A stretch of 64,000 nt of DNA from Clostridia bacterium (GTDB taxonomy: Bacteria; Bacillota; Clostridia; Lachnospirales; Cellulosilyticaceae): the NCBI GenBank assembly GCA_029239755.1, contig JARBUI010000017.1:1-64000 (forward strand). The letters run 5' to 3'. Numbering within the stretch: position 1 is the stretch's first letter; the number at the start of each line of letters is the position of its first letter. Under the pieces are notes generated by a model. The model was given only the letters and a program-made list of their open reading frames with translations, was not told the origin of the DNA and ran no database searches. A program made the translations under genes and the position numbers. Below are positions 1 to 64,000 of this stretch, piece after piece.

Positions 1-95
1 GGACACACCCGTTCCCATACCGAACACGCAGGTTAAGACCTAGTCGGCCGATGGTACTTGCTTGGAGACGAGCCGGGAGAGTAGGTGGCTGCCAA
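1..95 (+). rRNA. rrf: 5S ribosomal RNA, 3' part (truncated by window start)
   Basis: The first ~95 bases carry the conserved 5S core (CCCGTTCCCATACCGAACAC) and the conserved 3' part ending GTAGGTGGCTGCCAA. About 20 bases of the 5' end lie outside the window. The tRNA gene starts nine bases later, so this is the distal end of an rRNA operon. Confidence 0.93.
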
Positions 96-103
96 ATTAA
101 TAT

Positions 104-187
104 GCCCGAGTGGCGGAACTGGCAGACGCACAGGACTTAAAATCCTGCGAGCTAACCCTCGTACCGGTTCGATTCCGGTTTCGGGCA
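104..187 (+). tRNA. tRNA-Leu (anticodon UAA)
   Basis: A class II tRNA folds here. The acceptor stem GCCCGAG pairs with TTCGGGC (one G-U) and is followed by discriminator A at 187. The anticodon stem CAGGA/TCCTG encloses loop CTTAAAA with anticodon TAA at 138-140. A long variable arm (CGAG..CTCG) and a T-arm ACCGG-TTCGATT-CCGGT follow. CCA is not encoded. It sits just after the 5S rRNA and before a terminator, so it is probably processed from the rRNA operon transcript. Confidence 0.96.
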
Positions 188-189
188 TA

Positions 190-226
190 AAAGACTACAA
201 ACTATAACAGTTTGTAGTCTTTTTGT
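190..226 (+). terminator. Terminator of the rRNA/tRNA operon
   Basis: An inverted repeat AAGACTACAAACT..AGTTTGTAGTCTT with a short loop (ATAAC) is followed by a T-run. It lies right after tRNA-Leu and is the likely end of the rRNA operon transcript. Confidence 0.88.
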
Positions 227-329
227 CGTGTAGATTTATGTTTCAAGATAACTCTTCGGTATATTGCACTAACTATTATGCAATTAAATAGGAATAGTTT
301 TAAAATTACATAAATGTCTTATAGTGCTA

Positions 330-358
330 TTGACTAATAAGTCAAAGGATAATATAAT
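330..358 (+). promoter_or_regulatory. Promoter of the TetR-family gene
   Basis: TTGACT (330-335) and TATAAT (353-358) are separated by 17 bases, a near-consensus vegetative promoter. The -35 hexamer lies inside the first copy of the TGACTAATAAGTCA element, which points to control by a repressor. Confidence 0.75.
331..344. promoter_or_regulatory. Operator copy 1 (TGACTAATAAGTCA)
   Basis: A dyad with arms TGACT/AGTCA around AATA. It overlaps the -35 hexamer of the promoter upstream of the TetR-family gene. An identical copy starts 34 bases downstream. Binding by the adjacent regulator is inferred from position and symmetry. Confidence 0.7.
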
Positions 359-363
359 GATAC

Positions 364-379
364 CTGACTAATAAGTCAG
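364..379. promoter_or_regulatory. Operator copy 2 (CTGACTAATAAGTCAG)
   Basis: Second identical 14-bp dyad, here extended to 16 bp by a C/G pair. It lies just downstream of the -10 hexamer, around the expected transcription start. The two copies therefore bracket the promoter core, a common layout for autorepression by TetR-family proteins. Confidence 0.7.
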
Positions 380-433
380 AGTGGTAAATTTAGGGAGTGA
401 ATTTAAAAATAATGATTAAAGGTGATTAAATAT

Positions 434-1075
434 ATGACTAGTAAGTTTTTAAATCTAGACGATAAAAAACAAAAGCTCATACTTGATGCGGCAATAAAGG
501 AATTCGGCAATGAGGGCTATGAGAAGGCTTCAACCGACACAATTGCTAATAGTGCAGGAATATCAAAAGGAAGTTTATTTAATTATTTTACTAATAAATT
601 AAATCTTTATTTATATGTGCTTGAACATGTTATTGTAGCTATTAATAATGAGGTGCTTGAAGAAATTAGTAAAATAGACGATCAGGATTTTTATGATAGG
701 TTGAAGAAAATATCTCTTATTAAACATAAAAGTTTTATGAAATATCCATTAGAAAATAGGATTATTCAAAGTTTTTTTATTTCTCCGCCTAAGAGTACTG
801 ATGAATCACTTGATAAATTTAAAAAATATTATGAACCAGATCCTCAGATTATAAAAGATTATTTAATAAAATATTTAGATGAAAGTAAATTAAGAGATGG
901 CATTACTAAGGAAGATGCACTTTTTATCACATATACTTTGTTTGAAGGATTAATAAAAAGGCAGACTGAACTTAATAGTATTACATCTGGTAATAAGCCT
1001 TTGGGGGCAGATGAAGCCATAGTTGATTTTGATAAATATATTGAAGTATTAAAATATGGAGTTTATAAAGAATAA
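434..1075 (+). CDS. TetR/AcrR-family transcriptional regulator
   Basis: A 213-residue DNA-binding repressor of the TetR family. The N-terminal helix-turn-helix spans about residues 33-52 (TIANSAGISKGSLFNYF), and the helical C-terminal part should bind a ligand. The ORF track starts at a GTG at 422. I prefer ATG 434, because AAAGGTGA sits about eight bases before it and overlaps the GTG. Two copies of TGACTAATAAGTCA flank its promoter, so it probably represses itself. The export cluster downstream on the same strand is the natural target, as in many TetR-efflux pairs. No copy of the operator is seen in the 223-base gap before that cluster, so control may be by read-through or indirect. The ligand is unknown. 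Confidence 0.9.
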   Translation: MTSKFLNLDDKKQKLILDAAIKEFGNEGYEKASTDTIANSAGISKGSLFNYFTNKLNLYLYVLEHVIVAINNEVLEEISKIDDQDFYDRLKKISLIKHKSFMKYPLENRIIQSFFISPPKSTDESLDKFKKYYEPDPQIIKDYLIKYLDESKLRDGITKEDALFITYTLFEGLIKRQTELNSITSGNKPLGADEAIVDFDKYIEVLKYGVYKE

Positions 1076-1298
1076 TACAATATATAAATTTTCTATTAAA
1101 TTTATATTTACAATAAATAAAATTTTTTTCTAACAAAACAAACAAATGATATATCAATAGAGGTAGTTTACGCTACTTATATTATGAAGGCAGAGATCGT
1201 ATCTTCCGCTAAAAATAGTTAAAATGAATAATGGTTTTAGGAAATGACGAGGGATGAAAAAAATAAATAAATGTTGATACAAAAATGAGGAGGGCATT

Positions 1299-2747
1299 AT
1301 GAAGAATAAAAAGATCTGGATAGGAATTATAGTTGTAATTATCATCGTAGCATTCATAGGAGTAGCACTTTCAAAAAGGCCAAAGACAGAAGATAAGATA
1401 GGGGGATTCAAAAATGGTCCTCGTGTAAAAGTAGAGTTAGTTAAAAAGGATGATATACAAACTAAAATTTCCTCAAGTGGGAAGTTAGAAGCAAAAGATA
1501 CTCAAACTATATATGGAGAAACTGCTAATAAAATAGTTACAATACATAAAAAAGTAGGAGATACGGTTAAAAAAGGGGATATACTCCTTACCTTAGATAA
1601 AGATACAGAAGAAAGAACACAAAAACAGTTAGAAGCTCTAGAAGTTCAGCTTAAGACAGCTGAAGATGCACTTAATCAGCTTATAACTGGGGGGTCAAGA
1701 CAAGAAATACTAAATGCACAAAGTGGGGTTGTTCAAGCTCAAAAAGCGAAGCAAGATGCAGCAGACTTATTGTCTACGCAAAAAACGAATCTTGACAACT
1801 TAAAAAGAGATTTAAAAAATCAGAAGCTAGAATACGAGGTACAATCACAATTGTTTAGTGAAGGACTCGCTTCTCAAAAAGAGATAGATGATGCTAAAAC
1901 TGCGCTTACTAATTTAGAACAAAAAGTAGAAAGCACGGAGACGGCTATTGAATCTGCTAATAAGTCTATAGAGGCTGCCAGTCTCCAGCAACAAACAGCA
2001 GAATATACACTAGGTGTTTTACTTAATCAAATACAAGATCCAAATAGAAAGCAAAGTATCGGCATGAAGCAATCAGAAGTTAAGAATCTACAGACACAAA
2101 TTTTTAATGCAAAGAATGATTTGAAAAAATCAGGAGTAGTTATTACAGCACCTATCGATGGCGTTATTATTGAGGCACCAAAACAAGAGGGAATGCCTAT
2201 TACACCAGGGGCTGCGCTTATAACAATTGTAGATCCAAGCAAACTTATTATAAATTGCGATGTTTCTCCTTACTATGCAGCAGATTTAAAAGTAGGGCTG
2301 GATTCCAAAATTAAGTACACAGGCTCAAAAACTATAGAAGTAAATGGCAAAATAACCAAGGTATCTCCAGTTGCCATCGTAGAACAAGCAGCTTCTGATA
2401 AAACAGGAAGTAATGCAAGCATTCCAGTTGAAATAGAAGTTTCAGAACCAGGCAATATTATTAAACCAGGTTTTTCAGTAGATGTTAAAATCATTACTGA
2501 AACAAGATCAGGAGTATGTATTATTCCTTTATTAGCGACAATCGAGGATGATGATAATGATACATATGTCTATGTAGTAAAAGAAGACGGATCGCTTGAA
2601 AAAAGAGCAGTCATTCAAGGTCTTAATAATGGGTTATACGTAGAAGTTGAAAACCTAAAAGAAAATGAAATGGTAGTAGCTAATCCAACAGAATTTTTAA
2701 AAGAAGGTATGAAGGTTTCATACGAAAAACCAGGTGATGTAAAGTGA
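1299..2747 (+). CDS. HlyD/MacA-like membrane-fusion (adaptor) protein
   Basis: A 482-residue adaptor subunit of a MacAB-type ABC exporter. An N-terminal membrane anchor spans about residues 6-24. A first lipoyl half lies around residues 73-102 (KVGDTVKKGDILLTLD), followed by a long Gln/Lys/Glu-rich coiled-coil region (about 105-270). The second lipoyl half (ITAPIDGVI) and a beta-barrel region come next. A strong GAGGAGG ribosome-binding site precedes ATG 1299. The last codon overlaps the GTG start of the ATPase gene, so the two are translationally coupled. In a Gram-positive cell it would extend from the membrane toward the wall. The substrate (drug, peptide or lipid) cannot be told from sequence. 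Confidence 0.88.
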   Translation: MKNKKIWIGIIVVIIIVAFIGVALSKRPKTEDKIGGFKNGPRVKVELVKKDDIQTKISSSGKLEAKDTQTIYGETANKIVTIHKKVGDTVKKGDILLTLDKDTEERTQKQLEALEVQLKTAEDALNQLITGGSRQEILNAQSGVVQAQKAKQDAADLLSTQKTNLDNLKRDLKNQKLEYEVQSQLFSEGLASQKEIDDAKTALTNLEQKVESTETAIESANKSIEAASLQQQTAEYTLGVLLNQIQDPNRKQSIGMKQSEVKNLQTQIFNAKNDLKKSGVVITAPIDGVIIEAPKQEGMPITPGAALITIVDPSKLIINCDVSPYYAADLKVGLDSKIKYTGSKTIEVNGKITKVSPVAIVEQAASDKTGSNASIPVEIEVSEPGNIIKPGFSVDVKIITETRSGVCIIPLLATIEDDDNDTYVYVVKEDGSLEKRAVIQGLNNGLYVEVENLKENEMVVANPTEFLKEGMKVSYEKPGDVK

Positions 2748-3436
2748 TAGATATACAAAATGTGAATAAAATATATCGCAATGGGAAGCTTGAACTACAG
2801 GCATTATTTAATATTAACTTTAAGGTAGAACAGGAAGAATTTGTTTCTATTATGGGGGCTTCAGGATCAGGTAAGACAACATTTTTACATATACTAGGGT
2901 GTCTTGATCATGCAACGAGTGGGACCTATATCCTTGATGGCGTTAACGTATCAGAAATAAAAGATAAAGAATACGCAAAAATAAGAAATCAAAAGATAGG
3001 CTTTGTGTTTCAAGCATTTAATCTTTTGCCAAAACTTACAATAGTTGAAAATGTTGAGCTGCCCATGATGTATGGGGGAGTTAAGCCCAAAGAAAGAAGA
3101 GAAAGAGCGTTAGATGCACTTATCAGAGTTGGTCTTGGGAACAGAATTAAACATACTCCTAATGAAATTTCGGGGGGACAAAAACAAAGAGTTGCTATTG
3201 CAAGAGCTTTGGTGAATAATCCTTCTATTATTCTTGCTGATGAACCTACAGGGAACTTAGACAGCAAATCAAGTGTAGAAATAATGAATATTTTTCAAGG
3301 GCTTAATAATGAAGGGGTTACTATTGTTATGGTAACCCATGAGCCTGATATAGCAGAATACACAAAAAGGAAAGTAGTTTTTAGAGATGGGATCATTATA
3401 GAGGATACACCTATCATGAATAGGCGAGGTGTATAA
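2744..3436 (+). CDS. ABC transporter ATP-binding protein, MacB/LolD type
   Basis: A 230-residue nucleotide-binding subunit that powers the adjoining permeases. Walker A is GASGSGKTT (residues 38-46). The signature is ISGGQKQR and Walker B with its D-loop is [11 protein letters not shown], typical of the MacB/LolD/FtsE group. The gene starts with GTG at 2744, overlapping the adaptor stop codon by four bases. It ends two bases before the first permease. Unlike Gram-negative MacB, ATPase and permease are separate polypeptides here, the usual arrangement in Firmicutes. Confidence 0.93.
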
Positions 3437-3438
3437 AT

Positions 3439-4659
3439 ATGAATTTAGGAGAAAGTATAAAGCTCGGTTTTAAACAATTACTTAGCAATAAGGGACGAAC
3501 ATTTCTTACGATGCTTGGGATGTTTATTGGTGTAGGTGCCGTTATTATGATTTTATCATTAGGGGCAGGGTTTAAAGAGTATACAAAGACTTTTTACAGT
3601 GATATAGGTCTTGGTGCTTTTCAAGTAAATTGTAAGGATCAGTCCTCACACTTACTCTTAACAGCAGACGATTTTGAAGTGATTAAGGCTATGCCGGAGA
3701 TCCAGACGGTTATGGGGAGTTTATATGAAAAGGGAAGTGTTTACAATAAAAAGGGTGAGACAAAAGATATTTCTTTATTTGCCTCTGAAGCAGAATATTT
3801 CACTTCTGTAGAAAAATTAGAACTGCTAGCAGGAAGAGTTTATACAGAGAAAGACAGCCAGACGGCAGCTAAGGTAGCAGTGATACCTGATATCTATGCA
3901 AAACTTATTTTAAGGCAAACAAATTACAAGAGTGCTATTGGAGATAGCATTGAAGTTACTGTAGGTGACAAAACCGAAGCATTCGAAATTATCGGTGTGT
4001 ACAATAGTAAAATGCCAAAAAATGCATCGCAAAAGTTTCTAGAACGTGCTCTCTCTCAGGCGCCTTTATACATACCTATTACCACATTAGATATTATTAC
4101 AACCTCAGAAGGTAAGGTTTCAAGCGCGTATGGAGGGATAAAAGATGGATTTGACCCTAAGGAAATAACCAATCAAGTAAGGCTGCTTTTAAATAGGAGA
4201 CATTCACAAAAAGATAATTATAATGTAACAAGTGCAGCAGATCTTATAGAGACAGCTAATAAGATGATGAATATGATTACTTTATTCATAAGTGCTGTGG
4301 CAGGTATATCACTTGTTGTAGGCGGCGTAGGAATTATGAATATTATGCTTGTAACTGTTAAGGAGAGGACTCGTGAGATAGGGATCAGAAAAGCTCTTGG
4401 GGCCACAAATAAAGTTATTCTAAGGCAGTTTCTTATTGAAGCACTTATCCTAACCATTATTGCAGGAACAATTGGAATGTTGATTGGCTACATTGGATCG
4501 ATAGTCGTTGGAGGGATGTATAATATAGAGGCTAAGCTGACATTTGGTATGATACTTTTCTCAGTTGGTACATCAACAGCTATAGGATTATTGTTTGGTG
4601 TTTACCCAGCGTACCAAGCAGCAAGACTTGAACCAGTAGAATCGTTAAGGGACGAATAA
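3439..4659 (+). CDS. MacB/FtsX-family ABC permease, first copy
   Basis: A 406-residue permease with one N-terminal membrane helix (about residues 22-45). A large extracytoplasmic MacB-type domain follows, then a C-terminal FtsX domain with three helices. The family motif [27 protein letters not shown] is clear. A very similar permease follows 15 bases later. MacB works as a dimer, so the two different permeases may form a heterodimer with the shared ATPase. The order adaptor-ATPase-permease-permease-TolC-like marks one operon. Confidence 0.92.
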   Translation: [406 protein letters not shown]

Positions 4660-4674
4660 AGGAGAGGATATGGC

Positions 4675-5877
4675 ATGAATGAGACAATTAAAAGTGCACT
4701 TAGTCAGCTTAAAAGTAATAAACTAAGAACTTTCCTTACAATGTTAGGCATGTTTATAGGCATAGGTGCTGTTATTATTATATTAAGTGTTGGTGAAGGG
4801 GTTAAGGGCTATTTTGATGATGAATTTTCTCAGCTTGGAAAAGGCACTATAGAAATTAAAACAACAGAATCCACCCGTGAGAGCATGATAACGGTAGAAG
4901 ATTTAGAAGTTCTTAAAGAAATTCCTGAAGTAAAGACAGCTATGAATTTTCATGATGGTTATTATGCTAGTGCCAGGGATTATAAAAAAAATATTAAAGA
5001 TGCAATGCTTTTTGGAATGACCCATAATGTAAACGAAATTAGGTCTTTTAAAATTTTGGCAGGAAGAATGATTTCAGAAGCTGATGTAGGGCTTCAAAAT
5101 AATGTCGTTGTTGTAGATGAAAACTTTTCTCGAATTATGTATAATAGAAGCAATCCTAACTATGCTATAGGGAAAACGTTCGATGTTAATATAAGCGGAG
5201 AGCCACAATCGTTTGAGGTTATAGGAATTGTTAAAAGTACAGTGCCTTCTTTTGTGCCTGTAGATATGATTCCCCTCATTCTTTACTTGCCTTTTTCAAC
5301 AGTAGATAGGATAGCGGCTTATGGTGATGGAAGAAGCTATACGAGTTATGTAGTAATTAAAGATGAGTATAATGCTAATGATTATACTTATCCTATCGAG
5401 CGCATACTTGAGAAAAGACATGGGAAAAAGGACATTTATAATGTTTCAACTTTAACATCACAAGTGGATCAAATCAATAATATTATTAATACACTCAATA
5501 TATTTGTAAGCCTTGTAGCAGCGGTATCCTTGCTTGTAGGAGGGATAGGGATCATGAATATCATGCTCGTAACGGTAAGGGAGAGAACAAGAGAAATAGG
5601 TATAAGAAAAGCATTGGGAGCGACAGATAAACAAATACTGAGTCAATTTTTAATAGAAGCACTCATTCTTACAGTCATAGGCGGCATAATTGGAATGATT
5701 ATCGGTTATTTAGGTGGCATATTAATAGGCAGCCTTATTACAGTAACAGCAAGAATGACATTAGGGATGGTTATTTTTTCAGTAGGTACATCAAGTATTA
5801 TAGGACTTGTATTTGGTGTTTATCCAGCCTATAAAGCAGCTAAATTAGACCCTATAGAAGCGTTAAGATATGAATAA
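4675..5877 (+). CDS. MacB/FtsX-family ABC permease, second copy
   Basis: A 400-residue paralogue of the preceding permease, with the same N-terminal helix, large outside domain and C-terminal FtsX domain ([26 protein letters not shown]). The ends of the two proteins are nearly identical and the outside domains much less so. This fits gene duplication followed by divergence of the part that meets substrate or adaptor. A clear GGAGAGGA-type site precedes ATG 4675. It probably pairs with the first permease. Confidence 0.92.
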   Translation: [400 protein letters not shown]

Positions 5878-5889
5878 AGGAGTGATAAC

Positions 5890-6942
5890 ATGAAAGTAAA
5901 AGCTTATTTAATTAAGGTCGTTGCTGCGGTAGTAAGTGTAATCTCATTATCAGCTATGCCTGTATATGCAGCAGATCAAAAACCTGTTCTTAAGATAGAA
6001 GACGCAATAAAGGCTGCCATTACTTATAGTACTCAAATTTCTATTAATAGTAACCAATATGATGCATTAAAAGAGCAAATAAAGCTTAATGATTCTGCTA
6101 CTTATCATGAATATCAAAGTATTTATTTGCAAAAAGCACAGAATGAACAACAAAAACAGATGATAGAAGATCAGATAGCAAATGATATTACCAATAAGTA
6201 TAATACAATTATCATATTGCAAAAGGAAATACAATTGATTAATAAAAATATAGAAATTAGTACAAAAGAACTTAAACAAATGGAGATTAAAAATAAAAAG
6301 GGCCTAGTTAATCCTATAAGTTATCAAAGTAAAGAGATCGATGTTATAAATCTTAAGTCGAGCAAAACATCTAAAGAAGAAGAACTCAAAAATGCTCAGG
6401 CATACTTTAAGATTATTACGGGAAAAGATATAACGCAGTACAGCTTAGATGAAAATATTAAATATGAATCTTTTAGAATAAAAGGTTTAGTAGAAGGATA
6501 TGCTAGCAGTAAGGTTGACACTTATCTTAAATATGATAAAGAGCTTGCCAAACTAAAAGAAGATAATCTTCTTACTGATGGAGATGCTCCTATATTCTTG
6601 GCTACCTATCTTACGAAGAAAAGTGCTGCAGAGGCTGAAACACTCACTTTAGAAGACAAGCAGAAAAATTTAAAACAATCATTAATAACGAACTATTCGT
6701 CCCTTATTAGTTTAGAAGAAAAAATAAATAGTTTACAATTGCAATTTGATATTTTAGATAAGAAGACTAAGTCAGCAGCCCTTCGATATAAAGCAGGGAT
6801 GATAAATGTAATAGAATATGATAAACAAGTAGTGATTAAGCAGGAACTAGAGCTAGAAAAGTTAAGGTCAATTAATACTTATAATAGTTTAAAAGAAAGC
6901 ATTCAAAAACCGTGGGTGAGTAATTTATCAAGCATGAATTGA
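5890..6942 (+). CDS. TolC-like (outer membrane efflux family) secreted protein
   Basis: A 350-residue protein with a signal peptide (cleavage probably after PVYAA, about residue 28). Long, charged alpha-helical stretches resemble the helical hairpins of TolC-family proteins. The C-terminal SAALRYKAGMINVIEYDKQ resembles the repeat found in OEP domains (RY..G...V.....). It is shorter than Gram-negative TolC (about 430-490 residues). TolC-like proteins occur in Clostridia without a conventional outer membrane, and their role there is unclear. As last gene of the MacAB-like operon (GGAGTG site, 12-base gap, terminator after it) it may extend the adaptor through the wall. Confidence 0.65.
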   Translation: MKVKAYLIKVVAAVVSVISLSAMPVYAADQKPVLKIEDAIKAAITYSTQISINSNQYDALKEQIKLNDSATYHEYQSIYLQKAQNEQQKQMIEDQIANDITNKYNTIIILQKEIQLINKNIEISTKELKQMEIKNKKGLVNPISYQSKEIDVINLKSSKTSKEEELKNAQAYFKIITGKDITQYSLDENIKYESFRIKGLVEGYASSKVDTYLKYDKELAKLKEDNLLTDGDAPIFLATYLTKKSAAEAETLTLEDKQKNLKQSLITNYSSLISLEEKINSLQLQFDILDKKTKSAALRYKAGMINVIEYDKQVVIKQELELEKLRSINTYNSLKESIQKPWVSNLSSMN

Positions 6943-6963
6943 AGTGAGGAAGGGTAGACAAAT

Positions 6964-7003
6964 AAAAAGAAGGCTTATAAGTTTATAGGACCTTCTTTTT
7001 TAT
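6964..7003 (+). terminator. Terminator of the MacAB-like operon
   Basis: AAAAAGAAGG pairs with CCTTCTTTTT around a 17-base loop, followed by TATTT. It lies 20 bases after the TolC-like gene. Confidence 0.75.
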
Positions 7004-7222
7004 TTGGCGAAATATTTCATGGTGTATACCTAAATCTTTATATATACATAAATACCTCATTGTTAGAATAGATAGAAGTTATATACTTAGCCTTAATATG
7101 TTAAATAAGTAATAGGCTTAAACATTATGGTAGTATCGATGCATAATAGATATATATGGTTAACATGTAGAAGAAAGACTAAACTAATTACTTTATTAAA
7201 TTAAATTTTCTGTATAATCTTA

Positions 7223-7251
7223 TTGACGATTAGCCTATTAGTAGGTATAAT
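7223..7251 (+). promoter_or_regulatory. Promoter of the cupin regulator-potABCD operon
   Basis: TTGACG (7223-7228) and TATAAT (7246-7251) lie 17 bases apart, 78 bases before the start codon. The rest of the 386-base gap from 6943 holds the upstream terminator and AT-rich sequence in which I see no further gene. Confidence 0.7.
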
Positions 7252-7328
7252 TTTTAAGGTAAAGTTTAATAATAGTAAACAAAAAGTTTATATAATATAG
7301 AAATAATATAAAAAGGGAGTTAGAGTGT

Positions 7329-7868
7329 ATGGATATTGGTGCCAAAATTAATCAATTAAGAAAGAAAAATGGGCTGACTCAAGAAGAACTTGCTGATAGA
7401 TGTGAACTTTCAAAAGGATTTATTTCACAAGTAGAAAGAGGACTCACATCCCCATCTATTGCGACGTTAATTGATATATTAGAATGCTTAGGGACTAACT
7501 TAAAGGACTTTTTTAATGAGTCGAGTCAAGAGAAAATTGTTTTTACAAAGCAAGACGTATTTGAAAAAGAAGACAGAGAAGACGGAAATATGATTACTTG
7601 GTTAATTCCCAATGCTCAAAAAAATGATATGGAACCTATCCTTATCAATATAGAGCCAGGCGGAAAGTCTACTATAGATGCCCCTCATGAGGGAGAAGAA
7701 TTTGGCTATGTCATTGCAGGGAATATTTATGTGCATTTAGGGAACAAAAAGTTTAAGGCCAAAAAAGGTGATAGTTTTTACTTTAGGCCTACTAGTGATC
7801 ATTACTTGCAAAATCCAGGGAAAACAAAAGCAACAGTGCTTTGGGTTGCAACGCCACCAAGTTTTTAA
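7329..7868 (+). CDS. XRE-cupin regulator (PuuR-like) of the spermidine transporter
   Basis: A 179-residue protein with an N-terminal XRE helix-turn-helix (about residues 6-61, LTQEELADRCELSKGFISQVERG) and a C-terminal cupin domain (about 105-175). This architecture is shared with PuuR and other small-molecule sensors. It lies directly upstream of potABCD and in the same transcription unit (17-base gap). This regulator-pot order is common in Clostridia, so it probably senses polyamines and tunes uptake. GGGAGT precedes ATG 7329. The effector is inferred from context only. Confidence 0.85.
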   Translation: MDIGAKINQLRKKNGLTQEELADRCELSKGFISQVERGLTSPSIATLIDILECLGTNLKDFFNESSQEKIVFTKQDVFEKEDREDGNMITWLIPNAQKNDMEPILINIEPGGKSTIDAPHEGEEFGYVIAGNIYVHLGNKKFKAKKGDSFYFRPTSDHYLQNPGKTKATVLWVATPPSF

Positions 7869-7885
7869 AGGAGACATGATAGTAT

Positions 7886-8941
7886 ATGGAAAACAAAGAC
7901 ATACAGAAGAATTATATTATTGATTTAAAAAATATTAGTAAAACATTTGATGATACAGAAGTATTAAAAGATATCAGCATGTATATCAAGCGTAATGAAT
8001 TTCTAACCTTACTAGGGCCCAGCGGATGTGGTAAAACTACTCTGCTTCGTATTGTAGGTGGGTTTGAAGAGCCGAGCAGGGGAGAGGTATACTTTGAGGG
8101 AGAAAATATTATCAATCTCCCGCCTTATAAGAGAAGAATTAATACAGTATTTCAAAAGTATGCATTGTTCCCACATATGAATGTTGAAGATAATATAGCA
8201 TTTGGTTTACATATAAAAAAAATAGATAAGAAATTAATTAAAAAGAAAGTAAGTGAAATGTTAGAACTTGTTAACCTGAAAGGTTTTGAAAAAAGGTCAG
8301 TAGATTCATTAAGTGGTGGACAACAGCAAAGAATAGCTATTGCCAGAGCACTGATAAATGAGCCGGAAGTACTTCTGCTTGATGAGCCTCTTGGAGCACT
8401 TGACTTGAAGCTCAGAAAAGGCATGCAGCTTGAGCTTAAAAAAATTCAACAAAAAGTAGGGATTACTTTTATCTATGTGACCCACGACCAAGAGGAGGCA
8501 CTAACTATGTCAGATACCATTGCTGTAATGAATGAAGGAAGAGTACAGCAAATAGGATCGCCGGTTGATATTTACAATGAACCGAAAAATGCCTTTGTAG
8601 CTAATTTTATTGGGGAGAGTAATATTTTAGAGGGCAAAATGATAAGAGACTGCTTAGTGGTATTTCATAATACCCATTTTGAATGTGTTGATGGTGGCTT
8701 TGATGAGCAGGAATCTATTGATGTTGTAGTAAGACCCGAGGATATACAAATAGTTTCCCAAGAAGAAGGTATGCTAAAAGGCACAGTGGAATCTGTTACT
8801 TTTAAGGGGGTACATTATGAAATGCTTGTTAACACGGGAGAATTTCTATGGACTATTCATTCTACTGCCATGTCATACATAGGGCAAGTGGTAGGTTTAA
8901 TTATTACGCCTGCAGATATTCATATTATGAAAAGGAGATAA
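7886..8941 (+). CDS. potA: Spermidine/putrescine ABC transporter ATPase PotA
   Basis: A 351-residue ATPase energising polyamine import. Walker A is GPSGCGKTT (residues 44-52), the signature LSGGQQQR and Walker [12 protein letters not shown]. After the ATPase core (about 240 residues) comes a TOBE-type regulatory domain, which marks the PotA/MalK class of importers. It is followed four bases later by potB. The operon contains all four transporter components in the classic order. Confidence 0.94.
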
Positions 8942-8945
8942 CTGT

Positions 8946-9758
8946 ATGCATAGAAAGTCTCTCGCCTATCCTTATTTAATATGGGCAGCTATTTTTATCG
9001 TTGTTCCGCTGCTGTTGATTGTCTACTTCAGTTTTTTTAAAGACGGATCTTTTACAATCCAAAACTATCAAAAATTTTTAGAAGATTATTATATAAAAGC
9101 ACTTATAAGGTCTATTGAACTCGCATTTATAAGTACAGTTATATGTCTTGTAATGGCCTATCCTTTAGCTATGATATTAAGTGATAAACATATGACGAAT
9201 AAACAGATTATTTTACTGCTTGTAGTTCTTCCAATGTGGATGAATTCTTTGCTTAGGACTTATGCATGGGGCAGTTTACTTGAAAATAATGGGGTTATTA
9301 ATAGTATGCTTAAGGCGGTTCAATTAGCTCCTATTACTTTTTTATATGGTAATGGCGCAGTAATCTTTGGAATGGTCTATAATTTCTTTCCGTTTATGGT
9401 TCTTCCAATATACAATGTCCTTTGCAAAATAGATCCAAGTTTAATAGAAGCGTCCTATGATTTAGGTGCTGATAAAGTAACTACATTTCGTAAGGTTATT
9501 TTGCCACTAAGTATGCCAGGTGTTGTAACAGGAATTGTAATGGTATTTATGCCAGCGCTTACTACATTCCTCATCACCAGATTATTAGGAGGAGGGAAAA
9601 TTAATCTTATTGGAAATATCATTGAAGAACAGTTTACACGGACAAATAACTTTGGTTTTGGCTCTGCAGTATCAATGATTCTGATGATTATTGTCCTTAT
9701 CACTTTGGCATTTATGTCTAAAAAAGATTCACTAGATAAAGGAGGGGGGCTATTTTGA
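8946..9758 (+). CDS. potB: Spermidine/putrescine ABC permease PotB
   Basis: A 270-residue inner-membrane permease with about six helices. It contains the cytoplasmic EAA loop seen as EASYDLGADKVTTFRKVILPLSMPG, where PotA docks. It is slightly shorter than E. coli PotB. The stop codon overlaps the TTG start of potC by four bases, so translation is coupled. With PotC it forms the translocation pore. Confidence 0.93.
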   Translation: MHRKSLAYPYLIWAAIFIVVPLLLIVYFSFFKDGSFTIQNYQKFLEDYYIKALIRSIELAFISTVICLVMAYPLAMILSDKHMTNKQIILLLVVLPMWMNSLLRTYAWGSLLENNGVINSMLKAVQLAPITFLYGNGAVIFGMVYNFFPFMVLPIYNVLCKIDPSLIEASYDLGADKVTTFRKVILPLSMPGVVTGIVMVFMPALTTFLITRLLGGGKINLIGNIIEEQFTRTNNFGFGSAVSMILMIIVLITLAFMSKKDSLDKGGGLF

Positions 9759-10537
9759 TTAGTTTTATAAAAAAGTCATATGTGGTCATCATCTTAATTA
9801 TTATGTATGCTCCTATTGCACTGCTTATGTTATTTTCATTTAATAACTCAAAACTTCCAATATGGAAGGGATTTACTTTAAGCTGGTATGCTAAAATGTT
9901 TAATGATGCAAGTATTCAGCAAGCCTTTATGTACACGATTATTATTGCTATTATTTCTTCATTTGCTGCTACTGTTATCGGAACCTTTGCAGCCATGGGA
10001 ATTAACCGCATGGTTTCATGGCAAAAAAACATAGCCATGAATATTACATATATTCCACTCTTAAGTCCGGATATTATAATAGGTATTTCTCTCATGATGC
10101 TTTTTTCAGTTATTAAGTTACCCTTTGGATTACCTACACTGATTGTTTCGCATATTACTTTTAGTACACCATATGTTATTCTCTCAGTTATGCCAAAACT
10201 TAAGCAGATGGATTACAATCTTTATGAAGCAGCACTTGATTTAGGAGCAACCCCTTGGTATGCCTTTAAAAAGGTCATTTTCCCAGAAATCATGCCGGGA
10301 GTTATAGCGGGAGCTTTTATTGCATTTACTTTATCAATAGATGATTTTGTGGTTAGCTTTTTTAATAAGGGAGCTGGAGTAGATACATTATCTATTAAAA
10401 TTTATTCAATGGCACGTAAAGGAGTCAATCCAACGATTAATGCTATTTCAACCATTATGTTTTCTACCATCATTATCATACTTTTAGTGATGAATATTAA
10501 AGTTAATAAGAAGTTAAGTAAATCGCAGACAAAATAA
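9755..10537 (+). CDS. potC: Spermidine/putrescine ABC permease PotC
   Basis: A 260-residue permease with six predicted helices and an EAA loop (EAALDLGATPWYAFKKVIFPEIMPG). It starts with TTG at 9755, inside the end of potB, and an AAAGGAGGGG sequence lies before it. It pairs with PotB to form the polyamine channel. No anomalies are seen. Confidence 0.93.
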   Translation: MISFIKKSYVVIILIIMYAPIALLMLFSFNNSKLPIWKGFTLSWYAKMFNDASIQQAFMYTIIIAIISSFAATVIGTFAAMGINRMVSWQKNIAMNITYIPLLSPDIIIGISLMMLFSVIKLPFGLPTLIVSHITFSTPYVILSVMPKLKQMDYNLYEAALDLGATPWYAFKKVIFPEIMPGVIAGAFIAFTLSIDDFVVSFFNKGAGVDTLSIKIYSMARKGVNPTINAISTIMFSTIIIILLVMNIKVNKKLSKSQTK

Positions 10538-10564
10538 TTTGATTATTAAGAGAGGGGTAAACAA

Positions 10565-11617
10565 ATGAAAAAGTTAACAAAAGCAATTACCATGCTCATC
10601 ACAGTAAGTTTGCTGATTCTATCTCTTGCAGGGTGCGGAGAGAGTAAAAATGCAATTACAGTATATAATTGGGGGGATTATATTGATCCAGAGGTCAATG
10701 ATCTTTTTACGGAAGAAACAGGCATTAAGGTAGTCTATTCAGAGTATGCCAATAACGAAGAGATGTATGCAACGGTTGAACCGGGTAATGTTAACTATGA
10801 TATTCTTTTTCCATCAGACTATATGATTGAGAAAATGATTAAAAAGGATATGCTTCAAAAAGTAGACACTTCAAAACTAGATAACTATAAAAACATTGAT
10901 AATAGATTTAAAAAACTGCCTTTTGATCCAGAGGATAGTTATTCAGTACCTTACATGTGGGGAACCGTAGGGATCGTATATAATACAAAGATGGTAGAGG
11001 ATGTTGTAGATAGCTGGGATGTACTATGGAATGAAAAATATAAGGAGCAAATATTTATGTATGACAGTGAAAGAGACTCGATCATGGTTGCTCTTAAAAA
11101 ATTAGGATATTCTATGAATACAAGAGATGAAAAAGAGCTTGAAGAGGCGAAGAAGCTGCTTATTGAGCAGGCTCCTCTAGTTCTCGCATATGTAGGGGAT
11201 GAAGGAAAAGGTAAAATGGTTAATGGAGAAGCGGCCCTTATGGTTGCATGGGCAGGAGATGCAATGGTTATGATGAATGAAAATCCAGACCTTGCGTATG
11301 CTATTCCTAAAGAAGGCTCTAACTATTTTGTAGATTCTATTGTTATATCTAAAGCAAGTAAAAATGTTGAAGCTGCTTATGAGTATATTGATTTTTTATG
11401 TAGACCGGATATAGCAGCAAAAAATGCACAGTATATCGGTTATTCTACACCAATAAGTAAAGCAAGAGATTTATTGCCAGAAGAAATTAAAGAGAGTGAA
11501 GTAGCTTATCCAAAAGATGAGGTGATTAGTCATTCTAATATGGAAATGTTTAATGACCCATCTGATATTGTTGAGTTATACAGCAGCATATGGACAGAGA
11601 TAAAAGCATCTAATTAG
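10565..11617 (+). CDS. potD: Spermidine/putrescine-binding lipoprotein PotD
   Basis: A 350-residue substrate-binding protein. The N-terminus is a lipoprotein signal with lipobox LAGC, so the mature protein starts at Cys about residue 23 and is tethered to the membrane. The PotD signature VYNWGDYIDPE follows directly. It is typical of the family in length and motifs. As the last gene of the pot operon it delivers polyamine to PotBC. I see only a weak imperfect hairpin after it (about 11618-11675), so where the transcript ends is unclear. Confidence 0.94.
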   Translation: MKKLTKAITMLITVSLLILSLAGCGESKNAITVYNWGDYIDPEVNDLFTEETGIKVVYSEYANNEEMYATVEPGNVNYDILFPSDYMIEKMIKKDMLQKVDTSKLDNYKNIDNRFKKLPFDPEDSYSVPYMWGTVGIVYNTKMVEDVVDSWDVLWNEKYKEQIFMYDSERDSIMVALKKLGYSMNTRDEKELEEAKKLLIEQAPLVLAYVGDEGKGKMVNGEAALMVAWAGDAMVMMNENPDLAYAIPKEGSNYFVDSIVISKASKNVEAAYEYIDFLCRPDIAAKNAQYIGYSTPISKARDLLPEEIKESEVAYPKDEVISHSNMEMFNDPSDIVELYSSIWTEIKASN

Positions 11618-11736
11618 TCATGACATTGAGAGGCAAAAGGCCCTAAGTTAAAATGATCCTCTGGCATGAAATTTTTCTTTAAAACATGACCAGTATAAGT
11701 TATAATAAAAGCAAATTATGGAAAATGGAGGTTGTG

Positions 11737-12084
11737 ATGATGAAAGAGACAACTCTAGGAGAAGAATTAGATTTTTTAAATGATGATTATGAAATAGATG
11801 ATACAGACAATGGAGCGGAATCTGTACCAGTGCCTGCTAGGCATACAGAGCAAGGGGCATGGACTTCACTTATATTAGGGATAGTTGGCTCGTTAGGATG
11901 GATTGTTCCTATTATAGGACTTCCTGTTACAATTGTAGGAACAGTGTTAGGAGCTGTAGGCATAAAAACAAAAAATGCAAGAGGAATTGCTATTGCTGGG
12001 TTTGTCATTAATACAGTATTTTTAATGGCGTCTATTGCGAAAGGCATTTTAGATATTATAAAGTATTTAAAGAAGTCGAATTAA
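11737..12084 (+). CDS. DUF4190-like small membrane protein
   Basis: The protein has about 115 residues. An acidic cytosolic N-terminus (EELDFLNDDYEIDDTDN) is followed by two hydrophobic segments, one Gly/Ile-rich (LILGIVGSLGWIVPIIGLP) and one near the C-terminus. The short loop between them ends in KTKNARGIAIAGFVIN, typical of DUF4190 proteins. Function is unknown. The ORF track starts at 11686, but a TATAATAAAA sequence at 11701 and the AATGGAGGT site at 11724-11732 favour ATG 11737 (or 11740). It appears to be a single-gene unit. Confidence 0.7.
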   Translation: MMKETTLGEELDFLNDDYEIDDTDNGAESVPVPARHTEQGAWTSLILGIVGSLGWIVPIIGLPVTIVGTVLGAVGIKTKNARGIAIAGFVINTVFLMASIAKGILDIIKYLKKSN

Positions 12085-12179
12085 TTTTAATCCTAGTGCA
12101 TTATGCACCTTAATCACTTATTCCTATAAATGAGCATACAATAATGTTAGGCGAAGTACATTAAGGGGGATATGATACG

Positions 12180-12518
12180 GTGTATAAGAATGCTATTATT
12201 ATTAACAGTGATACATTAGGAAAGGGAGATAGAGAAATAGGACATACGCTCTTAGGCACTATTCTTAGAAAAATGCTTGCTAGTATCGATAAACCGGATG
12301 TTATTATATTTTATAGCTCAGGAGTAAAACTCGTTGTAAGAGGCTCTTACTTTATAGATATACTAGATGCACTTGAATGTGCAGGAGTAGAACTTTTGGC
12401 ATGTGGTACATGTGTTAGTACAATAGGAAGAAACAGTATATTGGCAGTAGGAAGAACTACTAACATGGAAGAAATAACTGATATTATCTTAAAGGCAGAG
12501 AAAGTTGTTACACTATAA
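12180..12518 (+). CDS. Stand-alone YedF/DsrE-like protein
   Basis: A 112-residue protein resembling the C-terminal DsrE-like half of YedF, a sulfurtransferase-like protein linked to selenium metabolism. Recognisable parts are SDTLGKGDREIGHTLLG near the start, IIFYSSGVKL in the middle, and ELLACGTCVS with a CxxC pair. The TusA/SirA-like N-terminal domain of full YedF is absent. The gene starts at GTG 12180 with AAGGGGGA about eleven bases upstream. No selenium genes are next to it. A 20-bp terminator hairpin follows. The role in sulfur or selenium handling is an inference from family similarity. Confidence 0.65.
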   Translation: MYKNAIIINSDTLGKGDREIGHTLLGTILRKMLASIDKPDVIIFYSSGVKLVVRGSYFIDILDALECAGVELLACGTCVSTIGRNSILAVGRTTNMEEITDIILKAEKVVTL

Positions 12519-12530
12519 AAGACTTAACGA

Positions 12531-12579
12531 AGAGACCGATAAAAATTCTTAACCCAAGAATTTTTATCGGTCTCTTTTT
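12531..12579 (+). terminator. Strong terminator after the YedF-like gene
   Basis: A perfect 20-bp stem (AGAGACCGATAAAAATTCTT and its complement) with loop AACCC is followed by TTTT. It separates this gene from the convergent hydrolase gene, whose stop codon touches its distal edge. It may work in both directions, though the T-run is on the plus strand. Confidence 0.9.
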
Positions 12580-13582
12580 ACTCTTCTTCTGGCTGTAAAG
12601 AGAGCTTTAGCTCTTCAATAACACTGAGAATAGTCTTAATATCATGATCTTCAATAAAATTAACAGATCCCTCTATAAAAGCCTGGCTACTGTTAGACGA
12701 TAAATCAAGCATTTTAGTTTGAGTTTTTTGCCAAGTGCCATAAGGATTGGATTTGGAGGTGATAATGCGAAGAGGGATATCTCCTAAATTCCCACCTTCA
12801 AGGATAACCTTAGCATTTGACTGTAATTTTAATTTTTCTTCAAGCATATTGCGGTTCCATGCTTTCTCTAAAGTTATACCTTCATTCATGTTTTTAAGCT
12901 CCTGTGGCAGAGAAGCATTGGGATTAAGTGTATTTTGAAATGATTCAGTATCCTTAAAAAACCTTAATAAACCTATGTTACGCAGCGCATTTGTGATAAA
13001 AGATTCTACAACCATAATATTATTAAACTCGCTGCAGAATTCAGGCGAAGCCCCATCAATTAAAACAATTCCAGCTACTTCGTCAGGATAAAGCTGTGCA
13101 TAACGCAGTGCTTCCAACGAGCCCATTGAGTGTGCTACCCATATAAAAGGTAAAGGGTAATTAGCATTTTGTAACAAAGTATGTATTTCAGACGCAATGA
13201 TATCAATATCACGGGGGGCTTTTGTCATATCGCTCCAGCCATAACCTGGTTTATCGTAAACAGCTGCATTAGCTTCAGAAGAAAGGTTACTGATAAGAGG
13301 ATACATGTCAGCATAAGGGGTTGAAGTACCAATATTTGAAGAAAATACTAAAGGAATATCTGAAGAACCAGAAGTATAGAGGTGCATTGCATGTCCATTG
13401 ACATCAATGAGCTTGCCAATACGGCCATATTCGCTAGCATGTGCATATACACTATAGATTTGGTAAACTGCTCCTAATAATATTAGTCCTATTATTAGTG
13501 GATAGATAAAAGTTTTGGTACTCTTTTTTTCTTTTGTTCTATAGTGACCTAATTTCAACTTATTATTTATTTTACCCATCAT
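12578..13582 (-). CDS. Membrane-anchored alpha/beta hydrolase
   Basis: A 334-residue hydrolase with an N-terminal transmembrane anchor (FIYPLIIGLILLGAVYQIYS) and an extracytoplasmic alpha/beta-hydrolase fold. The nucleophile elbow is VAHSMGS. YDKPGYGWSD upstream and an Asp/His pair near the C-terminus (EDHD) fit the rest of the catalytic triad. The ORF track begins at 13612. I prefer ATG 13582, because AGGAG lies five bases before it. A second ATG follows directly. The substrate is unknown. It resembles lipase/esterase-like family members and stands alone between a terminator and murB. Confidence 0.78.
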   Translation of the reverse strand: MMGKINNKLKLGHYRTKEKKSTKTFIYPLIIGLILLGAVYQIYSVYAHASEYGRIGKLIDVNGHAMHLYTSGSSDIPLVFSSNIGTSTPYADMYPLISNLSSEANAAVYDKPGYGWSDMTKAPRDIDIIASEIHTLLQNANYPLPFIWVAHSMGSLEALRYAQLYPDEVAGIVLIDGASPEFCSEFNNIMVVESFITNALRNIGLLRFFKDTESFQNTLNPNASLPQELKNMNEGITLEKAWNRNMLEEKLKLQSNAKVILEGGNLGDIPLRIITSKSNPYGTWQKTQTKMLDLSSNSSQAFIEGSVNFIEDHDIKTILSVIEELKLSLQPEEE

Positions 13583-13836
13583 TTTAGCTCCTAATAAAAT
13601 ACATATGTACATTTTATTCTATTATAACACAAATTAGTACTTTTTTAGAGGGAATAAATAAAAATTATATCAAAATATGGGAGTTAAATAAATCCAATTT
13701 TATTTTGCTGATATATTAGGACTATGTTTTTAAACACAGGAAATAATACTATCATTATGAGCAAAAATAATGTATATTATAATAATGTATAGAGTATTTA
13801 ATGGAGAGATTGGTATCCAGGCAAGGAGTTGAAAAA

Positions 13837-14748
13837 ATGCAGATAAATGAAGTATTAAATGATTTATGTACGAAGATACCAAGTGAAAATATTTTACTTA
13901 ATGAACCTATGAAAGAGCATACTTCTTTTAAAATAGGAGGACCAGCAGATCTGTTTGTTACACCTACAACAATAGAGATGCTGGCTTATACAGTACGTTT
14001 ATGTAAGAATAAACAAATCCCCTATTATATTATTGGAAACGGAAGTAATTTATTAGTAGATGATGATGGCATTAGAGGAGTTGTGATTCAGCTTTATAAA
14101 AATCTTTGTGATATAAAAGTAGAAGAAACGCTGATTACTGCATATAGCGGAGCACTGCTTTCAAAGATAGCAAGTATTGCACTTGAGCATGAACTAACGG
14201 GATTTGAATTTGCACAGGGTATTCCGGGAACACTTGGGGGAGCAGTTGCAATGAATGCAGGAGCTTACGGCGGAGAAATAAAAGATGTTATCATAAGTGC
14301 AGATATAATGGATCATGAGGGATGCATAAGAACCCTAACTAAAGAGGAGTTAGCCCTAGGTTATAGAACAAGCAGTATACAGACTCATGACTATATAGTG
14401 CTGAAAGCAGTACTTCAGCTCACAAAGGGTCAAAGAGACCAAATAGCACGGGTAATGAAAGACTTAGCAGGCAGAAGAAGGGATAAGCAACCACTAGAAA
14501 TGGCCAGTGCAGGCAGTACCTTTAAAAGGCCAGAAGGATATTTTGCAGGTAAACTTATTATGGATGCAGGGCTAAAAGGTTATAGAATAGGCGGGGCGAT
14601 GGTATCAGAAAAGCACTGTGGTTTTGTAGTAAGCGACGGAAGCGCTACATTTAAAGATGTTAAAGAGCTTATAGCGCATATAAAGCTGACAGTAAAAGAA
14701 AAATTTAATATAGATCTGCATCCGGAAATAAAAATAATAAGCAACTAA
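13837..14748 (+). CDS. murB: UDP-N-acetylenolpyruvoylglucosamine reductase MurB
   Basis: The enzyme reduces UDP-GlcNAc-enolpyruvate to UDP-MurNAc with NADPH, an early step of peptidoglycan synthesis in the cytosol. FAD-binding motifs are GNGSNLLV and GIPGTLGGAVAMNAGAYGGE. SAGSTFKRPEGYFAG carries the catalytic serine region. This is a type II MurB of about 303 residues. The track starts at 13801, but AAGGAG at 13823-13828 points to ATG 13837. It is the first gene of murB-rapZ-yvcK-whiA-crh, a cluster known from Firmicutes. Confidence 0.95.
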   Translation: MQINEVLNDLCTKIPSENILLNEPMKEHTSFKIGGPADLFVTPTTIEMLAYTVRLCKNKQIPYYIIGNGSNLLVDDDGIRGVVIQLYKNLCDIKVEETLITAYSGALLSKIASIALEHELTGFEFAQGIPGTLGGAVAMNAGAYGGEIKDVIISADIMDHEGCIRTLTKEELALGYRTSSIQTHDYIVLKAVLQLTKGQRDQIARVMKDLAGRRRDKQPLEMASAGSTFKRPEGYFAGKLIMDAGLKGYRIGGAMVSEKHCGFVVSDGSATFKDVKELIAHIKLTVKEKFNIDLHPEIKIISN

Positions 14749-14774
14749 GGACTAAGATAGATTAGGAGGCAATT

Positions 14775-15647
14775 ATGAATTTTATTATTGTAACAGGGAT
14801 GTCAGGAGCCGGAAAGAGTAGTGCCATTAATTTTTTTGAAGACATGGGATATTACTGTGTAGATAATCTTCCCCCTACTTTAATAACGAACTTTGCAGAA
14901 CTCATAGTTCCTCAAAAGGACAAACTAAGTAAAGTTGTTCTTGGCATTGATATTAGAGGAGGTGTCTTATTCAAGGATTTATTCAGCAGCTTACACGACT
15001 TAAAGTCTTCAGGACATACGTACGAGATTGTATTTTTTGACTGCAGTGATGCGGAACTTATTAAAAGATACAAAGAGACAAGAAGACTGCATCCATTAGC
15101 TAGAAGTGAAAGAGTTGAAGAAGGCATTCAGCGGGAACGAGCTATCCTAAAAGAAATGCGCTCAAAAGCGCATCACATTATAGATACTTCTTATATGCTC
15201 CCTAAAGATACAAAAGAAGTGCTTTATAAAATGTATAGTGAACAAAAGGCCTTTAACAGTTTGATGATTACTATTGTTTCTTTTGGTTTTAAATATGGTA
15301 TGCCAATTGATGCTGATCTTGTATATGATGTAAGATTTGCGCCCAACCCATATTATATACCAGAAATGAGACCTCATACTGGGAATGATGATATTGTTAA
15401 GAATTATGTCATGCAATTTGAGGTGACACAGCTCTTTCTTTCAAAATTAAAGGATATGATCAGTTTTTTGATACCGAACTACATGCAGGAAGGTAAAAAT
15501 CAGCTGGTGATTGCGATTGGCTGTACAGGAGGCAAACATAGATCAGTTACTATTGCTAATGCCCTTTACAAGTTTATACAAGACGAGGGACACACTGTAA
15601 TGATTCAGCATAGGGATATTGATAAAGATAGTAAAAGAGGGAAATAA
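14775..15647 (+). CDS. rapZ: RNase adapter / nucleotide-binding protein RapZ (YvcJ)
   Basis: A 290-residue P-loop protein of the RapZ/YvcJ family. Walker A is GMSGAGKSS (residues 8-16) and Walker B-like VLGIDIRGG follows. The C-terminal domain has the family motif IAIGCTGGKHRSV. In E. coli RapZ guides RNase E to the GlmZ RNA. In Bacillus YvcJ binds nucleotides and affects competence. The order with yvcK and whiA is the same as in B. subtilis. AGGAGG precedes ATG 14775. Confidence 0.95.
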   Translation: MNFIIVTGMSGAGKSSAINFFEDMGYYCVDNLPPTLITNFAELIVPQKDKLSKVVLGIDIRGGVLFKDLFSSLHDLKSSGHTYEIVFFDCSDAELIKRYKETRRLHPLARSERVEEGIQRERAILKEMRSKAHHIIDTSYMLPKDTKEVLYKMYSEQKAFNSLMITIVSFGFKYGMPIDADLVYDVRFAPNPYYIPEMRPHTGNDDIVKNYVMQFEVTQLFLSKLKDMISFLIPNYMQEGKNQLVIAIGCTGGKHRSVTIANALYKFIQDEGHTVMIQHRDIDKDSKRGK

Positions 15648-15648
15648 C

Positions 15649-16626
15649 ATGGGTTTGAGATATGAAGAAATTAAAGTCGTTGTAATAGGCGGCGGAACTG
15701 GTTTATCAACTATGTTAAAAGGAATCAAAAAGTATACCTCCAATATTACAGCTATTGTTACAGTGGCTGATAATGGGGGGGGCTCTGGTAAAATTAGAGA
15801 AGAGATGGGGATCATGCCCCCAGGAGATATTAGGAACTGTCTTGTTGCTCTTGCTAATACGGAACCTATTATGGAAAAAATACTTCAATATCGTTTTAAA
15901 GAGGGATCACTCAAGGGCCAAAATTTAGGTAATTTATTTTTAGCCGCACTTACTGATATCACAGGAAGTTTTGAACAAGCAGTTAAGGTTACGGGGAATG
16001 TACTTGCTATTACTGGGAAGGTACTTCCTGTTACACTCGAAAATGTTCAGCTATATGCTAAATTTGAAAATGGGCAAAGAGTTGAAGGAGAAACCCAGAT
16101 TGTAGAGTATGGAAAAAAATCACGTTTTCTTATCCAAGATATTGCACTTAATCCCGTTAAGCCAAGACCAGTAAAAGAAGTTATCTATGCGCTTCAGGAA
16201 GCTGACCTAATCATCCTAGGGCCGGGAAGTTTATACACTAGTATTATTCCTAATCTTTTGGTAAACTTAGTTCCCACACTAATCTCACAATCTAAAGCAC
16301 AAAAAATTTATGTGGCTAATATTATGAGTCAGCCAGGAGAAACAACAGGATTCTCTGTAGAGGAACATATTAGAATACTTGAGAAGTACATTGGACAGAA
16401 TGTCATTCATAGTGTGATAGTTAATGATGAATCAATAGCTGATGAATATCTAAGACAGTACATTGAAGATGGCGCAGATATTTTAAAGTTTAATGAAAAA
16501 GATGAAATATGGAATACTATCAGAAGAATAGAAGCACCACTGGTTAGAGTTTATAAAGATAAGAAACTTATTAGACATGACTCAGAAAAATTAGCTAGAT
16601 GTATATTTAAAGAGTTTATTTGTTAA
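15649..16626 (+). CDS. yvcK: YvcK/CofD-like gluconeogenesis factor
   Basis: A 325-residue protein of the CofD/YvcK family. The N-terminus carries VVVIGGGTGLSTMLKG, and DNGGGSGKIREEMGIMPPGDIRNC follows. In Bacillus YvcK is needed for growth on gluconeogenic carbon sources, affects cell shape and binds UDP-sugars. The track starts inside rapZ at 15619. I prefer ATG 15649, one base after the rapZ stop, with GAGGGAAA just before it. Translation is probably coupled to rapZ. Confidence 0.93.
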   Translation: MGLRYEEIKVVVIGGGTGLSTMLKGIKKYTSNITAIVTVADNGGGSGKIREEMGIMPPGDIRNCLVALANTEPIMEKILQYRFKEGSLKGQNLGNLFLAALTDITGSFEQAVKVTGNVLAITGKVLPVTLENVQLYAKFENGQRVEGETQIVEYGKKSRFLIQDIALNPVKPRPVKEVIYALQEADLIILGPGSLYTSIIPNLLVNLVPTLISQSKAQKIYVANIMSQPGETTGFSVEEHIRILEKYIGQNVIHSVIVNDESIADEYLRQYIEDGADILKFNEKDEIWNTIRRIEAPLVRVYKDKKLIRHDSEKLARCIFKEFIC

Positions 16627-16650
16627 AATTACATAAAAGAGGTGGCAAAT

Positions 16651-17616
16651 ATGTCTTTTTCCTCCAATGTAAAAAAAGAGCTTACTTGTGTACCATTGGG
16701 TGCGAGGCATTGTATGATTGCTGAGATTGCGGCACTTATACTGATGTCAGGAGAAATTAAATATGAAAATGATGCATACTCTATTAAATTTCAAACAGAA
16801 AATGCGGCTATTGCAAGAAAGTACTTTACAATGATTAAAAAAACTTTTAATATAAATACAAAGGTAGTCTTTAAGATAAGTAAAAAATTTCATAAGAAAA
16901 AAACTTATGTTTTACAGATTAAAGACAATGAAGCTTCTTTGAAGGTGTTAAAAGCAACTACAATACTAAAGTATAATGATGGAAAGCCTGTCATTAGAGA
17001 TTATGTAGATTTAACCATTATACAAAGTATTTGTTGTAAAAGGGCTTATCTTAGAGGCGCGTTTTTAGGTGCAGGTTCAGTAAGTGATCCGGAGAAAGGG
17101 TATCATCTTGAATTTGTAAATCCTACTCTAAAGCATGCAGAATTTATAAAAGAAGTGATGACTTTACTAGAGATGGAGCCTAAAATTGTACCACGCAAAA
17201 CTAGCTATGTAGTCTATCTTAAAGAAGGGACACAGATAGTAGATTTACTTAACATTATAGGGGCTCATGTCGCTCTCATGGAACTTGAAAATATACGTAT
17301 TGTAAAAGAAGTTAGAAACAACGTTAATCGCATTGTTAATTGCGAAACAGCTAATCTGAAAAAAACTGTATCTGCCGCTGTTAGGCAAATGCAAGATATA
17401 GAATATATACAAGCTACCATTGGTATTTTTGCTTTACCTGACAACTTGCAAGAAATAGCTGCCTATAGACTAGAATACCCAAGTGCTACTTTGAAAGAAT
17501 TAGGAGAACTTATTAGTCCGCCAGTAGGAAAGTCAGGAGTCAATCATAGATTAAAAAAACTAAGTGAGATTGCAGAGGAAATCAGACAAACAAGAGGAGG
17601 AATTAAAAATGATTAA
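16651..17616 (+). CDS. whiA: DNA-binding regulator WhiA
   Basis: A 321-residue WhiA. The N-terminal LAGLIDADG-like fold includes CCKRAYLRGAFLGAGSV, and the C-terminal helix-turn-helix domain contains PSATLKELGELISPPVGKSGVNHRL. WhiA regulates sporulation genes in Streptomyces and affects division and chromosome segregation in Bacillus. The track starts at GTG 16642 within the AGAGGTGG site itself, so ATG 16651 is the likely start. The gene overlaps the next one by eight bases. Confidence 0.94.
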   Translation: MSFSSNVKKELTCVPLGARHCMIAEIAALILMSGEIKYENDAYSIKFQTENAAIARKYFTMIKKTFNINTKVVFKISKKFHKKKTYVLQIKDNEASLKVLKATTILKYNDGKPVIRDYVDLTIIQSICCKRAYLRGAFLGAGSVSDPEKGYHLEFVNPTLKHAEFIKEVMTLLEMEPKIVPRKTSYVVYLKEGTQIVDLLNIIGAHVALMELENIRIVKEVRNNVNRIVNCETANLKKTVSAAVRQMQDIEYIQATIGIFALPDNLQEIAAYRLEYPSATLKELGELISPPVGKSGVNHRLKKLSEIAEEIRQTRGGIKND

Positions 17617-17875
17617 GGAAGTAATTAAGCTAGAATTCAAAAATGGACTTGAGGCAAGACCAGCGGCATTATTTGTTCAGATAGCGAGCAAATACGAAAG
17701 CCATATCTCTGTTGTAGTTAATGAAAAACAGGTTAATGCTAAAAGTATTATGGGTATGATGTCACTAGGGGCTATTAAAGGTCAGAACATTGAGATTGTA
17801 GCTGATGGTGAAGATGAAGAAGAAGCTGTTGCAGCTTTAATAAGATTTTTAACAACTCAGGAAGTAAGCGAGTAG
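17609..17875 (+). CDS. crh: Crh-like HPr paralogue with Glu15
   Basis: An 88-residue HPr-fold protein. In HPr the PTS phosphate is carried by His15 (GLHARPAA). Here the motif is GLEARPAA, so position 15 is Glu and phosphotransfer to sugar permeases should be impossible. Ser46 is kept (NAKSIMG) along with the following MMSLGA helix, so HPr kinase could still act on it. This matches Crh, the carbon catabolite co-effector of Bacillus, which has Gln15 and also lies right after whiA. The track starts at 17564. AGAGGAGG before ATG 17609 fixes the true start. Confidence 0.88.
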   Translation: MIKEVIKLEFKNGLEARPAALFVQIASKYESHISVVVNEKQVNAKSIMGMMSLGAIKGQNIEIVADGEDEEEAVAALIRFLTTQEVSE

Positions 17876-17893
17876 TTTAAATAAACAAATGAG

Positions 17894-17940
17894 TATCCCC
17901 GGATTATACGCTGCTGCGTATAATCCGGGGATATTTTAAT
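17894..17940 (+). terminator. Terminator of the murB-crh cluster
   Basis: A perfect 18-bp GC-rich stem (TATCCCCGGATTATACGC) with loop TGCT is followed by TTTTAATTT. It separates crh from the convergent superoxide dismutase gene and may serve both. Confidence 0.92.
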
Positions 17941-17950
17941 TTATAAGATT

Positions 17951-18844
17951 TTATGCGTTATATGACTGATTTGCGTAATCCCAGTTAACTACATTAAACC
18001 AGTCATCTATATAGTTATTACGGCGATTTTGATGTTTAAGGTAATAAGCGTGCTCCCATAAGTCTATGGCAATTATAGGTACGAGTCCAAGGGGAACGGG
18101 GGTATTTTGATTCGGAGTGGAAACTATTTGAAGCTTACCTGAGTCATCTTTTAAGAGCCAGGTCCATCCAGAACCAAAAGTATTTAGAGCAGTTTGTTTA
18201 AATTCATTTCTGAAGTTCTCAAAACTCCCAAAGTCTCTGTCAATAGCAGCTCTTAGGCTGCTATTAGGCGCAGTCCCTCTATTAGGCGTCATTACTTTCC
18301 AAAAGAAAGAATGATTATAATGTCCGCCTCCATTATTTCTAACAGCTTCTCTAATATCAGAAGGCAGTCTATCAATATTATTCAGTAAGGTTTCAAGTGA
18401 GACATTATAAAGTTGAGGGTACTTTGATAATGCCTCATTAAGCTTATCTACATAAGTTTGGTGATGTCCCGTATGGTGTACTTTCATAGTAGCTTCATCA
18501 ATATATGGTTCTAATGCATTATAGGCATATCCAAGAGGCGGAAGCCTAAATGGGCCGGTAGAAGCTGCGAAGTTATTAGAAGACATATCGTTAGTAGAAG
18601 GCATACCATTAGAAGACATGTTGTTAGTAGAAGGCATACCATTAGAAGACATGTTATTAGTAGAAGGCATACCATTAGAAGACATGTTGTTAGTAGAAGG
18701 CATGCCATTAGCGAACATATTGTTATTAGAAGACATACTGTCATCAGAATTCATATTATTTGAAGGCGTTGAAGCTCTGAAATTATTTTTATTATTAAAA
18801 CTAGTAGCTAGTGTTATAAAAATTAAAGGTAATAGATCTTTCAT
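17951..18844 (-). CDS. Secreted Fe/Mn superoxide dismutase with repeat-rich N-terminus
   Basis: A 297-residue protein that should convert superoxide to oxygen and peroxide. The enzyme core covers roughly residues 100-297. Metal ligands lie in HHTGHHQTYVDKLNEAL, GGGHYNHSFFW and DLWEHAYYL. In front of it are a short hydrophobic leader (LLPLIFITLA) and about 80 low-complexity residues rich in Asn, Ser and Met with an 11-residue repeat (MPSTNNMSSNG). The leader suggests export or attachment. SodA of C. difficile is a spore-coat protein, so a spore-surface role is a plausible inference. GAAAGGA precedes the start at modest spacing. Confidence 0.87.
   Translation of the reverse strand: MKDLLPLIFITLATSFNNKNNFRASTPSNNMNSDDSMSSNNNMFANGMPSTNNMSSNGMPSTNNMSSNGMPSTNNMSSNGMPSTNDMSSNNFAASTGPFRLPPLGYAYNALEPYIDEATMKVHHTGHHQTYVDKLNEALSKYPQLYNVSLETLLNNIDRLPSDIREAVRNNGGGHYNHSFFWKVMTPNRGTAPNSSLRAAIDRDFGSFENFRNEFKQTALNTFGSGWTWLLKDDSGKLQIVSTPNQNTPVPLGLVPIIAIDLWEHAYYLKHQNRRNNYIDDWFNVVNWDYANQSYNA
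18591..18722. repeat. 33-bp tandem repeat inside the superoxide dismutase gene
   Basis: Four consecutive 33-bp units start at 18591, 18624, 18657 and 18690. The first three are almost identical and the fourth is diverged. A more degenerate unit follows at about 18723. Each encodes eleven residues (MPSTNNMSSNG, permuted). The near-identity of units at DNA level suggests recent expansion and possible length variation between strains. Confidence 0.95.
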
Positions 18845-19063
18845 TTTATGACAAGTCCTTTCAGTGAATTTTTGATCTTTCTCTGTAATATAATATTAAA
18901 TTTGGATAAATATGCAACCTATAGACAAGAAGATTTATTAGATAAAATAAATCTTCTTTATCTTTAGGCTATAGCGAAGGATACTCATAGGAAGGGGTAT
19001 AAGGTCATATATTAATAAGAGAATAGAAACTGTATACATAAAAAATATAAAGGGGAAGTCCAT

Positions 19064-20038
19064 ATGAGTAGTCATAGTATATTAATTTATGGCGCAGGTA
19101 ATTGTGAAATTGCTGGTGCATTAGATTTTGAACTAAATCAGATTACGCAAATAAGCAGACCGAATATAAAGATATTTGCAAGAGGCTACCTCTTTAATAA
19201 TAGCTGTATTGCTATGTATCGCAGGTTTAAAGATCTTAAGACAAAGATAAGGGAAATAGGACAAGGGGGAGTACATGAATATTTCTATAATGGGGAAGAG
19301 ACTATTAAAACCTGTGAGCTGAAAATGCAGGCTGCCACAGAAGAGACTTTTGAAGATTTTTTAAAAACAGGGATACAGAAAATCAAGGATAGTGAAATCA
19401 TTCTCATTCTTATTGGGCAAGGGAATCTTCAGGGAATGTTTTTGGATTTTTCCCAAAATCCCCCTACGTATATGCCCTATGAGACAATATTTAGTATAAT
19501 AGAAAAATGCAGCAAGGAAAAAGTAAAAAAACTTAGTCTCATTATAGATGTATCTAATTGGCACGGTATATATATGCCTCTATGTATAGCGGAGTATAGC
19601 TTTATTGATGCTGTTTTTGTGTACGATAGAGAAAGTTATTTAAACATTTTTCCAATATACAGGTGGACCGAGCAAACATTTAGAGGCCAATCTCATTGGC
19701 TTGAGGAGACTTATTTAAGCCATCAAGGCTGCAAGATAGATACTCATCCTGTATGGTGGAGGTTATGTAAAAATAAGTGGGATGAATATGCAGCGTTTCC
19801 ATCTGCTAAAAGCTGGATAGAATTTAATAGTATTTATAAAAAGCTTGTAATTTATAAAGGAGTCTCTAAAAGAGCGTATAATCAAGTATTAAGAAATAAA
19901 CAAGCAGATGGCTGTAATCAGTTGGCCATAAAAGATATTCAAGAATATTTTAATGCCGAATATTTAAGTAATGTATATGAAGATGAAGTAGAGAAATGGC
20001 TTAGTGAGTTAAAAATATGTACAGATTATTATAAATGA
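19064..20038 (+). CDS. Clostripain-like (C11 fold) protein lacking catalytic residues
   Basis: A 324-residue protein. The overall pattern resembles clostripain-type caspase-fold peptidases: a first strand with ILIYGAGNCEIAGALDFEL, then ILILIGQGNLQGMFLDF where the family has a Gly-His-Gly, then LIIDVSNWHGIYMPL where the family has Asp-x-Cys. The His is replaced by Gln and the Cys is missing, so it should be catalytically dead if the match is right. There is no signal peptide. It is preceded by an AAGGGGAAG-type site. The assignment is by eye and uncertain. It may be a regulator or a diverged scaffold. Confidence 0.4.
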   Translation: MSSHSILIYGAGNCEIAGALDFELNQITQISRPNIKIFARGYLFNNSCIAMYRRFKDLKTKIREIGQGGVHEYFYNGEETIKTCELKMQAATEETFEDFLKTGIQKIKDSEIILILIGQGNLQGMFLDFSQNPPTYMPYETIFSIIEKCSKEKVKKLSLIIDVSNWHGIYMPLCIAEYSFIDAVFVYDRESYLNIFPIYRWTEQTFRGQSHWLEETYLSHQGCKIDTHPVWWRLCKNKWDEYAAFPSAKSWIEFNSIYKKLVIYKGVSKRAYNQVLRNKQADGCNQLAIKDIQEYFNAEYLSNVYEDEVEKWLSELKICTDYYK

Positions 20039-20103
20039 TAGATTTTTATAGAGGATACCTATATAATATAGAGAGTATAAGTTACTACTAAGGAGGAGCG
20101 GAC

Positions 20104-21708
20104 TTGAATAAAAAACTTAAGCTAAAGAATGGATATTGTATAGTTATTGTTTTAAGTATATTTTGTTTTTTTAATACAATTATTTTGGGGGCAGCGAAGC
20201 AAACTATTACAATAGGATTAGAATCCCTTTATAAAGATGCAGCAAGTATTCGTATAGCCAGTCAAAACAATTTATTACTGGGATATTCAGATGGAAATAG
20301 TTTTAAGGAAGAAGGATTACTTAATTCAAATAGTGTTACTCTTAAAAAGGCAGCAGAAGATTACTATTTTACAGGAAGCATCTATAACACCTTTAGGGAT
20401 GCTGAGGAAGCTGCAAAGACTTATGGTAATGGAGCAGTTGCAGCCTATTTGGATGCTGGGACTTATTGTGTTTATATAAATAATTATAAAGAGGGCCTTT
20501 TAGCAGTACCACCATCTTCTCTAAGGATTGGATTATTCAATGATAGTAATGAACTGATTTTTATTAGTGACAGCAGTCGTCCGCTGCTTTTACAGGGATC
20601 TGAGAATGGATACAGCTTTCCGCTTACGCAGGTAGGAAGTACAAGGAAATATAGAGGTGCAGTAGGCGCAGTAAGTGGCCAGTCAGGGGGACTTACTGCT
20701 ATTAATGTAGTCAATTTAGAAGACTATCTGTATGGGGTTGTTCCAGTTGAAATGGCACCTGGTTGGCCACAAGAGGCACTTAAGGCTCAAGCGGTTGCAG
20801 CTAGGTCTATAGCTGAGTTTCAATACAATAGATATTTAAGTAAAGGATATAATGTTGTGGATACTACGGCTACGCAAGTTTACAAAGGATTTAGCTGTGA
20901 AAGTCCAAGTACTAATCTAGCAGTAGATGAAACTAGAGGAGAGGTAATTAAGTATAATAACCAGGTTGCAGAAGCCCTTTATTTTTCAACTAGCGGAGGT
21001 ATTACAGAAGATGCTAAGTACATATGGGGAAATGAGGTCCCTTATTTTCGAGCAGTAGTAGACCGGTTTGAGAGCGAACCAGCTCAAAAACCATGGATAC
21101 GTACGATTACAATAAGTGAAATAAATACATCACTTGTTAATCAAGGAATTAATATAGGAAATCTGCAAGGAGCAGAGATTACATCAAGAACACCTAGTGG
21201 ACGCGTGCAGACTTTAACACTATTAGGGACAAGCGGTTCACATATATTGAAAAATGAAACAGTAAGAAGCTTTTTTAGCAGTACTAAAGAAGGATCACTG
21301 AAAAGCAGGCTGTTTAGCTTTTCAAACTTTATAGGTACGCCTGCTCAGTCTGCATCTGGTATGACTGTCAGTATTATGTCAGCAGATAATTTTGTTCAGA
21401 AGGATATCAGTAGGTCAAGTATTATTAGTTCTAATGGGATAGGAGTTATACAAACTGGTATCAGCACAGTTCAATCAGCAGAAACTGTTAAAACTCTAAA
21501 TAGTACATCTGGCAATAGCTCAAATAGCAGTAGTTTTAGTATACCTCTACAGAATGAGATAGTTTTTGGCGACCTTATCATTTATGGACAAGGTTTTGGA
21601 CATGGGCTTGGCATGTCTCAAAGCGGTGCAAAAGGGATGGCTAAAGCAGGGTATAATTACAAGGAAATACTCACATATTACTACAACGGAGTAACAGTTG
21701 AAAGATAG
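20104..21708 (+). CDS. SpoIID/LytB-domain protein
   Basis: A 534-residue protein with an N-terminal membrane or signal segment (residues 10-30). The C-terminal SpoIID domain has VNLEDYLYGVVPVEM, GWPQEALKAQAVAARSIA and, at the end, YGQGFGHGLGMSQSGA. SpoIID is a lytic transglycosylase needed for engulfment during sporulation, and relatives act on peptidoglycan in vegetative cells. It is longer than SpoIID itself (about 340 residues), having an extra N-terminal region and a Ser-rich insert near residues 440-480. It starts with TTG and has AAGGAGGAG five bases before. It is transcribed with queA, ten bases away. Confidence 0.88.
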   Translation: MNKKLKLKNGYCIVIVLSIFCFFNTIILGAAKQTITIGLESLYKDAASIRIASQNNLLLGYSDGNSFKEEGLLNSNSVTLKKAAEDYYFTGSIYNTFRDAEEAAKTYGNGAVAAYLDAGTYCVYINNYKEGLLAVPPSSLRIGLFNDSNELIFISDSSRPLLLQGSENGYSFPLTQVGSTRKYRGAVGAVSGQSGGLTAINVVNLEDYLYGVVPVEMAPGWPQEALKAQAVAARSIAEFQYNRYLSKGYNVVDTTATQVYKGFSCESPSTNLAVDETRGEVIKYNNQVAEALYFSTSGGITEDAKYIWGNEVPYFRAVVDRFESEPAQKPWIRTITISEINTSLVNQGINIGNLQGAEITSRTPSGRVQTLTLLGTSGSHILKNETVRSFFSSTKEGSLKSRLFSFSNFIGTPAQSASGMTVSIMSADNFVQKDISRSSIISSNGIGVIQTGISTVQSAETVKTLNSTSGNSSNSSSFSIPLQNEIVFGDLIIYGQGFGHGLGMSQSGAKGMAKAGYNYKEILTYYYNGVTVER

Positions 21709-21717
21709 GAGACACAT

Positions 21718-22746
21718 ATGAAAACATCAGATTTTTCTTTTGAGCTTCCAGAGGAACTTATTGCACAAGTACCTTTAAAAGACAGAATAGCATCAAGGCT
21801 TATGCTGCTTGATAAGGAGCCTGGCAGTATAGAACATAAACATTTTTATGACATCATTAACTATCTTAACCGCGGAGATTGCCTTGTACTTAATAATACA
21901 AGAGTTATCCCCGCCAGGTTATTTGGAGAAAAACATCCATCAGGAGGAAGAGTTGAGTTTTTGCTGCTTACAAGAATAGCAGCAAAAACTTGGGAAGTGC
22001 TTGTTAAGCCAGGTAAAAAGGCTAAGATAGGTGATACAATCATATTTGGACAAGGGCTTCTCAGGGGTGAAATTAAAGATATTATTGAAGACGGCAAAAG
22101 AATTGTAGAATTTAAATATGAAGGGATATTTGAAGAAGTACTTGACCAGCTGGGAGAAATGCCTCTTCCCCCTTATATTCATGAAAAGCTAGAAGATAAA
22201 GAACGTTATCAAACAGTCTATTCTAAACATGAAGGCAGTGCAGCAGCTCCCACAGCAGGACTCCATTTTACTAGAGAGCTTTTAAGAGAAATAGAAGAAA
22301 AGGGTGTTAAGATAGCTTATGTTACACTGCATGTGGGTCTTGGGACTTTTAGGCCTGTTAAGGTAGAAAACGTACTTGAGCATGATATGCACTCAGAATT
22401 CTATAGTATTGAAGAAGAAGATGCAAAAGTAATTAATGATGTTAAAAAAGCAGGTGGAAAGATTATAGCTGTTGGAACTACAAGTACGAGGACACTAGAA
22501 TCTAATGCAGATGATATGGGTATGATCAAAGCAGGCAGCGGATGGACGAACATTTTCATATATCCGGGCTATCGTTTTAAGTGTATAGACGGACTCATTA
22601 CAAATTTTCATCTGCCTGAATCGACGCTTATTATGCTGGTAAGTGCATTGGCAGGGAAAGAAAATGTACTTGATGCCTATAAAGAAGCGGTTAAAGAAAA
22701 ATATAGATTCTTTAGTTTCGGGGATGCCATGTTTATTCATGATTGA
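21718..22746 (+). CDS. queA: S-adenosylmethionine:tRNA ribosyltransferase-isomerase QueA
   Basis: A 342-residue enzyme that adds the epoxycyclopentanediol ring from SAM to preQ1 at wobble position 34 of tRNA, a late step of queuosine synthesis. Family motifs are [23 protein letters not shown] and [16 protein letters not shown]-like [12 protein letters not shown]. The length is normal. In many bacteria queA lies next to tgt. Here tgt is 11 kb downstream. Confidence 0.95.
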
Positions 22747-22769
22747 ACACATGCTTTGGGGAGGGAAAG

Positions 22770-23513
22770 ATGTTGCTAAGATTAAGAGAAGAACACAAAA
22801 TAGAATTTGAGGATATAGACTTTACAGAAAAATTAGCTATGTATGGCATCATTCATTATATGCAGCAATTAGCGGCTAATCATGCAATTAAATTAGGGAT
22901 AAGCTATTATAAAAATGGAGATAAGCCTAAATATTACTGGGTAATTTCCAGGGTGAAATTTAGTATGATGAAATATCCTAATTGGCAGGAGAAAATAGCT
23001 ATAGAAACTTATCCTGGGGGGTATGATAAGCTTTTTGCAGTAAGGTTGTTTGATTTATTTGGAGAAAATGAAGAAAAGATAGGACATATTATAGGAGACT
23101 ATATTCTGATTGATGCAGAAACAGAAAGGCCTGTTAAAATTAAAGGCATAGCTCCTCCTTTAGATGTTTTAGATTTTCCTTATCAAGGAGAAACTCTAGG
23201 GAAAATACTTTTGCCTACTGAAATTATCAAAGAGGAAACTAGAAAAGCTAGGTATACAGAGATAGACGTCAATAAACACATGAATAATGCTTACTATGTA
23301 AAGTGGGTAGTTGATATGATTGATCTTGAGGATTTTTGTCATAAGGAAATTGAGAGCCTTCAAATTAATTATAATACCTCTGTTACATACAATACGAAAG
23401 TAAGAGTAAAAATGGGCATTAATGACGAGAATGAACATGTTGTATATGGTACAAGCTTCGATGGGTCAATTAACTATTTTAGTGCAAAATTCGTGATGAG
23501 AGATATCATTTAA
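22770..23513 (+). CDS. Acyl-ACP thioesterase (FatA/FatB-like)
   Basis: A 247-residue protein with a double hotdog fold of the acyl-ACP thioesterase family, which releases fatty acids from acyl carrier protein. The catalytic-type motif EIDVNKHMNNAYYVKW (Asn/His) is seen at about residues 160-178. The track starts at 22743 inside queA. GGGGAGGG ahead of ATG 22770 points to that start. It is co-transcribed with queA and followed by a terminator. Such enzymes are common in Clostridia that make short or medium-chain fatty acids. Confidence 0.88.
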   Translation: MLLRLREEHKIEFEDIDFTEKLAMYGIIHYMQQLAANHAIKLGISYYKNGDKPKYYWVISRVKFSMMKYPNWQEKIAIETYPGGYDKLFAVRLFDLFGENEEKIGHIIGDYILIDAETERPVKIKGIAPPLDVLDFPYQGETLGKILLPTEIIKEETRKARYTEIDVNKHMNNAYYVKWVVDMIDLEDFCHKEIESLQINYNTSVTYNTKVRVKMGINDENEHVVYGTSFDGSINYFSAKFVMRDII

Positions 23514-23552
23514 ATCTCAAAAACGTTATAAAAATAGTATATATTAAATCTA

Positions 23553-23598
23553 AAAAGGAACTATTTAGCCCTAGATAGGGGTTAAATAGTTCCTTTTA
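23553..23598 (+). terminator. Terminator after the thioesterase gene
   Basis: A 19-bp stem (AAAAGGAACTATTTAGCCC with its complement, one G-U) and a loop of six bases, ending in TTTTATATT. It separates the plus-strand unit from the minus-strand ParA unit and may act on both. Confidence 0.88.
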
Positions 23599-23602
23599 TA
23601 TT

Positions 23603-23776
23603 CTATAATAAGTAATCAGGCAATTTTTGTGTAATACCTGAAGTTTCAGAAGCTTCGGTGGAAGAGGCGTCTTGTTCAGAAGTTTTTGGCGGGGGTATCA
23701 GGGCTACTTTAGCAGGTGTATTTTGAGTTTCTACAGCTTTATTTATACGGTTAATGCTTTTGCTGCTGATTGACAC
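23603..23776 (-). CDS. Small 57-residue protein overlapping the end of the ParA gene
   Basis: This short gene is missing from the ORF track. It starts with GTG at 23776 and reads MSISSKSINRINKAVETQ, ending in QKLPDYLL. AAAGGAGG lies nine bases before the GTG, inside the coding sequence of the ParA gene, which it overlaps by 26 bases in another frame. The product is hydrophilic, Ser/Thr/Pro-rich in its middle and has no membrane segment. Strong site, overlap and position imply that it is made together with the ParA ATPase. It could be a partner or activator, but no family is recognised. Confidence 0.7.
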   Translation of the reverse strand: MSISSKSINRINKAVETQNTPAKVALIPPPKTSEQDASSTEASETSGITQKLPDYLL

Positions 23777-24557
23777 GGCTTACAACCTCCTTTGTAAGAC
23801 TTAAATATTCTATAGCACTTCGGCTTGACTTTTTGTAGTCCATTACAGGTCTGCCATTTTCCTGTGACCATTCTATGCTGCTGTCAACTTTTATGTACGT
23901 TTCAAAGACATAGGTATGTTTAAGTTCTTCAAGAGCTGTAATAGTTTGCTTAAGGTAATTTTTTCGTGTATCAGCCTTAGTAATACATACGCCCAGCATT
24001 TGAAGGTCTGGAGTAACATATTTAATATCGCTTAAAAAGTCAAATAAGTTAGCCAGGCCAAAAAGTCCCCATGGACTTGCTTCAACAGGAGTAATCATAT
24101 AGTGGGAGGCACATAGAATATTCATAACCCATCCCCCTAAAGTTGGAGGGGAATCAATCAAAATATAATCGTACTCATTTCTTTCTACAATCTTTTTTAA
24201 ACCATTTTTAAGAATATATTCTCTTTGCCATTTGGTAAAGAGTTCGTATTCGATAGAGCTCATCAAAGTAGAAGAGAGAATCATATCTATATTAGGATAT
24301 CTGGTAGATAAAATATAATCAGAGAGATCTTTTTGATATTTAATAGCTGCATATAAGTTTTTTTCACTTTTAGCCGTTTCAAGGACAAATTCTTCCTCAA
24401 AATAGGCAAGAGAGAGGTTAAGCTGCATGTCTCCATCAATAAGAAGCACTTTGTAGCCAAGAGATGACAAAGAATATCCTATATTGGCACAAGTTGTAGA
24501 TTTACCACTCCCACCTTTATTATTTACAAAGCATAAAATGTGTGTTTGAGATGCCAT
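23751..24557 (-). CDS. ParA/MinD-family ATPase (orphan)
   Basis: A 268-residue ATPase of the ParA family. The deviant Walker A NNKGGSGKSTTCANIGYSL is at the N-terminus, followed by VLLIDGDMQ and DYILIDSPPTLGG. It has no N-terminal DNA-binding domain. No ParB with recognisable sequence is nearby and it is not next to the usual chromosomal parAB. ParA-like proteins position DNA, chemoreceptors or other cargo. The small protein overlapping its 3' end is a candidate partner. AGAAGGAT lies before ATG 24557, and a promoter is visible 110 bases upstream. Confidence 0.9.
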   Translation of the reverse strand: MASQTHILCFVNNKGGSGKSTTCANIGYSLSSLGYKVLLIDGDMQLNLSLAYFEEEFVLETAKSEKNLYAAIKYQKDLSDYILSTRYPNIDMILSSTLMSSIEYELFTKWQREYILKNGLKKIVERNEYDYILIDSPPTLGGWVMNILCASHYMITPVEASPWGLFGLANLFDFLSDIKYVTPDLQMLGVCITKADTRKNYLKQTITALEELKHTYVFETYIKVDSSIEWSQENGRPVMDYKKSSRSAIEYLSLTKEVVSRVNQQQKH

Positions 24558-24667
24558 TTTTATATCCTTCTTTCTAAGCTATATTAAAAATGAGTGAAGT
24601 TCTACAGAAGTGTAAGATTTCAGCGGTTAATGTTTTTTTATAAGCTATTATCTCATTGCATAAATAT

Positions 24668-24696
24668 AGTATAGCATTAATTTTGGGCGTCATCAA
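24668..24696 (-). promoter_or_regulatory. Promoter of the ParA gene
   Basis: Read on the minus strand, TTGATG (24691-24696) and TATACT (24668-24673) are separated by 17 bases. It lies just after the 344-residue gene and makes ParA and the small protein a separate transcription unit. Confidence 0.6.
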
Positions 24697-24700
24697 ATAA

Positions 24701-25735
24701 TTAGTTAAGCGAGCCGTCAAGAAGAGCGGAGTCCTTATACTTATGGAGGCCCATGCAATAGATAAGCTTGTCAGTAAAAAGATCATAACAGGTGATATAA
24801 TTTCGATAGACATTGTTTGCATGATCATAGCTAATAAGAAAGAGCTGAGTAGTTCTTAAAAAAGCATCTACTAGAAGCGCATTTTGACTGGGTAAGGCTA
24901 GTTCACCTGTATGAGAAAGAGAAAGCTTATGATCATAGAGTGCATAGTGCATACTAACATCATCTAAAGATAAAGCAATAGTCTGGGTCTCATTACTAAA
25001 GACGTACTGGGGGTCAAAAGGCAGTGGTATATGAAATGATTCACCTCTTTCGTAAGAGAGTACTTGTAGGGTACCTTTACTGATGAAGACAGCATTTCCA
25101 GATGTATCAATCGTGTAATGTTCCTCCTGAACAGCACTGGGGTGAGTAGCTGTTTTAATAGCTTTTTTAACTGAAAGATTAGCAGCATCTATCTGATAAA
25201 TGAAAGCATTATAGGCATTTACCTCTCCACCGAGTAGGATAAGGCGATCGTTAACCCGCCTAATATGTGAAACATACATATCACCCAAATTATCTGTATC
25301 ATTGTACTGAAGGTTACTTACCTTAAGCGTTTTCTTATCAAGTATATAGATTTTTTCTAGTCCTCCTGTAAAAGAAACAATAATGATGGAATCATCTTCA
25401 TAGTAATCATGAAAATAATGGAGAGGCAGTAAGCCATGGTTTTTTCTGAAACGGTTAATCCGAGATAAAATACGCCTATAGTGAGCTGATGCTAAAAAAC
25501 CTTCGGTATAACTTTTAAAGGCAGCCTTTAGGGGTCTAACAGTATCTTTAGATACCTCAAACCCTTTTATAGAGTTCATTGTGACATCACTATAAAAGAT
25601 ATTCATGCTAAAATCAGGAGAGCTGCTTGGCGTACTAAGTAAAATATCATAGATTAAAGGGCGCCTTAGGACAAAGTAGCATAAGACGCCTATAACTATG
25701 ATGCAAAGGACTATCACTTGATTTCGTTTCTTCAT
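24701..25735 (-). CDS. Membrane-anchored extracytoplasmic protein of unknown function
   Basis: A 344-residue protein with an N-terminal transmembrane helix (VIVLCIIVIGVLCYFVL). A long outside part is rich in short beta-strand-like segments (DDSIIIVSFTGGLEKIYILDKKTLKV, NAVFISKGTLQVLSYERG). The spacing of these segments is reminiscent of a beta-propeller, but no family is recognised. Its ATG is one base after the stop of the papain-like gene, so the two are co-translated and probably work together at the cell surface. Confidence 0.6.
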   Translation of the reverse strand: MKKRNQVIVLCIIVIGVLCYFVLRRPLIYDILLSTPSSSPDFSMNIFYSDVTMNSIKGFEVSKDTVRPLKAAFKSYTEGFLASAHYRRILSRINRFRKNHGLLPLHYFHDYYEDDSIIIVSFTGGLEKIYILDKKTLKVSNLQYNDTDNLGDMYVSHIRRVNDRLILLGGEVNAYNAFIYQIDAANLSVKKAIKTATHPSAVQEEHYTIDTSGNAVFISKGTLQVLSYERGESFHIPLPFDPQYVFSNETQTIALSLDDVSMHYALYDHKLSLSHTGELALPSQNALLVDAFLRTTQLFLISYDHANNVYRNYITCYDLFTDKLIYCMGLHKYKDSALLDGSLN

Positions 25736-25736
25736 C

Positions 25737-26561
25737 TTACCAATCCTTATCTGGATTAAATCCGAAAATTTGAAGTGTTTCTAAAAAGGGACTGCTTGCA
25801 ATATTTGCGGGAGAAACTAGAAGTCCGTCTGTGGCATCAAGATCAAAACCAAAAGATTTAAAGGCTTGCCATACAAGAAGCGAGCAATGAGTAGCATTAG
25901 GGGCTTGTCCTTGGTTTTTATCTGCAAAGATATCATAGGGAATACCTTGTAAGTTAGAATAAGCATAGGATGCAATTTCATCGAGCTTAGCTTGATTTAC
26001 ATCTTTAAGCCGCATCATTTTAAAGGTTGGGTAGTAACGCCATTTATTTACATCTTGTTCCATACTGGAAGTGCCAGGACTTAGAGCTTCTAATGTTTTA
26101 CCCCTTTTGGCATCAATAACTATTCCCGCATGTCCATGACGCCAACTCATAGTATAGGTAGATTTAGTCAAAAATATATAACCATTATGATAAGGAGCGA
26201 GTTCAAAACCTGGTATTGCATTGGTATCTTTATCATTAATAACATCTTCTTTTGTAAAAAAGTTTATATCCGCAGAACCTATTATTTGAGCTGATAAATA
26301 ATTTTTTTGAAAGCCGAGTACTTTTTGTTTAAAATCCGGCATAGTTTTAAGTTCCTCAACAATTGGTCTGGCAATACCAGTTTGTTCAAAGATAAGTTTG
26401 TAGTCAGATTCTTCTAGAATAGACTTAGATAGAATAGGATCAAGATTGACTTGTGAATGAAGAGGCTTATAATAGCCTTGTTTTTCTACAATACCTGAAT
26501 AAATAAAATAAATAAGTGTGAATAGGATACAAAATAAGGGCAGAAAATGTTTAAGTCTCAA
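25737..26561 (-). CDS. YiiX-like permuted NlpC/papain-fold hydrolase
   Basis: A 274-residue protein with an N-terminal membrane or signal segment. The likely active-site His is in WRHGHAGIVIDA and the likely Cys in NATHCSLLVWQAFKSFG, in that order. His before Cys is the hallmark of circularly permuted papain-like enzymes (YaeF/YiiX group). These act as amidases or peptidases, some on peptidoglycan or lipid-linked peptides. It is the first gene of the minus-strand pair with the anchored protein, so an extracytoplasmic target is likely. The substrate cannot be told. Confidence 0.68.
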   Translation of the reverse strand: MRLKHFLPLFCILFTLIYFIYSGIVEKQGYYKPLHSQVNLDPILSKSILEESDYKLIFEQTGIARPIVEELKTMPDFKQKVLGFQKNYLSAQIIGSADINFFTKEDVINDKDTNAIPGFELAPYHNGYIFLTKSTYTMSWRHGHAGIVIDAKRGKTLEALSPGTSSMEQDVNKWRYYPTFKMMRLKDVNQAKLDEIASYAYSNLQGIPYDIFADKNQGQAPNATHCSLLVWQAFKSFGFDLDATDGLLVSPANIASSPFLETLQIFGFNPDKDW

Positions 26562-26826
26562 GGTTATTCACCTCCTATATTATTTTTTGAACAATGCAAC
26601 TCTATTTTAACATAAAAAAATGTAAAAAAAATAAATCCTAGTAAATTTTATGAATGACCATAAAGTAATGCTTAAATTAACCTCATTATTAAAAAAAGTT
26701 ATAATAAGTATAAAAACAGTAAATAGAAATGTTTGAAAATAAAGACTATTATCTATTGAAAGCGTATTTTCAATCCTATAGAATGAAGTAGAAAGAAAAG
26801 CATTTCATTCATTGGGGGGAGTTTTT

Positions 26827-28926
26827 ATGAATTTGATAGTACTTGCACCAGTCGCTGCAACACTTGCATTACTTTTTGCAGCATATTTCAGTTTTTGTGT
26901 TATAAAAGAAAGTGAAGGTTCTGATAAGATGCAGCAAATTGCTAAAAATATCAGAACAGGAGCAAATGCCTATCTGGTGCGCCAATACAAAGGGGTAGGA
27001 TTCTTTTTTTTAGGGATGTTTATTGTACTTTTTTTATTAAGCAGCTTTGGCTATGTTTCAGTATTTGTACCTTTTGCGTTTATCACCGGAGGATTTTTTT
27101 CAGGGTTCAGCGGCTTTCTAGGAATGAAAATAGCAACATCTTCTAATGCAAGAACAACACACGCCTGTTCAAAAAGTCTCAATGCAGGCCTTAGAGTTGC
27201 TTTTTCAAGTGGAGCGGTGATGGGCCTTATCGTGGTTGGATTTGGTCTTTTGGATCTTAGTATATGGTATTATATATTAGACTGGTATTATAGGGGATTA
27301 CCTATTGCAGAGCGAATTGTTTATATTACTTCTTCAATGCTTACTTTTGGCATGGGTGCTTCATCTATGGCATTATTTGCAAGAGTTGGAGGAGGTATTT
27401 TTACAAAAGCAGCAGATGTTGGAGCTGACCTTGTAGGTAAGGTTGAAGTCGGCATACCAGAAGATGATCCAAGAAATCCAGCTGTTATTGCAGATAATGT
27501 GGGAGACAATGTAGGAGATGTGGCTGGGTTAGGAGCTGATTTATATGAGTCTTATGTAGGATCAATCGTATCTTCTTGTGCTCTTGCAGTTGCCGCAGGT
27601 CTTGGTATGCAGGGAGTTATTATTCCTCTTCTTGTAGCAAGTATCGGTGTATTGGCATCTGTTATAGGAACATTTTTTGTTAAAACAGGAGAAGAAGCTT
27701 CTCAAAAAGTACTGCTTGGTGCTTTAAGGCGCGGCATTTATTGCTCAGCGATTATCATTGCAATTGTAAGTTATTTTTTAGTAGTACAAGTTCTGGGAAG
27801 TGAGTATATAGGTATTTATTTTTCGATACTATGCGGTCTTATAGCTGGATTATTTATTGGATTCTTTGCAGAGTATTTTACCAGCAGCACCTATAAACCG
27901 ACTAAACAGCTAGCAGATTCTGCTGTAACAGGTTCGGCAACAGTTATTATAAGTGGTATGTCAGTAGGGATGTTATCAACATCATTACCTGTTATTGTAG
28001 TAGGGATATCTGTTATTATAAGCTATATTATATCTGGGGGAATGAATAATTTTAATCTCGGATTATATGGCATTGCAATATCAGCTGTAGGAATGTTATC
28101 TACTTTAGGTATTACGCTTGCAACAGATGCCTATGGTCCTGTAGCAGATAATGCGGGTGGTATTGCAGAGATGGCGGGGCTTGACGCGGCAGTGAGGAAA
28201 CGAACAGATGCTCTAGATTCACTAGGCAACACTACAGCAGCTACAGGGAAAGGATTTGCTATAGGTTCTGCTGCTTTAACAGCACTCGCCTTTATAGCGG
28301 CTTATAAAGATTCTATAGAGCTTCTTGTACAAAAGAATCACATTGATTTCACATTTGATCTTTCAATATTAAACCCACAAGTACTCATAGGCTTATTTGT
28401 TGGAGGGATGGCAACCTTTGTATTTGCTGCGTTTACTATGAATTCAGTAGGCAAGGCAGCTGGTATGATTGTAGTTGAAGTAAGGCGCCAGTTTAAAGAA
28501 ATAATAGGGCTTATGGAAGGGAAGGCTGAGCCGGATTATGCATCTTGTGTAGATATTTGTACAAAAGCAGCACAAAAAGAGCTTATTAAAATAGCACTTC
28601 TAGGTGTTGCAACACCACTTGTTGTAGGGCTCATTCTTGGCCCTAATGGGGTAGCCGGCCTACTTGCAGGGGCTACTACAACAGGTTTTATTCTTGCCGT
28701 GATGATGGCCAATGCAGGGGGAGCATGGGATAATGCAAAAAAATATATTGAAGAAGGCAATCTTGGCGGAAAAGGATCTGATGCTCATAAAGCAGCAGTA
28801 GTCGGGGATACCGTGGGAGACCCATTTAAAGATACAGCGGGGCCAGCTATTAATATACTTATTAAACTTATGGCTATGGTATCTATAGTATTTGGTTTAT
28901 TTGTACTTACATGGTCTATTTTATAA
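26827..28926 (+). CDS. hppA: Membrane-bound pyrophosphatase (K+-dependent type)
   Basis: A 699-residue integral membrane enzyme that couples PPi hydrolysis to H+ or Na+ pumping. The signature DVGADLVGKVEVGIPEDDPRNPA and the second acidic motif DNAGGIAEM are intact, as is VVGDTVGDPFKDTAGP near the end. The position that is Lys in K+-independent enzymes is Ala here (GNTTAATGKGFA), which points to the K+-dependent class. Whether it pumps H+ or Na+ cannot be read reliably. The track starts at TTG 26812. GGGGGGAG before ATG 26827 favours the latter. A terminator follows. Confidence 0.95.
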   Translation: MNLIVLAPVAATLALLFAAYFSFCVIKESEGSDKMQQIAKNIRTGANAYLVRQYKGVGFFFLGMFIVLFLLSSFGYVSVFVPFAFITGGFFSGFSGFLGMKIATSSNARTTHACSKSLNAGLRVAFSSGAVMGLIVVGFGLLDLSIWYYILDWYYRGLPIAERIVYITSSMLTFGMGASSMALFARVGGGIFTKAADVGADLVGKVEVGIPEDDPRNPAVIADNVGDNVGDVAGLGADLYESYVGSIVSSCALAVAAGLGMQGVIIPLLVASIGVLASVIGTFFVKTGEEASQKVLLGALRRGIYCSAIIIAIVSYFLVVQVLGSEYIGIYFSILCGLIAGLFIGFFAEYFTSSTYKPTKQLADSAVTGSATVIISGMSVGMLSTSLPVIVVGISVIISYIISGGMNNFNLGLYGIAISAVGMLSTLGITLATDAYGPVADNAGGIAEMAGLDAAVRKRTDALDSLGNTTAATGKGFAIGSAALTALAFIAAYKDSIELLVQKNHIDFTFDLSILNPQVLIGLFVGGMATFVFAAFTMNSVGKAAGMIVVEVRRQFKEIIGLMEGKAEPDYASCVDICTKAAQKELIKIALLGVATPLVVGLILGPNGVAGLLAGATTTGFILAVMMANAGGAWDNAKKYIEEGNLGGKGSDAHKAAVVGDTVGDPFKDTAGPAINILIKLMAMVSIVFGLFVLTWSIL

Positions 28927-28964
28927 TTTCGAACGAATTCCTTTTTCAATAAAGATATAGTAAA

Positions 28965-29009
28965 AGGCAAGCTAAAGTCCTGAGTTCAAACTCATTTAGC
29001 TTGTCTTTC
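28965..29009 (+). terminator. Terminator of the pyrophosphatase gene
   Basis: Outer stem AGGCAAGCTAAA/TTTAGCTTGTCT (one G-U) encloses a smaller hairpin TGAGT-TCAA-ACTCA, with CTTTCTTATT after it. It lies 38 bases after the hppA stop. Confidence 0.8.
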
Positions 29010-29115
29010 TTATTGGAACTATTTTATTTTTATGTTTTTCTAAGAATGAAAAGGAGGCTAACAAGGTAAACTAATGAAAATAAAATAGTCTTATAAGTAC
29101 AAAGGAGCAACGCAA

Positions 29116-30780
29116 ATGGCAGAAAATAGTACGATAAAAGTTATTCCGCTAGGCGGACTTGGGGAAATAGGAAAAAACATAACAGCTATAGAATACGGAG
29201 AAGAGATAATTGTTATAGATTGCGGCATGGGTTTTCCTGATGAAGAAATGTATGGAGTAGATTTAATTATTCCTGATATTAATTACTTGTTAGAGCGTGC
29301 AAAAAATGTAAAAGGAATTTTTTTAACTCATGGACACGAAGACCACATAGGAGGCATTCCGTATATTTTAAAGCAGCTTAATGTACCCCTATATGGTACT
29401 AAGCTGACGCTAGGTATCATTGGAAATAAACTTAAAGAACATGGGATATTAGATAAATGCACGCTTAACAATGTAGACCCAGGAGAGATTATACAAACAC
29501 AAAATTTTAAAATTGAATTTATCAGCAGTACCCATAGTATAGCAGGGGCTTGCTGTATTGCCATTCATTCACCTATCGGTATACTGCTGCATACAGGGGA
29601 TTTTAAGGTGGATTATACCCCGGTCGACGGGATTAAGATGAATTTAGAACGGATTGGAGAACTAGGCAAAGAGGGCGTTCTACTTTTGCTGGCAGACAGT
29701 ACTAATGTGGAACGGGAGGGTCATACACCTTCTGAGCAGTCTATAGGAGAGACACTTGATAGGATATTTACAAATGTTGAGGGCAGGATTATTGTTGCAA
29801 CTTTTGCTTCTAACATCCACCGCATACAGCAGATTATGAATGCCTCTGTAAAACACGGAAGAAAAGTAGCTGTCAGCGGCAGGAGTATGGAAAATATTAC
29901 GGAAGTAGCTAGAGAACTAGGTTATCTTCATATAGCAGAGGAAGACGTGATTGAGTTAGATGAAATAGGTCGTTATCGAAGTGACCAGATCACCATTATT
30001 ACAACGGGCAGTCAAGGAGAGCCGATGGCTGCACTTGCTAGAATTGCATTTTCTGCCCATAGAAAAATTAAGATAGAGCCTAACGATTTATTTATTATTT
30101 CAGCTTCACCTATTCCAGGAAATGACAAGCTGGTATCCCGCGTTATTAATGAACTCTTTAAGAAAGGGGCTGATGTCATTTATGAAGCATTAGAACATGT
30201 ACATGTATCAGGTCATGCTTATAAAGAAGAACTTAAACTTATTCATACCTTGGTGCATCCTAAGTATTTCATGCCTGTCCATGGAGAATACAGACATCTT
30301 AAACACCACAAAGATTTAGCAAAGAAACTTGGTATGAAAGCATCTGATATTTTTATTTTAGAAACTGGACAAGTCTTAGAAATATCAGATAAGACAGCAG
30401 GGGTGACTGGCAAAGTCCGTACAGGCAATGTGTTTGTTGATGGCATTGGAGTAGGAGATGTTGGCAATGTTGTACTTAGAGATCGCAAACACCTTGCTCA
30501 AGATGGCATGCTGACTATAGTAGCTGCTGTAGAAAAAGAAAGTTATAGTATTGCTGCAGGACCCGACATTATTACAAGAGGTTTTGTATATGTTAAAGAC
30601 TCAGAAGAACTTATTAATGAAGTTAAAGAAATTGCAAGAATTGAGATAGAGGGATGTCTAAAAAATCAAATGATAGAAAGAGCTGTGCTAAAAGTAAATA
30701 TTAAAAAGGCAGTCGAAAGATTTTTGTATGAGAAGACAAAAAGAAGACCAAGTGTTTTCCCGATTATTCTAGAGGTTTAA
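29116..30780 (+). CDS. rnjA: Ribonuclease J
   Basis: A 554-residue metallo-beta-lactamase/beta-CASP ribonuclease with endo- and 5'-exonuclease activity, a central enzyme of mRNA decay and rRNA maturation in Firmicutes. The zinc-binding HGHEDHIGG motif is at about residues 75-83. HTGDFKVDYTP and the beta-CASP motifs (PVHGEYRHL) follow. The length is typical for RNase J1/J2. AAAGGAGCAACGC precedes ATG 29116. Confidence 0.95.
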   Translation: MAENSTIKVIPLGGLGEIGKNITAIEYGEEIIVIDCGMGFPDEEMYGVDLIIPDINYLLERAKNVKGIFLTHGHEDHIGGIPYILKQLNVPLYGTKLTLGIIGNKLKEHGILDKCTLNNVDPGEIIQTQNFKIEFISSTHSIAGACCIAIHSPIGILLHTGDFKVDYTPVDGIKMNLERIGELGKEGVLLLLADSTNVEREGHTPSEQSIGETLDRIFTNVEGRIIVATFASNIHRIQQIMNASVKHGRKVAVSGRSMENITEVARELGYLHIAEEDVIELDEIGRYRSDQITIITTGSQGEPMAALARIAFSAHRKIKIEPNDLFIISASPIPGNDKLVSRVINELFKKGADVIYEALEHVHVSGHAYKEELKLIHTLVHPKYFMPVHGEYRHLKHHKDLAKKLGMKASDIFILETGQVLEISDKTAGVTGKVRTGNVFVDGIGVGDVGNVVLRDRKHLAQDGMLTIVAAVEKESYSIAAGPDIITRGFVYVKDSEELINEVKEIARIEIEGCLKNQMIERAVLKVNIKKAVERFLYEKTKRRPSVFPIILEV

Positions 30781-30793
30781 CTTGGTTTACAAG

Positions 30794-30822
30794 TTGCATT
30801 TAAAATGACATACACCTATAAT
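30794..30822 (+). promoter_or_regulatory. Promoter upstream of the YaiI-family gene
   Basis: TTGCAT (30794-30799) and TATAAT (30817-30822) are separated by 17 bases, 36 bases before the chosen start codon. Confidence 0.65.
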
Positions 30823-30857
30823 AAGAGTAAATAATAGTGAAACAGATAGGTGAAAAG

Positions 30858-31304
30858 ATGAAAATACTCATTGATGCAGATGGATGCCCTGTTGTAGATC
30901 ATACCATAAGTATAGCTAAACAATTTAAAATAGAAGTATTTATCTTTTGTGATACAGCTCATGTTATTGAGAAAGCAGGAGCAGTAACACATGTTATCTC
31001 TAAAGGAGCAGATGCAGTAGACTTTGTGCTAGTTAATAGGGTACAAAAAGGAGACATAGTTATTACCCAGGATTATGGTTTAGCTGCAATGGTTCTTTCA
31101 AAAAAAGGCTATGCTATTAATCAGAACGGTCTTAATTATACTGAAGGTAATATTGATCAATTGCTGTTTACAAGGCACCTTGGCAAAAAGATAAGACACC
31201 AGGGCGGACATACAAAAGGCCCTAAAAAAAGGCAAAAGGAAGATGATGAGCATTTTGAAAGAGCTCTAACAGCGCTTATCCTAAAAGTCTTGAATACATT
31301 ATAG
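30858..31304 (+). CDS. YaiI/YqxD family protein (DUF188)
   Basis: A 148-residue protein of the YaiI/YqxD (UPF0178) family. The N-terminus KILIDADGCPVVD resembles the PIN-like metal-binding core, and TQDYGLAAMVLSKK follows. The basic C-terminus (TKGPKKRQKEDD) suits nucleic-acid binding, but no function is established. The track starts at GTG 30837 just before AGGTG, and ATG 30858 is better placed. It is followed by a small gene on the same strand. Confidence 0.85.
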   Translation: MKILIDADGCPVVDHTISIAKQFKIEVFIFCDTAHVIEKAGAVTHVISKGADAVDFVLVNRVQKGDIVITQDYGLAAMVLSKKGYAINQNGLNYTEGNIDQLLFTRHLGKKIRHQGGHTKGPKKRQKEDDEHFERALTALILKVLNTL

Positions 31305-31369
31305 AGAACATGGAGAATATAAGAGTGTAATCCATCATGTAAACAAGAAAGGGCAGACGAGGTGATCAA

Positions 31370-31564
31370 ATGAACGATAAAAAAGCTGAACCAGTTAGAG
31401 GAGAAAATAACAAAAGACTTTATAGCGATGACCCTATCAAAAATGAAGGAACAGCTGCTTGGGCCCATACTGAGAGGCTTATGGATGAAACTCAGGTAAA
31501 CGTACCATCAGAAAGAAATGTCATTAATGCTAAAGAATGGGTAGATAACGGCAGCAGGCTGTAA
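31370..31564 (+). CDS. Small DUF3787-like protein (TAAWA motif)
   Basis: A 64-residue hydrophilic protein with the motif EGTAAWAHTERLMDETQV. This TAAWA pattern characterises a family of short clostridial proteins (DUF3787), reported as associated with the spore surface in C. difficile. GAGGTGAT precedes ATG 31370. It has no membrane segment or signal peptide. The gene ends five bases before a very strong terminator. Confidence 0.75.
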   Translation: MNDKKAEPVRGENNKRLYSDDPIKNEGTAAWAHTERLMDETQVNVPSERNVINAKEWVDNGSRL

Positions 31565-31568
31565 TAGA

Positions 31569-31623
31569 ATTATTAGGTATATAAAAGACTCCCGAGAAGG
31601 GAGTCTTTTATATACCTAATAAT
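31569..31623 (+). terminator. Long perfect terminator hairpin
   Basis: A 25-bp perfect stem with loop GAGAA. The inner GC part (AAAAGACTCCC/GGGAGTCTTTT) with its own T-run is a normal terminator, and an AT-rich outer extension doubles its length. It separates the small plus-strand gene from the HPr-like gene on the other strand and is symmetrical enough to work in both directions. Confidence 0.92.
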
Positions 31624-31667
31624 AAAAATCACCCCTAATAGGTATTATGGGGTGTGAGATTTACAAT

Positions 31668-31910
31668 TTATCTTGTGATTAAATATTGAAGAAGTAATTC
31701 TACATCTGATGGTTCAGCAACAGCGATAGTAATTTCATCAATCTTTGCGTCAGAAAAGATTTTTGTTAAAGAAACATATTGGCATAACTTAGAACGTAAG
31801 TTTAATTTATCACCTTCAGAAGTGATTAATTGAATTTCACCTTTGCATTTATCTACTGTTTTAAAAAAACTATCTACATCTGTTATGTTTGTAATTTTAA
31901 TATTATTCAT
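31668..31910 (-). CDS. HPr-fold protein without the PTS histidine
   Basis: An 80-residue protein whose layout resembles HPr. LNLRSKLCQYVSLTKIF aligns with the Ser46 segment of HPr (NAKSIMGLMSLG), and the C-terminal DEITIAVAEPSDVELLLQYL matches the last strand and helix. The region where HPr carries His15 reads DVDSFFKTVDK and has no His. It is therefore probably not a phosphocarrier. The track starts 33 codons upstream. GGAGGT at 31918-31923 decides for ATG 31910. Identification is by pattern only. Confidence 0.5.
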   Translation of the reverse strand: MNNIKITNITDVDSFFKTVDKCKGEIQLITSEGDKLNLRSKLCQYVSLTKIFSDAKIDEITIAVAEPSDVELLLQYLITR

Positions 31911-32112
31911 TTCCATACCTCCTGCCAGTTGGTTAATTATACCTTCATTATACAATATTAAAACAATTATATAAGATGAAAAATAAACAAACATTTTAGA
32001 ATTATTCATATATAATTGTTAAAAAATATTAATTCAAGCATCTATATATACAAAAAGCACAAAAATAATAAAATATTTAGTGCATTTTTAAAATAGTGAC
32101 TAAGAGGGACTT

Positions 32113-33207
32113 TTAGTACATACTTTTGATGTTTTTGATATTAGCCCCTAAATTACAAAGGAGTAAGTCTGCTAGGGTAAGTGCAGCCATTGACTCTACC
32201 ACGACTACAGCGCGGGGAACTATAATAGGGTCATGGCGTCCTGTGATTTGAACAGTAGTTTCTTCTAAACTTGTATTAATGGTATTTTGTACTTGTGAAA
32301 TAGAAGGGGTAGGTTTAAAATGTGCTTTGACTAAAATATCTGTTCCGTCCGATATGCCGCCTAATATACCACCCGAATGGTTAGTGCGTTTATTTACTAT
32401 TCCATTATCCTTATAGAAGGAATCATTATACTGGGAACCAAGCATTGCAGAAGCTTTTATACCGGCCCCTACTTCAAAAGCTTTAACTCCGCCTATTCCC
32501 ATTATGGCATAAGCAAGGGATGCATCTAATTTATTAAATACAGGATCACCAATTCCTGCTTTGACACCGCGAATAAGGCACTCTACTGTTCCGCCTACAG
32601 AGTCTTGATTTTTTTTAACTGTTTCAATATAATCAAGAGCTTTTTCAGCGATACTATTATTAGGCATATTGACTGGATTTAATAAGATGTGATCTAAATG
32701 AAGGTCTTCGTCATGAACGACAATAGGCCCTATAGACCTTGCGTAGGCAGTTACTGTGATACCAAGTTCTTGCAGAAACTTCTTAGCTATTGAGCCAGCA
32801 GCCACTCTTGCAGCTGTTTCGCGGCCAGAAGAACGCCCACCCCCGCGATAATCCCTTATGCCATACTTCATATCAAAAGTATAATCAGCATGAGATGGTC
32901 TATACACATCTTTTATATTTGAATAATCACCAGATTTTTGATTAGTATTTCTTATAAGAAGGGCTATAGGAGTGCCAGTCGACTTTCCCTCGAATACACC
33001 AGATAATATTTCAACTGTATCATCTTCTTTTCTAGAAGTAGCGACCTTTGCATTGCCAGGTTTTCTTCTATCCATATCTTTCATAATTTCTTCTTCTGAA
33101 AGAGCGATATTAGAAGGGCATCCATCAATGATGACGCCCAGGGCATTGCCGTGAGACTCGCCAAAAGTAGAAACACAGAACATCTTACCAAATATTGATC
33201 CTGACAT
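32113..33207 (-). CDS. aroC: Chorismate synthase
   Basis: A 364-residue FMN-dependent enzyme that makes chorismate from EPSP, the last step of the shikimate pathway. Signature segments are GESHG near the start, RKPGNAKVATSRKEDD, YRGGGRSSGRETAARVAAG and RHDPIIVPRAVVV. Normal length. AAAGGTGGTA precedes ATG 33207. It stands alone on the minus strand, without other aro genes nearby. Confidence 0.96.
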   Translation of the reverse strand: MSGSIFGKMFCVSTFGESHGNALGVIIDGCPSNIALSEEEIMKDMDRRKPGNAKVATSRKEDDTVEILSGVFEGKSTGTPIALLIRNTNQKSGDYSNIKDVYRPSHADYTFDMKYGIRDYRGGGRSSGRETAARVAAGSIAKKFLQELGITVTAYARSIGPIVVHDEDLHLDHILLNPVNMPNNSIAEKALDYIETVKKNQDSVGGTVECLIRGVKAGIGDPVFNKLDASLAYAIMGIGGVKAFEVGAGIKASAMLGSQYNDSFYKDNGIVNKRTNHSGGILGGISDGTDILVKAHFKPTPSISQVQNTINTSLEETTVQITGRHDPIIVPRAVVVVESMAALTLADLLLCNLGANIKNIKSMY

Positions 33208-33327
33208 TTTGATACCACCTTTAACAGTAATTTAGTAAATAACAATAATTTTAACAGACGAAGCGTATATCTTCAATAAGAATTGATTAATACTTATTAA
33301 AAAAGAGTAAAATAACAAGAACTATTA

Positions 33328-33356
33328 TTGAAAAAGATGGATTTTTCTTGTAAACT
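33328..33356 (+). promoter_or_regulatory. Promoter of tgt-yajC
   Basis: TTGAAA (33328-33333) and TAAACT (33351-33356) are separated by 17 bases. The start codon of tgt lies 34 bases downstream. Confidence 0.45.
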
Positions 33357-33389
33357 GTATTATAGTATTAAAAAGATTGGAGATATTAC

Positions 33390-34517
33390 ATGTATGAATT
33401 ACTAAAAGTAGAAGGACGTGCAAAAAGAGGTAGATTTCATACACCCCACGGCGTCATAGAAACACCTGTATTTATGAATGTAGCTACTGTAGCTGCAATT
33501 AAAGGGGCAGTCTCTACTGAAGACTTAGAAGCCATTGATACACAAGTCGTTTTGGCAAATACGTATCATTTACACCTTAGACCTGGCGATAAGCTTATAC
33601 AGGAACTAGGTGGACTTCATAAGTTCATGGTGTGGGACAAACCAATACTCACAGACTCTGGTGGATTTCAAGTGTTTTCTCTTGCTGCTATGCGTAAGAT
33701 TAAAGAAGAAGGAGTACATTTTTCTTCACACATAGATGGGAGAAAAATATTTATGGGGCCTGAAGAAAGTATGCAGATTCAGTCCAATATTGCATCAACA
33801 ATTGCTATGGCCTTTGACGAGTGCCCGCCAGCTCTATCTGACAGAGAGTATATCATCCCCTCAGTAGAGAGAACGACAAGATGGTTAAAACGCTGTATTG
33901 ATGAGATGAAAAGATTAAATACACTGGAAGAAACGATTAATAAAGAACAATTTCTCTTTGGTATTAATCAAGGAGGCGTGCTGGAGGATGTTAGAATTGA
34001 ACATGCAAAGGTTATAAGAGAGTTTGACCTTCCTGGCTATGCAGTAGGTGGACTTGCAGTAGGTGAATCACACGAAGAAATGTACAGAGTATTAGAAGCA
34101 GTGGTACCTTATTTACCCCAAAACAAGCCTACTTATTTAATGGGTGTAGGAACACCAGAGAATATATTAGAAGCCGTTGAAAGAGGCATAGACTTCTTTG
34201 ACTGTGTATTACCTGCAAGAAATGGCAGGCATGGGCATGTTTATACCAATCGTGGAAAGCTAAACTTATTTAATCTAAAGCATGAAAAAGATAATATGCC
34301 TATAGCAGAGGACTGTAAATGCCCTACCTGTAAGAGGCATAGCAGAGCTTATATCAGACATCTCTTAAAAGCAAAAGAAATGTTAGGTATGAGACTATGC
34401 GTCATTCATAATCTTCACTATTTCAATAACTTAATGTTAGAAATCCGTAATGCATTAGATGAAGGAAACTTCGAGGGATACAAAAAAATGCGTTTAGAAG
34501 GATATAAAAATAATTAA
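33390..34517 (+). CDS. tgt: Queuine/preQ1 tRNA-guanine transglycosylase
   Basis: A 375-residue enzyme that exchanges guanine 34 of Asp, Asn, His and Tyr tRNAs for preQ1. The catalytic Asp lies in TDSGGFQVFSL. DCVLPARNGRHG carries the second Asp. The zinc site CKCPTCKRH with the downstream His is intact. TTGGAGATAT precedes ATG 33390. Together with queA earlier in the window it shows that queuosine is made. Confidence 0.96.
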   Translation: MYELLKVEGRAKRGRFHTPHGVIETPVFMNVATVAAIKGAVSTEDLEAIDTQVVLANTYHLHLRPGDKLIQELGGLHKFMVWDKPILTDSGGFQVFSLAAMRKIKEEGVHFSSHIDGRKIFMGPEESMQIQSNIASTIAMAFDECPPALSDREYIIPSVERTTRWLKRCIDEMKRLNTLEETINKEQFLFGINQGGVLEDVRIEHAKVIREFDLPGYAVGGLAVGESHEEMYRVLEAVVPYLPQNKPTYLMGVGTPENILEAVERGIDFFDCVLPARNGRHGHVYTNRGKLNLFNLKHEKDNMPIAEDCKCPTCKRHSRAYIRHLLKAKEMLGMRLCVIHNLHYFNNLMLEIRNALDEGNFEGYKKMRLEGYKNN

Positions 34518-34534
34518 AAATGGAGGAACAAAAG

Positions 34535-34951
34535 ATGACAAGTACAGTACTAGGATTTACAGGAGCAGTAGGTGGCGGAGCAGGGATGCTCGTAACAGTT
34601 GCTTATATGGCCGTTTTTTTTGGAATTATGTGGTTTTTGATTATCAGACCCCAAAAGAAAAGAGAAAAAGAAGTTGTTCAAATGCAAAATGCTATCAAAG
34701 TAGGGCAATACGTATTATTACAATCAGGTGAATTTGGAAAAGTTGTAGATATCATTAACGATCTTTTCATTATTGAATTTGGTCTCAATAAAAGTGTACG
34801 TATTCCAGTAAAAAAAGCTGCTGTAGCGGCTGTGCAAGAACCTAATTTAACAGTTGGCAAAAAAGTTGAACCACAAGTAGGAACAAAAGTAGTAGAAGAA
34901 GACGGCGTAGAATATGAATATGTTGAAGTTGAAGAAGAAGTAGAAGAATAG
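34535..34951 (+). CDS. yajC: Preprotein translocase subunit YajC
   Basis: A 138-residue protein with a single N-terminal membrane helix (MLVTVAYMAVFFGIMWFLII) followed by the family motif RPQKKREKE. A cytosolic part contains VGQYVLLQSGEFGKV. YajC associates with SecDF. The C-terminal tail is extended and very acidic (EYEYVEVEEEVEE). The track starts at 34520. GGAGG ten bases before ATG 34535 selects that start. tgt-yajC is a widely kept pair. secDF does not follow here, and a terminator does. Confidence 0.88.
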   Translation: MTSTVLGFTGAVGGGAGMLVTVAYMAVFFGIMWFLIIRPQKKREKEVVQMQNAIKVGQYVLLQSGEFGKVVDIINDLFIIEFGLNKSVRIPVKKAAVAAVQEPNLTVGKKVEPQVGTKVVEEDGVEYEYVEVEEEVEE

Positions 34952-34989
34952 TAATTAAAGCATATGAAGCTGAATAAATAAACTAAACA

Positions 34990-35023
34990 AAAATAGGTTG
35001 AAGGGATCTTCAACCTATTTTCC
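34990..35023 (+). terminator. Terminator of tgt-yajC
   Basis: AAAATAGGTTGAAG pairs perfectly with CTTCAACCTATTTT around loop GGAT. It lies 38 bases after yajC. Confidence 0.88.
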
Positions 35024-35098
35024 ATAAATTGGATGAGAATAAGTAGAATTATTCATCTTAAATTCATAATTTCTTAAAAAAGTTATTGTATGATAAAG

Positions 35099-35140
35099 GT
35101 GAGCAAGGGAGATTCAGCTTTCTTGCTCACATAATCTCCC
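35099..35140. other. Possible H-type pseudoknot element
   Basis: Two interleaved inverted repeats overlap. GTGAGCAAG (35099-35107) pairs with CTTGCTCAC (35122-35130). GGGAGAT (35107-35113), inside that loop, pairs with ATCTCCC (35134-35140). The order a-b-a'-b' is that of an H-type pseudoknot. It lies between two terminators, with no T-run, no open reading frame and no clear promoter. Its strand and role are unknown. Confidence 0.5.
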
Positions 35141-35167
35141 CATAATATATCTATTTTCCTGTTTATA

Positions 35168-35233
35168 AAAAATGAACGGAACAAAAAAAAGAAGCTAATC
35201 CCCAATAGCTTCTTTTTTTGTTCCGTTCATTTT
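35168..35233 (-). terminator. Terminator of lysA
   Basis: A long hairpin pairs AATGAACGGAACAAAAAAA..AGAAGCT with its complement (one bulged base). On the minus strand it begins at the lysA stop codon and ends in TTTTTTAT. Confidence 0.85.
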
Positions 35234-36482
35234 AAATCATATTTCTAATGAGATCCTCAAATGTATCTCGTTTTCTGATTAATCTAACGCTGCCGCTTGA
35301 TTCAACTAGTATTTCAGCAGGTCTAAATCTTTGATTGTAGCAAGAAGCCATACTATAGCCATAAGCACCAGCATCCATTAACGCAATGATATCACCGATC
35401 TGTGTTTCAGGAAGCAGTCTGTCTTTTGCAAGAATATCTCCGCTTTCACAGATATTGCCTACTACTGTAAACGGTGAAACGTCCTTTAAACGAGCTTCTT
35501 TAGAATAAATCTCAATATCATGATGTGAATCATACATAATAGGTCTTTGTAAAATATTAAAACCTATATCACATCCTAAATATTTTGTATCACCATTAGA
35601 TTTTAAAGCAGTAACATTACCCAGAACCGCACTGGATTCACAAACAATATATCTTCCAGGTTCAATTTGGAATTGAACCTTTTTGCCATAAGAATCAGCA
35701 AAGTCATGAAGTACCTCATCTAATATTTCACCAAGACCTTTAATATCTAATCTGCTTTCACCATCTTGTTTATGATAAGGAATACCAAATCCCCCCCCAA
35801 GGTCGATAAAAGTTAAATCATCAAACTGCCTTGCAATATTTAAAATAGAATCAAGACTTTGGATATATGGAGCTGGATCCATAAATAAAGAACCGATGTG
35901 CTGGTTAATACCTATTAAGGTTAAGTCATAAGTTTCAAGAAGCTTTTTAACTTCAGGAATAAATTCAGAGCCTATTCCAAACTTTGTTTTTTTACCACCT
36001 GTAACTACTTTCTCATGATGGCCAGCACCTACCCCAGGATTAAATCTAATAGCTATCTTGCCGCCTGGATTAAGTTCACCATACATTTTAAGCTGATCGA
36101 GCGAATCAATACTGGTTGTTACATTGCGCTTGATGGCATAAAGCATATCTTCTTTTGTAACGTTATTAGGAATAAAGAATAGTTCATCAGTCTTATAACC
36201 ACTTTGCTCAGCCAGAAATATTTCGCCTGGACTCATAACATCCGCATGCAAACCTTCTTCTCTTACGATCTTTAGAAGATGAATATTAGTATTTGCTTTG
36301 ATAGAATAGTGAGGTACGAAATTATCATAGGTCACTAAGTTCTTCATATCTTGGCAGCGTTCTCTTAAAATGTTTTCATTATAAACATATAGGGGACTCC
36401 CGTATTGACCCACTAAGTCAAACACATCATTTCCGCCATAAAAATTTGTTTCAGTTGTAAAATTACCATGTAAAGTATGCAT
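35232..36482 (-). CDS. lysA: Diaminopimelate decarboxylase
   Basis: A 416-residue PLP enzyme that decarboxylates meso-diaminopimelate to lysine. The PLP lysine is in HYSIKANTN. FIDLGGGFGIPYH and the C-terminal CESGD and DAGAYGYSMAS motifs are intact. GGAGGATATA precedes ATG 36482. The gene lies ten bases after a TrmB-like regulator on the same strand, so both are probably in one transcript. Confidence 0.95.
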   Translation of the reverse strand: MHTLHGNFTTETNFYGGNDVFDLVGQYGSPLYVYNENILRERCQDMKNLVTYDNFVPHYSIKANTNIHLLKIVREEGLHADVMSPGEIFLAEQSGYKTDELFFIPNNVTKEDMLYAIKRNVTTSIDSLDQLKMYGELNPGGKIAIRFNPGVGAGHHEKVVTGGKKTKFGIGSEFIPEVKKLLETYDLTLIGINQHIGSLFMDPAPYIQSLDSILNIARQFDDLTFIDLGGGFGIPYHKQDGESRLDIKGLGEILDEVLHDFADSYGKKVQFQIEPGRYIVCESSAVLGNVTALKSNGDTKYLGCDIGFNILQRPIMYDSHHDIEIYSKEARLKDVSPFTVVGNICESGDILAKDRLLPETQIGDIIALMDAGAYGYSMASCYNQRFRPAEILVESSGSVRLIRKRDTFEDLIRNMI

Positions 36483-36492
36483 TATATCCTCC

Positions 36493-37182
36493 TTAATGAT
36501 TGGTTAAAGTAATCATATCTAATTCTGTAATAAAGGATTCTCTCATAAGACGAACTAATGACTGGTTGCTAGAGTATAAGCACTGAGAACCTTCATGTTT
36601 TAAATCACCAGTAATAACTGATTTGGTATCAATGATCATATGGAATCCTTGGGGGGATTTATTTCTGATACCAAAGGTTACATCTTGGCTGATGTCTATT
36701 TTTTTATCACATAAGATTGTAACTTTTTTTGTCTGACTGATCATAAAAAGTTCTTCTTTTAATAGCTCAATATAAGAAGAAGTACTTAAGATGTAAAGAT
36801 GTGACTTGCATTGTAAAATGCTGTTTTTAATTTTAGAGAGTACATTATCATAACCTTTTATAGTTACGTAGGGTTCAGATACATCTATTCTGTCAGGAAA
36901 ATGCTCTTCAATATCCGCAAGTGTTTTAGTCATATTTCGCTTTGCTGAGAGAATAAGTTCTTCTTTAGATAGTGGTACATACTTAGTAGATTCACCTTCT
37001 GAAACATGACACATGCCTTTATCCTGCAAACTATACAAGGCAGCGTATATATTAGATCTGGAGATACCACTAAGTTTGGCTACCTCGTAACCAGTTAAAT
37101 TGCCATGCTTGCATAAAGTAATATAGACAGTTGCCTCAAGCGGGGAAAAGCCTATTTTTTGTAACGCTTCGTTAAAATCCAT
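36493..37182 (-). CDS. TrmB-family transcriptional regulator
   Basis: A 229-residue regulator. A winged helix-turn-helix spans about residues 12-65 (SPLEATVYITLCKHGNLTGYEVAKLSGISRSNIYAAL). A C-terminal effector domain resembles TrmB-type sugar/ligand sensors (HLYILSTSSYIELL). Its promoter region holds a 12-bp perfect inverted repeat, so autoregulation is likely. As the first gene of the unit with lysA, it may control lysine synthesis, but the ligand is unknown. Confidence 0.83.
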   Translation of the reverse strand: MDFNEALQKIGFSPLEATVYITLCKHGNLTGYEVAKLSGISRSNIYAALYSLQDKGMCHVSEGESTKYVPLSKEELILSAKRNMTKTLADIEEHFPDRIDVSEPYVTIKGYDNVLSKIKNSILQCKSHLYILSTSSYIELLKEELFMISQTKKVTILCDKKIDISQDVTFGIRNKSPQGFHMIIDTKSVITGDLKHEGSQCLYSSNQSLVRLMRESFITELDMITLTNH

Positions 37183-37191
37183 CGCATCACC

Positions 37192-37223
37192 TTTATAGTA
37201 GTATTATTTAGTACTACTATAAA
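37192..37223. promoter_or_regulatory. Inverted-repeat operator upstream of the TrmB-like gene
   Basis: TTTATAGTAGTA and TACTACTATAAA form a perfect 12-bp inverted repeat with eight bases between. The near arm abuts the AAAGGTGAT ribosome-binding site of the regulator. It is a good candidate for a self-binding site. An RNA hairpin hiding the ribosome-binding site is an alternative. Confidence 0.65.
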
Positions 37224-37349
37224 TCACGGTAAAAAAGATGTCAATATAGTATGTGAAATTAATGGTGAAAATGATAATAAATTGAAAGGATTTTTATTGG
37301 AAACTCAGCTAGTGTGAGACTTTGAGAAGCCCTACTTAAAAAATAAAAT

Positions 37350-37685
37350 TTAAATAAAGACAAATTGAACAAGTACCATATAGATAACTGTACCAGCCCC
37401 GATGCTAAGAAGTGTATTTTCTTTCCAATAATGCAGAACAATAATGCAAATTATTGCTATTATTTCCGGTATTCCATATGTAGGAGCTTTAAAGCTGGTA
37501 CCTTTAAGACAATATACCAGCAGCAAACCGATAGCAGAATAGGGTAAGACTTTGCCTAGATAACTGATATATGAATGATTTGCCTTAGTGTTTTGAAATA
37601 AAATAAAAGCCAAAAACCTTGTTATAATCGTGCCAAGAGTTACCATGCAAATAATAATGAAAGTTTGAATACTTGTTAAAATCAT
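37350..37685 (-). CDS. azlD: Branched-chain amino acid transport protein AzlD
   Basis: A 111-residue membrane protein with about four helices, matching the AzlD family in length and pattern (TRFLAFILFQN; SYLGKVLPYSAIGLLLVYCLK). AzlC and AzlD together form an exporter of branched-chain amino acids. Its start overlaps the end of azlC by four bases. Confidence 0.9.
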   Translation of the reverse strand: MILTSIQTFIIICMVTLGTIITRFLAFILFQNTKANHSYISYLGKVLPYSAIGLLLVYCLKGTSFKAPTYGIPEIIAIICIIVLHYWKENTLLSIGAGTVIYMVLVQFVFI

Positions 37686-38407
37686 TGTACTTCCTCCCTT
37701 ATTAAATTTCCCGCCTTTTTTGCTTCTTTGCGGAATAGGCTTAATACAGCCAATATTGCCGCCATGGAAGGAATAATAAAACTATTTTGTCCAAAGATAA
37801 TCAAACAAATGATAGAGCATAAAACACCTGTTATTGCGGGTTTGTGATTTTTCTGAGCTTTCCACTGTCCTACAAAGATTACGATAAAAAGGGCAGTTAA
37901 GACAAAATCAAGTCCTTTTGTATTAAATGAAATCATAGAACCGAGTAATCCGCCAAGTGCTGAACCGAGTACCCAATAGCTATGGTCAAGCAGAGTAATG
38001 AAAAACATAAATAAGTTGCGGTCGACGCCTTCTGGAGGTTCTGCCGAACAGATAATAGAGAATGTTTCATCACATAAAGCAAAGATAAGATAGGGCTTAA
38101 ATTTGCCAGTATCTTTGTATTTATCCAACATTGAAATGCCATAAAACAGATGTCTGGCATTTACCATTAATGTCATGAGTAAAGCATATACGGGATTAAA
38201 AACTGATGTAAGAAAAGTAATGGCTACATATTGAGCTGAGCCGGCAAAGGCTACAAGACTCATCAAAATAGTCCAGTAGACGCCATAGCCCTTACTTTTC
38301 ATTAAAATGCCATAGGCAATACCTAAGAAGATAAACCCGGTAAATACAGGGATTGTATGAGGAAAGGCGGCCTTTAATGCTGTTTTTATTTGTTTCAAAT
38401 TTATCAT
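37682..38407 (-). CDS. azlC: Branched-chain amino acid exporter subunit AzlC
   Basis: A 241-residue membrane protein of the AzlC family. FPHTIPVFTGFIFLGIAYGILM at the start and SLVAFAGSAQYVAITFL are typical, and the rest has about six helices. With AzlD it should export branched-chain amino acids or analogues. It follows the Lrp-type regulator by three bases, so lrp-azlC-azlD is one operon. Confidence 0.93.
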   Translation of the reverse strand: MINLKQIKTALKAAFPHTIPVFTGFIFLGIAYGILMKSKGYGVYWTILMSLVAFAGSAQYVAITFLTSVFNPVYALLMTLMVNARHLFYGISMLDKYKDTGKFKPYLIFALCDETFSIICSAEPPEGVDRNLFMFFITLLDHSYWVLGSALGGLLGSMISFNTKGLDFVLTALFIVIFVGQWKAQKNHKPAITGVLCSIICLIIFGQNSFIIPSMAAILAVLSLFRKEAKKAGNLIREEVQ

Positions 38408-38410
38408 CTC

Positions 38411-38884
38411 CTAATCTCCGTCAATAGGAACATAAACTGTTCGTTTTTCCGTTCCCATCACCATACTTGTTTCAACACTGCTGATTACAGAATTCTGCAT
38501 TAATGAATCAATTATAAAGTCCCGATAACTTTCCATATCCTTTGCTACAATCTTAAGCAGATAGTCGTGGCTTCCTGTAAGTGTGTAACACTCTTGAACC
38601 TGAGGAAACCTATTTATATCTTTTAAAAATGAATGGATGGTTTCCCTATTTAGAGGGGTTAAGTTGATGAGAACAAACGCAATGACTTCCATTCCTAATT
38701 TCTTTTCGTCAACAATAGTAGCAAATTTTTTTATAACACCAGTTTCTATTAAGTTCTTAGTTCTTGCAAGACAAGCTGATGGTGAAAGCCCTATTTTTTT
38801 TGACAAGTCACGATTGGATATTGAAGCATCATTTTGTAATTCTCTTAAGATTTCTTTATCGTTATTATCAAGGTCAATTGTCAT
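38411..38884 (-). CDS. Lrp/AsnC-family regulator
   Basis: A 157-residue regulator with an N-terminal helix-turn-helix (NDKEILRELQNDASISNRDLSKKIGLSPSACLARTKNL) and a C-terminal ligand-binding RAM domain (ECYTLTGSHDYLLKIV). It is the first gene of the azlCD operon, as AzlB is in B. subtilis. It probably represses the exporter until branched-chain amino acids accumulate. AAGGAGCG precedes the start. An imperfect AT-rich dyad about 38938-38975 (TTATATTTCGAAT / ATTCGTATTATA) upstream is a candidate binding site. Confidence 0.9.
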   Translation of the reverse strand: MTIDLDNNDKEILRELQNDASISNRDLSKKIGLSPSACLARTKNLIETGVIKKFATIVDEKKLGMEVIAFVLINLTPLNRETIHSFLKDINRFPQVQECYTLTGSHDYLLKIVAKDMESYRDFIIDSLMQNSVISSVETSMVMGTEKRTVYVPIDGD

Positions 38885-39189
38885 ATTACACGCTCCTTAT
38901 TATGAATTATATTCTGTATATAAGACATGATAAAGAATTATATTTCGAATGTCAATTAAAAATTCGTATTATATACTGAAAAATATTGAAGGCATTTGCT
39001 TGGAAATAGGCATAGAGCTAATAGATAAAGGGTGCTTTGTATGTGCAGTAGAGAAAAGCTTTTTAGTATTGATATGACTAAGTTGTAGAATAAGTAAAAA
39101 TAGGGTAATATAGTTTAGATATAGCGTTTTTTCATTAGGTGAATATAAACGATTATAAATAAAGTAATTATAAGTGAGGAGATTTTAGT

Positions 39190-39612
39190 ATGAGTAATCA
39201 AAATACGTGTTTTTACTGCGAGAAGGATCAAAGACTTAAAGATTTAATGATTGAAATCGCTCAGCTTGAGGTATCGACTGTTTTTTTATTTAAGGAGCAG
39301 AGCTATAAAGGCAGATGTGTTGTAGCCTATAACAAACATGTAAATGAATTATTTGAATTAGAAGATAAAGAGCTGGAATTATTTATGAAAGATGTAAAGA
39401 AAGTGGCTGGTACAATCCAAAAAGCCTTTTCCCCCAATAAAATTAATTATGGGGCATATTCAGATAAACTTCCTCATCTTCATTTTCATATCGTTCCAAA
39501 GTATGAAGACGGCCTTAATTGGGGCAGTACATTTGAAATGAATCCAGCAAAAGTATACCTAAGTGATGAAGAATATAAAGAAGTAGTTGATAAGATAAAA
39601 GAAAATTTATAA
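39190..39612 (+). CDS. HIT-family protein
   Basis: A 140-residue protein of the histidine-triad family, which hydrolyse or transfer nucleotides. The motif is HLHFHIVPKYED (HxHxH followed by hydrophobic-Pro), with the middle residues as in HIT proteins. The N-terminus has a CxxC pair (CFYCEKD), common in HIT proteins of Firmicutes as a possible zinc site. GTGAGGAG precedes ATG 39190. The 305-base gap upstream holds the Lrp region and no gene that I can see. Confidence 0.88.
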   Translation: MSNQNTCFYCEKDQRLKDLMIEIAQLEVSTVFLFKEQSYKGRCVVAYNKHVNELFELEDKELELFMKDVKKVAGTIQKAFSPNKINYGAYSDKLPHLHFHIVPKYEDGLNWGSTFEMNPAKVYLSDEEYKEVVDKIKENL

Positions 39613-39631
39613 TAAGAACATTAGAGAACCC

Positions 39632-39694
39632 AAAAATAGAAATGAACCCCACGAATTTCAGAAAATGATTCAGAATTCGTGGGGTATTCATTTT
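39632..39694 (-). terminator. Terminator between the HIT gene and a pseudogene remnant
   Basis: AATGAA-CCCCACGAATT pairs with AATTCGTGGGGTATTCATT. On the minus strand the stem is followed by CTATTTTT. It fits as the original terminator of the purine nucleoside phosphorylase remnant and may also stop the HIT transcript. Confidence 0.7.
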
Positions 39695-39695
39695 C

Positions 39696-39791
39696 TTATT
39701 TATAGTTAACTCCGGTCTCATCAGCAAGCGATTTTGCTTTGCGTATTAATTCCAGTTTATAAGGTTCAGACATATCATGAAATGGTTGAAA
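39696..39791 (-). pseudogene. Remnant of a purine nucleoside phosphorylase gene
   Basis: A minus-strand open stretch of about 31 codons between two stop codons reads FQPFHDMSEPYKLELIRKAK, continuing SLADETGVNYK. It resembles the F-DMS-x-x-Y segment of purine nucleoside phosphorylases (GPRFPDMSxAY in B. subtilis). Nothing recognisable follows or precedes it, and no ribosome-binding site exists. I read it as a decayed fragment. The rest of the 308-base gap to rarA holds a promoter and the terminator. Confidence 0.45.
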
Positions 39792-39823
39792 CTAGTGAGG
39801 ACATATGTCAAATATTTAATTAA

Positions 39824-39852
39824 TTGTATAAACTCTAGATATCCAATATAAT
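39824..39852 (+). promoter_or_regulatory. Promoter of rarA
   Basis: TTGTAT (39824-39829) and TATAAT (39847-39852) lie 17 bases apart, about 70 bases before the start codon. Confidence 0.6.
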
Positions 39853-39920
39853 GAAATAAAAGTGTCAATCTACAAATATCCTACACATTTTATCCCTATA
39901 CTACAGAGAAAGGTGAGTTT

Positions 39921-41249
39921 ATGGATCTATTTGAATATATCAGTGAAAAAAAAGGAAACAGTGAATCCCCATTAGCATCGAGAATGAGACCTAATAAAAT
40001 AGATGAAATAGTTGGACAAGAACATATTCTTGGTAAAGATAAGCTGCTTTACCGTGCGATTTTAGCTGATAAACTGCAGTCTCTTATTTTTTATGGCCCT
40101 CCTGGGACTGGTAAAACAACAATTGCTAAGGTGATAGCAGGCAGCACAAAAGCACATTTTATTGTACTTAATGCGACGACATCTGGTAAAGCAGATATTG
40201 TGAAAGCAGTAGAGGACGCAAAAGTGCAGCGTTCTATGACCGGAAAGAAAACCATTATTTTTATAGATGAAATTCACCGCTTCAATAAAGCACAGCAAGA
40301 TGCACTATTACCCTATACAGAAGACGGCACGATTGTCCTAATAGGGGCTACAACAGAAAACCCTTATTTTGAGGTGAACCGAGCACTTATATCTAGGTCC
40401 TTAGTATTTGAACTCTTGCCTCTTGGTACTGAAGACACAAAAAAGATTATTAAAGAAGCTGTTTATAATAAAGAACGAGGGCTTGGTTCTTATGCTATGG
40501 ATATTACAGAAGAGGCAATGAATTATCTTGCGGTCAGTACAAGCGGAGACGCAAGAAGTGCCCTAAATGCGATAGAACTCGCTGCTATGACTACAGAACG
40601 CTCAACGGATGGAATGATACATCTTACCCGTGAGGTTCTAAAGGAGTGCGTTCAAAAGAAAGTGCTTAATTATGATAAAGATGGGGATAACCACTATGAT
40701 ATTATTTCAGCTTTTATTAAAAGCATGAGGGGCAGTGACCAAAATGCAACAGCTCACTATCTGGCTAGGATGATCGAAGCTGGGGAAGACCCCAAATTTA
40801 TTGCAAGAAGAATTGCCATTTGTGCCAGTGAAGATGTAGGAAATGCAGATCCGCAGGCACTTATTTTAGCTACAAATGCTATGTTAGCAGTTGAAAGAAT
40901 AGGGATGCCGGAAGGACGCATCATCTTGTCTCAAGCCGCTCTTTATGTTGCATGTGCACCTAAAAGTAATGCCAGCTACCTTGCAATAAATAGAGCAATA
41001 GAAGATATAAGAACAAAGAATATAGGCATGGTTCCAGGACATCTAAGAGATAGTCATTATAATGGGGCAAAAGATATGGGACATGGCGTGGGTTATTTAT
41101 ACGCGCACGACTATCCACATCATTTTGTTAAGCAGCAATATCTTCCGGATAAATTAGAAGGAACCCTTTATTATGAGCCTACTGAAGAAGGCTATGAAAA
41201 AGAAATAAAAAAACTCTTAAATGAAAGAAAAGGCTCTAAGAGCCTATAA
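39921..41249 (+). CDS. rarA: Replication-associated recombination protein RarA (MgsA)
   Basis: A 442-residue AAA+ ATPase that acts at stalled replication forks. Walker A is GPPGTGKTT and Walker B IFIDEIHRFNKAQQD. ATTENPYFEVNRALISRS follows. The C-terminal MgsA domain with YNGAKDMGHG is present. AAAGGTGAG precedes ATG 39921. Its 3' end overlaps the convergent flippase gene by 14 bases, and no terminator lies between. Confidence 0.95.
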   Translation: MDLFEYISEKKGNSESPLASRMRPNKIDEIVGQEHILGKDKLLYRAILADKLQSLIFYGPPGTGKTTIAKVIAGSTKAHFIVLNATTSGKADIVKAVEDAKVQRSMTGKKTIIFIDEIHRFNKAQQDALLPYTEDGTIVLIGATTENPYFEVNRALISRSLVFELLPLGTEDTKKIIKEAVYNKERGLGSYAMDITEEAMNYLAVSTSGDARSALNAIELAAMTTERSTDGMIHLTREVLKECVQKKVLNYDKDGDNHYDIISAFIKSMRGSDQNATAHYLARMIEAGEDPKFIARRIAICASEDVGNADPQALILATNAMLAVERIGMPEGRIILSQAALYVACAPKSNASYLAINRAIEDIRTKNIGMVPGHLRDSHYNGAKDMGHGVGYLYAHDYPHHFVKQQYLPDKLEGTLYYEPTEEGYEKEIKKLLNERKGSKSL

Positions 41250-42765
41250 ACATTTTAATGTCTTTGATTGTAACACATTTTAAAATAAAGAGCATGGCTC
41301 CATAAAAAGCTCCCAGCATTAGAATTGCAATAAGTGTAGCTATACCTAATGAAAATACAGCAGTTAAGTAAGCATGGTGGATATATGTAGTAGTGAGTGC
41401 ACCAGCTAGGGCGGCAACAATCGGTTTGGCAATCCAGTTATTGATATCAATAGGTAAGTCTATGTTTTTAAGTACATGCCATAACAGTAAAATAGTTACG
41501 AATCCAGATTGGACGAGAAGTGCCAGAACAAATCCCAGAATACCCTTTTGAGGCACAATAGTAAGTATAATGGCTATGCATGTAAGTGACCCAAAGATAT
41601 TTGTTTTAAAGGTTTGTTTCTGCATGCCTAAACCATTCATTGTTCCAGTAAGAATGTTTTGTAAGTAGAGAAATGGACAAATAATAGCAAGCAGCTTAAG
41701 AAGTGCTCCTACATCTTCAATGCCATAACAAACAGTAGCGATTTCTTTAGAGAAACACAAAAATAAAGCAGTAGCACCAATACCAATCAGTGCAGAAAAC
41801 TGAATAGCTTTTCCGATAATTTTTTGCAGGGTTATATGGTTGTTTCTTGTAACGGCCTCTGATATTGCAGGGACTAATACCGTAGAAAGAGACATAGTTA
41901 CCATAGATGGAAAGAAAAGGAGAGGCAGAGCCATTCCGCTGAACTTGCCATAAAGGGATAAAGCCGCACTTGAGTCAAGACCAAACTTCTGCAGCTGAAT
42001 AGGGATAAGGATATTTTCAAAGGACTGCAGGGCGGAGGTCAAGAATCTATTAGCTGTTATGGGAATAGACAAGGCGAGTAAAGTATTAAAAGTTGCATGA
42101 TAAGCAAGTGTTGGCTTAGTGAAATGCAGCTTGCGCTGCTTTAACCTAAAAGCTGTAAAAGAGAGTATAAATGAAAAGACTTCCCCTACACACATCCCTA
42201 AAACACCTAGTGCACAAGCATATTCAAGACCTTTTGGAATGAAAAGGCCTGCAAATAAGTAAATAACAAGCATTCTTGCTGCTTGTTCAACTATTTGAGC
42301 AAGGGCAGAGACTGACATTTCCTGACGTCCTTGAAAATAGCCTCTGATGCAGCAGGCTGCAGACATAAAAGGAATACAGGAGGCAAGTATTTTTAGAGAC
42401 AAAGTTGTAACAGGTTCGTGGATGTAATAGGTGGCAATGAGTGGAGCAAATGTGTATAGTCCTAAGGATAAAACAACGCTTACTGTTAAAGCGATACTCA
42501 GGGATATTTTAAGAATTCGAACAGCATTGCTGTGCTGCCCCCTTGAAGTTTGTTCAGCAACTAATTTAGATACAGCAAGTGATATACCAGCAGATGATGC
42601 AGCCCAGAGCAGCATGTAAATAGGAAAGAGAAGCTGATAAAGGCCCATGCCTTCTGCACCCATTATATTTGACATATAGACTCTAAAGCCAAAGCCTAAT
42701 AACCTTGTAATGAGGCTGGCGAGTGTTAAGATAAGTGTTCCGGCAATAAGTGATTTTTTTCTCAT
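41236..42765 (-). CDS. SpoVB/MurJ-type polysaccharide flippase
   Basis: A 509-residue membrane protein of the MVF/MATE flippase superfamily with about 14 helices. The N-terminus LTLASLITRLLGFGFRVYMSNIMGAEGMGLYQL is typical of the SpoVB group. SpoVB and its paralogues flip lipid-linked cell-wall precursors, in B. subtilis for spore cortex. Several paralogues usually exist, so the role here (cortex or vegetative wall) stays open. The track starts at 42780. AAAGGAG overlapping that region sets ATG 42765 as better. Confidence 0.88.
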   Translation of the reverse strand: MRKKSLIAGTLILTLASLITRLLGFGFRVYMSNIMGAEGMGLYQLLFPIYMLLWAASSAGISLAVSKLVAEQTSRGQHSNAVRILKISLSIALTVSVVLSLGLYTFAPLIATYYIHEPVTTLSLKILASCIPFMSAACCIRGYFQGRQEMSVSALAQIVEQAARMLVIYLFAGLFIPKGLEYACALGVLGMCVGEVFSFILSFTAFRLKQRKLHFTKPTLAYHATFNTLLALSIPITANRFLTSALQSFENILIPIQLQKFGLDSSAALSLYGKFSGMALPLLFFPSMVTMSLSTVLVPAISEAVTRNNHITLQKIIGKAIQFSALIGIGATALFLCFSKEIATVCYGIEDVGALLKLLAIICPFLYLQNILTGTMNGLGMQKQTFKTNIFGSLTCIAIILTIVPQKGILGFVLALLVQSGFVTILLLWHVLKNIDLPIDINNWIAKPIVAALAGALTTTYIHHAYLTAVFSLGIATLIAILMLGAFYGAMLFILKCVTIKDIKMFIGS

Positions 42766-42875
42766 AGAAACTCCTTTCATAGTATGGATAGAAATGTGCA
42801 GCTAGTACAATTTATGAGACAAGATACTTAATTATGAAAATAATCCATAAAAAGAAGTAATATTTCACTTAAAAG

Positions 42876-42904
42876 TTGAGCATATGGCAATAATTATATA
42901 TAAT
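42876..42904 (+). promoter_or_regulatory. Promoter of the alarmone synthetase-metA unit
   Basis: TTGAGC (42876-42881) and TATAAT (42899-42904) lie 17 bases apart, 37 bases before the start codon. Confidence 0.65.
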
Positions 42905-42940
42905 GAGCATAAGGGGTATGTCATGTGGAGGTGAATTGAA

Positions 42941-43723
42941 ATGGAAATGAAAAACTGGAAGCAGATTTTATTGCCCTATACACAAGCAGTAGAAGAGCTA
43001 AAGGTGAAATTTAGAAGTATAAGAAGTGAGTTCATAAGTTTAGATGAATATTCACCAATTGAGTTCGTAACAGGCAGAGTTAAAAAAATATCCAGTATTT
43101 TGGAAAAGGCAAAAAAGAAGAACATACCCGTCGATGAGATTGAAGAGAAAGTAGAAGATATAGCTGGTATTCGTATTATGTGCCAGTTTGCAGAAGATAT
43201 CTACAAAGTTATTGATATTATACGAGCCAGGCATGGAAAAGATCTTTATATTGAAGAAGAAAGAGATTATATTACAAATATAAAAAGCAGTGGCTATCGC
43301 AGCTACCATATTATCATAAAATATCCTGTCCAGACAGGACATGGAGAAAAAATGATTTTTGCTGAAATTCAAATTAGAACACTTGCGATGAATTTTTGGG
43401 CAACGATAGAGCATTCCTTAAGATATAAGTATAAGCAAAACATGCCTACTCAGATACAAGAAAGACTAACTAAGGCAGCAGAAGCAGCCTATCAGTTAGA
43501 TAGAGAAATGGCTGAAATAAGAGAAGAGGTCCTTAAGTGTCAAGAATCCTTTCAACTAGAATCTAATTTGATAGCAGATATTTTTAGCAGCATTCAAGCT
43601 CTAAATAATAAGAATAGTACAAGAGACATGCATGAAATTTACGAAATGTTTTGGACACTATGGGAAGAGGGAGACATGATTAAATTAAGAGAGTTTAGTG
43701 AAAGTTTACAGTTCAATACGTGA
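42941..43723 (+). CDS. Small alarmone synthetase (RelQ-type GTP pyrophosphokinase)
   Basis: A 260-residue RelA/SpoT-domain protein that makes (p)ppGpp. Motifs seen are RVKKISSILEKAKKK, EDIAGIRIMCQF, NIKSSGYRSYHIII and AEIQIRTLAMNFWATIEHSLRYKY. There is no hydrolase (HD) domain and no TGS or ACT region, so it is a single-function synthetase like RelQ/YjbM. GTGGAGGTGA precedes ATG 42941. It lies 35 bases ahead of metA, which suggests a shared transcript. Confidence 0.9.
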   Translation: MEMKNWKQILLPYTQAVEELKVKFRSIRSEFISLDEYSPIEFVTGRVKKISSILEKAKKKNIPVDEIEEKVEDIAGIRIMCQFAEDIYKVIDIIRARHGKDLYIEEERDYITNIKSSGYRSYHIIIKYPVQTGHGEKMIFAEIQIRTLAMNFWATIEHSLRYKYKQNMPTQIQERLTKAAEAAYQLDREMAEIREEVLKCQESFQLESNLIADIFSSIQALNNKNSTRDMHEIYEMFWTLWEEGDMIKLREFSESLQFNT

Positions 43724-43758
43724 AAGTATAATGAATAAGAAATAGGGAGGGAATAAAT

Positions 43759-44673
43759 TTGCCAATTAGAGTTCCTAATGCACTTCCAGCTATAGAAGTA
43801 CTGCAGAAAGAAAATATATTTGTGATGGATGAAAATAGAGCTGTATCTCAGGACATAAGAGCACTTAAAATCGTAGTGCTGAATCTCATGCCTATTAAAC
43901 AAGAAACAGAAGTACAAATATTAAGGCTCCTTGGAAATACACCGCTTCAGATTGATATTACTTTGCTTCGGCCTATATCCCATGATAGTAAGAATACCTC
44001 TCAGGAGCATCTTGAAACCTTTTATAAGACGTTTGATCAAATTAAGGATTTAAAATTTGATGGCATGATTATAACAGGAGCACCAGTAGAACAAATGGAA
44101 TTTGAAAAAGTTACTTATTGGGATGAACTGACACAGATTATGGAGTGGTCTAAAAAGCATGTTACTTCAACTTTTCACATCTGCTGGGGAGCTCAGGCTG
44201 GACTTCATTATCACTATGGCATACAAAAGTATCAGCTTACCCAAAAGAAGTTTGGGGTATTTGAGCATACTATTGTTAACTTTGAAAAGCTGCTGCAAGG
44301 ATTAGATGACATTGTATACATACCTCATTCAAGACATAGTGAGGTTACTGCTGAGGAAATACTTGCATGTGATGGTCTTAAATTACTTTTACATTCAGAT
44401 AAAGCTGGAGTTGCACTTGTTATTTCTAATGACGGCAGGAACATTTTTGCCACTGGACATGCGGAATATGACCCAGGTACGCTTGAAAAAGAGTATATGA
44501 GAGATCTTAAAAAGAATCTTCCTATAGAAATGCCGGACAACTACTATATAGATGACGAAATGGAAAAAGGCACAGTTGTGCGTTGGCGTTCACATGCCTA
44601 TATTTTGTTTTCAAATTGGCTTAATTATTACGTATATCAAGTTACACCGTATAATTTAGATGAAATACGATAA
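43759..44673 (+). CDS. metA: Homoserine O-acetyltransferase (MetA type)
   Basis: A 304-residue enzyme activating homoserine for methionine synthesis. The nucleophile Cys142 lies in HICWGAQAG, and the downstream His-Glu pair is in ATGHAEYD. The residue that separates acetyl-CoA from succinyl-CoA users in the MetA family, position 111, is Glu here (TGAPVEQM). This predicts acetyl-CoA use, as in Bacillus cereus, although the family name is succinyltransferase. It starts with TTG at 43759 and has AGGGAGG in front. Confidence 0.93.
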
Positions 44674-44694
44674 ACTAAAAAGGAGTCATAAAAT

Positions 44695-45096
44695 ATGATT
44701 CAGAAGATTAATTTTTCGACACCTAAAAGAGACGTAATGTTAGATATTACAAATAAGGTAGAAGAGTGTGTTAAAGAGTCTCATATAACAAGCGGCTACT
44801 GCATTATCTATGTGCCGCATACAACAGCAGGACTTACAATAAATGAAAATGCTGATCCAGATGTGCAAGCAGATATGCTTAATGCACTTGATAGGGCGTA
44901 TCCTTGGAATGGAAACTATAAACATTTTGAGGGGAATTCAGCAGCACATATCAAAGCAACTACCGTAGGTTTTCAGCAGGTAGTACTTATTAGTGAGGGG
45001 AGATTACTCTTAGGCAGGTGGCAAGGTATTTATTTATGTGAATTTGATGGACCAAGGCAAAGACAAGTTTTTGTTAGTGTATTCGGAGAAAAATAA
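44695..45096 (+). CDS. YjbQ/UPF0047 family protein
   Basis: A 133-residue protein of the YjbQ (UPF0047) family. The typical motif YVPHTTAGLTINENADPDV is seen around residues 40-58, with a later HFEGNSAAHIKA segment. The E. coli member can substitute for thiamine phosphate synthase at a low level, but the true role is unsettled. AAAGGAGTC precedes ATG 44695. It is 21 bases after metA and probably in the same transcript. Confidence 0.9.
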   Translation: MIQKINFSTPKRDVMLDITNKVEECVKESHITSGYCIIYVPHTTAGLTINENADPDVQADMLNALDRAYPWNGNYKHFEGNSAAHIKATTVGFQQVVLISEGRLLLGRWQGIYLCEFDGPRQRQVFVSVFGEK

Positions 45097-45104
45097 TATT
45101 ACCA

Positions 45105-45133
45105 TTGTTATGAAACTTAAATATTGGTATAAT
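45105..45133 (+). promoter_or_regulatory. Promoter of the acidic membrane protein gene
   Basis: TTGTTA (45105-45110) and TATAAT (45128-45133) lie 17 bases apart, 28 bases before ATG 45162. Confidence 0.62.
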
Positions 45134-45161
45134 AATCTAAGAAACTTAAGGAGCTGATTTT

Positions 45162-45566
45162 ATGAAAACTAGAATGAAAGAGTTTCCATTAACATTAGAG
45201 GAGGTTAGGGACTTGATAAAAAAAGAGAATTCTAAAAAGGCAATTTGGATTACCCTTGCAGTAAGTGTTATTCTTATACTCGTTGCAGTAGTTATTTGGC
45301 TTGCTAAAAAGAGTTGTAAAGATATAGAAGAGCATTATGAATACTTTGATGATGATTATGATGAAACTGACGATTATGATGAATATGATGGCTTTGATGA
45401 AGATATTTATGAAGATGAAGAAGTAGAGTATGTTAAAATTAAAGATTTCATGAATTACTCAGAGGATGAAAAAAATACTGACTTACAAGGTGAAGAAACG
45501 GCAGATTCAGAAAATGAAGAGGCTGTTGATGGAGAAGATAAAGAAGCAGAGAGTTTAGAGAACTAA
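45162..45566 (+). CDS. Single-pass membrane protein with very acidic tail
   Basis: A 134-residue protein of unknown function. The first 25 residues are charged (EVRDLIKKENSKK). One membrane helix follows (IWITLAVSVILILVAVVIWL, about residues 28-47), then a cytosolic or outside tail dominated by Asp, Glu and Tyr (YEYFDDDYDETDDYDEYDG). The tail is probably disordered. It has its own promoter and a terminator, so it is expressed alone. No family is recognised with certainty. Confidence 0.75.
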   Translation: MKTRMKEFPLTLEEVRDLIKKENSKKAIWITLAVSVILILVAVVIWLAKKSCKDIEEHYEYFDDDYDETDDYDEYDGFDEDIYEDEEVEYVKIKDFMNYSEDEKNTDLQGEETADSENEEAVDGEDKEAESLEN

Positions 45567-45574
45567 AATATCAT

Positions 45575-45618
45575 AAAAAACTAGGATTTAGCCTAAAAGA
45601 CTATATCCTAGTTTTTTT
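45575..45618. terminator. Bidirectional terminator
   Basis: AAAAAACTAGGAT..ATCCTAGTTTTTTT forms a hairpin with runs of A on one side and T on the other, so it can end both the plus-strand gene and the minus-strand aminotransferase gene, whose stop codon is inside it. Confidence 0.85.
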
Positions 45619-46711
45619 GTGTCAGTAGATCTTTTAACTTAGATAAAAGAACATCATTCTGATTTGGCTTCAAAAAGCAAAACCTTATAAAGCGGTCATC
45701 TAAAAAAGGAAATGAGCTTGCATCCCGTATAAGAAGGCCATCTTTAATAAGCGCATTTAATACATAATCTGATGAAATGGATGGATTTAGAATTTTTAAT
45801 AAAACAAAATTAGCTACCGGTTTAAATACATGAATAGATGGAGTAGCAGAAAGGGCATGAAGAATACGTGTTCTTTCGCTTGCCATTAAACTATGGGTAT
45901 GCTCGATATAAGCCTTATCTGTAAACATTATTTCTGCAGCAAATGCCGCCAAGCTATTAATGCTCCATGGGTTTTGAAGTTTTTGAGTGGAAGCTATAAG
46001 GCCTTGGTTTGAACAAATGCAGTAGCCGAATCTAAGTCCAGGAGAGGAAAAAAACTTAGAGACTCCCCGTATAACTAATAAATGATCAAAATCTTTAGCT
46101 AAAGATACTGCTGAGTAGGCCGATGGATCATCACAAAATTCTATATAGGTTTCATCAATCATCGCAAAAATATCAAGTTTTTGGGCAGCGCTGATGATGA
46201 GTGTAAGGATATCAAGCGTAATACCCGTTCCGGTTGGATTATTAGGATTACATACAATCAGCATATCATAATCTTTTTTGAGCTCGTTCATAAAGTTTTC
46301 TATATCTAATATAAACTCACTTTGTTCTTTTAGAGCATAATAATGGCATAGACCACCATTAAGGGCTATCTCTCTTTCATATTCAGAATAGGTTGGACCC
46401 AGAACAAGGGCATTTTGGGGCTTAACAGCATTTATTACAATTGAAATAAGTTCTGTAGAACCATTTCCCACAATAACGTGAGAAGCATTTATATGACAAT
46501 ATGCCCCAATTGTTTGTTTAAGGCTTGTATAGTTTCTATCAGGATAAGTAGCAATAAGGTCGATATTTTTTTTAAGAGCCTCTTTAGCCTTAGGAGATAT
46601 GCCAAGAGGATTAATATTTCCGCTGAAGTCCCATATAGTATCTTTGTCAATATGATACATCTCCGAGACTCTGTCTAAATCTCCGCCATGTAAATAATGT
46701 TTGCTTTTCAT
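45608..46711 (-). CDS. Aminotransferase of the CobD/HisC family
   Basis: A 367-residue class I/II PLP enzyme. The start HGGDLDRVSEMYHIDKDTIWDFSGNINPLG is characteristic of CobD-like threonine-phosphate decarboxylases. The internal CNPNNPTGTGI, DETYIEF and SKFFSSPGLRFGY (PLP Lys) motifs are shared with histidinol-phosphate aminotransferase. No cobalamin or histidine genes lie nearby. So the choice between CobD and another aminotransferase rests on the N-terminus only. Confidence 0.8.
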   Translation of the reverse strand: MKSKHYLHGGDLDRVSEMYHIDKDTIWDFSGNINPLGISPKAKEALKKNIDLIATYPDRNYTSLKQTIGAYCHINASHVIVGNGSTELISIVINAVKPQNALVLGPTYSEYEREIALNGGLCHYYALKEQSEFILDIENFMNELKKDYDMLIVCNPNNPTGTGITLDILTLIISAAQKLDIFAMIDETYIEFCDDPSAYSAVSLAKDFDHLLVIRGVSKFFSSPGLRFGYCICSNQGLIASTQKLQNPWSINSLAAFAAEIMFTDKAYIEHTHSLMASERTRILHALSATPSIHVFKPVANFVLLKILNPSISSDYVLNALIKDGLLIRDASSFPFLDDRFIRFCFLKPNQNDVLLSKLKDLLTQKN

Positions 46712-46917
46712 AACATTAACCTACTTTCATGAATTCAAGTGTATACTTGCAGTAATATATTATATATACTATATAGTTTTCTTAAAGTCAAAAAAGAATA
46801 CCTTTACAGTACTAATTATTAAATATTAAGAAGCTTAGCACTGCGGCAGAAGGCAAAAGGGGTATATTTTGCTTAAGATTTATGGTATACTTATTTTAAT
46901 CGTTTATAAGCTAAAGT

Positions 46918-46960
46918 AAAGCAGACACAAAGGAGAAGATACCATTGTGTCTGCTTTTAT
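46918..46960 (+). terminator. Leader hairpin upstream of topB
   Basis: AAAGCAGACACAA pairs with TTGTGTCTGCTTT around a 14-base loop, with TTTTAT after the stem. It lies between divergent genes, so it cannot be the terminator of either neighbour. It is therefore a possible attenuator in the topB leader. The loop contains AAAGGAG (see findings). Confidence 0.6.
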
Positions 46961-47013
46961 CCGTAAAGGTTTTTGAACATTTACACGTTCATATTTTTAA
47001 TATAGGAGATGAA

Positions 47014-49239
47014 ATGATGAGGGTAATAATAGCTGAGAAGCCTTCTGTAGCTAAAAATATAGCAGATGCGCTAAAGATATCAAAGAGAGGTGACGGATAT
47101 CTTGAAGGGGAAGATTATTTAATTACATGGGCTTTTGGACATCTTTTAGAACTCTTTGATGCGAAAGATTATGATGAAAAAATGAAATCATGGCGTCTTG
47201 AGTATTTTCCCTTTATTCCTCCAAAGTTTGAATATAAGATAAAAGAAAATAAGCTTAAAAAAGCAACTGATGCAGGAGCTAAAAAGCAGCTTAAGTGTAT
47301 AAAGGAACTCATAAACAGAAAAGACGTAGAATCTGTTATATCGGCATGCGACTATGACCGAGAAGGGCAGATTATCGCTGATATTATTTTTGCCTATTTA
47401 AAAGTTAAAAAGCCTATTTATAGGTTGCTGCTTAATGAGTGGACAGAAAAAGAGGTTATAAAGGGAATAGAGGCTATTGTGCCCAACAAACAGCTAAAGC
47501 CTCTGCAAGATGCGGGTATTAGCAGACAACAGGCAGATTGGCTTATAGGTATTAATCTGACATCAGTAGCGACTGTTAAATATGGGGGGAAAGGAGAGCT
47601 TTTAAATGTAGGACGAGTTCTTCTGCCAACTTTAAAGATGATTTATGACAGAGATATTGAAATTGAGAACTTTAAACAAGAGCCATACTATAAGTTAGCA
47701 GCAAAGTTTACAAAGGATGCATTAATGTATGAAGGCTTCTATACAGAGGATAAAAAAGATAAGTTTGAAGATAAAACTTATCTTAAAGATATAAAAGCAA
47801 AAATAGAAGGTAAAGATGCAGCGATTACAAAAAAAGAGGTTACAGAGAAAACAGAATATCCCCAAAGTCTTTTTAATCTATCAGCATTGCAGGGATATAT
47901 TACCAGTAAATATGAAGGGTTTACTTCAGATAAGGTATTGGCTACTGCCCAAAGCTTATATGAAAAGAAATATATCACCTATCCAAGGACAGCCAGCAGT
48001 GTTTTGGATGAGAGTCTTATTGATAAGGCTAAAAGTGTGCTCTACACGCTTAAAAAAGGATTACCATTTGAAAATGAAATTAAATTTACAGTATCCAAAA
48101 AAGTTTTTAACAGCAGTAAGGTAGAAAGCCATAGTGCTATTATCCCTACGTATATCATACCTAAAAACTTAACACCTCAAGAAGAGAAGGTTTATTTAGC
48201 TATAAGAAACAGATTTATAGCTCAGTTCATGCCTCCGGCTAAAATAGAAGAAACAGTTTTAGAGACGACTGTCCATGATACAGACTATATTTTTGTTACA
48301 AAAGGTAAGATTCAAAAAGAGTTAGGCTACAAAAAGATAGAGATGGAGCAAACCAAAGATGTCATACTCCCTAATGTTGATAAGGGATTAAATGTAACTG
48401 CTAGAGAATCAAATTTAACCGAACACAAAACAAAGCCGCCTGCTCCATATACTGAAAAAACATTGCTTAGAGCAATGGAGACCTGCGGTAAGCAATTTAA
48501 AGAAGATCAAAAAGAGGAGCAAAAAGAAGACACTGATTTGATGGAAGCTATTTTGAGTGGATTTAGTATTGGGACACCCGCTACAAGAGCAGAAACGATT
48601 AAAAAACTTAATGCTACTCAGTATACAATGATGCAGAAGAAAAATATAAGGTGTACGCCCAAGGGAAGGTATATCATAGAAACATTACCCGTTAAGGAAC
48701 TAATGGATCTTGAATATACGGGGAGGCTGGAGAAAACCCTTCAGGATATAGAAAAAGGAAGTGTCTTAAAAGAAGAATTCTTACAGCACATTAAAACATT
48801 CATATGTAATGCAGTCAGTGATATTAAAGCTCAAAAGGCCACTGTGCTAAAAAGTATGAACACCCAAAGCAATATGCCATTAACTTCTGATAAAACTAAA
48901 AGAGAGAAGAAACCTCAAGAAACTAAAATAGAAAGAGAATCTTTGGGTAAGTGCCCGGTATGTGGCAGTGATATTGTTGAAGGGACAAAAGGTTTTGGAT
49001 GTATGGGTTATAAAAATGGCTGTAAGTTTGTTATATGGAAAGAGAGTCAAGAACTCCAAAAATACGGAAAACGAGTTACGAAGGGTTTAATCAAATCACT
49101 TCTAAAAAAAGGAGAGGCTGCTATTAAGAATGCAGCAAGTGAAGAAGACGATCAAGTGAACCTATTAGTGAAGTACTTTAAAGATGAGAATGAAAAAGGT
49201 TATCATCTCGTCATCACTAAGCAAGATATCACAACTTGA
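47014..49239 (+). CDS. topB: DNA topoisomerase III
   Basis: A type IA topoisomerase of 742 residues that relaxes and unlinks DNA. The Toprim motif starts at RVIIAEKPSVAKNIADAL, and DYDREGQIIAD carries the metal site. The catalytic Tyr is in KKYITYPRTASS. The C-terminus has one zinc-finger-like module (GKCPVCGSDIVEGTKGFGCMGYKNGC), fewer than in topoisomerase I. The track starts at TTG 46945. ATG 47014 (or 47017) after ATAGGAGAT fits the family N-terminus much better. Confidence 0.93.
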   Translation: MMRVIIAEKPSVAKNIADALKISKRGDGYLEGEDYLITWAFGHLLELFDAKDYDEKMKSWRLEYFPFIPPKFEYKIKENKLKKATDAGAKKQLKCIKELINRKDVESVISACDYDREGQIIADIIFAYLKVKKPIYRLLLNEWTEKEVIKGIEAIVPNKQLKPLQDAGISRQQADWLIGINLTSVATVKYGGKGELLNVGRVLLPTLKMIYDRDIEIENFKQEPYYKLAAKFTKDALMYEGFYTEDKKDKFEDKTYLKDIKAKIEGKDAAITKKEVTEKTEYPQSLFNLSALQGYITSKYEGFTSDKVLATAQSLYEKKYITYPRTASSVLDESLIDKAKSVLYTLKKGLPFENEIKFTVSKKVFNSSKVESHSAIIPTYIIPKNLTPQEEKVYLAIRNRFIAQFMPPAKIEETVLETTVHDTDYIFVTKGKIQKELGYKKIEMEQTKDVILPNVDKGLNVTARESNLTEHKTKPPAPYTEKTLLRAMETCGKQFKEDQKEEQKEDTDLMEAILSGFSIGTPATRAETIKKLNATQYTMMQKKNIRCTPKGRYIIETLPVKELMDLEYTGRLEKTLQDIEKGSVLKEEFLQHIKTFICNAVSDIKAQKATVLKSMNTQSNMPLTSDKTKREKKPQETKIERESLGKCPVCGSDIVEGTKGFGCMGYKNGCKFVIWKESQELQKYGKRVTKGLIKSLLKKGEAAIKNAASEEDDQVNLLVKYFKDENEKGYHLVITKQDITT

Positions 49240-49254
49240 AATTCACGGAAATTC

Positions 49255-49283
49255 TTGACAGGTTACCTATAAAATAGTATTAT
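49255..49283 (+). promoter_or_regulatory. Promoter of the ferredoxin gene
   Basis: TTGACA (49255-49260) and TATTAT (49278-49283) lie 17 bases apart. The -10 element is part of a 24-bp tandem duplication, so a second TATTAT lies at 49302-49307. Confidence 0.72.
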
Positions 49284-49320
49284 AAATTAGAAATTCAATA
49301 GTATTATAAATTAGAAATTC
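49273..49320. repeat. 24-bp tandem duplication over the -10 region
   Basis: Two identical copies of AATAGTATTATAAATTAGAAATTC stand head to tail at 49273-49296 and 49297-49320. They lie between the -35 hexamer and the ribosome-binding site of the ferredoxin gene. Confidence 0.95.
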
Positions 49321-49345
49321 AATCATACGATGGAGGTAACGGATC

Positions 49346-49519
49346 ATGGCATATTTTATTAATGAAGATTGCATTAGCTGTGGCGCATGTGAAAGCGAAT
49401 GTCCAGTAACTTGTATTACTGAAGGAGATTCAAAATACGTAATAGATGCTGCTGAATGTATAGAATGTGGCGCTTGTGCAGATGTTTGTCCTGTAAATGC
49501 ACCAAATCCAGAAGAATAA
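49346..49519 (+). CDS. 2[4Fe-4S] ferredoxin
   Basis: A 57-residue electron carrier, too short for the ORF track. The two cluster motifs are CISCGACESECP and CIECGACADVCP, each CxxCxxCxxxCP, which bind two [4Fe-4S] clusters as in clostridial ferredoxins. It starts at ATG 49346 with ATGGAGGTAACGG before it. It is expressed from its own strong promoter and ended by a terminator. It probably serves the fermentative oxidoreductases of this anaerobe. Confidence 0.95.
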   Translation: MAYFINEDCISCGACESECPVTCITEGDSKYVIDAAECIECGACADVCPVNAPNPEE

Positions 49520-49537
49520 TAAAAACCAATTTATAGT

Positions 49538-49577
49538 AAAAGATGATTTCTAACCAACTAGAGATCATCTTTTTTTG
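49538..49577 (+). terminator. Terminator of the ferredoxin gene
   Basis: AAAAGATGAT(TTCT)..(AGAG)ATCATCTTTT forms a stem with a short loop, followed by a T-run. Confidence 0.85.
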
Positions 49578-49610
49578 TTATAGAAAATTTTTGTATAAAA
49601 AAGATTTATA

Positions 49611-49639
49611 TTGAATAATTTATCTAAAGGTGGTAAAAT
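49611..49639 (+). promoter_or_regulatory. Promoter of typA
   Basis: TTGAAT (49611-49616) and TAAAAT (49634-49639) lie 17 bases apart, 44 bases before ATG 49683. Confidence 0.6.
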
Positions 49640-49682
49640 CAATAATTGTGATTAAAATAGCAGAAAGAAGGTTCATATACAA

Positions 49683-51497
49683 ATGAGTGATATGAAAATT
49701 ATTAATATAGCAGTAATAGCCCACGTAGATGCAGGTAAATCCACACTTGTAGATGCTTTTTTAAGTCAAAGCGGGGTATTTAGAGATAACGAAGAACGTG
49801 TAGATTGCGTAATGGACAGTAATGATTTAGAAAGAGAAAGAGGTATTACAATCTATTCTAAAAACTGTTCTATAAAATATAAAAATTATAAAATAAATAT
49901 CGTAGATACTCCAGGACATAGTGATTTTTCATCTGAGGTAGAGAGAGTTATACGTACAGTAGATACGGTTATTTTATTAGTAGATTCTATAGAAGGGCCT
50001 ATGCCACAAACAAGATTTGTGCTTCAGAAATCATTAGAACTTGGGCTTAAACCTATCCTTGTTATTAATAAAATAGATAAGCCAAACCATAGAGCAGAAG
50101 AAGTTGTAGACATGACGTTTGATTTATTTGTAGATTTGCAGGCTGATGATGAACAGTTAGATTTCCCAATCCTTTATGGAATCGGGAAAGAAGGTATTAT
50201 GCAGTATGAGTTAGAAGACGAAGGACAGGATATTATGCCGCTTCTAGAAACAATTATCGAGCGGGTTGGAGAATATCCAAAGCAAGATGAAAAACCTCTT
50301 AAAATGCAAATCAGTGCACTTGCTTATGATGATTATGTAGGCAGATTAGGTGTTGGCCGTATTTATGAAGGAGTTATCAAAGAGGGGCAAACCGTTGAGA
50401 TAGCAGATAACGATGGCAATCTAAGACAGGCACGTATTTCAAAAGTCATGGTATATGAAGGATTAAAACAAGTTGCAGTAAAAGAAGCAACAAGCGGCGA
50501 TATTGTCGTTCTTGCAGGGATACCAAATATTTCTATCGGAGAAACAATAGGAGAAGCAGGTCAGGTAGATCCGATGACGCCAATTACTATTGAAGAACCA
50601 ACCCTTGCGATGAACTTTTTAGTTAACAATTCACCTTTTGCTGGACAAAGTGGTAAATTTGTAACGACTAGACATATTAAAGACAGATTAGAAAAAGAAA
50701 CAGAAATTAATGTTGGGCTTAGAGTAGAACCAATGGATACGACCGATGGGTATAGAGTATCTGGAAGAGGGGAGCTTCATTTGTCTGTACTTCTTGAAAA
50801 TATGAGAAGAGAAGGCTATGAAGTAGGGGTTTCTAAACCTGAAGTTATTATGCATACAGATGAAAATGGCAAGCTTGTAGAGCCAGTTGAGCGCGTTATC
50901 ATAAGTGTTCCAGAAGAGTACTCTGGTTCTGTAATTAGCAAGCTGAATATGCGTAAAGGAATTATGCAAAGCATGGAGCCTGAAAATGGGCACATTAGAA
51001 TAGAATATCTTTGCCCAACCCGTTCACTCCTAGGATTTAGAAGTGAGCTTATCACAGATTCAAGAGGCGAAGCAACAATGGTTCGTACGATTGAGGGTTA
51101 CACAGAATATGTTGGGGAGCTTCCTAGAAGAGGTAATGGCGTACTCATCGCACAAGAATTAGGAACCACTATGGGATATGCTTTAAACAGCCTTGAAGAT
51201 AGAGGAACTTTGTTTGTCAAACCAGGAACAGAAGTTTACTCAGGCATGATCATTGGTATGAACTCACGAAAAGAAGATATGACAGTTAACCCATGCAAGA
51301 ACAAAAAATTAACTAATACAAGGGCCTCAGGCTCAGATGATGCGGTTAGATTATCGCCGCCAAGAATCTTTTCACTTGAAGAAGCACTTGAGTTTATAGA
51401 AGATGATGAATTGGTAGAAATTACACCAGATGCTATCAGACTTCGTAAAAAGTTATTAGACGAAGGGGACAGAGTAAGAGCCGGCAGAAAGAAATAG
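49683..51497 (+). CDS. typA: Ribosome-associated GTPase TypA/BipA
   Basis: A 604-residue translation factor-like GTPase that binds ribosomes and helps assembly and growth under stress. The G1 motif is [11 protein letters not shown]2 ERERGITI, G3 DTPGHSDF and G4 NKIDKP, followed by EF-G-like domains [30 protein letters not shown] in the BipA-specific C-terminal region is intact. The length is normal for the family. Confidence 0.96.
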
Positions 51498-51515
51498 AAG
51501 TTAAAAGTGACATTT

Positions 51516-51567
51516 AAAAGATCATAGTATGAAAAGATTATATTCCTTTCATACTATGATCTTTTTA
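51516..51567 (+). terminator. Terminator of typA
   Basis: AAAAGATCATAGTATGAAAG pairs with CTTTCATACTATGATCTTTT around a nine-base loop, followed by TATTA. Confidence 0.9.
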
Positions 51568-51748
51568 TTATACATAAAAATATAAGGTAATAATTAGCGA
51601 AATTTGTTTGGAGCAAAGCTGATAATGGTTATTTAGATAATACCATAAACTAATTATTTTGTGGAAATAAATAGTTTCTTAGATGTAATAAAAAATTGAT
51701 ATTATGTATATTTATACAAAATGCTTTTAAATATCAAAGATAAATCTT

Positions 51749-51777
51749 ATTAGGTTTGCATATTATGTAAACCTAAT
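51749..51777. repeat. Palindrome upstream of the ilv operon promoter
   Basis: ATTAGGTTTGCAT and ATGTAAACCTAAT form a nearly perfect inverted repeat around ATT. The 13-mer AGGTTTACATAAT (complement of the right arm) recurs at 51852-51864. No T-run follows. It is more like a binding site than a terminator. Confidence 0.55.
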
Positions 51778-51851
51778 AGAAAGAACATTTATTTTCCTAA
51801 GGCCTAGATTGATAGATTGTTATGTCTATTGTAGAATCATTAAAAGGAAAA

Positions 51852-51864
51852 AGGTTTACATAAT
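51852..51864 (+). promoter_or_regulatory. Third copy of the AGGTTTACATAAT motif
   Basis: An exact 13-base match to the complement of the palindrome's right arm, 80 bases before the -35 hexamer of the ilv operon. Apart from these motifs, 51568-51943 is AT-rich and I see no gene in it. Confidence 0.4.
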
Positions 51865-51943
51865 ATATTATAGTGGATGATTTTTTATTATTAAACAAGA
51901 AATTATGAAATATAAAATTAAGTATAAAAATTTATTAAAAATA

Positions 51944-51972
51944 TTGACACCCTATCGTAATGTTGATAGAAT
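51944..51972 (+). promoter_or_regulatory. Promoter of the branched-chain amino acid operon
   Basis: TTGACA (51944-51949) and TAGAAT (51967-51972) lie 17 bases apart. Transcription should start near 51979, just ahead of the T-box leader. Confidence 0.8.
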
Positions 51973-51978
51973 ACTAAT

Positions 51979-52266
51979 AAATTAATACTTAATAGTAAAA
52001 TGCGATGAAGGAGAACGACTTTTGCAGAATCAATTTTAGAGAGTTAGCGGGTGGTGGAAGCTAATATTGACGCAAAATGTAAATCACTCTTGAGCAGAAC
52101 TTGTGAAAGGCATAAGCCAAGTAAGAAGTCTCCGGACGCTCCGTTAAAGGCAAGGGTTTGATAGAACCTGATGAGTGGACTTATAATTCTGTCTTTATAG
52201 GTCAAAATGGGTGGTAACGCGTGGAATATTCCTCGTCCCGTTATAGGGATGGGGATTTTTTATATA
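51979..52266 (+). ncRNA. T-box riboswitch leader, probable isoleucine (AUC) specifier
   Basis: The leader binds uncharged tRNA and lets transcription pass its terminator. The antiterminator signature GGGTGGTAACGCG (52209-52221) supplies TGGT for pairing with the tRNA NCCA end. Stem I can be traced. AGGAG (52009-52013) pairs with CTCTT (52087-52091) below, and TTTTGC (52020-52025) with GCAAAA (52072-52077) above the specifier loop. The 3' strand of that loop reads TGTAAATCA. ATC (52083-52085) followed by A directly above the lower helix is the likely specifier, i.e. isoleucine. GTA (Val) is a weaker alternative. Confidence 0.9.
52228..52262 (+). terminator. Terminator of the T-box leader
   Basis: TCCTCGTCCC pairs with GGGATGGGGA (two G-U pairs) around GTTATA, followed by TTTTTT. 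Its 5' arm lies just after the T-box sequence, as required for switching with the antiterminator. Confidence 0.88.
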
Positions 52267-52322
52267 TATTCCTAAATTGGTTGATTATTTAGAATGATAA
52301 GTAAAATGAAGGAGGAATTGTG

Positions 52323-53933
52323 ATGAAGTTATCAGACGTATTAGTACGTTGTTTATGTGAAGAAAAGGTAGATACAGTATTTGGTTACCCAGGTGCTGCA
52401 GTACTAGCCGTCTATGAGTCACTGAGAACCTCTTCCTTGCATCATGTACTTGTGAGACAGGAGCAAGCAGCTGTGCATAGTGCAAGCGGTTATGCGAGAA
52501 CGACAGGGAAAGTTGGAGTATGTATCGCTACCTCAGGACCAGGCGCTACAAATCTTATTACAGGGATAGCAACGGCTTATATGGATTCTATTCCTATTGT
52601 TATTATAACTGGACAAGTAAAACTAAGTCTTATTGGCAGAGATGTATTTCAAGAAGTTGATATCACAGGAGCTACAGAGCCTTTTATTAAACACAGTTAT
52701 TTAGTTAAAAATGCACAGGATTTTCCAAAGATTCTTAAAGAAGCATTTTATATTGCTACAACTGGCAGACCAGGACCTGTACTGATTGATCTTCCTATGG
52801 ATATACAAGAAGAACAAATTGATTATATTTATCCAAAAGAAGTTAAAATTAGAGGCTACAAGCCGACTATAGAAGGACATGTTGGACAAATTAAAAAAAT
52901 TGTTAAATTGTTAGAACATAGTAAAAGGCCTCTCGTTTGTGTTGGAGGAGGGGTAGTCCTAGGAAATGCTGCAGATGAGCTTAAAGAGTTTATATATAAA
53001 TCAGATATACCGGTAGTACACACTTTAATGGGAACAGGAGCTCTTCCAACCTTTTCAGAATATAACTGTGGCATGATAGGACTTCATGGTTATGTCCATT
53101 CCAATTGGGCTCTTAAACATGCAGATACCATTTTGTTTATAGGCGCACGTATAGCAGACAGAGCTGTAGCTAATCTGGGTATTTTTGATGAAAATGCTAA
53201 TATTATTCATATTGATATTGATCCAGCAGAAATAGGCAAGATCACATCAGCTACAATTCCTGTAGTTGGAGATGCAAAATCTATTCTTAAAGGACTTACT
53301 TCCCTTATTAGAAAAGTAGATACTTTGAATTGGAGAGAAGAGATAGAAAGTAAGAAGAAGATTAAAGAAGAGGTACATCCAAAAGATGCTGTGAATCCAA
53401 AGCTGGTTGTAAGAAAATTATCAGAAATGTTAAATGACCAGGCGATTGTTGCAGCAGATGTTGGGCAAAATCAGTTCTGGACCATGAGAAATATGGAGAT
53501 TAAAGGCAGCAGAAAGCTTATTTGCTCTGGAGGCTTTGGTACCATGGGTTACTCCCTTCCGGCGGCTATAGGAGCAAGTATAGGGAATAAAGATAAACAA
53601 GTAGTCAGTATACTTGGAGACGGAAGCTTTCAAATGAGCTTATTTGAACTTGGAACACTTGTGCAAGAAGGAATAAACCCTCTTATTATCTTATTTAACA
53701 ATAGTGGTTTAGGCATGGTTAGGGAGATTCAAAGAAGAAATGGTGATCTCAAGGAACATGGGGTAGCACTTAGTAAAAATCCAGATTTTACAGCTATTGC
53801 AAGGGCTTATGGTATCACAGCTAAAACAATATCAGATGAAAAAGAAATAGAAGCAGCACTTGATGAGGCATTAACAAGTCATAAACCTTATTTCTTAGAG
53901 TTTATTGTTAGCGATAAAGAGTCTACATTATAG
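52323..53933 (+). CDS. ilvB: Acetolactate synthase large subunit (first copy)
   Basis: A 536-residue ThDP enzyme that joins two pyruvates, or pyruvate and 2-oxobutyrate, in the first common step of valine, leucine and isoleucine synthesis. The catalytic Glu is in RQEQAAVHSASGYAR. SGPGATNLITGIATAYMDSIP and the ThDP motif GDGSFQMSLFEL..NN are intact. It precedes ilvN. The length is slightly short for the family. The track begins at GTG 52320. AAGGAGG seven bases before ATG 52323 favours the latter. Confidence 0.94.
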   Translation: MKLSDVLVRCLCEEKVDTVFGYPGAAVLAVYESLRTSSLHHVLVRQEQAAVHSASGYARTTGKVGVCIATSGPGATNLITGIATAYMDSIPIVIITGQVKLSLIGRDVFQEVDITGATEPFIKHSYLVKNAQDFPKILKEAFYIATTGRPGPVLIDLPMDIQEEQIDYIYPKEVKIRGYKPTIEGHVGQIKKIVKLLEHSKRPLVCVGGGVVLGNAADELKEFIYKSDIPVVHTLMGTGALPTFSEYNCGMIGLHGYVHSNWALKHADTILFIGARIADRAVANLGIFDENANIIHIDIDPAEIGKITSATIPVVGDAKSILKGLTSLIRKVDTLNWREEIESKKKIKEEVHPKDAVNPKLVVRKLSEMLNDQAIVAADVGQNQFWTMRNMEIKGSRKLICSGGFGTMGYSLPAAIGASIGNKDKQVVSILGDGSFQMSLFELGTLVQEGINPLIILFNNSGLGMVREIQRRNGDLKEHGVALSKNPDFTAIARAYGITAKTISDEKEIEAALDEALTSHKPYFLEFIVSDKESTL

Positions 53934-53948
53934 AAAAGAGGGGAAAAT

Positions 53949-54443
53949 ATGAAAAAGCACGTATTATCTGTACTGGTTGAAAATCACTCAGGCGTACTAA
54001 GCCGTATATCTGGATTATTTAGCCGCCGTGGATATAATATAGATAGTTTATCTGTAGGAGAAACAGAAGATCCTACTGTATCCCGTATGACCATTGTGGC
54101 TGATGCTGATGAATCTACTTTGGAACAAATTAAAAAGCAGCTTAACAAGTTAGTAGATGTTATTAAAATTATTGAGCTTAAAGAAGATACAGCTATTTAC
54201 AGGGAGCTTGCACTTGTTAAAATAACTGCGGATAAGAAAACTAGAGCAGAAATTATTGAAATAGCTAATATTTTTAGAGCACATATTGTAGATGTTTCAA
54301 AAGACTCTCTCGTTATTGAAGCAACTGGTGATCAGGGAAAAATAACAGCCCTGACAAGCATGCTGGAGCCTTATGGCGTTAAAGAAATTATTAGAACAGG
54401 GCTGACAGCACTTCAAAGAGGAGAAAAAGAACTTAAAAATTAA
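53949..54443 (+). CDS. ilvN: Acetolactate synthase small (regulatory) subunit
   Basis: A 164-residue ACT-domain protein that stimulates the large subunit and confers feedback inhibition by valine. The ACT motif is LVENHSGVLSRISGLFSRRGYNIDSLSVG, and the C-terminal domain has the usual length. It lies 15 bases after the first ilvB. This family is usually called IlvN/IlvH. Confidence 0.95.
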   Translation: MKKHVLSVLVENHSGVLSRISGLFSRRGYNIDSLSVGETEDPTVSRMTIVADADESTLEQIKKQLNKLVDVIKIIELKEDTAIYRELALVKITADKKTRAEIIEIANIFRAHIVDVSKDSLVIEATGDQGKITALTSMLEPYGVKEIIRTGLTALQRGEKELKN

Positions 54444-54500
54444 AACAAACCCAGTTTCAAGTAACAGAGTTTGATTTAATCATAAATAATATTTCATTAA

Positions 54501-55532
<1,032 letters not shown>

Positions 55533-55552
55533 AATAACAGAAGGGGATGTAT

Positions 55553-57085
55553 ATGGCAAACTTTGTTAAAATTTTTGATACAACACTTAGAGATGGTGAA
55601 CAATCGCCAGGCTGCAGTATGAATTTAGCTGAAAAACTAGAAGTTGCAAGCCAACTTGAAAGATTAGGTGTAGATGTTATGGAAGCTGGTTTTGCCATTG
55701 CTTCTCCAGGAGATTTTGCATCGGTTAAATCTATTGCAAAAACTATTAAGAACACTACAGTAGCAAGTTTAGCAAGAGCCCTTACTAAAGATATTGATGC
55801 GGCAGCAGATGCATTAAAAGGTGCAAAGTATCCAAGAATTCACACCTTTATTGCAACATCTGACATTCATATGGAATATAAGCTGAAAAAATCAAAAGAA
55901 GAGGTTTTAGCTACTGCAATTGAAATGGTTAAATATGCAAAGAAGTTTTGTCAGGATGTAGAGTTCTCAGCCGAAGATGCTTCAAGAAGCAACCCAGCCT
56001 TCTTATATCAAATCTTTGAAGCCGTTATCTCTGCAGGAGCAACTGTTATTAATGTACCTGATACTGTAGGATATACTTCTCCCGAAGAGTTTGCAGCACT
56101 TATTAGAGGGATTAAAGAAAACGTATCTAATATACACAAAGCAGATATTTCAGTTCATTGCCATAACGATCTCGGTCTTGCAGTTGCAAATTCACTGGCT
56201 GCAGCAAGAGCAGGGGCTACGCAAATAGAGTGTACGATTAATGGTATAGGTGAACGGGCAGGAAATGCTGCTTTAGAAGAAATTGTCATGAATCTTAATA
56301 CTAGAAAAGACATTTATGGATTAGACACACGGATTTTTACAAAAGAAATTCATAGAACAAGTAAACTCTTAAGCAGTATCACAGGTGTGCGTGTGCAGCC
56401 TAATAAAGCCATAGTCGGAGAAAATGCTTTTGCACATGAGTCAGGCATCCATCAGCATGGTATGCTTGCTAATAAGAGCACATACGAGATTATGACACCA
56501 GAGTCTATTGGACTTTCAGAAAACAAGATGGTACTTGGAAAACATTCCGGAAGACATGCTTTTGAAGATAAAATTAAATCTATGGGCTATATACTTGACA
56601 AAGGGGCCTTAACGACTGCCTTTGAGCAATTTAAAATTCTTGCAGATAAGAAAAAAGATGTAACAGACAGAGATATTGAGGTTCTGGTATGCAGAAAGAT
56701 GGTGCCAATACCAGAAGCTTACAAGCTAGACCGATTTGTTATTAATTCAGGTAATACCATTACTACCACTTCATCCATGAGGCTTCTTAGTAAGACAGGA
56801 CATATTTTAGAGGAAGTTGTTTCTTCTTATGATGGACCAATAGATGCATCTTACAAAGCTATTGATAAATTAGTAGGCAGAAAATTTATTTTAGAGGACT
56901 TTGTTATTAATTCTGTTACAGGCGGAACAGATGCACAAGGAGAAGTGAATGTAAAAATTAGAAATAATGACAGAGTATACAATGGCTATGGTGTAAGCAT
57001 GGATATTGTAGAAGCAAGTATCCTTGCCTATATCTCAGCTATTAATAATATGCTGTACGATCAAGAAGAAAAAAAGGAGGTATAA
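55553..57085 (+). CDS. leuA: 2-Isopropylmalate synthase
   Basis: A 510-residue enzyme that condenses 2-oxoisovalerate with acetyl-CoA, the committed step to leucine. The N-terminal TIM barrel starts with IFDTTLRDGEQSPGCSM. HCHNDLGLAVANSLAA carries the metal ligands. The C-terminal regulatory domain (GGTDAQGEV) for leucine feedback is present. The track starts at ATG 55547, too close to the GGGG site. ATG 55553 has better spacing. The downstream cimA is homologous, but different in role. Confidence 0.94.
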   Translation: MANFVKIFDTTLRDGEQSPGCSMNLAEKLEVASQLERLGVDVMEAGFAIASPGDFASVKSIAKTIKNTTVASLARALTKDIDAAADALKGAKYPRIHTFIATSDIHMEYKLKKSKEEVLATAIEMVKYAKKFCQDVEFSAEDASRSNPAFLYQIFEAVISAGATVINVPDTVGYTSPEEFAALIRGIKENVSNIHKADISVHCHNDLGLAVANSLAAARAGATQIECTINGIGERAGNAALEEIVMNLNTRKDIYGLDTRIFTKEIHRTSKLLSSITGVRVQPNKAIVGENAFAHESGIHQHGMLANKSTYEIMTPESIGLSENKMVLGKHSGRHAFEDKIKSMGYILDKGALTTAFEQFKILADKKKDVTDRDIEVLVCRKMVPIPEAYKLDRFVINSGNTITTTSSMRLLSKTGHILEEVVSSYDGPIDASYKAIDKLVGRKFILEDFVINSVTGGTDAQGEVNVKIRNNDRVYNGYGVSMDIVEASILAYISAINNMLYDQEEKKEV

Positions 57086-57089
57086 AGTT

Positions 57090-58679
57090 ATGCAAACAAT
57101 TGCTATCTTAGATTCCACTCTTAGAGATGGAGCGCAATCAGAAAGTATCTCCTTTTCGGTATCAGACAAATTAAAAATAGTAAATACCTTAGATGAGTTA
57201 GGGGTCAGCTATATTGAAGCTGGCAACCCTGGCTCAAACCCTAAGGATCTTGAATTCTTTAAAGAAGTTAAAAAACTGAGTCTAAAGACAGCGAAGCTTA
57301 CGGCTTTTGGGAGTACAAGAAGAAGAAATATTGAAGTATCAGAAGATAGCAATGTGAGATCACTCCTTGAGGCAGATACCCCTGCGGTAGCAATTTTTGG
57401 TAAAACATGGGACTTTCATGTCACAGATATTATAAAAACAACGTTAGAAGAAAACCTAAACATGATCTATGATACTATTAAGTTTTTTAAAGATCATGGT
57501 AAGGAAGTCATATTTGATGCTGAACACTTTTTTGACGGCTATAAAAATAATAAAGAGTATGCACTTAGTACACTTAGAAGAGCAGAAGAGGCTGGAGCAG
57601 ACTGTATCGCACTTTGTGAAACAAATGGCGGAGCTTTTCCGGATGAGGTCTATGAAATTGTTAAAGAAGTAGCTAGTCATGTGAATGTACAAATAGGTAT
57701 ACATACTCATGATGACACGGGTATGGGGGTTGCAAACAGTATCATGGCAGTCCTAGCCGGAGCTACGCATGTACAAGGTACACTTGTTGGTTTTGGAGAA
57801 AGATGCGGTAATGCCAATTTATCGACTATTATTCCTAATCTCCAGATTAAAAGAGACTATGAATGTATTAAAGCAGAGAATATGCCAAAGCTTACTACAC
57901 TTTCAAGAAGGGTAGCAGAGATAGCTAATGTTTCATTAAAAGATAATATGCCTTATGTTGGAAAAAGTGCTTTTGCTCATAAAGCAGGCATGCATATAGA
58001 TGGCGTGACAAAAGCTTCTGTTTCTTTTGAACATGTACCTCCAAACAGTGTGGGTAATGAAAGAAGATTTTTAATGTCAGAAGTTGCAGGGCGAAGTACA
58101 ATTATCGAAAAAATACAAAGGATTTCGCCTCAGATTACAAAAGATGATGAAGTGACCCAGCGTATTATTGACCGCATAAAAGATTTAGAGCATCAGGGAT
58201 ATCAGTTTGAAGGAGCAGATGGTACTTTTGAACTTCTTGTGAGAAAAGCACTCGGAAAATATAAACCGTTTTTTGATCTGGAGGAGTTTAAAATTATTGG
58301 TGAAGAACCAAGGGGCTCCAAGGGAGTCAGTTCTTCTGCTATTATCAAGGTAAAAGTAGGTAACGCAGTTGAAATGACAGCAGCAGAAGGAGAAGGACCT
58401 GTTAATGCGTTAGATACAGCCCTTAGAAAAGCTTTAGAGGTATTTTATCCAGAGCTTAAAGAGGTACATCTGACAGATTATAAGGTAAGAGTCCTGGATA
58501 CAAAATCAGCAACAGCTGCTAAGGTTAGAGTATTGCTTGAATCTACAGATGGTGAAGACTACTGGAGTACTGTCGGCGTATCGACTGACATTATAGAAGC
58601 CAGCTGGATTGCACTTGTTGATTCAATTGAGTATAAACTGATTAAGGATATCGAGAAAAGATTTAAACCTTATTTATAA
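57090..58679 (+). CDS. cimA: (R)-citramalate synthase
   Basis: A 529-residue enzyme condensing pyruvate and acetyl-CoA into citramalate, the start of the threonine-independent route to 2-oxobutyrate and isoleucine. The N-terminal ILDSTLRDGAQSESISFS and the internal FGKTWDFHV, DAEHFFDGYK and HTHDDTGMGVANS motifs set CimA apart from LeuA. A C-terminal regulatory domain is present. The track starts at 57024 inside leuA. GGAGGTATAAAG before ATG 57090 fixes the start. Confidence 0.92.
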   Translation: MQTIAILDSTLRDGAQSESISFSVSDKLKIVNTLDELGVSYIEAGNPGSNPKDLEFFKEVKKLSLKTAKLTAFGSTRRRNIEVSEDSNVRSLLEADTPAVAIFGKTWDFHVTDIIKTTLEENLNMIYDTIKFFKDHGKEVIFDAEHFFDGYKNNKEYALSTLRRAEEAGADCIALCETNGGAFPDEVYEIVKEVASHVNVQIGIHTHDDTGMGVANSIMAVLAGATHVQGTLVGFGERCGNANLSTIIPNLQIKRDYECIKAENMPKLTTLSRRVAEIANVSLKDNMPYVGKSAFAHKAGMHIDGVTKASVSFEHVPPNSVGNERRFLMSEVAGRSTIIEKIQRISPQITKDDEVTQRIIDRIKDLEHQGYQFEGADGTFELLVRKALGKYKPFFDLEEFKIIGEEPRGSKGVSSSAIIKVKVGNAVEMTAAEGEGPVNALDTALRKALEVFYPELKEVHLTDYKVRVLDTKSATAAKVRVLLESTDGEDYWSTVGVSTDIIEASWIALVDSIEYKLIKDIEKRFKPYL

Positions 58680-58725
58680 ACTAAACAAAGAAAATAAGGA
58701 ACTTAGAAAGAGGAGGATATAGAAG

Positions 58726-59808
58726 ATGGATTATAAAATAGTAACGCTTCCTGGTGATGGGATCGGCCCAGATATCACTAAAGAAGCTGTTAAAGTATTA
58801 GATAAAGTTGCAAGTGTTTACGGTCATACTTTTAACTACGAAGAAAAGTTAATGGGTGGTATTGCAATTGATCTTGCAGGGAATTCACTTCCACAAGATA
58901 CGATTGATGCTTGTAAGGCTGCTGATGCAGTGCTTCTTGGAGCTGTTGGAGGACCTAAATGGGATAATCTTCCTAATGGTGACAGACCAGAAAAAGGTCT
59001 TTTAGGGATAAGAGGAGCACTTGGCCTTTTTGCAAACCTTAGACCTGCTGTACTGTATCCACAGCTTAAACATGCAAGTCCTCTTAAAGAAGAGATTATT
59101 GGGGATAGCCTTGATATTCTTATTGTAAGAGAACTTACAAGCGGTATTTATTTTGGTGAAAAGCAAAAAGTTGTGTGCGAAGAAGATGATTCAAAGACGT
59201 ATGCATCTGACCTTGAAAAATATACAGTAGCAGAAATCGAGCGTATTACAAGAGTAGGATTTGAAGCTGCTATGAAACGTAATAAAAAAGTTTGTGTAGT
59301 TGATAAAGCTAACGTTTTAGAGTCTTCAAGACTTTGGAGAGTTGTAGTAGCAAGAGTGGCAAAAGATTACCCAGAAGTTACCTACAGCCATATGTACGTT
59401 GATAATGCAGCAATGCAGCTTGTTGTTAATCCAAAACAATTCGATGTTATCGTTACATCTAACATATTTGGTGATATACTATCAGATGAGGCGAGTATTA
59501 TTACCGGTTCAATTGGTATGCTTGCATCAGCTTCACTTGGAGAAGGAACACTTGGGCTTTATGAGCCAAGTCATGGCAGTGCACCAGATATAGCAGGACA
59601 AAATAAAGCTAATCCTATTGCAACTATCCTTTCAGCAGCAATGATGCTCAGGTATTCTTTAAGCCTGGAAAAAGAAGCTGTGGCAATTGAAACAGCCGTT
59701 ATGGAAGTATTAGATGCGGGCTACAGAACAGGTGATATTATGAGTACTGGTATGAAATGTATTGGTACAAAAGAGATGGGACAATTAATAGCAGATGCTG
59801 TTAAATAA
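58726..59808 (+). CDS. leuB: 3-Isopropylmalate dehydrogenase
   Basis: A 360-residue NAD-dependent enzyme that oxidatively decarboxylates 3-isopropylmalate to 2-oxoisocaproate. In the citramalate route it probably also handles methylmalate. Motifs are [28 protein letters not shown] and [23 protein letters not shown]. The NAD motif [16 protein letters not shown] follows. leuC and leuD, which act just before it, are absent from this operon. Confidence 0.95.
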
Positions 59809-59830
59809 ATGATTATGAGGAGGAAGAACT

Positions 59831-60709
59831 TTGAGTAGCAAGGTTATTTATTTAGATGGGAAATTTGTAAGTGAAGATGAGGCCAAATTATCAGTATTTG
59901 ACCATGGTGTTTTATATGGAGACGGCGTATTTGAAGGCATAAGAGCATATAATGGTCGTATTTTTAGATGTGAGGAGCATATTGATAGACTTTATGCAGC
60001 TGCAAAGGCCATCATGCTTAACATACCTATATCCAAACAAGAAATGACAGAAGTTCTTCTTGAAACTTGCAGGAAAAATGATTTAAAGGATGGGTATATT
60101 CGCTTAGTTGTAACAAGAGGCAAAGGGGATCTTGGGCTTAATCCTAAAAATTGTCCTGTGCCTTCAATATTCTGCATTGCAGCAACTATTCAGCTTTATC
60201 CAGAAGAAATGTATACAAAAGGCATGCCGATTGTTACAGCAGCTCAAAGACGTAATAAAGCAACTATCGTAGATCCACAAATTAAGTCTTTAAATTACCT
60301 TAATAATATTTTAGCTAAGATGGAAGCTAACAGAGCTGGTGTACCAGAAGCACTTATGCTGAATCATGATGGGATAGTAGCAGAGTGTACAGGAGATAAC
60401 ATCTTTATCGTAAAAGATAATGTTGTGTATACACCTCCAATTCATGTAGGCATATTAGACGGTATTACAAGACGTACGGCTATGGAGCTTGCAGAAAAAT
60501 TAGGTTATAAGGTTGTAGAAAAAGAATTTACATTATTTAATGTGTATAACGCTGATGAATGTTTCTTAACAGGGACAGCAGCAGAAGCTATTCCAGTAAC
60601 AAGTGTAGATGAAAGAGTTATTGGCGAAGGCGTTGCAGGGCCTGTTACAAAAGAACTATTACATGCATTCAAAGAATACGCAAACAGCAATGGGACAGAT
60701 ATTTTCTAA
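59831..60709 (+). CDS. ilvE: Branched-chain amino acid aminotransferase
   Basis: A 292-residue class IV PLP aminotransferase that forms valine, leucine and isoleucine from the keto acids. VFDHGVLYGDGVFEGIRAYNG is the class IV start, and the PLP lysine lies in IKSLNYLNNILAKMEA. It starts with TTG at 59831, after GAGGAGGAAG. D-amino acid aminotransferases share the fold, so the call also rests on the operon. Confidence 0.9.
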   Translation: MSSKVIYLDGKFVSEDEAKLSVFDHGVLYGDGVFEGIRAYNGRIFRCEEHIDRLYAAAKAIMLNIPISKQEMTEVLLETCRKNDLKDGYIRLVVTRGKGDLGLNPKNCPVPSIFCIAATIQLYPEEMYTKGMPIVTAAQRRNKATIVDPQIKSLNYLNNILAKMEANRAGVPEALMLNHDGIVAECTGDNIFIVKDNVVYTPPIHVGILDGITRRTAMELAEKLGYKVVEKEFTLFNVYNADECFLTGTAAEAIPVTSVDERVIGEGVAGPVTKELLHAFKEYANSNGTDIF

Positions 60710-60717
60710 TGAAGATA

Positions 60718-60754
60718 AGTTTAAGGGCATTTTATAAAATGCCCTTAAGTTTTA
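60718..60754 (+). terminator. Terminator inside the branched-chain amino acid operon
   Basis: TTAAGGGCATTTTA pairs with TAAAATGCCCTTAA, flanked by AAG and GTTTTAAT. It sits in the 82-base gap between ilvE and ilvD and has the form of an intrinsic terminator, so only part of the transcripts may go on into ilvD. Confidence 0.78.
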
Positions 60755-60791
60755 ATATTGATAAAAATATCCAGATAAAGGAGAGGAAAAC

Positions 60792-62453
60792 ATGAGAAGC
60801 GATAGAGTAAAATTAGGACCAGCAAGAGCACCGCACCGTTCTCTTTTTAAAGGAATGGGTTATATAGATGAAGAAATCAACGCACCCCTTATTGGTGTTG
60901 TAACGGCTAAAAGTGAAATCGTACCAGGACATATGCATCTTGATAAGATAACAGAAGCTGTAAAAACAGGTATTCGCATTGCAGGAGGAACACCAATTGA
61001 AATACCAGCTATTGGTGTATGTGACGGGATTGCTATGGGACATGAGGGAATGAGATATTCCCTTGTTACAAGAGAACTTATTGCAGATTCTATTGAATGT
61101 ATGGCAATAGCTCATGCATTTGATGCGTTAGTTCTTGTACCAAACTGCGATAAAATTGTACCAGGTATGCTTATGGGAGCAGCAAGGCTGAACCTTCCTA
61201 CAGCTGTTGTCAGTGGCGGCCCTATGCTTGCAGGTAACGTTTCAGGTGGCAAGGTAAGTTTATCTCTTGTTTTTGAAGCTGTAGGCAGCCATACTGCTGG
61301 TAAAATGACTGATGAAGAACTTTATGAATTTGAAGAGCATGCCTGCCCAGGCTGTGGTTCTTGTTCAGGAATGTTTACAGCAAATAGCATGAACTGCATG
61401 TGCGAAGTATTAGGTATAGCACTTCCAGGAAATGGATCTATTCCTGCTGTATTTGCAGAACGTGTAAGACTTGCTAAAAAAACAGGTATTGCTATTATGG
61501 ATATGCTAAAGAAAGATATTAAGATGCGCGACATTGTTAATGAAAAGGCTTTCCAAAATGCACTAACTGTAGATATGGCTCTAGGATGCAGTACGAATAC
61601 AATGCTGCATTTACCTGCTGTAGCCCATGAAGCAGGAGTAAGTATTGATTTAGATATGGCAAATGAGATCAGTAATAAAACACCAAATCTTTGTAAATTG
61701 GCACCAGCCGGACCGCATCATATGGAAGACCTCTATTTTGCTGGCGGCGTAGCAGCAGCTATGAAAGAACTTACTAAGAAGAATTTATTAAATACAGACT
61801 TAATGACAGTTACAGGCAAGACTCTAGGAGAGAACTTAGAATCCGTAGCTAACAAAAATCCACAAGTTATCAGACCTATTGAGAATCCATACAGCGAGAC
61901 AGGTGGCATTGCAGTTTTAAGAGGAAATTTAGCTGAGGATGCATGCGTTGTAAAACGTTCAGCAGTTGCTAAAGAAATGCTTATTCACCAAGGGCCAGCT
62001 AAAGTATATAATAGCGAAGAGGAAGCTACAGAAGCTATTAATACAGGTAAAATTCAAAAAGGTGATGTCCTTGTTATACGATATGAAGGACCAAAAGGCG
62101 GCCCTGGCATGAGAGAAATGCTTTCACCAACAGCATGCCTTGCAGGTATGGGACTTGATAAAGATGTAGCGCTTATTACAGACGGCAGATTTTCAGGTGC
62201 AACAAGAGGGGCTTCTATAGGACACGTGTCTCCTGAAGCAGCAGAAGGCGGACTTATTGCACTGGTTGAAGACGGGGATATCATTAGTATTAATATGCAT
62301 AAGTGTACAATCACATTAGAAGTTGATGAAGAAACGATTGCAAAAAGAAGAGCAAGCTGGACAGCGCCAGAACCAAAGGTTAAAACAGGCTACTTAGCAC
62401 GTTATGCAAAGCTTGTTTCATCAGCAAATACCGGAGCAATCTTTAAATTTTAG
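60792..62453 (+). CDS. ilvD: Dihydroxy-acid dehydratase
   Basis: A 553-residue iron-sulfur enzyme that dehydrates dihydroxyisovalerate and dihydroxymethylvalerate to the keto acids. Cluster cysteines lie in [10 protein letters not shown] and [29 protein letters not shown]-like [13 protein letters not shown] and [11 protein letters not shown] mark the active site. GGAGAGGA precedes ATG 60792. It completes the route to valine and isoleucine. Confidence 0.96.
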
Positions 62454-62473
62454 ATAGGAGACAGGGGGTAAAT

Positions 62474-64000
62474 ATGAAAATAAATGGATCACAAATACTC
62501 ATTGAGTGTTTGGTAGAACAAGGAGTAGATACTGTTTTTGGATATCCCGGAGGCTCAGTTCTTAACATATATGATGCACTCTATAAAAATAGTGATCGGA
62601 TTAAGCATATTTTAACGGCACATGAGCAAGGAGCTTCTCATGCTGCTGATGGCTATGCTAGAGCTACTGGGAAAGTAGGTGTCTGCATTGCAACATCAGG
62701 ACCGGGAGCAACCAATTTAGTAACTGGTATTGCAACAGCTTATATGGATTCAGTTCCTATGGTTGCTATAACAGGCAACGTAGCAACTCCGCTTCTTGGG
62801 AAAGACAGCTTTCAAGAAGTAGATATATCAGGGATTACAATGCCTATTACAAAGCATAACTATATCGTAAAAGATATTACTAAGCTTGCGGATACCATAA
62901 GAGAAGCATTTTTTATTGCTAAATCAGGAAGGCCAGGACCAGTTCTTATAGATATTCCTAAGGATCTTACGGCAGCGCTTTGTGACTATATCCCTCAAAC
63001 TCCTAAAAAAGCTGGCGTGCAAGTTCATACTATTAGACAAGAGGACATAGATAAAGCACTCATACTTCTTAAAGAAGCTAAAAAGCCGCTGATATATAGC
63101 GGAGGAGGTATCATAAGAAGTGGTGCCAATGAAATTTTATTAAAGTTTGCAGAAAAGCTCCAAGCACCAGTTGCAACATCCCTTATGGGAATTGGTGGAT
63201 TTGCAGAAACGCATCCGCTCTCAACAGGCCTTGTTGGAATGCACGGGAGTAAAGCCTCTAACCTTGCAGCAACGGAGTGTGATCTGCTCATAGCGCTTGG
63301 TGCTAGATTTAGCGATAGAGTTATTAGTGATGTGTCAAAGTTTGCTCCAAATGCTAATATTCTCCATATAGATATCGATCCGGCGGAGGTAGGTAAAAAT
63401 ATTGCAGCTTATAGTGCTGTTATTGGGGATGTAAAAGAAATCCTTACTGCGTTAACAGGTCTTTTCCCTCAGCAGGAACATGATGCATGGATTGATGAAG
63501 TGAGATGTTGGAAAGAAGAGTTCCATTTTGATTATCAAAAAGATGATACGCTAAGACCTCAATTTATTATGGAAAATATTTATGAGCAGACGAATGGCAA
63601 TGCTATTATTACAACAGAGGTTGGACAGCACCAAATGTGGGCTGCGCAGTTTTATAAATATACAAAACCTAATACTTTTTTAAGTTCAGGGGGACTTGGG
63701 ACAATGGGCTATGGAACAGGTGCCAGCATAGGGGCACAAATTGGCATGCCTGAGCACCAAGTTGTGCATATAGCGGGTGATGGTTCATTTCGTATGAATT
63801 GCAATGAACTTGCAACAATAGCACACTATAATGTACCAGTTATCATTGTTCTTATGAATAACAGTACCCTTGGAATGGTTAGGCAGTGGCAAACAACCTT
63901 CTACGAAGCAAGATATTCTCAAACGACTCTAGACAGAGGCCCAGATTTCACGTTATTAGCAAAAGCATATGATGTACAAGGATATGATGTTTACACTCAA
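62474..64000 (+). CDS. ilvB: Acetolactate synthase large subunit, second copy (cut by window end)
   Basis: 509 codons of a second large subunit are visible and the reading frame is still open at the end of the window. The catalytic Glu is in TAHEQGASHAADGYAR. SGPGATNLVTGIATAYMDSVP, GDGSFRMNCNELATIA and MNNSTLGMVRQWQ are intact. The ORF track does not list it because no stop is reached. It starts at ATG 62474 with CAGGGGG before it, 20 bases after ilvD. It clearly differs from the first copy at 52323. A separate small subunit may follow beyond the window. Confidence 0.94.
   Translation, partial: MKINGSQILIECLVEQGVDTVFGYPGGSVLNIYDALYKNSDRIKHILTAHEQGASHAADGYARATGKVGVCIATSGPGATNLVTGIATAYMDSVPMVAITGNVATPLLGKDSFQEVDISGITMPITKHNYIVKDITKLADTIREAFFIAKSGRPGPVLIDIPKDLTAALCDYIPQTPKKAGVQVHTIRQEDIDKALILLKEAKKPLIYSGGGIIRSGANEILLKFAEKLQAPVATSLMGIGGFAETHPLSTGLVGMHGSKASNLAATECDLLIALGARFSDRVISDVSKFAPNANILHIDIDPAEVGKNIAAYSAVIGDVKEILTALTGLFPQQEHDAWIDEVRCWKEEFHFDYQKDDTLRPQFIMENIYEQTNGNAIITTEVGQHQMWAAQFYKYTKPNTFLSSGGLGTMGYGTGASIGAQIGMPEHQVVHIAGDGSFRMNCNELATIAHYNVPVIIVLMNNSTLGMVRQWQTTFYEARYSQTTLDRGPDFTLLAKAYDVQGYDVYTQ

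Follow-up and report, generated by a model that had tools for sequence, protein, structure and literature searches.

The small gene that overlaps the 3' end of an apparently orphan parA, in a 64,000-nucleotide stretch of DNA from a Clostridia bacterium (GenBank assembly GCA_029239755.1, contig JARBUI010000017.1; the whole stretch is termed the window), encodes a real and conserved 57-aa partner of the ParA ATPase. Together, the two proteins quite probably constitute a self-standing positioning pair of the ParA/MinD type, in which the adaptor would be a ParB reduced to two peptides and a linker. A first-pass annotation had proposed a ParA-type positioning ATPase with a small partner, and this is still the best reading of the locus. 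No description of this ParA/partner pair was found in the open-licence literature.

Two independent gene pairs at one locus

The four open reading frames at the locus all lie on the minus strand, at 26561-25737, 25735-24701, 24557-23751 and 23776-23603, and the arrangement given by the first-pass annotation was confirmed, including the single base that separates the TAA of the first gene from the ATG of the second. The first gene (25737..26561) encodes a permuted, membrane-anchored, papain-like (C92-like) protein of 274 aa. Its match to Pfam Peptidase_C92 (PF05708; E 0.0036, 17.8 bits) falls under the cut-off of 27, and residues H142, H144 and C226 are invariant across 17 orthologues; this invariance makes it probable that the protein works as a permuted papain-like enzyme, with a likely remote relationship to C92. 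The second gene (24701..25735) encodes a membrane-anchored protein of 344 aa, possibly a beta-propeller, for which Pfam, PDB profile and NCBIfam searches gave weak propeller-repeat matches and nothing beyond, in keeping with the previous view of its fold as unrecognised. At 26812-28926, a large membrane pyrophosphatase-like gene lies between the papain-like and RNase J genes; in G001 and G002 it does not occupy that place.

The third gene (23751..24557, minus strand) encodes the ParA-type ATPase, a protein of 268 aa with the deviant Walker A motif KGGSGKST, and the fourth (23603..23776, minus strand) encodes the 57-aa protein from a GTG start. The two overlap by 26 nt, and the Shine-Dalgarno sequence of the small gene, AAAGGAGG, is read directly within the parA coding sequence at 23786..23793 (minus strand), exactly 9 nt 5' of the GTG at 23776; both the overlap and the spacing agree with the first-pass annotation. 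Between the 344-aa gene and parA, there is a promoter-like TTGATG-17-TATACT with an extended -10 (24668..24696, minus strand), so the promoter claimed for ParA is present as a consensus match only, of a type no more frequent than in shuffled sequence. A strong terminator (23553..23597, strand unassigned), composed of a 20-bp hairpin and a T-run (z = -4.7), separates the 57-aa gene from a convergent thioesterase gene. With the promoter-like site before them and the terminator after, parA and the 57-aa gene form an apparent transcription unit of their own, and the two membrane-anchored proteins are encoded outside it. No ParB was found near the locus, as had been noted before, and none was found in the source genome's assembly, which is 73% complete.

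Comparison across genomes demonstrates that the four genes are two independent units. The papain-like and 344-aa genes are adjacent in many family members, and the pair is kept in at least eight family genomes where it is not beside this ParA; in G001, G004, G005 and G006, for example, it adjoins queA-thioesterase and other conserved genes without ParA. Conversely, G000, G002 and G003 are the only genomes in which ParA and its small gene adjoin the papain-like/344-aa pair; in G005 they occupy a separate contig (C16) near sugar-transporter genes and a racemase-like gene, and in other families they occur without the surface genes. The first-pass annotation had tentatively linked the ParA pair to a cell-surface hydrolase and had asked whether the four genes stay together elsewhere; their homologues are not neighbours, and the link is not sustained. 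A single localisation system made up of all four, with ParA responsible for positioning the surface hydrolase, is hardly credible, although the genes are adjacent and co-directional in the three genomes named above. Both surface proteins begin with an N-terminal membrane anchor and would therefore act outside the cytoplasm, and synteny contradicts the cluster as a single system.

The ATPase and its conserved small partner

The ATPase matches Pfam AAA_31 (E 2.1e-47) and has the features of the ParA/Soj branch of the ParA/MinD superfamily, namely the KGGxGK(S/T) motif, the signature lysine and the AAA_31 fold; its PDB profile matches are Soj/ParA proteins. Among 392 genomes of the order, 22 orthologues were found at E<1e-100 with 57-89% identity, in all of which K14, G15, G16, G18 and K19 are invariant. 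A sharp gap separates these orthologues from Soj-like proteins (~1e-37), and the ATPase is at most 34% identical to the Soj-like proteins that these genomes also encode. Across GTDB species, 461 relatives were detected, and the 80 that score best come mostly from Lachnospiraceae (Blautia, Mediterraneibacter, Robinsoniella and Diplocloster), with some in Oscillospiraceae. Carriage as mobile-element cargo is rejected, there being no relative on viral contigs and no close copy on plasmids or phages, where matches reach only ~32-43% identity. Other than the partner, no widely recurring neighbour gene was seen among the 22 ParA loci, whose neighbours were only partly assigned to families. In two family members (G009:C79:1973-7765 and G014:C306), at least four consecutive ParA/MinD-like ATPase matches occur within a few kb.

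A partner gene overlaps the 3' end of parA in 18 of the 22 order-level orthologues, and a strong Shine-Dalgarno sequence precedes it in most of them. Among the best 80 of the 461 GTDB loci, the partner is present in 49 and absent in 30, with one locus cut by a contig end. The overlap is 10-26 nt and the partners are ~50-215 aa in length, which places the 57-aa window protein among the shortest of its family. In 60 distinct proteins, the N-terminus follows the consensus M(S/A/P)(V/I)GK.SI.RA, the middle is variable in length and sequence and rich in K, A, E and T, and the final residues are (E/D)LPx(Y/H)L(L/M), represented by LPDYLL in the window protein. Partners were selected by the C-terminal motif alone, with the N-terminal motif playing no part, and S[ILMV]xR is nonetheless found within the first 25 residues of all 60. 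The ~1 Mb of loci compared holds ~1690 different ORFs with a length of 120 aa or more; the C-terminal motif was counted 22 times among them, and every case is a partner. Codon comparison outside the parA overlap gave dN/dS values of 0.07-0.35; conservation of the small frame, the check proposed by the first-pass annotation, is thus evident in its codons as well as in its ends. The window protein has no match in Pfam, and AlphaFold models it as a single N-terminal helix (residues 5-18), followed by a middle without structure and, at the C-terminus, a short turn. The first 16 residues of the partners carry a mean net charge of +2.5.

A clade of Mediterraneibacter, Dorea and Tyzzerella possesses the ParA without an adjacent partner, a distribution for which a single change on the ParA tree suffices (SH-aLRT 86), and in these bacteria ParA may act alone or with a partner encoded in trans. 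A search of the partner-less genomes with one short partner as query gave no match, and that query gave no significant match to the known partners of G268 (E 0.19) and G178 (E 0.63) either. A conserved AraC-type regulator, MHEELLRELSVITEEEQ..., is often found 3' of the partner-less ParA in Mediterraneibacter-type loci (L113, L114, L121, L124, L137, L138 and others). Phylogeny confounds the ParA columns that distinguish the partner-bearing from the partner-less clades, such as A169G and S235N, and these columns carry no weight here. FtsZ ends in IPDFFKK in partner-less G354 and G370 (L227, L228) versus IPxFL in partner-bearing relatives, possibly by chance.

ParB relatives among the partners and the competing explanations

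Several partners retain a recognisable piece of ParB. A ParB_N domain lies above the Pfam cut-off in the middle of L146, L170, L191 and L214 (E 6e-9 to 1e-13; best 1.2e-13), with a weaker match in L126-L128, and a profile built here scores these seven at >147 bits versus <3 bits for all other partners. The PDB profile matches of the ParB_N-bearing partners are to Noc (2.9e-12) and Spo0J (3.8e-9). Likewise, Foldseek matched a low-confidence model of such a partner best to Noc and ParB, and also to PadC (6ryk); the AlphaFold model of L191 has a mean pLDDT of 53, which is low confidence. The N-terminal (V/I)GKGSI of the partners is similar to (L/F/I)G(K/R)G(L/F/I), the motif by which ParB binds ParA (PMC12704722). 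Finally, two outgroup ParAs (37-43% identity) are followed by a full-length ParB without the LPxYLL end.

The ParB_N/CTPase fold is thus seen in four scattered lineages and was not detected in the window protein and most partners. Since ParB_N similarity is undetectable in the middle of the window protein, its proposed descent from ParB rests on the shared ends and the gene position. On the ParA tree, which has long outgroup branches, the seven ParB_N-bearing partners occupy four places and take four changes; repeated loss from a ParB-like ancestor would be the simplest reading, but the tree does not distinguish it from repeated gain, and the direction in which the partners evolved is put forward here as an inference.

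These relatives invite the explanation that the pair is a ParABS-type DNA partition system, of the chromosome or of an integrated element, whose small protein would itself contact the DNA. Membership of the ParA family, the ParB_N domain of some partners and the K/A-rich, histone H1-like middles of others (HC2, 1.6e-6 on L115) all lend it some support, yet no HTH was found in any partner read, the window protein is without a K/A-rich middle, and the ATPase, as noted above, is not found on plasmids, phages or viral contigs. A search with the consensus parS found no such site near the locus, only one chance-level match with three mismatches at 18389, ~5 kb away (0.23 such matches expected by chance). 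In addition, a canonical ParB is separately present in 16 of the 17 carrier genomes searched. On this evidence, direct DNA partition is unlikely. By another account, ParA acts alone, for instance in regulation, and translational coupling maintains a small protein whose role is unrelated. The Mediterraneibacter/Dorea clade, with its partner-less ParA and frequent downstream AraC-type gene, speaks for this account, but the partner ends are conserved in each partner-bearing lineage, some partners bear ParB_N, and the outgroup ParAs are paired with ParB, all of which makes a solitary ParA quite improbable.

A predicted adaptor and its counterparts

According to the preferred reading, a positioning ATPase with a reduced ParB as its adaptor, ParA-ATP dimers would bind the nucleoid, and the basic N-terminal helix of the partner is predicted, by analogy with McdB and PadC, to attach to the ParA dimer and accelerate its hydrolysis of ATP. 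The disordered linker may bridge a gap while the C-terminal LPxYLL peptide grips a cargo, which would follow, or be spread by, the ParA gradient. The binding of ParA, the stimulation of its ATPase and the binding of cargo are all roles that we infer for the partner. The partner would descend from, or have been assembled on, a ParB stripped of its HTH and dimerisation domains; most lineages, that of the window among them, would probably have lost the CTPase fold as well, and because of these losses the partner is not expected to carry parS DNA. With a canonical ParB in all but one of the carriers searched, the pair appears to be an addition to ParABS (Soj/Spo0J), and replacement of the chromosomal system is rejected. 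The one carrier of a different kind, G354, is 98% complete and gave no ParB_N match whatsoever.

The pair has counterparts among known systems. In its likeness to McdAB, which positions carboxysomes, a ParA ATPase adjoins a small, mostly disordered partner whose N-terminus forms a basic helix; in McdB, which is disordered, such a helix of 20 residues is necessary and sufficient for McdA binding (PMC12204374). The loci compared here appear to differ in having no recurring neighbours such as microcompartment genes, among neighbours only partly identified by family. To our knowledge, McdB has neither a ParB_N domain nor a C-terminal LPxYLL. PadC of Myxococcus xanthus, an adaptor that brings ParA to bactofilins, a structure other than DNA (PMC5703909), likewise combines a ParB-like domain with a disordered region, and binding of ParA by the adaptor is predicted here too. 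However, PadC is encoded in a bactofilin operon and binds ParA through its ParBC domain, whereas here parA is the sole constant neighbour and most partners have no ParB domain. Soj/Spo0J and Noc are related through ParA homology, the partner N-terminus (resembling the ParA-binding motif) and the ParB_N of some partners, which is closest to Noc and Spo0J; unlike them, the partners are without an HTH, a dimerisation domain or parS, and they coexist with a canonical ParB.

A further likeness, spotted post hoc in a short motif, concerns the FtsZ C-terminal peptide, which is read by FtsA, SepF, EzrA, MinC and others (PMC9939409). Both ends consist of a hydrophobic residue, P, any residue, an aromatic and L after a disordered linker: the window partner ends in LPDYLL and FtsZ of the same genome in IPQFLRRSR, and the FtsZ cores of carrier genomes (IPQFLRR, IPDFLK and MPTFLQ) recall the partner pattern LPx(Y/H/F)L(L/M). 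The partner differs in ending at L/M with a free carboxylate, with no basic residues after it. It is tempting, if speculative and on balance unlikely, to suggest that LPxYLL mimics the FtsZ peptide and is bound by one of the divisome proteins that read it, for example FtsA or SepF. If true, the pair would govern where or when the division machinery acts with respect to the nucleoid, and gut Clostridia would have a third division-site system in addition to Min and Noc. In G637, a carrier genome from another family, two full-length FtsZ matches occur in tandem (C23:107429-109606).

Many ParA/MinD ATPases pass for orphans, since the diversity of their partners hides them from recognition (PMC10241942). 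For the ParA of hundreds of gut Clostridia species, a partner can now be named from sequence. The family would include intermediates leading from a full ParB, through ParB_N without an HTH, to bare peptides, and it may represent a case of a DNA-partition partner turning into a cargo adaptor. The two short peptides thereby defined are suited to ParA-binding and cargo tests in common commensals such as Blautia.
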